Shown here piece by piece: positions 1-37,473 of a stretch of 37,473 nucleotides of DNA. Where the stretch lies: NCBI GenBank assembly GCA_037178675.1, contig JAYMGJ010000428.1, positions 1 through 37,473 on the forward strand, given 5' to 3'. The stretch comes from Scleroderma bovista (Eukaryota; Basidiomycota; Agaricomycetes; Boletales; Sclerodermataceae). A program made the position numbers and the translations under genes. Position 1 is the stretch's first letter. Every line of letters starts with the position of its first letter. A model generated the notes under the pieces. The model made no database searches, had not been told where the DNA came from, and worked only from the letters and a program-made list of their open reading frames with translations.

Positions 1-1077
1 AAGGTACGTCAATTATGTAGCATGTTCATCACGATCTTCCCCCTTGAACTCGTCATCCAGAGCATGGTCTCGGGCCTCCAACACGATGCAACACAGTCCA
101 AATTGAAGCTGCTGGAGCTCGATCGCTCGGTGTGTGGCTTGTCCCTGACCGCATGCCCGGTGCTCACTCCGTTTTCTAGAATGCGGACCTGCGCAAGCTG
201 CTGGGCAGACACAGCCCAGATGATGCATACCACTCCTCGTCTGCCTTCTCACTCGAGGCAGATGTTCGAAGACACGCGGTGGACCTGTCTGGGAGGGGCA
301 TGGGCACGCACACTTACGTCAACCACCTCGCATATTATCTGTGATCTACCGCGAAAAAAAGACCCTGGGACATGAGGGAAAGGGGTCGCTTTGTGAACTG
401 TTCTTCTGTGTTTGGCATGTACATTACGCACACATGTCGCTCGATTCACGGGAAATAGCAACCTTGAGTAGTGTCTCCTTTCATCTCGCCTTGAAGCCGC
501 TTCCAACTGTTGCGTTCTACGCCCTTCAACCCACAGTTTCCAGTCGGAGATTGCCGAGGCAGGTGAGCCTGATTCCACACTTTTTGGCGCATCATCTGCT
601 ACCGTCAGACTCTCGACTTTTCTGCATGCTGCCCTGTCTTGGATGTCCCTGTCTCAACCAAGTGACCTGCTCCCGCACAAGAAAAAACCATTCAATCGTT
701 GCCATTGTCCGAAGTGGCAGTCTCGTCATTTTCAAGCAGGTGTGTGGCTTTGCACGGTGTGTCAAAATTGGGCGACGCGATGACAGCATTGCTATCTTGC
801 GTATTTGGTGAGATACTCTGTTCGCATTGCGCTATTGCCCAAGTGCTGATTGGCAGTACAGCTCTGATAATGTCAACGCCTTCACCACCTGGTCCCCGCA
901 GGACAAAAGCAAGGCGCTGACTCTTCCATCCATTCAGGAAGACTCCAGCGCTCCCCATGAGTCCCCAAGTTACGATCCGAACGCGGAACGCAATGAGCAA
1001 CATCCCTCCAAGAACACTGACACCAGAAAAATGCAAGTGGGGTTCTTCAGTAGACACAAGACAGAAGATCAGGGCAT
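1..1077. other. No confident gene; ambiguous coding-like stretches
   Basis: Open frames occur on both strands but none is clearly a gene. A plus-strand stretch at about 20-300 and another at about 850-1080 could be degraded 5' exons of the HNH-like gene that follows. A minus-strand frame at 692-1135 is hydrophobic and could equally be antisense noise. I recognise no domain here. Confidence 0.3.
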
Positions 1078-1821
1078 GCGAAGCTGACCTGCATAAAGGT
1101 CGATGTTTACTCATGAACTTGGCTGACGCGATCAACGTATGCCACTTGATACTCAGTGCAACGGGTCCTCTCGAGGTGAGCCACTTTCACCCTGTCACGT
1201 CTTGTCCTGATCCGTTTTTAGCTCACGAAATTGGAGTATGCATGGGGTCTACCCGGGAACTTCGACCTCGATTCAACCCGCAACTTGATTCATCGTGAGT
1301 AACACTAGAAAGTGACTGACTTGTCTTCTATCCCTATGCTCATCCAACACTAGTGAGATCAGATTGGCACTTTCTTTTCGGTCAAGGGAAATTCAGGCTC
1401 ATACCGGAGCTTTCGGGCCTGAAACAGCTCGAAGATCCATAATGAAAGCCCTTGCGAGTTGTTTCTCAAACTAATGTGAACAAGGTATGTCTTTGCACTG
1501 GATTTCATGGTGTCTACGGTTCGCCCATTGACACATCTTTTATAGTTATTCAGACGTAACACCTTCAAGTACCATCTTCTGCCTATGCCCGAGTTAAAGG
1601 CACTCATCTGTCGCTTCGGGGACTCAAACAATCTTGCATTGCACTCCACCATCGCCACCCTTTTGCCACATTTGGCCCCCTTGAGAGCCATGTCCAGCTA
1701 CAATACGTCGTCGTTAACGCTGTGCGAAAGCTATTTGCCAGATCACCCGATGAATTTTTCATGTTTCCACCGGTTCTCAAACAAATTGTATCTCACAAGA
1801 GAGTCAACAAAGCTTATTCAA
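1078..1821 (+). pseudogene. HNH-nuclease-like fungal protein, decayed
   Basis: Exons at about 1085-1175, 1222-1294, 1354-1484 and 1546-1821 are joined by GT-AG introns of 46, 59 and 61 nt. The first carries 'DAINVCHLI', which resembles the first histidine region of the fungal HNH_2-type proteins. The second reads 'LEYAWGLPGNFDLDSTRN' and the third 'RSDWHFLFGQGKFRLIP', matching the order WGL / N-D / LHxxFD typical of that agaricomycete family. The fourth starts 'TFKYHLLPMPELKALI' and, after a one-base loss near 1682, continues in another frame with 'ESHVQLQYVVVNAVRKL'. Two adjacent stops (TAA TGA at 1440-1445) and the frameshift make it non-functional. It ends abruptly where the CGGGT cluster begins, as if cut by that repeat. 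The family is usually annotated as HNH nuclease domain proteins of unknown role. Family call from memory of the pattern. Confidence 0.6.
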
Positions 1822-1832
1822 GGCCAAGAGCA

Positions 1833-1945
1833 CGGGTTCGGGTAACCCGGATGGGTTGCGGGTTCGGGTCCTATTCGGGTTGGGTGCGGGTTGGGATTTG
1901 TGGACCCGTGCCAAACCCGTACCCAACCCGTACCCAACCCAGAAT
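1833..1945. repeat. CGGGT/ACCCG palindromic cluster 1
   Basis: The stretch is made almost only of GGGTTCGGGT-type words followed by the complementary ACCCGTACCCAACCC words. The left half is G-rich and the right half C-rich, so it can fold on itself; the GGGT runs could also form G-quadruplexes. It lies immediately left of the trinucleotide island. Confidence 0.8.
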
Positions 1946-2099
1946 GGAAATTGCGGCGGTGTCATTCGACCGCGCTGAATTGTGCACTGCCACTGCCACT
2001 GCATGCAAGGTAAGTCCTCACTGGGACTCAACTGACTCGTTCAGGTTCGTCTGCGCTCCCTCAGCGCCATCCTGCACAAAAGGTAAGTCTTCTTGAGCT

Positions 2100-3305
2100 G
2101 ATCTGTATGTTGACTCTCGCAAATAGCGGTGACGCCAACCACCACCATCGCCACCACCTCGAACACCACCACCACCTCCCCCCTCAACCACCACATTGAC
2201 CACGAGGTCCACGACCACGGTCACGAATGTCGGCGACGACACCACCCACCATTAACATGACGACACCGACCACGACGACGACAGCCACAGCCACCACCAG
2301 CATTGTCGACGGCGACAACACCAGCCACAACCCCCGACCATGCACGACGGACGGACGACGACGACGACGACGAAGGCCACCGTCACCACCTTCCAGTACA
2401 GTATGCACGCACGCGCGACGACGACGAGGGTCACTGTCACCACCACCTCCCACCACCTCTCAGTGCAGCACGCACGCACGCACGATGATGGCGGCCACGG
2501 CCACCACCACCACCACCGCAGCACGTGCGTACGCACGCACGCACGCACGCACGCACACACGACGACGATGAGGACACCGTCACCACCATCACCACCTACC
2601 ACCACCCACTGCAGCACGTACGCACGCACGCACGACAACGACAACGACAACGACGGCCACCGTCACCGTCACCACCACAACCACCTACCACCTACCACCG
2701 CAGCACGTACGCACGCATGCACGCACGACGACGACGACGACGACGGACACGGACACGGACACGGACTCCACCTCCACCTCCACCTACCACCACCACCACC
2801 ACCTACCACCCACCGCAGCACGTACGCACGCACGCACGACGACGATGACGACCTTCAGCAGCACGCTGAGGTTCGTCGTCGTCATCGTACGCCTGCAGCA
2901 CAATGAGGCGCCCACCACCACCACCCACCTGCGACGACGACAGCGACGAGGTGGAGCACATGGCCAGTGCCATGGCCACAGCAATGACGAGGACGAGGAC
3001 GAGGAGGGGGAGGGGGACGGTCACGGCGACGACGGTAACGGCCACCACCTCCACCTGACAAGACGCGCCTGGCAAAACGCGAGACGACAACGACAACGGC
3101 GGCAGCGCATCACACAGAGATGATGACGACGACGGCCACCATCACCTCCACCACCTCCCAGCGCAGCACGCGCGCACGACCCACGACCAGCACCAGCGCC
3201 ACGACGAAGACGAAGACGACGAGACGCTATGGCAAATGCCATGGCGAGACGACGACGACGACGACGGCAGGGCGTCCACGCCAGCGCGACTAAGGCGACG
3301 ACGAA
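2100..3305. repeat. GAC/ACC trinucleotide minisatellite island 1
   Basis: This is degenerate low-complexity DNA of ACC, GAC and CGCACG words. A recurrent block begins 'GCAGCACGTACGCACGCACG' or close to it at 2463, 2518, 2611, 2700 and 2815 (weaker at about 2395 and 3163). Each block continues with GACGACGA, then CCACCGTCACCACC, then CTACCACC, so the unit is a 55-115 bp tandem repeat of variable length. The block core GTGCGTACGCAC is self-complementary. Long frames through it encode only H/T/R/D tracts and are not treated as genes. Confidence 0.8.
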
Positions 3306-3450
3306 GACGAGTACCCGTCGGGTATACCTGCGAAGGGTATACCCACGGGTGCTTTGTCTCCAACCTGTGTGTTGACCCGTACCCGTCGTGCGGGTACGGG
3401 TTTTTCACGGGTCGGGTGCGGGTCTGGCCTGTGACACCCGCGGGTTGACC
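3306..3450. repeat. CGGGT/ACCCG palindromic cluster 2 with perfect hairpin
   Basis: Same word family as the cluster at 1833-1945, on the other side of the island. It contains a perfect 11-bp inverted repeat: ACCCGTACCCG at 3375-3385 and CGGGTACGGGT at 3391-3401, with a 5-nt loop, followed by a short T run. A second inverted pair, GGGTATACC / GGGTATACCC, lies at about 3319-3342. Confidence 0.8.
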
Positions 3451-3571
3451 CATGCAACAGCCTACCGTGACGAGACTACAGGCATTGGACAAAGTTAGTG
3501 ATACCGGATGACTTCGTCGCTCGCTCCCATCCTCCCTCCGATGATGCAGATAACGATGACTAAACCAAGAC

Positions 3572-3799
3572 CACGCAGAGGAGGGACAAGAGGAGCCAGA
3601 GGAAGGCAGTGAAGAGGAAGAGAGCAATACTGACGATGGCGAACACCAATCCACCCCTTTGAAGAAGTCCAATGTAGGACAACAGCTCCACGATGACATC
3701 CCCATCACAGAAGTAGAAATAATTGTGTTCAAAGTAGCAAATACTAGATACAATGTAATTGAGGCAGATACAGTGGAGGATGTGCCTAGGATGAGATAG
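3572..3799 (+). pseudogene. Acidic coding fragment, unrecognised
   Basis: After a plausible 3' splice site (CCACGCAG, about 3572) the plus strand reads as one frame rich in Glu and Asp, with 'EEEESNTDDGEHQSTPLKK' and then 'ITEVEIIVFKVANTRYNVIE', up to a TGA/TAG near 3799. Composition and the acidic-to-mixed transition look like real protein. There is no start codon, so it is an exon or a broken gene. It converges on the minus-strand fragment at 3936-4222. I do not recognise the family. Confidence 0.35.
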
Positions 3800-3935
3800 A
3801 GTGAGTTGATTACTGATGTCTACAATGTGAAGTATATCTATATCTGAGCAACAACCTAATTGGCCTTTGAAACACTGGACACTCTGGGAGGTCATTGAGT
3901 GTCTGGAAATAAAGATGTGGATGACAAACACCCAC

Positions 3936-4222
3936 AGTAAGCTGATGCTGGCTTTATTATCATCAAGCTTTATGTCGACAACCTGTGTGCCCTGCACATT
4001 GTCCCTCAGTGCTGTCCTTCGAAAAATGACATGGAAGCAGAGATGAGAACATACATCGGCGAGACGCCCTGTCCTCTCCACAGTACCATACTTGAAGTGG
4101 CCATAGGCATCCCAGAAGAAGACTCTGGTGCCGCGCTGAGTTTGGAGTGAACAGGTCTGCGAGAGGCAGAGAAGCAGACGGTGGGAGTGACTTACTGGAT
4201 AGAACTCAATGTTAGGGTTCAT
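3936..4222 (-). pseudogene. Small barrel-like (SH3/Tudor-like?) coding fragment
   Basis: Three minus-strand exons fit exactly in phase: 4222-4196 (MNPNIEFYP, 27 nt), 4135-4055 (81 nt) and 3991-about 3936, with GT-AG introns of 60 and 63 nt. The middle exon reads 'GTRVFFWDAYGHFKYGTVER' and the third 'GTQVVDIKLDDNKASIS'. The alternation of hydrophobic and polar residues around a D-G turn resembles a small beta-barrel (SH3/Tudor/KOW-like), but I cannot name the family. The next downstream intron would be only about 33 nt and the frame then becomes antisense-like, so the gene looks truncated at its 3' end. Confidence 0.4.
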
Positions 4223-4462
4223 AGCTAAAATAGTGGTAAGGTGTTATTACTGGGATGTTTCACCGGTGAGCTAACTCTTTTTAAATGGTTTGATCACACG
4301 AAGTCCGATCCATTTCCTATGTAATAGTGCCTAAGGTCCACAGACGGCGATTAGGTCATGGAAAGGTCCTTGAACTTATACACGACTCAACAGGGTCTTG
4401 GCCATGCCGCCTCTACATGCGCATCAATGATTTCATTGCTGGTCTCGCCCCACATGCACCTG

Positions 4463-4516
4463 TTTCCTTTCTAGGCATCCATTGCACTTGACTGCATCGG
4501 ACACCTAGAAAGGAAA
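4463..4516. repeat. 13-bp perfect inverted repeat
   Basis: Arms TTTCCTTTCTAGG (4463-4475) and CCTAGAAAGGAAA (4504-4516) are exact reverse complements with a 28-nt loop. The hairpin sits about 210 bp upstream of the ubiquilin fragment. It may be the remnant of a small inverted-repeat element. Confidence 0.6.
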
Positions 4517-4726
4517 TTTTATCGGATGAGTGCACTATCCAGCTACTCCGGTGTTGCTCCGGTGAGTCCTTCTTCCTGGTTCCGACATCGCACCAGACAC
4601 TGTCCCTTTTGCGCCACACAGGCGCGCCCTCTTACATACAGGGGATCTGCTCCGTGGCAGAGTAGCGGCCCCATATATCCCAGAAGCCGTCTCTTCAACA
4701 CGACCCTATGTTGCCGGCGTTGTTAA

Positions 4727-5353
4727 ATGCATCAAGAAAAGACCGTTCGCGGTCTTAAGCAGGCCATCGCCGCCAAGTCAGATGTCGAGGTTGACAAAAA
4801 GAGGCTGATCTACTCAGGTGTGTTACTTCTCCTCGCCTCATGACCCCTCCCTGTATTTCATGGCCTGCTGATCTGTCCTATGGGGCGAGTCCTGAAGGTC
4901 CTCACCCACTCTCTTCTATTGTGCATACATAATCACACTCTTTTTTTACTATTCGTATAGGACGAAGACCTGATATCAGTATACAAGATCCAATCATCGC
5001 ACACCATCCGCATGGTCAAGGGCGTTGCGCGGTCTGCAGGGTCATCCACCCCATCAACCACAGCCAAGCCGCAAAACCAACAACAATCTCTTTCATCGAT
5101 GCAAGCAGGCCAGAACCCACACAATCCGCTTACGCAGCTCAACAGCCATCTCAGATTCGGTGCGCTTGCGGGATTCAACCCGATTACGGACATGGGTGTC
5201 ACCCAAACGATCCTAACATGGTGCGTGCTTTTCTATATTCCCTGCTCGGGTCACCGAGCACTGTGAAAATGGACTCATACGTGTCCCTTATCGCGCATAC
5301 ATTCGTGGCGTAGATGCAAACCATGATGAACTCGCCGCAGTTCCTTCAGCAAG
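4727..5353 (+). pseudogene. Ubiquilin/Dsk2-like ubiquitin-receptor fragment
   Basis: Exon 4727-4817 gives 'TVRGLKQAIAAKSD' and 'KKRLIYSG'; exon 4884-4897 gives RVLK; exon 4961-5220 gives 'DEDLISVYKIQSSHTIRMVK', then 'NPLTQLNSHLRFGALAGFNP'; exon 5314-5353 gives 'MQTMMNSPQFLQQVSS'. This is the second half of the ubiquitin-like domain and the first Sti1-like stretch of ubiquilins, shuttle factors carrying ubiquitinated clients to the proteasome. The beginning of the UBL, the rest of the STI1 region and the UBA domain are missing. The intron before RVLK ends GG (4882-4883) instead of AG. A missing A near 5206 puts 'NDPNM' out of frame. Introns are retained, so this is a DNA copy of part of a gene and not a retrocopy. 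Confidence 0.8.
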
Positions 5354-5639
5354 TGTCCAGTTAGGGTACATACGTAGGTTTGATCAATCTTCTGCGCCGC
5401 TAACAATTTTCTGTAGGGACGCTTTGTGGGACGTGTGGATGGCCCAAACAATGCAGGCGAGTCCCTGCCAATCTCGATCTCCAGCATTGACGCATGTGTT
5501 GACTCTCCAGTGAGCAGCAACATCCCTTTGATTCACATTGAGTCGATGTACCGCTACTCACTCTACCGTCTTCACCATCACCTTCTCCACCACAACGTTT
5601 CCTGTCAAATCACTTTCAACGTCTCTCACCTGACGGCGA
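5354..5639 (+). other. No recognised gene
   Basis: A plus frame at about 5415-5560 ('GRFVGRVDGPNNAGES') is coding-like but short and unrecognised; the sequence then grades into the ACC/CAC-rich island. Confidence 0.3.
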
Positions 5640-6215
5640 GGGCGTCCATCACCACAGCCACCACAGCCACCAACACGACATGACGATAATGAATACCACA
5701 ACCACCAACGTGATCATGCCAACGCCAACTATCTCCACAACCATCATTGCGCCGACAACGACAACGACTCCAATGCTGCCAACGCCAACGCCAACCAACG
5801 TGACGACGATCACGACTGCGCCATTATCAACGCAACAGTGAACCCACCACCGACGACAATGACCTAGGCAGCCACAGGGTCAGGCGGCGACGAAGACGAT
5901 GTTCCTTGGCAAACAGTACTGCCGCAGGGACAGTTGACGACGACGATAACGACCTGGGCAGCTACAGGGACAGACGACGACAGTGAGCCACAGGGATATG
6001 TAAACGGCGACAATGTTCCTGGGCAGTGCTGCCGCAGGGACAGCCGATGACGACGACGACGACATGTCAGCCAGTACTGCTGCACGGACAGACGACGACA
6101 ACGATATGGGCAGCCAGTACCGCTGCATGGACAAACGACCGCACGGACAGACGACGACGATGACTTGGACAGCTAGCTACGCAGGGACAGACGGCGATCA
6201 TGGCGACGATTGACT
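5640..6215. repeat. GAC/ACA trinucleotide minisatellite island 2
   Basis: The left half is ACC/ACG-rich simple sequence. From 5868 a roughly 60-bp degenerate unit recurs: GGGCAGCCAGTACTGC, then CGCAGGGACAG, then GACGACGACGA. About six units can be followed to 6215. Frames through it are low-complexity only. Confidence 0.7.
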
Positions 6216-6311
6216 CACGGGTGGCCGCTTGTACTATGTATATTAACTGAGTCGTTACATCTCTGTACAAACATGCTTTATATCACTCGTATTGTGCTAT
6301 CTTAAATGAAC

Positions 6312-6395
6312 ACCCGCAGGTAAATATCAAAATTTACCCGCTGTGGGTGGAGACCCTTGGACCCACCACACCCGTGGGCTGGCGGGTAAAGGGTT
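6312..6395. repeat. CGGGT/ACCCG palindromic cluster 3
   Basis: TTTACCCGC (6333-6341) pairs with GCGGGTAAA (6382-6390), and the inner GTGGGTGG / CCCACCAC words pair as well, giving one long imperfect hairpin. It lies about 100 bp right of minisatellite island 2, repeating the arrangement at island 1. Confidence 0.7.
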
Positions 6396-7029
6396 TTTTA
6401 CTGCATCATTGGTGCTCATCATCGTTAGCATGTAGCGACGATTGTTGTATGTCAACATAATCATCCATTTCAGACCCTTGCTAACTATAACTACTGAACA
6501 GGCTTCCGAAGTTTGGCGAGCACAACACAGGGTAAGTGGTGCAGCAACGGCCGCCCACTTGGGCTTATTCGATACGATGCATCCGAGCTGATGGCCAATA
6601 TGACAGTAAGCCATTTCTAAAGTCAATGCATGCATGATAGAGATCTTTGTCTAGCCATGGGTTGTTACATCACGAAGCATCATGGGTAAACCTTCCCGTG
6701 ACTCCAACTTCATCGGGCCGGTGCAGGTGCAAGTGGTGCAGGGGCACCGTGTGTCGCAGGCGAGTTCCATGCACGCTGCACTCGCGACTGTAAATTGCGC
6801 GCCATAGGATCGAAGAAGTGTCCCCGAGAGTTCCAGGCCATGATATGTACGTGGGGCACGGAACGTCGAAATATCATTGCCATCTGTTCTTGCACAGTAG
6901 TTTTACTTCATGGCATGGATTCATAGGCTTGCGAACGTTTCACTTCGTACAGGGGTCGAATGCAGGCTAAAATATGTTAGAAGATCAACGCGGATACCAG
7001 CCTGTTGGAGTACTTGTGTATCATAGTCT
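6396..7029. other. No recognised gene
   Basis: Possible GT-AG intron boundaries occur near 6502-6535 and 6600. A plus frame at 6705-6900 is Cys/Arg-rich but matches nothing I know. It may contain the decayed 5' part (P-loop region) of the NACHT relic that follows, but I could not see a Walker A motif. Confidence 0.3.
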
Positions 7030-7592
7030 GTTCTTGAGGTCCTTGCTGCATACGGTGCGGAACTTCCAGCCAACTTGCGGATTCTCCTGACTTCTTGGCC
7101 ACTCGTGGACATTGGGGATGCATTAAACACCGGTCCGCATATCTATGTCAGGTCGCTCGATGCCATTGATACAGAGTTGACCATGTGCGACATTCACTTC
7201 TATATTTCTACCCACCCGAAGAGTCTCCGTGGCACATTCACGAATGAAAATTTCCAACAGCTTTCTGCGAAATCTGGTGGAGTGTTCGAGTGGGCACGTC
7301 TGGCATGCGACTTCATGTCCCCCCGAATCGGTGTGATCCCGAAGGACCGTTTTCATCAAATCATGTCACATGCTCCTGGCGATGGAAGGACTCTCCTCGA
7401 CGAAATGTATACCACATTTTTGAAAGATCTTTTCTGAGGGTCTGATGACCGCCGGGACTTTCGTTCTGTCATGCGGCAGATCCTGTGGTTGAAGAAGCCG
7501 CTCCCTATCAGTGCATTAGACTTTATGTGTGACAGGTTCCCCTGAGAGGATGATCACTATCCTGTAGGGTTCATCCTAAACCATGGGTATGT
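7030..7592 (+). pseudogene. NACHT-type NTPase (fungal NLR-like) relic
   Basis: One frame reads 'VLEVLAAYGAELPANLRILL' then TSWPLVDI, the segment after Walker B where fungal NACHT proteins have an ILLTSRP motif. It continues 'LSAKSGGVFEWARLACDF', typical of the NACHT winged-helix side, and after a stop 'DRRDFRSVMRQILWLKKPLP' and 'DDHYPVGFILN'. NACHT proteins are STAND NTPases of fungal self/non-self recognition and cell death. In-frame TGA codons lie at 7435-7437 and 7543-7545, the second where the family has Arg before EDD. No P-loop is visible upstream and no repeat domain downstream, so only a middle fragment remains. Confidence 0.75.
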
Positions 7593-7613
7593 GATTTACA
7601 GTATCTAATATAC

Positions 7614-8665
7614 TTACAAGGCTGGATTGTACTCGAATGCGACACAAATATCAGAAAAGGGGAATTTATCACCATCCTCTGACATTTCGCGATGCGCACG
7701 ATTCTCCCTGCTTGTGCTCCTTTTAACACCAAACACAGCTGATTTTTCCCTGTGGGATTTGCTGGTGTAAGGCAACGAGCAGGAATCATGAGGTGTTGAA
7801 TGCCGGAGCCTGCATTGTGGCCCGTCACCGTAACGCAGACAGAACCAGGCGGTGCAATGCCATCTTTACCGCAAAAGCGATCGGGGCATACAGTGCGTAC
7901 GACTCGTTTACCAAGCGACACCTGCGTGAATTCGACACTAACGTTGAACCCCAAGTGGTAAGACGAAAAATCACAAAAATTAGATGCGAAAAGCCACTGA
8001 ACATTCCCTGTGTCAACTTCAGGAACGTATAGCATAATAACAATTGGCACGTACCATAATCTGGGGCCTCGGACCATCCCTCTGGTGGGGCAGTGATGTC
8101 GTCAGGGGTAATCGCCCATGGGCCCTCTGGTGGGGCATCTGAAGGACCAGGAGACGGTGGAGGGGTAACAGTACGAGGGGGAACAGGCTCCTTTGTGAAT
8201 GATCGGCGATGAAGGGACACCAAGGACTGCAATCGATGAGGGTGAAGCATTGTGCCGTTCAGTAGCAAACCGGTTCTAGATGGGTATTGGAGGCGCTAGG
8301 ATTTGACGAACAGTAGAACTCACGGCGTTGTGATCAGATCATTCCTCAGCTGTATTAGTTGATGCCCGAATAATGCAACCGAGCTGAACGTCCTGCCAAG
8401 AGACTGCAGTGTGGCCCGACAGCCTTTCTTCTCGCCGCCTATCACCCATACATCATGACCAATGAACTTTGACAATCCGTGATCAGAACGTTCTTTGATC
8501 TTGCGACAAAGTGTGATAGGAATAACAATCTAGGTGGTATGGTGAGCAAGAATGGAACCGTTCGTGTAACTTTGTTGCAATGAAATGCGCTAACTACCGT
8601 CATAACTTGGTGCGCCGTTCACGGTGACATTAGCATTGCAACGTTCGTTGCCACAGAACGATGTA
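7614..8665 (-). pseudogene. Spt5-like KOW-domain protein fragment
   Basis: Minus-strand exons at about 8660-8596, 8529-8324, 8226-8055 and 8007-7614 are joined by GT-AG introns. The second contains 'KFIGHDVWVIGGEKKGCRAT', a KOW-like turn. The third is Pro-rich, ending 'WAITPDDITAPPEGWSE'. The fourth reads 'LGKRVVRTVCPDRFCGKDG' and a second KOW-like motif 'CLVLKGAQAGRIVRIAKCQR'. Agaricomycetes carry many Spt5-like paralogues of this layout (Spt5 is the transcription elongation factor). A frameshift separates 'IAKCQR' from 'SEDGDKFPFSDICVAFEY' before the stop at 7614. The 5' half is missing and the WD40 fragment abuts it. Family call is moderate. Confidence 0.5.
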
Positions 8666-8679
8666 TTGTTGCAACATGT

Positions 8680-9330
8680 GTTGCACTAATAGGGCCGACG
8701 TCGTGTTGTAGTTGACGTAGAACACGAAGCTTGCATGTCCCCGTAGATGTTTTGTTGTCAAGCCCTGAAGGGCCCACCGATCATTTCCATGAACTATACC
8801 CGGGAGTAGAGACGAATGTACAGTTTCGACGTTCCATATTCATATACTCATATCGTCCAATGCGGAAGCAAGGTATGTCCATCGCTCGACCATGAAATGT
8901 CTGAAAGACCCTTGGAGTGTCCACTGAGGTTGCGGATTAGCTCTCCTGTGAGAGGCAACTATATTTTGACAACATTGTCCGCAGCTGCATGTGTCGCGAA
9001 ATACATATCACAAGACGTGAGCAACTCCACATACAAGAAACTCAAACAAACGAAGAGCGGAAGTACATACCACATGAAGCGAGAAGGGTCCTGTCAGGAC
9101 TAAACTTGACCGCAAATACTACAGATCAAACCTGCAAACATTAGCTAGACGTGAGAAGGTGAGGCGACTTACCTAGGACACACGTAAGTTGCCAGCCACC
9201 CAGAACTACTTCGCAGCATGCCTGTGTGGTCGAGTCAGGAGCAAGTGTGAGCAAATGTTCGAGGTTGGGAGAAGGGTGACGGCTGGCATTGGCACTGACA
9301 GAGGGTGTATCGGAAGAATCCGGGCTAGAA
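8680..9330 (-). pseudogene. WDR5/Swd3-like WD40 protein fragment
   Basis: Minus exons about 9330-9173, 9131-9071, 8984-8822 and 8764-8680 give an N-terminal Ser/Pro stretch, then 'FAVKFSPDRTLLASC', 'ADNVVKI', 'ELIRNLSGHSKGLSDISWSS', 'IWNVET' and 'LRGHASFVFYVNYNTTSALL'. The GH...WD spacing is that of WD40 repeats 1-3 and is closest to WDR5/Swd3, the H3K4-methyltransferase (COMPASS) scaffold. Introns are 41, 86 and 57 nt. A one-base loss (near 8858) and a TGA at 8840-8842, where the family has Arg before IW, kill it. Repeats 4-7 are absent; after the third repeat begins, the strand runs straight into the Spt5-like exons, a chimeric junction near 8670. Confidence 0.75.
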
Positions 9331-9469
9331 CTCCGTGCATCATGTTAAGAACGCTTGCGAATGATTAATGATGTCGGACTTCATGGAGATTGGGCGAGCT
9401 GATCCATGCAATTTATGGCTAATGAACCGATTAATATGCATGGGAAGGCATTGCGATGATGGAACTTAC

Positions 9470-11394
9470 TACTTTGGTTGCGGTGGCAGTGGTAGTGGGT
9501 CGTCGCTGGAGGCGACATTAGATGATGGTACATAGTTGGTGGCAGTGGTAATGATGTCGTTGTCGTTGCGTTGGTGGACGATGCTGGTGGCAGTGGTGTT
9601 GGGTGCCTCTACACGTGGTGGGTAGACGTCATCCGGCGTCGTGGTCCTCTCGGCTGCCATACCTCAGCATGCTGCAGGCGGGTGTCGTTGTCATTGGTGC
9701 CTCTGTGCGCGGCAGGTAGGTGTCGTTATCGTCGATATTCTACGGTGGCAGTGGCCGTACGTGGGGGTCACTGTCGTCACCGTTGTGCCTCTGGGCTGTG
9801 GATCGGCGTGCTTCTGTGGGCTCAAGGCGTGTGTCGTTGTCATCGGTGGGTATCATCCTCAAAGTTGATGGTGCAGCGGATGTCGTCGTCATGGTCAGCA
9901 AGATGGTGAGGGTAGGCTAGGGGTGGTGTTGGTGACCATGTCGCATTGTTAATGGTGTGGCTAGCTGAAAAGAGTCAGTGTGTGAGCTAAGATCAGCAAT
10001 TGTGAGATGGCAACGTACCTGTTTCACCTAGGCCTACCTGCAAAGCGCCCTTGGGAGATCATTGGTGGCTGTCGACGCATGGTGGTGGTGGTGTGGTTGA
10101 CGCTGGAGGTGGTTGGCGGCGGTGGGCGATGGGCGATGGGCGATGGTGGTGGCTGTCGAAATGTCGTGGTGGTGGTTGCGGTAGACGCCTGGTGCTGGTG
10201 GTGTGGTCGATGCTGGTGCTGGTGGTCGCGACGCATCGCGCTGGCACTGGCCAAGCGATTGCCTCGCTGTTGCCGTCACTATCGTGACACACTGGCAAGT
10301 CATACCGCTGACTCGTCGTCTGATTCGCTGTGTGGGTGGAAAGCGTGGTCACACCGTGCGTGGGAGTGGTCGTGATATGTGTTGGTTAGTACTTGCAACA
10401 AGGTGGAAATTCAAGGCCATAGATATAGATACGTACCGTTTCATCGTCTCATTGTGGTGTGCGTGAGCGTGGTCGCGGCTTGCATCCGTTTTGGTGGTTG
10501 GCGTCACCACCGTTCGCGTGGTGGTTGAGGCAGAGAGGGTGATGAGGGTGGACATCATCGCTGTTCGTGTGGCAGTCGAGGTGGAGGGTGGTGGTGGACG
10601 GGGCGGAGAGGGCGGTGGCGGTCGAAGCGGAGAGGGTGGTAGTAGATGGCGTAACCACCATTCGCGGTGGTGGTGGTCAGGGCAGAGAGGACGGTGGCAA
10701 TTGGCGTCGCCGCCGTTTGCATAGTGGTCCGGAGAGGGTGATGGCGGTGGGCGAGGTGGACAGGGCAGAGGGCGGTGGTGATCGGCATCACCGTCGTTCG
10801 CAGTGGTGACCGAGATGGAGAGGGGGTGGCGGTTGGCATAACCGCCATTCTCGATGGGACACCTTGGGTCCGTCGTGTGGGTTGTTGGCTGGTATGGGTG
10901 ACGGCGATGCAGAAGAGTGATTTATCCCCAAGTCGGCGTCGTCGTCATCGTGCCTCTGCGCGCGGCAGGTGTCATCATCGTATTGCCGTGGCACCGGCCA
11001 CCCGCATCAATTCATCAGCATGGCCCGATGACCCCCGTGCGATGGGAAAATGTGCTTTCAGTCATGGAAGGAGTGAGAGTGCTGCGGGTGCTTACCGGCT
11101 GGGGGGTAAGGTATCTGGGGATGAGAGGCATTGTGCGGTGTACGAAAGGGAGATGGGTGGGCTGGTTGGACAAGCCCACGAAGCTATCAGATTGGCCGAC
11201 GTTGGTGGTGGTATGATGATGGTGTGGTAGAGGACTTACGTGGTGGCGTCACCATCGTCATCGCCAGTGGTGTCGCGTTGCACGTCACTGGCATTGGCCA
11301 AGCACCTCGTCGTCGTGCCACGCTGGCAAGTTGCACCGCCGTCTTATCATCTCTGACTCATGCGGGGGGCAGGCGTGGTTGCAGGTGCGGGTGA
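9470..11394. repeat. GGT/GTC-rich minisatellite island 3
   Basis: About 2 kb of low-complexity sequence rich in GGTGGT, GTCGTC and GGCGGT words on the plus strand. A degenerate block of about 150 bp recurs at about 10215-10365 and 11245-11385; both share a CTGGCA(C/T)TGGCCAAGC core, a CTGGCAAGT word and end near GCGTGGT. GCGATGGGCGATGG-type short tandem copies occur at 10125-10148. Open frames here encode only Gly/Val/Arg or His/Thr/Pro tracts and are not called. Confidence 0.7.
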
Positions 11395-11720
11395 GTGGGC
11401 AGAGGTAACGAAAAAAAGTACATACATGCAGGGGTATGCACGCTGTGCGAATGCGCTGGATGGTGTATGGAAGGGCAGGTATGCATACAGAGAGCTTGGG
11501 ATGATAGTTAGTTTTAAAAAAATAACGAAAAAGAGAAAACATACGGAGTCTACTACAAGAGCAAGGCATGGCGGGTGTGCATGCAGAGGGCAGGTAGTAA
11601 AGAAAAGAAAAGAAAGCATACGAATGGCGGGGGCAAACGCGCTGTGCGGGCGTAGGTGTACGCAGAGGATCTGTAATAATACATAGTGAGTAGACGAAAT
11701 GAAAAAAGTAAACGTACCTG
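11395..11720. repeat. Degenerate ~90-bp tandem repeat (purine tract + GCATAC block)
   Basis: Four imperfect units alternate an A-rich tract (11409, 11515, 11600, 11700) with a block such as ATGCAGGGGTATGCACGCTG or CATGCAGAGGGCAGG. On the minus strand several blocks look like splice donors followed by pyrimidine tracts, so the array imitates exon-intron alternation, but no meaningful protein results. Confidence 0.55.
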
Positions 11721-11908
11721 CTGGTGTGATCGTGCAGTGCGGTGTAGTCGATACTGCTGCTGCTGCTGATGACGGTCAACGCAGAGGCGGTGGTAGGTGT
11801 GGAGTCGTGACTCGTCATCGTCGCATTGGTGGACATCATTGTCATCGCTGGGTCAGAGGTGGCGGCGGTGGTGGTTGCGATGGAGTCGTCATTGTTCATA
11901 CTTAGGAC

Positions 11909-12298
11909 ATGTTCCCGTTTTTTCCCCTCCCCGCACATTTTGATCCTCTAGACGGTGAAGCATGGCGAACACTCTCGCAGGACATTGAGATGTATTTGGT
12001 GCAGAGTCAGGATTCTGAGGGTACGCTCCCACATCAGATTCTAATGCGTGAATTTTTTTGGATGTCTTTTGTGGCCGCATTTCCCTTATTTCCCTTCGGC
12101 AACTGGCCTAACTGGGATCCGCGGATCTCCTTGCAGGGCAGCTTTATCTCGTATTGGATGGAAGACATGGATCTACCTGATGCCATCGTGCATCAGGGCA
12201 ATTTCTCACAAGCCGTTCGTCAGTATATGTGGCGGGAATTGACAGAGGCAGTAGGATATTTCTTCTCAGTGTCAATTATTTCATACTCACGTCCATAG
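11909..12298 (+). CDS. Hypothetical protein, 129 codons
   Basis: ATG at 11909 to TAG at 12296-12298, uninterrupted. The protein is rich in Phe, Trp and Pro at the start ('MFPFFPLPAHFDPLDGEAW'), then mixed ('QDIEMYLVQSQDSEGTLPHQ', 'YWMEDMDLPDAIVHQGNFS'). Composition is protein-like and it begins exactly where minisatellite island 3 ends. No signal peptide or clear membrane segment; I recognise no family. It precedes the next gene by about 170 bp on the same strand and could be a broken or alternative upstream exon of it. Confidence 0.4.
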   Translation: MFPFFPLPAHFDPLDGEAWRTLSQDIEMYLVQSQDSEGTLPHQILMREFFWMSFVAAFPLFPFGNWPNWDPRISLQGSFISYWMEDMDLPDAIVHQGNFSQAVRQYMWRELTEAVGYFFSVSIISYSRP

Positions 12299-12470
12299 CT
12301 TGTGCTTATATACCATGTATACTGGTACCAATGTCTTGAATTATTCTGCCTGTAACGAAAACGAACAAGAAATAAATCGATCCTGCGCGACATTTCTACC
12401 ACGTCCATGTGGAGGAGATAGCAGGTGCTGACATAAGCGCACCTTCTTTGACAAGTGTCCACGACAAGCC

Positions 12471-14203
12471 ATGAGCCACCTTGTGTCGAAGAGTGAACAC
12501 AGAATGGTGGAGAAATACCGGAAGTCATCCCATCTGTCCGCTTTGAAAAGGATGTCTACCCCATGCGTTATAGCTGGGGCTCCCTCAGTTGAATCTGATG
12601 CCATAGTCACACAGTACAATACCCCACCCTCATATGTACATTTGACTCCTGGTAAGGTCATTGAAAACAGTCATAATGTTCTGTATGACTGATCACTCAT
12701 CTATCCAGAAAAGTGCGAGGAAATCCTCCAGGATCTTTTGAGCACTGAACAAGAATATTCAGTGGTAAGTTGATGTTATTCTCGGATCTTGAGGTTAGAT
12801 TGATATTTGAGTACAGTATGAAGGTGTATCCTTCCACGATTACAACTATATTATGGATTGCTTAAAAAGCGAAGAGTATCAGAAAACGTGTAAAAAGTGT
12901 GTTACTTATTAGTGCCGCCGCACGCTGCCAGGTCTAACGGTCGCATTTCAGCCTCGAGGTGTCCTTCTTGCGACACCTTCAACGCCTGATGGTTTCATCA
13001 CCCTCCGCTGCTCACGAATCCGTGCTAAATGCGGTTATGGGCGGTCTTTTGTCCATTCTGGAAAATATTCCAGCCCCCGATGACCTTCTATACTGTCAAG
13101 TGTGTCCCAACAGTGGACATGATAGCGAGTCAATATCTGCAATTCCTGACTTATCGATCAAGTTGTGGAGTGAGGGTGACGAGGACCCCTGCCGCCTGCC
13201 GCGAACAATTTGGCTGATGGAAAGCGCGTTCAGCCAAAGCGATGCCGATGTCATGGACAAGTTACGAGCCTATGCTCATGATGAGCCCAATCTGTTGGTC
13301 CTTGGTAAAATCCTCATCAAACAAGCAATGCGGTACAGCAGCCCGGGTTTAAATGAGTCACTTGTAAGGAGGCTCCGGTCGTCAGCGTTGATGTCACGCA
13401 TCCAGTGGGAACGCGGTCGTGAGGATCCCCGGGAATATGCCGAAGTGGTCGTTGATGGCCATACGTGGTTCTCCTTGTCATCTGTCGAATTCCATGTATG
13501 GGTTCGCAAACCTGGCGCTTCGAAGGTCGATGTAGATTCTTTGGACAGCGACGGCTACGCCTTTGGAGTGAGTGTTCGTTTCATTTATCAGGGCTCTAAC
13601 ATTGATAACAATAACATTTATTCTCTCTACCAGACGCTCTACCCAACTGTTAAGCTCGATGCCGTGGACAGCGTTCTGCGGCGCGGCCTTGAACTCACGA
13701 AGGCTACCATGCTCGAACTGAACATTTTAGGTACAGAGCATCTGGAAGACTGGCGGCTGCCCACTCGTGTGGTCAAGCCAGTTCGCTATGCAAATGCGGT
13801 CGCGGATGGTGCGCGGCTCACGGCCTACAGCCGTTACCGTGCATGGCGCACGGAGCAGGATGAACCGCACCATGCATCGCGTCGCTCAGCCCTTCAGTCG
13901 GGTGCGTCCAGTGAAGTAAGCTCTCAATTAAATTCTGTTTAACTGCTTAATCCTATTGAACAGAACGAACCGCATCGTGTATTGCGTCGCTCAGGCCTTC
14001 GATCGGGTGCATCTAGTGAAGTAAGTGTCCAATTAAATTCTGTTTACTGTAACTGCTTATTGACTCCATTGAGCAGAATGAACCGCACCGTGTATCGCGT
14101 CGCTCAGGCCTTCGGTCGGGTGCATCCAGTGAAGTAAGTGTCCAATTAAATTCTGTTTAACTGCCTATTGACTCTATTGCAGCCTCGTATGGAAGGCAAT
14201 TAG
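12471..14203 (+). CDS. Uncharacterised protein with PD-(D/E)XK (Uma2-like) pattern
   Basis: Eight exons join in phase with GT-AG introns: 12471-12651, 12709-12764, 12817-12896, 12952-13567, 13634-13915, 13964-14020, 14077-14133 and 14183-14203, giving 449 codons. The N-terminal third (EKCEEILQDLL) looks helical. The core holds 'IPDLSIKLW' (P171-D172), 'WLMESAFSQSDADVMDKLRA' (E196, K209) and Tyr213, followed by a hydrophobic strand 'NLLVLGKILI'. The order PD, E-x-A, D..DKL..Y matches the Uma2-type PD-(D/E)XK nuclease pattern; this is inference from motif spacing. A second conserved stretch is 'VVDGHTWFSLSSVEFHVWVR'. The C-terminus is three copies of a 19-residue basic Ser/Arg segment made by exon duplication. 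No stops or frameshifts. The start is the first ATG after an in-frame stop at 12429. Similar uncharacterised proteins are numerous in agaricomycetes. Confidence 0.75.
13859..14182 (+). repeat. Tandem triplication of an exon plus its intron
   Basis: Three units of 105, 113 and 106 bp lie at 13859-13963, 13964-14076 and 14077-14182. Each is a 57-nt phase-0 coding segment (reading close to NEPHRVSRRSGLRSGASSE) plus a 48-56 nt intron (GTAAG...CAATTAAATTCTGTTTA...AG). All donors are GTAAG and all acceptors AG, so each copy adds 19 residues without disturbing the frame. Confidence 0.9.
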
Positions 14204-14407
14204 TGTACAAGCTCTTCATACCCTGGACTAAGACTGCAGAATTTGTACTACTTCATTTGTCTATCACACATCACACTATATTTATTTTGTTCTTGTGACA
14301 ATGCAGTGCTGAGAGAGTGAGAATCTAAATTTCTATACTGCTACAAGTAAACAGAAGTGAGAACACATGGCTGTAGGAAAGTAACATTTTGAGTAATTAT
14401 TTTGATA

Positions 14408-14640
14408 CTATATAGCGAATTTATTAGCGCCTCTATACCGTCTGGTGCCGAGGATGTCATATGTGATGAGATCCTCTGAGGCATCCTTGAGGACTTGGCG
14501 TTGGTCTTCATAGTACGTAGGGCAGGTAGCAATGATGTGGTCTCACGATTGGAACAGCTCACCGCACGGGCAAGACTTGCGAGGCGTGTGGGTGAAGTGT
14601 TCGTGGGGTTTCACGGCGGGTGCGAATCGGTTGGCTGCTG
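14408..14640 (-). pseudogene. LINE (L1/Tad-type) ORF2 3'-end fragment
   Basis: Minus strand reads 'NRFAPAVKPHEHFTHTPRK', then CPCGELFQS, a TGA, and 'DHIIATCPTYYEDQRQVLKD', with a stop at 14408-14410. The C-P-C-G-E...D-H-I...C-P spacing is the zinc-knuckle end of many fungal non-LTR retrotransposon and RNase-H-type ORF2 proteins. The stop at 14543-14545 replaces the expected Arg. Only this tail is present; no reverse transcriptase domain is visible nearby. Confidence 0.5.
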
Positions 14641-14694
14641 ATTACGGAGGGGGGGTGAATTGGGGCGAAGAGACGGGATGAAACGGAAGCGACT

Positions 14695-14940
14695 GACCTG
14701 ACACTGGACAGGGTGGAAGTGGAAAGAAAAGCAATGGCATGAAACGGGACATACCTTGTCCTGACTGGGAAGTCTGTAGCACTTGACCTTGCGTGCCTTG
14801 ATAAGAGGGGTTATGGGTACGGTGTGGACACGGGGGAAAGGCGACGGATCGCAAGTGGTATTCTGTTTGCGTGGAGGTGGCAGCACCTTTGCTAGCTCAC
14901 GGATCTGGTCCTGGAACGACGGGGGCAGGACAAGGCCTGG
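14695..14940 (-). other. Coding-like minus-strand exons, unrecognised
   Basis: On the minus strand 14940-14759 reads 'LPPSFQDQIRELAKVLPPPR', then 'FPRVHTVPITPLIKARKVKC', and ends at a good donor; a 57-nt pyrimidine-rich intron (about 14758-14702) follows. The composition is protein-like. It may be an upstream piece of the LINE-like fragment or of another broken gene. Unrecognised. Confidence 0.3.
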
Positions 14941-15071
14941 AAGAGCATGGATGGACGGAGAAGTGAGTGCGAGTAAGTGGATGTGTGCCCAGAGCTTAAA
15001 TACCTGGCTGTCACCCCCGAGTCCATCATAATCATCCTGACCGCCGTATCCGCCTGCGCACCCCTTACCCT

Positions 15072-15827
15072 ATGGATCGCGAGCCTCACAGAAATATTGA
15101 ACGATCAGGGCCGGAGTTCTACTCCGTTCGCTGGAGCCTAGAAGGGGACAAGAGCCGTCAGATGCTGGTGCACTGTGAGCAAGTGCATGCCTACTTTCGC
15201 TTTGATGCTGCGCTTCGTCGAGGGAAGGACTGTTCGCCCCATGTCCCTTGCGGATATCCACAATTCCGAGACGCCCACACCCATGAAGCCACTACCCCGT
15301 CCTGATTTGCAACCCTCGAGCAGGATGAGGATGGGAATGCCGATATCGTAATCAACGGGCGGTCACCTACTCCTGCCAAGGTTTTGAGCCCCAATGCAGA
15401 TCTCCGAAGCCGGGAGGAAAGTAAAGGAGGTCAGGTCTTGAACGTCCCTGAAGCAGAGACGCTGGAGGGCATGCTGTGGGATGCTGTGGATAAAGTCAAG
15501 CGTCAGCGTCAATCGGCACAGAGGGGATACTCAGCCTACAGGGAAAGGAGAGGGAATCGTCGATACGCTGTTCGACGACGGCCGTCCCAATCGCAAGTAC
15601 CACGGGGTAAAACAACCACGCACCTCCATTACTGATGAGATCTGTTTCTCAACGCCTGCCGTTCCCGCCACGAACTGATTGGGGTCGCAGGACTAAGTCA
15701 CCCACCTGTCGAAAGTGAGGACGTGATCCTATATGGAAACGAGGATGGTGCTTATGAAGATGAGGAGGAAGCTCCTGTCGACCAGAAGACGCGGTTGAAG
15801 AGAGCCCAGTCGAAGGCAGACGGATGA
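15072..15827 (+). pseudogene. Unrecognised degenerate gene with acidic tail
   Basis: ATG at 15072 opens a frame ('MDREPHRNIERSGPEFYSVR') with a TGA near 15303, resumed in the same frame by 'LEQDEDGNADIVINGRSPTP' and 'EAETLEGMLWDAVDKVKRQR'. Near 15555 the likely reading moves to another frame ('GIVDTLFDDGRPNRKYHGVK') and near 15660 to a third, ending with 'NEDGAYEDEEEAPVDQKTRL' and a stop near 15827. Frame jumps and the stop suggest a pseudogene, although unseen introns could explain some jumps. No family recognised. Confidence 0.35.
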
Positions 15828-15829
15828 GC

Positions 15830-16460
15830 CAGCCAGAGACAAGCCAGTCGAGGACAAGGGCAAGACTCGTTAGTCGTACCTGGACAATACAGTATATAAC
15901 TTCAGATACCCATCGCTCGTTGTCCTTTAGTCTTTTCCTAAAATTCAGTTACCTTAGCCTGGTGATTGTTCAGTTAAAAAAGATTCGGGTGACCAAGTTT
16001 GAGCGTAGCTAACTTACTCATCGTCGCAGTACATACCACGCGGCAGCGAAGCCAAGGTAACAAAGGGAGAGGCGAACACGTACCACGATAGCACATATCC
16101 ACGAAGGACTCGAGCGATGTATGTCCAAATGGTAACAGCAAACATGGAGTTCCTAATTAGAAACCTTCATGTGAATTTGCTGATGGAATAAACACTGCTT
16201 GTATCAATGCTGGGTTGGTGGCACCTGCGCACGAATTGCAGGACTTGCGGTATGTGCACTGAGGAGAATGGACGGAAGTGAATGCGTGGCGCTGTTCCAT
16301 TCTTGTTGAGTGCTCAGCGCCAGCACTCGGCCACTGGCTGAAAAGACGAAGCTTCTGATGGTACGAAGAGATGGCAGTTGGTGATGAATGTCGATTCGGA
16401 CTATGATAAGGTTGTCATGAGGACGGAAGGATATATCACGAACCTACAGATACACAGATC
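15830..16460. other. No gene seen
   Basis: AT-richer spacer with no sustained frame on either strand and no repeat noticed. It follows the 3' end of the minus-strand four-TM gene and probably contains its 3' untranslated region. Confidence 0.5.
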
Positions 16461-16466
16461 ACTTAA

Positions 16467-18434
16467 TTACCTCCTCAACACCATTACAGAAGCGATCAAC
16501 ACCCCCGTCAGAGCTCCAAGAACACCAATCACCATCCACCGCACATACTCATCAAACTTGGTATCGACAGGCATTCCTGCATGAGCAAAGTTGATGGTGG
16601 CACTCCTAAACAAGTATATGACGACGCCCGTGATGAATCCAGCGACAGAATATGCAAGGAACACGAGCGGAAGCGAAAGCATGATGCTTCGGCGCTGAAA
16701 GACCCGTATCAGTGACTGGCGACAGAGTCCTGAACAAGGATGTCGCTTACAGGAAGCAGAACAAACCCTTCTCCAGCGGTTTGTGCGGCACCTTGTGCCA
16801 TTTCTGATTTATACCGGAAAATAGATACGAAAGATGTGATCATGCTCAGCACAGAGCATAAGATGGCGACCAAACCTCCAATCCGGGCTATACTGTCCAA
16901 TTCTGGTAGGGTCATGAGTGTCACCGAGGTACTGTATCTCGCTCTGTCGACGAAGAGAAACGGGATCCCTAGGCATAGTGTACCGACGACGATTTCCAGC
17001 ACTGTGCGGAGGATCGGCGTGTGATTTGCAGTGTGCATATGGCTGATGTCACGGGGTAGAGGTCTGTGCGGCCTGAAGTGGACCTGGCGCCAATGTGCTG
17101 CGTGTGCAAGATAAGACGGGGATTCCATGCAGTCGATGCAAAAACGGGACGTACCGACTCGTAATAGGATTCGCGCGACCATGCGCGTGTATGAAAGACT
17201 AGATTGTTGGGCAGGATCTGTAGAGGAACTATCAGAAACGGCAAGACAGTGTAGGGATGCACCGTGGCCGCACCGTTGAGTAGTCTGATGAGTTCCTGAC
17301 ATTCCTCCTGGCTAAACGGAGGCTGGATGGGCTGGGGATGCGCAAGAAGCCTATCGGTATACGACCAATGAAGGGCGTCGGCGGCCTCTTGTGTCGACGG
17401 GCGTGTAAGAACGACATAAGCAGGGTGCATCTCGACATAGGACCAGTATCTAAACTCGTCATCGAACCCTGTAGAAAAAAAAAATTTGAGCACCTCCGAT
17501 ATCAACGAAGTATTAGGTACCAGAACGCACCATCGTCTTCTCCAGATAGAGGTAGATCATCGGAAGGCATCTCGTTCAGAATGCGACGGTACCTATGGTC
17601 CACCCAATAAATGACAAGCCGTCCGGACGTCTTCTGTCTCCTCCATCCCGTCGCGCTGTAGCTCGGCCTAACCCATATTTCGCATCCCTCCGGCACACTG
17701 TCCACCGTATCAATCGCACTCGTTACCTGGTCGAGTTTGGAAAAGTTTCGCAGATCGAGGTTGGTGGTTGCGCTTTTACGCGGGTTGCCAAAGTATCTGA
17801 GTCCGTGGGGAAGTATGTGCTCGAACCATCCGCGGTCGGCGTAGGGCGTCGTGACTGACCCGTAGCTGTAGTTCCTTGCGGATCCGTTCACGTCTAATTG
17901 GGGTGGTTGTACCCATCGGGGAGTGGGTTGGGTGACAGGGGGGTTGGAGGAGCGGAAGGAAGTGTCGATGGGTGGCGTTGACGGACGGGATACGAGGGGC
18001 CGACGTTCGCTGAAAAAGGGATGTCAGGAAAGTGCGGTAGAATTCGGGGAAGAGCTTACTCTGCCTTGCTAAGGTAGTCCCTACGGTCGGCAAGATTGTA
18101 TCCAGATGTTTGACGAGAGGGTCTATTGGGTGCGTCAACTAACAGTCCATCCCCAGAGGACATTAGTAACTGACCGGGTCGGAATGATTGCGTGGAATGG
18201 GCGAAGTGGGATTGTTACTGGTTCCACTGCTGGCATCATCGTGTCGTCTCTTGGTGAACGTGGGTCGAATGGCCTGCGAGCTCGGTAAGAAACGCGCACA
18301 GACACACATATATGACGGGGCTTACTCTGGTACATGGATTGTCTCAGCGGGTGAGAGGACCGCAGCAGCCTGCTCTGGTACAGCTGGTTGGGCTGGCGCA
18401 CGCTTGGAATCAGCAAATGGGTCATCCTAGACAT
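16467..18434 (-). CDS. Four-TM membrane protein, agaricomycete family of unknown role
   Basis: Minus exons run from about 18434 to 16467 with short GT-AG introns. A Ser/Pro-rich N-terminus ('DDPFADSKRAPAQPAVPEQA') leads to 'ADRGWFEHILPHGLRYFGNP', a 'GRLVIYWVDHRYRRILNEMP' stretch resembling a degenerate WW-like strand, then 'EFRYWSYVEMHPAYVVL', 'ALHWSYTDRLLAHPQPIQPP' and 'AHWRQVHFRPHRPLPRDI'. The C-terminal third has four predicted membrane spans: around 'VLEIVVGTLCLGIPFLFV', 'GGLVAILCSVLSMITSFVS', 'LPLVFLAYSVAGFITGVVIY' and 'MVIGVLGALTGVLIASVMVL', ending LRR-stop. The main exons show no stops. One junction near 18170 seems one base short, so the 5' part may be damaged. The start is uncertain: the frame can be followed back to about 18600, overlapping the nucleotidyltransferase-like gene. 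Function unknown. Confidence 0.65.
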
Positions 18435-18488
18435 TAATCACCCTTCAGTTTCATACTCCAATCGCAAACAGTAAGTAGTGCAGGAAAC

Positions 18489-19277
18489 TTACGCAGCAGG
18501 GGCGCCCTGATGGAACCCAATATGACTGAAATTGCTCCAGGTATAAGTACTCCCGGGGAGTTCCTGCTCGCGTGGCTGAAACGAACTGCGACTCGCTTTC
18601 CTGCTCTGCAACGCAGCCGGTGCGATGGGTGCACCATACGACGACGACGACGACCCAGGCCTACGAATAGAGGACCCCAAGGACTGTTTCTGGGACACGA
18701 TGCGTTCCTGTACGGGTGCACCCTGACTTCCAAGAGAGGCAATGGCTTCTCTGGCGCGTGCGTGTTCAGCCCAGACGGCAAGGGCACCTGGTCTTTATCG
18801 ACGACGTCGAGGAGGGACATGCCCTCAAGCATGTAAAGAGTCTACGTATATGGCATATCAACACGAGCGATGAGGAGGAGGAACGATAATTTGGACTTAC
18901 CACATTGTCGTCGATGATATCGATCGGAGTCACGGGGTCTCCTGGTTTCTTGCGGTAAGTCAGGCTGCAAATCTTCTCCATGTTCACGGTGAAGTGGCTG
19001 TCGCTCGCAGCAATCAGGTTCCGGATCTTGAAGCGGTCAATCGAGGGGTCGGACTTGACAACGACGTCAATATCCTGATGTTAAGCTGTGAGCAACCGAA
19101 CTCTGTAGCCCAAGAAAAATAAATGATACTGACCGTCGTGATGCGTATGTCCCTGGCCTGGATATAGAGGCCGCCGACGACGGAGACGCGGGTTTTGGCA
19201 GCCGCTTGAGCTCCAACCACAGCGTACCAGTTCTTGAAGAGTGGCTTGAGAGCGGTGTGAAGGAGAGATTGAGACAT
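18489..19277 (-). CDS. Nucleotidyltransferase-fold protein
   Basis: ATG at 19277. Exons 19277-19134, 19074-18901 and 18823 onward, with introns of 59 and 77 nt. The protein starts 'MSQSLLHTALKPLFKNWYAV' and then has 'SVVGGLYIQARDIRITTDID' VVV: a hydrophobic-GG turn followed by D-x-D, the two core motifs of nucleotidyltransferase-fold proteins. It continues 'RFKIRNLIAASDSHFTVNME' and 'PVTPIDIIDDNVGMSLLDVV'. Near 18788 the frame needs a one-base shift to continue with 'ALAVWAEHARAREAIASLG' and a Ser/Arg-rich tail ending at 18489; either a deletion or an unseen intron explains this. It may be the N-terminal part of the same gene as the four-TM protein downstream. Substrate unknown. Confidence 0.55.
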
Positions 19278-19528
19278 GGTGGTTATCTAGAAAGTTATCT
19301 GTATAGTCCTATAGCTGCAAGGAGGCAACGATTATGGCGACTTAACAACTTACACAGACAATCTTACAAACGTACATAACATAGTCAGAAGGGATGGATC
19401 GTCCGACGTTGGAAAAGAAAAGCAACAAATGGTTCAACCGCTTTCGATCTAATTGCGTCAGAGGGAAAAGCAAGTGGTTGGTTATATACGCATCGAACAA
19501 GCTAGAAAAAGAACTTGCTTACCGTATT

Positions 19529-20250
19529 AGATGGTGAAGGTGCAGGGCAGCCTGCAGTGGTCGCTCCAGGGTCTATCGGCCCCGACGAGACCAGGCTGGA
19601 GGACTTTGATCTCATCAGGCTTCAAGCCCAACATTGCAACCTTGTCTAACCTCCCTGCCTTCAGTCCGCCCTCTAGTTCCACGCCAACACCCCACGTAGC
19701 TCCATCAGGCCCCGTACTCCCGTGTAGCGCGACCCAGGCATCAAGCAGCTTGTGTTCGTCGACGAGCCTATGATCCTCGGGGAGGATTGCGTTGAAGTCG
19801 CCTGCGATGATCCCACCCCTCCATCTGGGTAGGCTCGCGCAGGAGGCCAGCCAGTGCCCACATCTGTAGAGCACGCCGGAAATGCGAGTCGAGGGAGTCG
19901 AGGTGCACGTTAAGGAGACGGAATGCTGCGCCAGACGCAGCTGGGGTGGCGATATCCACGCAGAGCGCATCCCTCCTGTACCTGCTAGGCAGCTCCATGC
20001 GGAAGACGCTGTCGAGCAACGGAGAGCCAAAACGCTTGCGGGAGAGCAATGTCATGGTCGCGAATGGTAGGCCCTTGAAAGACGTGTCGTCCTCAGCGTC
20101 GGTCGTCAGGAAGCCAGAGCGATCGTCGAGGAGAGATTGTCGGGCGCTGGAAGTGACTTCTTGGAGATGAATAATATCGGAAAACTTGGGTCCCTTCAAG
20201 ATGTGATCGAGGATGAGCTTGGAGCGTGCGACAGGCCCTGACTGGGAGGT
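19529..20250 (-). pseudogene. Endonuclease/exonuclease/phosphatase (TDP2-like) protein, frameshifted
   Basis: From a 3' splice site at 20251 the minus strand reads 'SGPVARSKLILDHILKGPKF' then 'SDIIHLQEVTSS', whose Glu is the metal ligand of the EEP superfamily, and 'CVDIATPAASGAAFRLLNVH'. After a base loss in the G-run near 19815 the adjacent frame gives 'GGIIAGDFNAI' (catalytic GDFN), 'GGLKAGRLDKVAMLGLKPDE' and the terminal 'PWSDHCRLPCTFTI' (SDH motif), stop at 19529. All catalytic motifs are present, but in two frames, so the copy is probably dead. The layout is that of a stand-alone fungal TDP2-like DNA-repair enzyme, not a LINE endonuclease, because no reverse transcriptase follows. A possible 5' exon lies at about 20523-20308 ('YYVLFPDAQPAQRFTSQ'). 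Confidence 0.7.
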
Positions 20251-20529
20251 CTGGATATTAGGTCATGTTGCAACCAGCGAATGTGTTGCAAGGCGGGTGC
20301 ATTACCATTAGTATTGCAACAAACCTACAGGGAGTGGTGACGATGCAGAACGGATGAGGGTGGCATAGGGGACCCAGAGATACCTCCCGAGATCCTTAGT
20401 AAGGACCGCTTGGCGTCCTAGAGACAGGTCACCAGTGCGATATTCACTCTGTGAAGTGAAGCGTTGAGCTGGCTGTGCATCCGGAAAAAGTACATAATAT
20501 GGCAGCTGTGAGGTGTACCTCACCTCAAC

Positions 20530-22130
20530 CTCACAAAAAGGTGACCTTGCCTTGCGGCAACACCAGTCGCACCATAATCGTTATCCCGCAAAGGAGTCCC
20601 CATTTGGTTAAGCTTTGTTGTAAATGAATGAGTCTGCAAGCATGTATTGCTGATCAGTGGACCAGCTTCCATGAAAAGTCCACGACCAACCTATATAACC
20701 ACAGCTGCAAGGTTGTAGCCTTGTCTCCTGGAATCATTTCGGCTTCAGAGATGCAGTCACAGAATCTCCCCATCGGCCCTATTCGCATACGGCACAAATG
20801 TTGTATTGCTTGTGCGGCATGCAAGCAGGGGCATGTGAGGGTAATGGTTCTCACACTCTATACCTTGCCACTGTGATTAATTCTCCCCTTAGTGTGTCTA
20901 TGTTGAATGAGAGCCTTGTAAACGATGCCTGTCGCGGGGGAAGACATGTAGTTTGTCCCCACTACGAGAACCAAGCACCAGGTACATGTGTTTTTTCTCC
21001 CCTCTAAATGTAGCCAACCAACGTGGTGCACCAGTTCATCTTTCCCACCTCAAGAGCGGTCCCGAAATGAAGGTCACCAACCACAACCTTCATACCCCCT
21101 TTCCTTATCGGTCTTTAATACCCCTACTGCGACCTACATGTGGCCTACATTTCAGGCTGCATTGCAGATGAGGCATCCACCTGTCATTTATGTCAACTAC
21201 CACAACACTCGGGGAGTGCCAACTGGCGTCGGCGAGTGCCGGCATCCACAGATTGTCCGCAAATGAATGATCTGAGCACGTCGAACATAGGGAACTGCAC
21301 GGGTAGGGGTATCTATTACTGTACTATGTAGTAGGTATTACATCACATGTCTTCAATCTTAGCGGCCAACCCTTGTAATGTCATTGTATTGCCAAGAAAG
21401 GCTGCAATTCTCATAATTATTACATGATACATTGCAGAACATTACAAACGCAGCCTCTCAGGCCCACGCAAAGAATTTTGTGGCCCTTTGAAAATCCAAA
21501 GCAAAATGTTGGGCAGCGCAAGCAATTGAAATGATATTACCTTCGACAAAGAGGTTACTAAGCGCTGGATTTTGTGCATACAGGAAACCGTGTTGCTCGA
21601 TGGAGAATCACCCCACCTAAACTCCTATTGGGCGGCCTGTCGACATAGTTATCTATGACTAACTACTGAACATCCCACAGACCTTGCTCACACGTTTTGC
21701 TTCGTTGTTAGTTGAGATTGCCCATTAAGAATTCTTTCCATCCAAAGTATATTCATGTTTCAGCTTTTGCTCCATAGTTTTATGATAGTGACATCAGTGT
21801 AGACAGGTTGAAAAATCACTGCATTGCAACTAACAAGCACATTAATTATCACTTGCAATGTACAACTCCATGTGAGTAGCGGTCCTTGCATGTACTCCAG
21901 ACAACCTGGTGGCCTTCGCATCCAAGTCGTGCCTCCAACACAATAGTCCCAAATTGGTCAACATTACCTGTTGACATCAATAACTTGCCAGGTACGCAAT
22001 GATGTGACACCACGTAAATGACACGCAAATATCTGGAAGAGTCTGGTTGTCCTTCATTCTAATAATGACATCCATGCGGAACAACAGTAACATGAGTACA
22101 TTAATAAGCTGTTCTCCTATATCCAGCGAG
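20530..22130. other. No gene seen
   Basis: AT-richer region with only short frames. Two stretches at about 20640-20680 and 21155-21190 both read C-I-A-D in one frame, perhaps a short diverged repeat. GTTGCAAT/ATTGCAAC words recur here and at 20265-20330 and 8570-8690. No domain recognised. Confidence 0.45.
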
Positions 22131-22133
22131 TCT

Positions 22134-23710
22134 TCAGACAGTTGAAGATGGTCGGCTCCCGGTTGTTCTGTCACGGCGCTTCCTCAGAGTCGAGGCAACT
22201 GACTTTCTTTCAGCCGCCTGTGGACGATACGTGGATACGTTCATCCGTCCGAAGATAGTGCTACCAAGTATTACCTTGCATTAGATATGTTGAACGTGCC
22301 CGCAGGAAGCAACCTACCGATTCCACCAAAAGAGAAGTTCTGTGATTTCTGCCGTCTCCTGTTGTGTACGGCAATCTTCAAAGAAGGCAATAATGTTGCT
22401 GTAGAATGCTTCATAGTTAAAATCCTCATCGACGATACGCCAAGAGGTACAGCTCGACAGAGCAAATCGCAACTTGAGACCAAGTCAGCCACTGTCTGTG
22501 GAGTGAGCAATTTACTCACTTGTACTGCAGTGTATGCGATTGCACGAGGAGCAACAGACTTCATCCCAATAAGGGAGGCTACATGAGCGCGGCTTCGTTT
22601 ATCACTGGGACCCTTCCGATGCTTCAGGGGTAGTGCGGAGGTTGATGCTCCGGCTTCATCATCAGTGTCATCCGGGATAGTGTCAGAATCAGTGGAACTC
22701 GGTGATGTGAAGATGTGTTTGAAGGCCTGTAGAAAGGCTAAGTCCCATTATCGAAGGAGGTTTCACGACTAACCTTCACCAAGAGGGCATTCTTGAAGAG
22801 CCCCTTAACAGGATTTTCGGGATCATAATGCTCGTCCTTGTAAAGGAAGTACGGCCAACAGTCAGAGGTCACCAGATAATCGGGGTGAAAACCACGGATG
22901 TTTGCTCTGTGCCTGCAGTTACAGAACTAATGAGTGGGCGTGACATTCAAGGCGAAATAGAGGGCAAACGTGCTGGGGATTAGACCAGTCGTAGTCTACT
23001 GGACATATCAACCGGGCGGTTGCGTCATGATAGAAGCCTCTCCCAGTTTTTTGGCGTGGCTCCAGTGCTGGTTCTGGGGGTGGCCTGCTGCCCATCAGCC
23101 AACCCACAACCGCCGTCTTCAGTCCAGCGGCATCATCACCACGTGCTCCATCTGCACCTTTGTTCAGCTTGGCAGGTTGTCAGCCAATCGATTGGTGGAG
23201 ATCAGAGGGATACTCACATATTTCATGATCAGCCTTACCTCATAGTCGTCTGACTCAGCAGTGAGATCTGGCTTCAACGACGGAATCCATCGTACTAGCT
23301 CTTGGTAACTGCGGTACAAGCATTCTTCCCTAAATGACATATCAGTATATCACAGCAGGCTTTAGGACACCTTACTCATCTGAATGTCCAACCAATTCAC
23401 CATTCGAGTCGGTCTGCTCCATACAGGCACGGCGGTCAGCTTCACTGACCAGGTCTTCCACACGGTCTTTGAGAGTAACAACCCGTCTGATCACACGTCC
23501 ACAACTAAGGTATTTATTATAGCGTCTAAGCAATGATTGATGGAGAGGATCAACTCGCACGAATCATGTTGAATAGAATGGGGACAGAACACACTTTTGG
23601 GGGCTAGATGCTTGAGCACCACGTAGCTCGCGATTTTCTTCTTCTAGACTATTGATACGACGCTTGAAGGCGGTAATAGAACTTGCGATGTTGTCTTCAG
23701 ACAGAGTCAT
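22134..23710 (-). CDS. DUF6698-like agaricomycete protein
   Basis: ATG at 23710 begins a short coiled coil ('TAFKRRINSLEEENRELRGA'). After a 69-nt intron (23526-23594) comes 'GRVIRRVVTLKDRVEDLVSE' ADRR, then 'LYRSYQELVRWIPSLKPDL', 'QKTGRGFYHDATARLICPVD' YDW, 'ANIRGFHPDYLVTSDCWPYF' LYKDE, 'KNALLVK', 'AFKHIFTSPSSTDSD', 'HVASLIGMKSVAPRAIAYTA' VQ, 'LRFALSSCTSWRIVDEDFNY' and 'AEITELLFWWNR', and finally 'TIFGRMN' to TGA at 22134-22136. This order matches DUF6698 proteins, large uncharacterised families in mushroom-forming fungi. Splice sites keep the frame through almost all exons; the junction after 'DYDWSNP' (about 22985) is the only one I could not place. No stops seen. Function unknown; often found near transposons. 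Name from memory. Confidence 0.7.
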
Positions 23711-23929
23711 GTCTCCACAGATTGCAGCGGCGCGAGTATGCAAATCAGAGAGTCAGTCGCGGGAAAAGATTTTAAATGAAAGAGGTCAGTGGCATGACAA
23801 GAAGATGAAGCACCGACGTAAGTTCCAACCAACTCTAATGGAGCAATGCCCCTGTTAGTCACGATGTTCTTCATTACTCTGCTGAGGGAGCTGATTTTGG
23901 AGAAACTGTCCGAGTCAATCAGAAATACT

Positions 23930-24245
23930 AACTGTAACTTTAAAGTGGCAAATGCTAACTTTAAAAAGCGGCCATCAATTTTGGTGGGGGCAAACCTACC
24001 TTTCCTCGATCACAACATTGCCAATAAACTCCAAGAGTTATCAAACAGGTCGAGACGTCTGTTGTGGAGCATTTCACTGAGACCTAAAGTAGCATTAGCC
24101 TTTCAGCAATAATACTACAAGGTGAAAAAGAGACGGGGTGATCCAAGTCACTGAGCTCCAATAATCATGATCCGGCCTATTACAACCACGGAACCGCCAT
24201 TAATGGCAATCGGCGTCCTGTGCCCGGCGATTCGAGTGCAAGGTT
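23930..24245 (+). repeat. Dispersed repeat, copy A
   Basis: Shares long near-identical words with 34200-34560 in the same order and orientation: AGCGGCCATCAATTT, ACCTTTCCTCGATCACAAC, GAGTTATCAAACAG, TTTCACTGAGACCTAAA, GCATTAGCCTTT, CAATAATCATGATCCGGCC and GGCGATTCGA. No coding potential. Probably a non-autonomous transposon or LTR fragment. Confidence 0.8.
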
Positions 24246-24519
24246 CAGTAGATCGATGATGAGACCGTTCATAGATCAACGTTCAGTGCCTGTGTCCGGA
24301 TCGACACTGCCGAGCGACCAGGGCACCTCGTGGTATTTGACAATAACACGTCTACCTGGAACACCATTCCGGGAAAGCCTAGACCCAGCGAAAGCTGTGG
24401 TCCTATTACGAGGACCCGTTAGTAATTTCCCCCACCTTTTTAACGCATTCACGTACTTGAGCTTTCGGTAACATGCTCCAAGGTTTAGTAGTAAGTGCGC
24501 CGTCATCCAGGACATACGC

Positions 24520-24990
24520 CACGCAATGAAACTAAAAAAAGTCAGAGCTTACTCTTTGTGGGTACTAACCCACGCCATCAACACAGTTACCTTGATACTG
24601 GCAACATCTGAATCCTCTTTTGAGCTCATTGACGGGATCGAACTTGTATTTTCTATCACTTGGCGTGCGTTCTCCTTTTTCAGGCTTTCAAATCTGGTGT
24701 TCGGCGATGCGGCTCGCTGTGCCGTTGCCTGATATGATTGGCAGACGAGAATTCAAGGTCACAGTCATTACTTCACTGTGGGGAAACTGTCAATTGCAAG
24801 CGCTAACCAACTTTAGGAAGCAGCCATCGAAGCGTTTCAAGACCCAAAATACCATTAGTTCCAACCGTTGGTCTGTGATAGGCTGAGTCACTCAGCGCCA
24901 ACTCGTCATCGTGGACATTTCGAGACCTAAGGCGCCGCCAGCTTCAATGATAATAATCAGAAAAAGAGATGCAATCAATATTTTGGACCA
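24520..24990 (+). repeat. Dispersed repeat, further partial copies
   Basis: 24545-24595 (AGAGCTTACTCTTTGTGGG...CACCATCAAC-like) matches 34608-34645. 24785-24990 repeats the family again in diverged form: CGCTAACCAACTTTAGGAAGC, GAAGCGTTTCAAGACC, GACCTAAGGCGCCGCCAGC and AATAATCAGAAAAAGAGATG match words at 34200-34210 and 34465-34520. Copies therefore lie in tandem or nested here. Confidence 0.6.
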
Positions 24991-25306
24991 ATATTGCTGT
25001 CTACAAACCATGCAACATCCTTCCATATTGGTTGATTATGAAATCACACCTTCCCCGCATTACACCGACTATCCAGTGCTGGAAGATTTTTTGGAGAAAC
25101 TTGACCTCCTGGAACCGCATCGAGACTGGTCAGCGCGATTTCTCATTCCGCTGAGAAGGATGGGAGTTACAGCTCTGGATGATATGGATATGGTGACGCC
25201 AGAGAGCCTTCACGTCTTCTTTGGACTCCCGCCGATCACCATCATGGACTTCTTTGCACATGCCGATGATATGGTCCAGTCCATCCGAGTCCATCGTGCT
25301 TTGTAG
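24990..25306 (+). pseudogene. SAM-like helical domain fragment
   Basis: The frame contains 'YPVLEDFLEKLDLLEPHRDW', 'RRMGVTALDDMDMVTPESLH' and 'FGLPPITIMDFFAHADDMVQ', then stops at about 25306. The pattern of a Trp/Leu-rich first helix, a G-(V/I)-x-x-L-x-D-(L/M) turn and a final helix after F-G-L/M is that of small SAM-like domains seen at the C-terminus of many agaricomycete proteins. The open frame extends up to 24911, but that part is the dispersed repeat, so the true 5' part is lost. Confidence 0.45.
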
Positions 25307-25446
25307 CCTTTACTAGGTATTGTACAGCAGTGGCTGGCAGGGTATGTGCCTTTGATATGGTGGTGGCACTCCTCGTACTAAGCTCAGTCGCCAGGATGCT
25401 TATGAACAGAACCGAGTGATCTCGGATACATGTCGAACGAACCGCT

Positions 25447-28030
25447 GTGACGGGGCCTGAAGGGAATATGGTCAGTCACGTTGTCCAGTATGATGATTGT
25501 AACGCACCGGTTACGTACCAAGTGTTGATAAACCACATCTTCGCCGAACATATCGGAATATTTATGGACGTGGATCTTGATGACACGATCATCTACTTAA
25601 ATACTCATGTTAAACATGTCACTATAGTGATCCAAATCCTGAGGAAAGAGGAACTGCACCTTAGTGAGAAGAAACTTCATTTCCTCCGCAAAGAAGTCAA
25701 GATACTCGGTAGCGTCGTCACAGACGACGGCATTCGAATGGACCCCGAGAGTCAACTGGAAGGACCCGACGAACCGCACCTCATGCAGAGGGTTCGTAGG
25801 AGCGGTGAGGATCTTGCAGACGATATCTATAAAGTCTATGCTCCACTTGGGGTATTAACCGAAGCCAGCGCTGAGTCGAAGCCTTTCCAACGGAGCTACA
25901 CCAGTAATGTGCGTTCGAGACAGTCAAGAGATATGTCTCGGCGTGTGCGCCCCACTGCCGTGTTCCTCTTGACTACGGTCCGGATTGTGACCCCATCTGG
26001 GTCATGACTGCCAACGCCTGTGGTAAATGGGATCGGGGGTGTTGTCGCTCAGGGCCGTGACTGGAAGGGTGCCAAAGTGGCCGCCGTCTATTCTGCAGAA
26101 ATGACGTCCACACAATGCAATTACCCTGTGCACAAGCAAGAATTAATGGCAGGAGTGTGGAGACCATGCTCCGCCATCATGATATCCTACAGGGTGTCAA
26201 GTTCACAGGGTGACAGATCAAAAGAGTCTGACTCACATCCTCGACCAGAAAGGACTGTCTGGGCGGCAGGCACGTTGGATGGAATGTTTGGCCTCGAAGT
26301 TTTGTATGTCCCTGGTGAGGAAAGTGTTTTACCGGATGCGCTATCTCGTATGTATGAGCTCGACGCACCTGGAATGACCTGGTTGCGCGAAATTATCTTC
26401 AATATGACCTGGACGTTAATGAAGTCGACTCGACACCACCGACTAGACTTATCACCGCACCCTTGTTGGTGCGATCGCACCGAGCGTTCGGCGCAGCCAC
26501 CGTCTGGCCGACAAGCACACCGAGCTCGCGTAACAGAACCAAGACGATCGAAGGCGACACCAACGCCTCTTGTGACGGAACCGACGCCCCCCGCTGGAGG
26601 GGGAGAAGACCTGCCTCCAACAGGACCAGTTGAATCTAGATCGCCCGAGTCAGTCGTGCATGAGGAAACGGCTTGGACACACCAACATCCAGCGCCGCCG
26701 GCAGAGAGCGGACGACCTGAGACGGGTGCCAAGCTCGCCACACGCATGCGAGAGCGGTCCGCTCTGGGGGACCCTCGTACAGAGAGGGGAATGGGTAGTA
26801 CCTCAACGGCTATACCTGAAAATGTCACAATGTCAGATATACCCGCCCCAGCTGAAAGGGAAACAAGGCGCGTAGCGCCGGTAACGTACCCGCATGATGA
26901 GTGAAGGGTCGATACAAGGAAGACTCGTTCTTTGAAAGGATATTAGAGACTCCAAAAACATTTAAGAATTTCTCACTTACAAATGATGCCTTCATACGCC
27001 TGAAACTGCACGACAGAGTTGTGATTTGTATCCCAAGATAGGTGAAAGAATGCCGAGGGGAATGATCATTGATCAGGCGCATTCACTGTTAGCTCATCTG
27101 GGATCAGGGAAAACGTTATCGTACCTAAGGGAGTACGTATGGCGAGACACCATGGTACACGACGTTGCCGCGTTCTGCGCTTCGTGTACGATCTGTCAAC
27201 GGAGTGAGCCTCCGAATCAGAAGCCGAACTGAACCCGCTGTCCGTACTGTCTACATCGTGGGACGCCAGATAGGTGTCGACTTTGTGGGAAGGTGACCTG
27301 GATCAAAGGATAGAGACGGATCGCATGATTCTATAACGGTGATAATGGACTTACTCACCGCGATGGCCATCTGGTACCGAGCCGAACAATGTATACTGCG
27401 AAAGACATTGTTGAGCTGATGTTGGCGGAAGTCTACAAACTTCACGGATTACCTAGAACGATCGTTAGCGATAGAGGCGTCATGTTTACGAGTCTATTTT
27501 GGACGCACCTTAACAAGCTGATGGGAGTTAAACAGCGCATGTCATCCAGAGGCTGACGGGACGACTGAGCGTGCCAACCGTACGATCGGACACATGCTGA
27601 GATCTTGCACTGGGCCTACCCCAGAAGGACTGGGTTTCGAGATTACCTGCCATCGAGTTTGCTATCAATCTCACCCGATCTGAATCGACCGGGTACTCAC
27701 CGTTCTTCTTGAGCCTAGAGCGATGATTTGGATGCTCCAAGTAGCGACAAGTTCCCGAGCGTAAAGGGTACGCGCAAAGGATGAAGCTAGCGTCGACGGC
27801 GGGACATGATGCGTTGTTGACAACGAGATGAAACAGACAGTACTAGTACTACTACTAACTTCAAGCAAGGCCGGGGAGACGCATGTGCCCGTTTGTTGTG
27901 GGCGATTTGGTCTACTTACATAAAAATATCACCTTGTTCACAAACAAGGTCACTCCCGAAGGAAATTGGACCGCTTTTTTTCGACATCCGCGAATCTGTT
28001 GTAGTTCGCTCTCCGTTTTAATCGAGCTAG
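25447..28030 (+). mobile_element. Ty3/Gypsy retrotransposon, degenerate internal region
   Basis: Order RT, RNase H, integrase on the plus strand. RT: 'VLINHIFAEHIGIFMDVDLD' DTIIY, where the usual Y-x-D-D reads D-L-D-D, then 'LRKEELHLSEKKLHFLRKEV' KILG. RNase H region: 'GGVVAQGRDWKGAKVAAVYS' with 'YVPGEESVLPDALSRMYELD'. A Pro/Arg-rich stretch at 26450-26900 precedes the integrase. Integrase zinc domain at 27026-27232: 'AHSLLAHLGSGKTLSYLREY' and 'CASCTICQRSEPPNQKP'. Integrase core at about 27410-27720 with 'YKLHGLPRTIVSDRGVMFTS' and 'GTTERANR'-like sequence; the tail (27880-27960) has 'VVGDLVYLHKNIT'. Many frame changes. Gag, protease and both LTRs were not found. Confidence 0.85.
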
Positions 28031-28088
28031 TCCGCATTGTTGTGTACACTACGGGATAACCTGACTTTCGCCCCTCTACAATTCCTCT

Positions 28089-29890
28089 TCATGATACCTC
28101 TCTAGTTCTCTGAAATACATCCCATTCCTTCTTCGTTTGTCGATCTAACTCGGCTAGTCGATCATCCTCCTTCCGTAAATGTTCGTTGGGGTGCTGGGTA
28201 AACAACCCTTCATCAAAGTCCCGCAGAAGACGGATGCTGGATCTCCCACAACTTCGCGATAATGCGACATATGCGTTAAATGGTGTCAGTTGTCCTGACG
28301 GGGGTTTGGCGAGGTCGACAATGCAGTGGTCGATGGTTTGTGCTTGGGAGCGATAATCCGTGAATGCGTATGCTGGAGTAATGGGGAGCTGTTGTCTGGT
28401 GACTGTAACTTTCTTGCCGCTCCTGTTCACCACACTGAAGGACTTAGTAAGCGGGGTTATAGTGCGCACGAGTATATATGTGGGTGGAAATTGCAATTCG
28501 TACGTCTCGTTTTGTGTTGCGCTAATTTCTTCTCGAGCGTCAAGAACTATTTCGACTGTGTGCCCCCGGGCTCCGTTGGCAACATCCAAATCTGTCGAGA
28601 CGTTGATGGTTACCATCACTTCTATCCTGACTGCGATGTCCACCTCGTCAGCAAGACCCGTGCATTCCTGACAATTCTTCCCCTGCCCTGTCTTGGGTTT
28701 GGCTGCGACCGCAAATTTCTCTTCTAATGTTAATTGTTGACCCTGCACAGTATCGAAAGCCGGGCATTTGATGAGTGTAATGCCGAGTGCCTGCGTGCGG
28801 GTCTTAGTGGTCATGTTGTTTCACGTCATTCGAACGGCATGCTGCGGGGTAACCAGCAGTGCATCTTTCCATGGAGAGGTGATGAAATCGGTGATTGGAC
28901 AGTTGTCGTGCATTACAATGAGCTGGCGAAGCATGGCAATGTGTTTTTCGTCACAGTTGCCATGCCGGACATGCTGCAAGAGGTCCAACCATTCTGGATC
29001 TGTCACTTGAACTTGTGTTTTTAGGTGGACGACGGTGTCGAATTGTTCGTATAACTTCCTTCCTAACAGGTCGTTTTGCGTGTCCTTTGCTGGATTGCAA
29101 GGGCAATACAGTGCCGCTGATGGTTTGGTGGCCACGGGCGGGAATTGATGGAAATCGCCTACCAATATGACGTTGAGGCCTCTGAATGGTTCCTCGGATG
29201 CCATGCACCGGCTTTAGCGCGACTGATGATACAGGAGAGTTTTGCAAACATCTCTCGAGACACCATTGAGATTTCATCAATAATCAGGTAGTGTTTGTCT
29301 TTCCAGAACTCTTGCAATGCTTTGATTGTTTGTGCTGACTGCTTGCCTCCTCGCAATGGTATCATAGCTATCGAGTGTAGTGTTTTCCCGTCGATTATTG
29401 ATGCTGCCAGCCCGGTGTACGCTCCCTTGACCAATATGTTCCCCATGCCCCATGCCGCAAAGTTTTCAGTAATGGTTTGGATTGTTTTGGATTTGCCTAC
29501 ACCCGCTTCACCAGGTATGATCATTCGCATGGACTTAGGACACCTGCCACTAATAAAATTTTGCAGATGGCAGTCAATGATGTCGTATGCGCAACGTTGA
29601 TCTTCCAGGAGCTTATCCTACCCACGATCGGACATTCGCGAAGCTTTGAAGTAGACACAGAGTCGCTGACAAACGATCTCCCTTTCCCACGCACGCTGCC
29701 GCTCAACGTGTGCAACGGCGTTGCACATGTCTCCCGACACCCCGCCTCACACAACATTCCCACACAGCCTCTTAACAAAATTTTTCTTTGCCTGCCAATC
29801 TTCGTCCAACACCTCTTCGTGCATCGAAAGCTGACGATCTACCAGCACCCTATTGGCGATCTAGCTCCACCAGCCATTCGTCTTGGATGA
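28089..29890 (-). pseudogene. PIF1/Helitron-type DNA helicase, broken
   Basis: The minus strand reads, in order: 'HVERQRAWEREIVCQRLCVY', 'EDQRCAYDIIDCHLQNFISG', Walker A 'MIIPGEAGVGKSKTIQTITE', 'TLHSIAMIPLRGGK', Walker B 'YLIIDEISMVSREMFAKLS', then 'GLNVILVGDFHQFPPVATKP', 'STDLDVANGARGHTVEIVLD', 'YAFTDYRSQAQTIDHCIVDL' and motif VI 'FNAYVALSRSCGRSSIRLLR', stop at 28089. This is a superfamily 1B helicase like PIF1 and the helicase half of Helitron RepHel. A stop (TAG, about 29610), a frameshift near 29195 and a TGA at 28821-28823 (Trp expected) break it. No HUH Rep domain is seen, so the 5' end is lost at about 29890. Confidence 0.8.
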
Positions 29891-29999
29891 TTGACGCAGA
29901 ACGACGACATTGAGATGGATGAAGCGGTGTGTATCATATAAGTAGTGGTGTATTTGTGTAGTGTTTGTATTTGTTGTAACAGGAGGGAACAAGGTGTGT

Positions 30000-30022
30000 G
30001 CCGTCTTAGACGGCCCTCTAGT
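30000..30022 (+). mobile_element. Candidate Helitron 3' terminus
   Basis: A perfect 6-bp stem GCCGTC (30000-30005) / GACGGC (30009-30014) with a 3-nt loop is followed 3 nt later by CTAG (30018-30021) and then T (30022). Helitron 3' ends are defined by a short hairpin a few bases before CTRR, inserted between A and T. The nearby helicase points the other way, so this may end a different, non-autonomous element lying to the left on the plus strand. No 5' TC end was located. Confidence 0.45.
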
Positions 30023-30492
30023 TAGGTAACTACACGTATCGTAACAGTGAGGAAATAGTGTGACTACACGACGTGTTCCACTCCTCTCTACTGCGCATCC
30101 ACGTCCCTAACGACGACTCCCTGTTTCCTGGCTGCATCGACAAGCAAATACCTGAACTCAGAGGTATCACTCGCGGATGGATCTTCGGCAAGATCTTGTT
30201 GCACTAAGGGAGGCACACGGACGCTAAGTTCGAGGTCCCTGGACTCATCGGGTGATAAGATGACATTACCATACGGTGAGATCACTCATCTGTGTGCTCT
30301 CTCTGATTACTTCGAGATGCTAGGCCCAACAATTGTCCATTTCCGACAGCCGATCGGACTTGCCAAAGCTCAGCTTAGTAGTGAGAGTCTCCGAGAAGAG
30401 GATAGCTCTTTTCAATTTGTCCTGTCCAATCGCTCACACTATGTTCTCCTCACTCTTGTGAGTACTGTGCGGCCCATTGGAGGATTTATTCT
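30023..30492. other. No recognised gene
   Basis: A minus-strand frame at 30088-30285 and a plus-strand frame from 30260 are short and unrecognised. The plus frame ('FRQPIGLAKAQLSSESLREE') may be a fragment captured with the Svf1 copy. Confidence 0.3.
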
Positions 30493-31240
30493 TGACTTCA
30501 TCTTTGGCAGTACCACCGCAGACCCTAACGCGCCCAACACCCCATTTCTGAGAAATCAGACCATTTTGGGAAGCTGGAAGCTGGAGATCTAGAATGGGCA
30601 TGTTCAGGAGTATTTGTTACTGAAACCCAGACATTCTAACAGGACGAGACGAATGATCTTGTGCCAAGTCATCCATCCGTTTATCGGGTCAGTTTCTTAC
30701 TCGCTTCTCTCTCTCTCTCTCTCTCTCTCTCCCCTGGATGAACTTATCTAACTAAGTAGATTATGGTATCCCACCGTTCAATTCACTTGCAAGATCTATA
30801 ATCCGAACACAAAAGAAACAATTTGGCGCTCGATTAACGTTACTAATTTTGTCACGCCGCCTCCTGGACTGGACAAGCGTTCATTCAAAGCAGACCAACT
30901 CTCTGTCACCTTCAAATCCTCTGCAGACCTGACCCATCCTGAATCGTACACTATCCGTGCCAATCTCTCGGATGACCTACAGGTAGTATAGCTAGATGTC
31001 TCGCGCCCTACTTCTGTGCCAAGATTTAAAGTCGGTAATGGCCCCAAGGGGGAATTCTCATACTTTGGTGACAAAGACAAACCCGAGGGCTATGTTGTCC
31101 ACTGTTTCTGGCCACGCACTGCCGCCAGCGGTCATATCGTTCACAAGGGCCAAGCCACTACGGCCAAGGGCACGGGTACATGCTATACAAGGCATGCGTC
31201 CCAATTTGGTTACATCCAGAAGGAACTTCGCCACCTTTCA
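30493..31240 (+). pseudogene. Svf1-like (survival factor 1 family) pseudogene
   Basis: The N-terminal exon reads 'FIFGSTTADPNAPN', shifts frame, then 'HFGKLEAGDLEWACSGVFVT' ETQTF, a TAA where Tyr is expected, and 'LCQVIHPFIG'. A 72-nt intron (30688-30759) containing (CT)12 leads to 'LWYPTVQFTCKIYNPNTKET', 'NVTNFVTPPPGLDKRSFKAD', 'ADLTHPESYTIRANLSDDLQ', a TAG, then 'PEGYVVHCFWPRTAASGHIV'. A last frameshift near 31170 gives 'RVHAIQGMRPNLVTSRRNFA' TFQ. Svf1 proteins are lipocalin-like fold proteins needed for survival under oxidative and cold stress and for sphingolipid (ceramide) transport in yeast. The second lipocalin-like half is missing. Intron retention shows a DNA-level copy. Confidence 0.75.
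30707..30730. repeat. (CT)12 microsatellite inside an intron
   Basis: Twelve CT units form the pyrimidine tract of the Svf1-like intron. Confidence 0.95.
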
Positions 31241-31244
31241 AGTA

Positions 31245-31740
31245 GCACACATGACGGCGTATCGCTATCCAGATGCATCGATGATATATCGCGTCTGACC
31301 GATGGCAATATCGGAGACCCATCGGATGACGAGTCCGATGTAGCAGCTAGGTGCGTATCTATTTGCATCTGTCAACCTAATAAATATTACCCCGTCCATC
31401 AGGACATAGGTGCGGTGCCCGACTACATTACCGCGTCGTCCTAACTGCACGGACAGGACTACGATAGAACGACGTCCTCACAACTGCCCACTGGAGCTAC
31501 CGCCTGTGATCCTCTCGTAGGCACTTCGATTATAATGATCTTTGTTATCGCCGTCTCCCTCCATCCGGGTACTTCCCCGAGTCGGATAAATACTGACTTG
31601 GAGCCTTATGTCATGTAAAAGTACTACAAATGGAAAAGTAGGAACATGGGAGCCACACAAAACCAATAGCGTTAAATGGTCAGAACTTGAATGCATCAGA
31701 TTTGAAACCCGTACCCCTCGTGTCACCGAATCGGCGGGGG
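31245..31740. other. No recognised gene
   Basis: A plus frame continues from the Svf1 relic ('GDPSDDESDVAAR') but matches nothing. 31480-31740 holds only short frames and presumably the 5' flank of the F-box-like gene. Confidence 0.4.
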
Positions 31741-32796
31741 ATGAGTTTTGCCGTCTTCAAACCCTCGCGCCTTCCAGATGAAATTGAGCGGTACATCTTC
31801 TTACTCGCAGCCACAAGCTCAGCCGGGTTTCCGGTGACTATGACGCATGCGCACTGCCGTTGCTACCTACTTGTTGCCAAGCGTGTTTGCCACTGGTGAG
31901 TAGAAGCCAAACCTTTCCTCCATCAAGTCGCCAGTTATTCAGATCCTACCACTCTCCTCTGTTACAGGTTAGAGCCAATCATATACCGGGTGGTTGACAT
32001 TCACCATCAGAACATCGCTAAGCTATTCATATCGTCCTTATGAAGTCGGCCTGAATTTGCCAAGACGACAGTCAAGGTACTATATCTTCGGCCTGCAGTT
32101 CTCCCTGCACAGGGGGCAGAGATCCTTCAACTCTGCCAAGGACTGGAAGAACTGACCCTGCAAATTGTTGTCAACGCACCTCATGATCAGAATCCTTTGA
32201 GTGGGCCGTTCAGTGCTCTCGAGCAGCTGAAGATATTGTCTCTGGACCTTGCGTCTATCTTCTACGGCCCCACCATTTTTCTTCCCGACCTTCATCGACT
32301 GTGCTGCATTGAACGCCTCCACCTTACAAATACTTGGGTGGCGAGGCGAGGTCTTTTTATTGGCCTTCAAGACCTGCAGCAACTGTCCCATCTCTCTTTT
32401 CATGTCCGCCCCCCTGGGCAACAGTCAACGCACATTGAAATACTTTCCGAGGTCTTGAAACACTTTTCGAGGCTCCAGGTCGTGGTTTTATGGCGGATGG
32501 AGTACCAGCAAAGCGAAGAGATCTATAATGACTTAGGGCAACGCAACCTCACAGATCACAGAGTTGTTGTATTTAATGCAACCCACTTTGCTGAATGTGC
32601 CACACCTGTGAACAGCTTCTGGGAACTTGCGGAGTCTGTTGTCCAGTGGAGGGAGGCTAATCATGGTATGTTTTGCATACTCCTTGTGGCATAACTTCAA
32701 TACTAACTTGAAAGTCGTAACTTACTGCCAATGTTTGCAGCACTCTTTGAGACACCCAGTGCCACGTCACGGTTGTCGGCAGGCTTACCACTGTGA
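31741..32796 (+). pseudogene. F-box-like protein, one nonsense codon
   Basis: Exon 31741-31895 starts at ATG 31741 and contains 'SRLPDEIERYIFLLAATSSA', an F-box-like first helix, and 'LLVAKRVCHW'. After a 72-nt intron (31896-31967) it continues 'LEPIIYRVVDIHHQNIAKLF' ISSL, TGA (32041-32043), then SRPEFAKTTVKVLYLRP in the same frame. Leu-rich stretches follow ('LQLCQGLEELTLQIVV', 'LEQLKILSLDLASIF', 'LQDLQQLSHLSFHVRPP') and the frame stays open to a donor at 32666; the last exon 32741-32796 ends the protein. F-box proteins of this layout are receptor-like subunits of SCF ubiquitin ligases and are very numerous in agaricomycetes. Only one stop interrupts it, so the loss is recent or readthrough/sequence error is possible. 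Confidence 0.65.
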
Positions 32797-32799
32797 TCT

Positions 32800-33130
32800 A
32801 GTTACGAAAACTCTTGATTATGGTACTACATGTAGGATGATCATTTCATTTGAGCCAGGTGGCCATCAGGAAAGTTACAAGGTGTCTAATCATGTCTGAA
32901 ATCATCTGAAATCATCTGGGCCAGACAGCCAGACAGCCCAGACACATTAGACGTCTGGAGTTGGATAGCCAGTGTGCAGCCTTCCGATCTGACAGGTCTG
33001 GAAGTCTGATTCCGTCTGGTTTTGTCTTGACGAGACACCCTGCGACACTCAGACCGGCTAACTGACCAATGTTATTCAACAAAGGCATCCGTCAAGTAAA
33101 ACGATAATAGTGTAGTGGATTTATTAGCGT
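32800..33130. repeat. CAGAC/GTCTG word cluster
   Basis: 32896-32920 has ATCATCTGAA repeated in tandem. 32920-33053 then alternates CCAGAC and GTCTGG words on both strands (CCAGACAGCC twice, GACGTCTGGAG, AGGTCTGGAAGTCTG, CCGTCTGG, CTCAGACCGG). The arms can pair in several ways. No gene is present. Confidence 0.55.
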
Positions 33131-33139
33131 AACTAGTAA

Positions 33140-33852
33140 TACATGTACTAATACTAGGCCCGTCATCGACGCCGGAGGTGGGGGTCATTGCCATTGAGGT
33201 TGTTGTCGTCAGCGTATGGTGGTGGCCCGTCATTATCACCATCGTCGTCACTGTGGTCCTCGTCATCATCGCTGGGAGCGCATGTCATCGACGTTGAGGT
33301 TGTGGTCAATGACGATGCTGTGGGGTTAAAGTGGGCGTGCGTGGCGACGGGGTGTGCATGAGTGCGGGCGACAAGCTTGCATGGGCGTGGTGAAAAAAAT
33401 AAAAACAAAAGCAAAAGAAACTTACTTGCTGGGGATGTGTCGGCATCGATATGCTGGGACTGAGACAGGGGTGCTTGTGCTGGTGGTCGTCGATATGACA
33501 CTGGGGGTGTAAAAACTTAGTCAGCATGTTGGCACCAATACACTGGGGATGGGGAGGCTGGTCGTCGCAACGCTAGGGGAACTGGTCATCACAGCACCGG
33601 CAGCCCAGGTTATCGGGATGCTGGGGGCTGGTGACCGTCGTCATCGCAGTAAACGTCGTCGCAGTAAAAAAAAAACTTACTTGCTGGGGCCGCATTGGCG
33701 TCTTAATATGCTGGAGTAGGGGCTTGTCGGCGAGGCGCTGGGTCAAGGTCATCGTCATTGGGGGAGGAGATATGGACTGGGGGTGGATACTAGGACTGGG
33801 AGGGTTGTCGTCGTCGCGACGCTGGGGCTAGGGTCGCTGTGGTGTCCAGATT
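33140..33852. repeat. GTC/GGT-rich minisatellite island 4
   Basis: Low-complexity sequence like islands 1-3. A block beginning with an A-rich tract and AAACTTACTTGCTGGGG recurs at about 33412 and 33670, each followed by a TATGCTGG word and a GCTTGT word 60-70 bp later. On the minus strand the block boundaries look like a splice donor plus a T-rich tract. Confidence 0.6.
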
Positions 33853-33905
33853 GGTGACCCGTACCTGCATGCCCGCGCAGGTCAACCATACCCGTGACGA
33901 GCCCT
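33853..33905. repeat. CGGGT/ACCCG cluster 4
   Basis: GTGACCCGTACCTGCATGCC, CGCGCAGGTCAACC and ATACCCGTGACGAG lie immediately right of island 4. CCTGC and GCAGG arms pair around a central ATGCCCGC. This is the fourth occurrence of the cluster beside a trinucleotide island. Confidence 0.55.
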
Positions 33906-34194
33906 AGTAGTAGTAGGTATTGGCTCAGTAGTACTAGACGCAGAACTCACTTATGCTCAGTAAAACGAAACAAAAGCACGACTGATAAAAACCAAAAAGG
34001 AAGTGGACAACGTGTGCCATAAGAGGTGAGGTGGGGTATCAGAGTGTCATCGTACTGCTGATGACGTGGCGGGCATCGGAGAACACGAGCACAAGAAGTG
34101 GTACATGTCATGCGTGCAGTCCGAGTCAAGTTGCAATTGGCACGGCGGCGGCACTGGAAGTGAATGGTGGAACCATTGATCAGTCATGTGAATA
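33906..34194. other. No gene seen
   Basis: Short frames only. A TAGTAG tract lies at 33906-33915. Confidence 0.5.
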
Positions 34195-34195
34195 T

Positions 34196-34650
34196 GACCG
34201 CTAACTGTAACTTTAAGAAGCGGCCATCAATTTCGATGGGCAAACTTACCTTTCCTCGATCACAACGCCGTATCAATGAACTCCTGGAAGGAGTTATCAA
34301 ACAGCGTCATAACTGTGAGTATTTCACTGAGACCTAAAATGGCATTAGCCTTTTAGCAATAATAATACAAGGTGAAAAATGTGATGGTGACTCTGTGTCA
34401 CCGGTGAGTTCCAATAATCATGATCCGGCCTATCACAACCAGGGACTCGGAAAGGCTTTGTCATTTCAAGACCTAAAATGCCGCCAGCTTCGGTCATAAT
34501 AGACAAAAAAGAGATGGCAATGGGCATCTTGTGCCTGGCGATTCGAATGCAAGTAGTTTCAAGTGACCATCAATAGGACCAATGAAACTAGCCATTCGAG
34601 TAAGATCAAAGCTTACTCTCTGTGGGGACTAACTTACACCATCACTTCGG
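34196..34650 (+). repeat. Dispersed repeat, copy B
   Basis: Direct-orientation copy of the element at 23930-24245 plus 24545-24595. Besides the words listed there it has a segment (34465-34520) that is also present at 24930-24985. This copy is more compact and may show the true order of the element: GCTAACTGTAACTTTAA start, CGATCACAAC, ATCATGATCCGGCC, then AAGCTTACTCTCTGTGGGG. Confidence 0.8.
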
Positions 34651-36001
34651 ACCTTGCTCATTTATCAATAGAGGGTTGCGATCGCAAATAGGATGCGCAG
34701 CATTCGGAACGCTTCGTCGGCCAGCTCATGGTTTGAAAGCATTATCTGTTCCATGCCGATGAATAGCATGGGCAGGTGAGGGCCTAGTACACTATATGAT
34801 CAAGTTATTGCAAGAGACCTCGACAGTAACAGAAACGTACCCCACGAACATGTAACATCTGAACGTTTTTTCCTTTTTTGGATCCAGCCATCCTGTGTTT
34901 TGGCTTAGTCATACTACCTCTCCATCACTAAGGGCTTCAGCTTTGCTTGCATTACCCTCGGGCCATCGCCCTTCGTCTCTGCATCAAGTTCTCTTAATCA
35001 TCCTCTGCAAGTAGCCCTTCGCTTACTCGATGTGTCCAGTTGATGATATCTGCACATTAGTACCGCTCAAGTCGGAGTCCGTCATGGTCATGCTGGTTTT
35101 GCGGCGGTACGTGCCTCAACCGTGCCTGTCGTCCCGGCGACTGTGACTGTGGGTACTAAGTATGTTGCGCCATGCTTTCTGCATCGTCACTAACTATGAC
35201 TTCGAAACGGTTCGTTGCCATCCAACCTTTTTCTCCGGCGAACTGTGATGTCGTTTGAACCTCCGCCGTGGCATCCATATAACGGTTAGTCGTCGCAGTA
35301 CGTGTCTACAATGAGTCGTGACTATACTTCCAGGTCTTCATACCAGCATGTATTTACATAGAGCCTGCCCTCCGGTTTTCGCTCGCTGTGACCAGTTGAC
35401 GACGTGCACGTTACCGCCGGGGGTGTCTACCTGTCATGCTATGCAGTACGTGTTTCAAATGTATCTGTCCTCGCCAGCGGTTGTGCCTCTGTTAGTGGTA
35501 TATGCTTCATCGATTCTGTTATTAGATAATGATTCCATCCACTGTACATATTTCCCATTTTCCTTGAATGCCATTCGTTCCAATTGGGCAGATTTCCCCT
35601 TCGTCTCGCCTAGTACGCTACTACTTTCAATGGCTGCTGTTTAACTTTTGATCGCAGTGCAATTGACATCCACACCGGTTTCTTTGCTCACCGACAACTT
35701 TACACTGCACTTCCTGATAGCACTATACAAGAGTCACCGGGGTAGGGTACTGGCGTCACTTTCCTGGTGGCCGCTGATGCATGCCGTGGCCACGTCGTCG
35801 TTGTGCCGCCATGGCACTAGTCATGCGCATCACTTCGTCATCGCCATCGCCATCGTCATCCCATACACGTACCATCGACTGCTCACGCACTGTCGGAGTC
35901 CGAGTCGCGTCCTCTTGTATTACATAAACAGTTTGTTTCACTCTGCCACTGTGACTGCACCTCCACTAATAGTCAACGTTTCAACATTTCAACATTATAC
36001 C
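34651..36001 (+). promoter_or_regulatory. Upstream region of the H3-tail/zinc-finger gene with diverged internal repeats
   Basis: No convincing gene. A diverged direct repeat is visible: 35037-35120 (GTCCAGTTGATGATATCTGC ... GTCATGGTCATGCTGG ... GGTACGTGC) and 35391-35455 (GACCAGTTGACGACGTGC ... TGTCATGCTATGC ... GTACGTG). GTCGGAGTCCG occurs at about 35070 and 35893. Just before the gene, repeated TTTCAACATT leads to ATACCATGGC, a good fungal start context. Frames such as 35648-36286 run through but become meaningful only at 36002. Confidence 0.4.
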
Positions 36002-37473
36002 ATGGCCCGGACTAGACAGACCGCCAAGAAGACTGCATCAGGTACCGCGCCGCGAGTCCGGTTAATTGTACGCCCTCCTGGCGCCACTGGGTCTGGCAGC
36101 ATCAAGAAATTGGAGAGAGATGTTTCTATGGAGTCTGCCACCAGTCGCTCACTTAGCCCTTTGACTCCGGTCACTTCATCTCCAGCGCCGACCATCAATG
36201 ATGCCATGGATACTGTGCTGGACGTGACAGAAAACCATGAACGCTGGCTAGCCAGCAACAAAGTAAATCTCTTATTCATTACATAGCATTCAAAGGCTCA
36301 CTCCGTTTTATAAGTACTGCTATCTTTGTCACAATGGTGGAAGTTTCCTTTGCTGCTGCACTCATTGTCCACGGGTAGTATGCGACCGTTGCCTAGGAAT
36401 TACGGAACAGCTATCCAATCAAGTCTGCTCACCAGACATCCAGTTCAAGTGTCCTGGGTGCCACGAGATTGGGGACCGTATAGCAAAGAGAAAACCGACA
36501 CCTTATTTCGTGAGTATTCGCTCATTAACCCATTAATAAGGCTAACCTGGAGCCAAGGCATTCACACGCAGTGTGGATGGAAGTGTCATTAGTGTTCTCG
36601 ACAAACCGACTATTGTTCAAGGCGTCTGTGAAAGATCATCAAAGTCCCAGGTCAGCGCCGAGTCAATCCTCATTCTGCATCTAATTTGCACGGGTATGGA
36701 TCCTCGAGGAGCTCTCCCCTTCCTCCTCAAGACTGCACTTGAAGACTACCACACCACGGAGTCGCTCGTTTACGAGGAGGTGACTTTTGACTTCGGGACC
36801 GAACAAAAACTCAGTCGATGGAGGGACAAGGTCCGCAAGCTCGGCACGACGCTGAATGCATGCAACTTTGCTCGAAAAATAATCTTTGTGACGGTCCACA
36901 GTGAGCTGACACGCGGTGATCTATTTGCGGGGAAGGACGAAGACGGAAATGATGTGACGGCGGAAGTCGAGGATGTGAGCATTAAATCAATCCATCTTGC
37001 TGTTTCACCGATTTGTTGTCAGTTCATGACCTGTTTATTCAGCTCCCCCCTGGAAGATACCATGTATGCCTCCACGCTTTTCATGCTGACGTGTGGGCCA
37101 CTGGTCACATTTCAAGAGTCTTTGTTGACATTGAAGAAATCCATCATCCGGTAAGTAAGCTATTATTGGTTTACTTGGATTTTACTGACTATGTCCGGTA
37201 GTCTACAGCCAGAATATACGATTGCGTTCACTCGAACGCACTTCATCAGCGCCGCCCTCAAATTATTTATCGTGGCATATGGCATACAAGTGCTTATTGA
37301 AGGCCACGTCTTAGCGGATGTCCTGCAAGACCTCCTCAATGCTTCACTTGACCTACGTATGCACAGTGACGTGCTGCTATTCCATGTACAGGGGCTTCGG
37401 TTGTCAAATTCGGTGCTGTCTTTGCTGTCCAAGTCTGTACCATCCATCATCTCCCCCTCCATTGTCGGCTACA
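36002..37473 (+). CDS. Histone H3 tail-like N-terminus + four-CxxC zinc finger protein, partial
   Basis: ATG 36002. Exons 36002-36262, 36315-36509, 36558-36974, 37023-37150 and 37202 to the window end join in frame with 48-52 nt GT-AG introns. Residues 1-18 are MARTRQTAKKTASGTAPR, close to the H3 tail: after Met, A1 R2 T3, Q5 T6 A7, K9, G13, A15 P16 R17 are shared, K4 is R, R8 is K, S10 is T and K14 is T. A basic/Ser-rich linker follows. Exon 2 has C89-x2-C92, C102-x2-C105, C110-x2-C113 and C133-x2-C136 ('YCYLCHNGGSFLCCC', 'CPRVVCDRCLG', 'FKCPGCHE'), a PHD/FYVE-like finger. Exons 3-5 form an alpha/beta domain ('AESILILHLICTGMDPRGAL', 'YEEVTFDFGTEQKLSRWRDK', 'GDLFAGKDEDGNDVTAEVED', 'DTMYASTLFMLTCGPLV'). 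The first-exon frame has no damage. Similar uncharacterised proteins are numerous in agaricomycetes. Likely nuclear; inferred role is in histone-mark reading or decoy binding. Confidence 0.8.

Follow-up and report, generated by a model that had tools for sequence, protein, structure and literature searches.

Why would a fungal protein begin like histone H3 and continue with a zinc finger resembling those that read H3? The question is raised by a gene at the right end of the window, meaning the whole 37,473-nucleotide stretch analysed, which is the entire contig C428 of Scleroderma bovista and ends within exon 5 of this gene. The ATG at 36002 opens MARTRQTAKKTASGTAPRVRL. This H3-tail mimic (codons 1–21, 36002..36064, + strand), identified by direct reading, family conservation, and codon comparison, keeps A1, R2, T3, Q5, T6, A7, K9, G13, A15, P16, and R17 of H3 and differs from it by K4R, R8K, S10T, T11A, G12S, and K14T. 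A sequence-only reading had reported this start with the same retained residues and with K4R, S10T, and K14T, all correctly; R8K, T11A, and G12S are additional. The region 36002..37473 (+) is not a single open frame, and is composed of five exons separated by introns of 48–52 bases, all on the + strand. Exon 1 (36002..36262, 87 codons), delimited by GT/AG splice sites and paralog intron order, encodes the tail and a Ser/Pro-rich linker, and is followed by the 52-base intron 1 (36263..36314), placed by GT/AG splice sites and paralogs. Exon 2 (36315..36509) encodes a PHD/ADD-type zinc finger (YCYLCHNGG...CPRVVCDRC...FKCPGCHE) recognized by a finger profile match. Exon 3 (36558..36974) holds the first part of a predicted caspase/CHAT-fold domain, as indicated when the model of homologue P0019 was searched for similar folds, and exon 4 (37023..37150) belongs to the same predicted domain and contains its candidate catalytic Cys column. 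Introns 2 (36510..36557), 3 (36975..37022), and 4 (37151..37201) were placed by exon comparison with paralogs. The start of exon 5 (37202..37473) is cut by the contig end, and its continuation is found in an identical copy on contig C104.

By contig comparison, the stretch 34918..37473 (2556 bases) is 100% identical to C104, where the full-length copy is open throughout, in agreement with the earlier view that the gene is intact. The complete protein read from C104 has 512 residues and no internal stop. It consists, in order, of the H3-like tail, the linker, the PHD-type finger, the predicted caspase/CHAT domain, and a Cys-rich C-terminal stretch followed by the stop. A second C104 copy is ~96% identical across the unit and also open, with the tail change T3N. 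The same four introns occur in the same order in the paralogs C344, C196, C1, and C271; the first three are open, and C271 has two stops. C12 and C193 are identical to C1 across all overlapping sequence compared. In the window branch, the gene exists as multiple scattered copies, several of them open. The left break of its 2.9-kb unit varies from copy to copy, and no terminal inverted repeats were seen by eye in the alignment portion viewed. Among the neighbours, which the sequence-only reading had called ruined, the window has 22 open reading frames of at least 170 amino acids, of which 20 were scanned with Pfam and two matched. At 25420-26904 (+), a reverse transcriptase match just above its cut-off adjoins frames with RNase H models below theirs, and this is probably a decayed retroelement.

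The family is multicopy in the Scleroderma bovista genome and has relatives in Pisolithus, Scleroderma, and Suillus. A search with the window protein found at least 72 proteins and one with a profile at least 99 (7994 candidates scored), the named ones coming from Pisolithus, Scleroderma citrinum, and one Suillus. A search with a Suillus protein returned at least 14, including nine from Suillus, one without a label, and four Pisolithus proteins already found. The Suillus tails include MARTKQTAPKSTGGLAPRK and MARTKQTALSSCGGTAKRV, and that of the Scleroderma citrinum protein P0015 is MARTKQTAGRTTCGIAPRVQC; Suillus and the other two genera belong to different suborders of Boletales. A tree of 48 rows has two deep sides (support 100/99), rooted by midpoint only and with a tool warning of long branches meeting. 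One side contains Suillus, the C74 branch, and a second Pisolithus group, and the other contains the window gene and the remaining Pisolithus rows. As both deep sides carry the tail, it is likely ancestral to the family.

We then inspected how far the tail is preserved. Conservation was measured on 54 distinct tails, drawn from own-genome copies and from 53 of the 134 database proteins, and as they were picked by score (cut-off 30), the percentages describe recognisable tails: the H3 residue is kept at A1 in 96%, R2 in 91%, T3 in 93%, K4 in 74%, Q5 in 91%, T6 in 78%, A7 in 89%, R8 in 30%, K9 in 80%, S10 in 19%, T11 in 61%, G12 in 35%, G13 in 81%, K14 in 15%, A15 in 98%, P16 in 54%, and R17 in 74%. 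Hence, A1, R2, T3, Q5, A7, and A15 are each retained in 89–98%. Of the K4-to-R change that the sequence-only reading had emphasized, the substitution in the window gene stands, and its standing as a family trait does not, K4R being a minority. At the same cut-off, 81 of the 134 database proteins have no tail, and 70 of these also have no complete finger; conversely, 24 of the 53 tail-bearing models have no complete finger match. Forty database proteins have a complete finger, 29 of them tail-positive by score. Of the remaining 11, five open only where the finger begins or shortly ahead of it, P0002 is truncated inside the tail, a tail start can be recognised in P0045 and P0116 (that of P0116, MARTKQTGETAK, dropped out at the cut-off with a score of 25), and P0003, P0005, and P0075 have no tail start. 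Homologues lacking the tail had been named beforehand as a sign of accidental resemblance; 32 of the 35 proteins with a complete finger and enough N-terminus have the tail start, and three do not. In the S. bovista genome, an upstream scan of 28 finger loci (window excluded) found a clear tail in 15, a divergent or decayed one in nine, and none in four (C294, C139, C815, and C383). The nine decayed tails, such as MARTKCTARKLFG and MA*T, score 13–38, overlapping chance matches (up to 33), and were accepted on visual inspection of how they start and where they lie.

Codon comparison among own-genome copies demonstrates how the tail has been kept. Between the window gene and C1, C344, and C271, 0.86–1.06 of the synonymous sites in codons 2–8 are changed, near saturation, and 0.07–0.13 of the non-synonymous ones, on small counts of five to six synonymous and one to two non-synonymous changes per pair. 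The non-synonymous values of these pairs are 0.23–0.34 in codons 9–18, 0.35–0.51 in the linker, and 0.23–0.24 in the caspase-like domain. Three pairs not involving the window gene give 0.19–0.58 synonymous and 0–0.06 non-synonymous in codons 2–8, and 0.36–0.51 non-synonymous in codons 9–18. R2 of the tail is written with five different codons. Because the differences from three paralogs are rich in synonymous and poor in amino-acid changes, tail codons 2–8 are under selection; the comparison argues firmly for constraint on residues 1–7, and for weaker constraint behind them. Could the resemblance nevertheless be an accident, or a relic without function? The decayed tails and the stop codons in some branches point that way, as do the two closest pairs (C104a/C104b and C196/C344), each with one amino-acid and no synonymous tail change. 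Against this stand the synonymous-rich divergence between distant paralogs and the conservation of the tail across three genera. In the 51.8-Mb genome, a DNA pattern encoding M-A-R-T-x-Q-T-A matches at 14 places and its reversed control at none, and all 14 are either H3 or the tail-finger family: three are H3 starts (C119, C385, and C477; histone-fold sequence is visible behind C477, and the other two were judged from the start alone), and 11 are family members. We regard accident or relic as extremely unlikely, and a chance match is ruled out by the pattern control, the conservation, and the codon evidence. Selection on the tail and its presence in relatives from three fungal genera thus uphold the proposal of an H3-tail mimic. 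The protein is not itself a histone H3, for the finger and the caspase-like domain follow the tail and no Pfam histone model matches.

The finger reads YCYLC..CTHC..CDRC..CPGC. Its four CxxC pairs had been noticed before, behind the linker, and they lie in the next exon after the tail, past intron 1. Its eight Cys columns (C2, C5, C15, C18, C23, C26, C46, and C49) are invariant in 14 hand-picked fingers and provide eight zinc ligands in the order CxxC - CxxC - (H/C)xxC - CxxC with PHD spacing; the C196 finger has lost one ligand. The finger profile matches the fingers of CHD4, AIRE, ATRX ADD, ZMYND8, SP140, and TRIM24/33, and weakly that of PHF21A (E 0.04). All of these share the layout CxxC-DGG-C-CPR-C-C-CxxC, bind the H3 N-terminus, and prefer unmodified K4. 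The profile also meets the third PHD finger of MLL1 (E 0.008), which is a K4me3 reader. Different from classical PHD fingers, which have His as the fifth zinc ligand, the family has Cys, and it carries its own H3-like tail in cis. By profile match, the finger belongs with the H3-reading PHD/ADD fingers, as the sequence-only reading had supposed, and binding of H3 is putative. Where most members have HDGG, the window finger has HNGG (36330-36341), with Asn for Asp, and this occurs together with R4 (codon 5, 36014-36016). Loss of K4 and loss of the DGG Asp go together in the family (27/3 vs 4/5, Fisher p 0.009), and since the rows share ancestry, this covariation across tails and fingers is suggestive only. 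None of the proteins scanned reached the Pfam cut-off for PHD, CHAT, or caspase, nor did any Pfam or NCBIfam family exceed its own cut-off on them. The best of these, a CK_II_beta match on the P0127 finger (E 5.4e-4, 20.2 bits vs a cut-off of 27) was set aside, as it looks like a shared zinc layout. The long gene models P0082 and P0097 bear a precomputed PF21936.

Behind the finger, the caspase/CHAT fold is indicated by the fold search with the AlphaFold model of P0019; Foldseek by itself gave one match below 0.001. No PHD finger appears among the VIA-align matches listed, which is uninformative because a single domain took up the whole list. The candidate catalytic residues are a His after strand 3 and a Cys after strand 4 of the predicted fold, namely His266 (codon 36897-36899, +, exon 3) and Cys315 in LTCGP (codon 37092-37094, +, exon 4). 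In an alignment of 107 rows, the His is present in 105 of 105 covering rows and the Cys in 86 of 89, the exceptions being C139 and C681 with Ser and Suillus P0116 without the Cys. The model predicts a domain of the caspase-haemoglobinase fold (clan CD), with putative proteolysis. The CHAT and caspase proteases (SAVED-CHAT 8tl0 and caspases) share the predicted fold and the positions of His and Cys. They differ from the family domain in that the latter has no Pfam CHAT or C14 match, and its partners are of chromatin type rather than TPR, SAVED, or NLR. A fungal TPR-CHAT protease activates a gasdermin (PMC12881547). Three features go beyond what had been read from the window: the predicted caspase-like domain and its His-Cys pair, how large the family is, and the association of one branch with a transposon. 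Both deep branches combine tail, finger, and His-Cys pair on one protein. A set of related paralogs whose tails are decaying (C30, C59, C7, C112, C568, C681, C439, C21, and C139; L021-L025, L030, and L044-L046) has Q5 changed to Cys and early stops, with no stops seen in C139, and, with the Ser of C139 and C681 at the candidate catalytic Cys, is possibly a pseudo-protease or dying branch. In the tree, C30, C139, C439, C681, and C568 group as a single clade on a long branch.

What is such a tail for, next to such a finger? Since a finger of this type and the tail are paired on one chain in both deep branches, self-recognition is the simplest reading. We propose that the finger engages the protein's own tail and that this self-binding gates the protease domain until unmodified H3 competes it off. 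We hold this mechanism tentatively, as quite possible and somewhat short of probable. Once the start Met is removed, the exposed Ala1-Arg2-Thr3-Lys/Arg4 terminus would sit in the H3 groove of the finger. Docking within the same molecule would act as a latch, for which the spacing between tail and finger (26–71 residues in 29 proteins) is long enough. Docking into a neighbouring molecule would instead produce head-to-tail chains and bring protease domains together. Real unmodified H3 would displace the tail and release the protease, the caspase-like domain being most likely the thing gated. Two AlphaFold models do not show the tail docked (residues 1–16 have pLDDT below 50, and residues 1–7 have no strand), which leaves docking without support from the modelling. 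Also weighing against the mechanism are the weaker constraint on codons 9–18, R4 and HNGG in the window gene, the profile match to MLL1, the tail-bearing models with no complete finger match, the absence of Pfam matches above cut-off, and the loss of the candidate Cys or of a zinc ligand in a few members. Precedents exist for parts of this scheme. The best PDB profile match, aligned through tail and finger, is the H3(tail)-DNMT3A ADD fusion chain of 3a1b, which we take to be a laboratory construct. In the window family, such a fusion occurs in nature, with the predicted caspase-like domain behind it, so that an arrangement otherwise known from a construct has a natural equivalent. In BAZ2B, a histone-like linker and H3 compete for the PHD finger of the protein itself (PMC5663869), a precedent for self-recognition by a histone-like stretch; the BAZ2B mimic is a Lys-rich internal linker, whereas that of the window family is an N-terminal copy of ~18 residues. 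A literature search of openly licensed PMC papers found no H3-tail/PHD/caspase protein. To our knowledge, histone mimics are mostly short motifs. Here, a selected natural copy of ~18 residues stands at the N-terminus of the same chain as a reader-type finger and a predicted protease, and self-recognition by an H3 mimic can be put to a direct test with a single small protein and a single peptide.

The mechanism does not account for all of the conservation. K9, G13, A15, and R17 lie outside the stretch that a PHD finger usually covers, and their retention hints at another partner of the tail. These residues leave room for a tail that serves as a lure, drawing readers, writers, or erasers of H3 off chromatin, or recruiting them to the protease or, where the branch lies with a transposon, to that element, and for this reason we keep the lure as an unlikely alternative of some weight. 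It also gains from the C74 branch (C74, C127, C252, C324, and C491), whose tail, MARTKQTAKKSSGGKAPRAEI, is identical to the host H3 start at 14 of residues 1–17 and whose gene adjoins a TET/JBP gene and a KDZ transposase; transposon-encoded anti-silencing is of a known kind (PMC12730594). H3K9 methyltransferases of G9a type need R8. Because R8 is kept in so few of the tails, the earlier suggestion of a K9-methylation decoy finds no support as a general property, and, against the lure, the scarcity of R8 and K14 would spoil several writers and readers. Nor does a lure alone explain why an H3-type reader finger lies behind the tail in 11 of 11 exact-tail genome copies. The tail might instead be a built-in substrate or pseudo-substrate, with the caspase-like domain clipping H3 and its own tail filling the active site or being cut on activation. 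The predicted caspase fold with its conserved His-Cys pair and a short DSSP bridge at residues 17–18, present in both models at low confidence, are in line with this. The best-conserved run, residues 1–7, is not an obvious cut site, and the Cys is lost in a few members; we find this decidedly unlikely. Less probable again, and very unlikely in our judgment, is a BIR (survivin/IAP) ligand, in which Ala1-Arg2-Thr3, exposed after Met removal, would anchor the caspase-like protein much as IAP-binding motifs anchor caspases. The survivin BIR domain binds the H3 N-terminal peptide (PMC13040270), and A1 and T3 are among the best-kept residues. Conservation extending to A7 and A15 speaks against it, being longer than the about four residues that BIR motifs need.

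C74 and C127 have a common segment of more than 16 kb at 99% identity, rising to 100% around the tail gene, which contains KDZ transposase (E 1e-34), CxC2 (E 6.2e-27), and Tet_JBP (E 1.3e-13) matches. The tail gene and TET are divergent and 3.2–3.5 kb apart in C74, C127, C252, C324, C491, and C144, that is, in six of nine C74-like members, and the layout is absent in C1b, C15, and C383 among the matches listed. For a point chosen at random, the chance of a listed TET no more than 5 kb away is ~3%; four of the six cases are near-identical, leaving about three independent ones. The right ends of the C74 and C127 copies read ...CACCTG, followed by unrelated flanks, in agreement with the CA..TG ends given for Kyakuja elements in PMC12730594. 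Some copies of the tail gene thus likely sit in a jumping gene. Like the TET+ Kyakuja of Agaricomycetes (PMC12730594), the C74 branch has KDZ transposase, CxC2, Tet_JBP, and a TG right end; a term search of that paper shows no tail-finger-caspase gene, and its mentions of histones concern other matters. The window copy, in contrast, lies outside any such element. Among the matches listed, contig C428 has no Tet_JBP, CxC2, or KDZ match, the C104 copy has no TET on its 84-kb contig, and none of the other 21 members, window copy included, has TET within 10 kb. The window gene as KDZ cargo is ruled out on these matches; the gene ends at the contig end. The genome has at least 150 Tet_JBP, 143 CxC2, and 166 KDZ matches, and bears a very large load of KDZ elements, many likely with TET.

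In the KDZ/TET branch, the protein would join DNA demethylation in opposing the silencing of its element. The broadest form of this idea is that a caspase-fold protease switched by its own H3 tail represents a new class of chromatin effector, carried by TET+ Kyakuja as the histone arm of a two-arm anti-silencing kit with TET for DNA and the tail-finger-protease for chromatin, the host having accumulated further copies; we consider it speculative and rather improbable. The arrangement points to a histone-directed gene likely travelling with TET-bearing transposons in mushrooms, and the protein itself might serve as a chromatin tool that switches itself. Farther along the repeated segment of C74, downstream of the tail gene, are Glu/Arg-rich open frames (32400-36000, L058), two of which were scanned without a Pfam match. 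Tandem repeats of ~70 bases, part of which appears to be missing from C252, lie within 1.2 kb upstream of the tail gene at C74 28829-29368 (L033).
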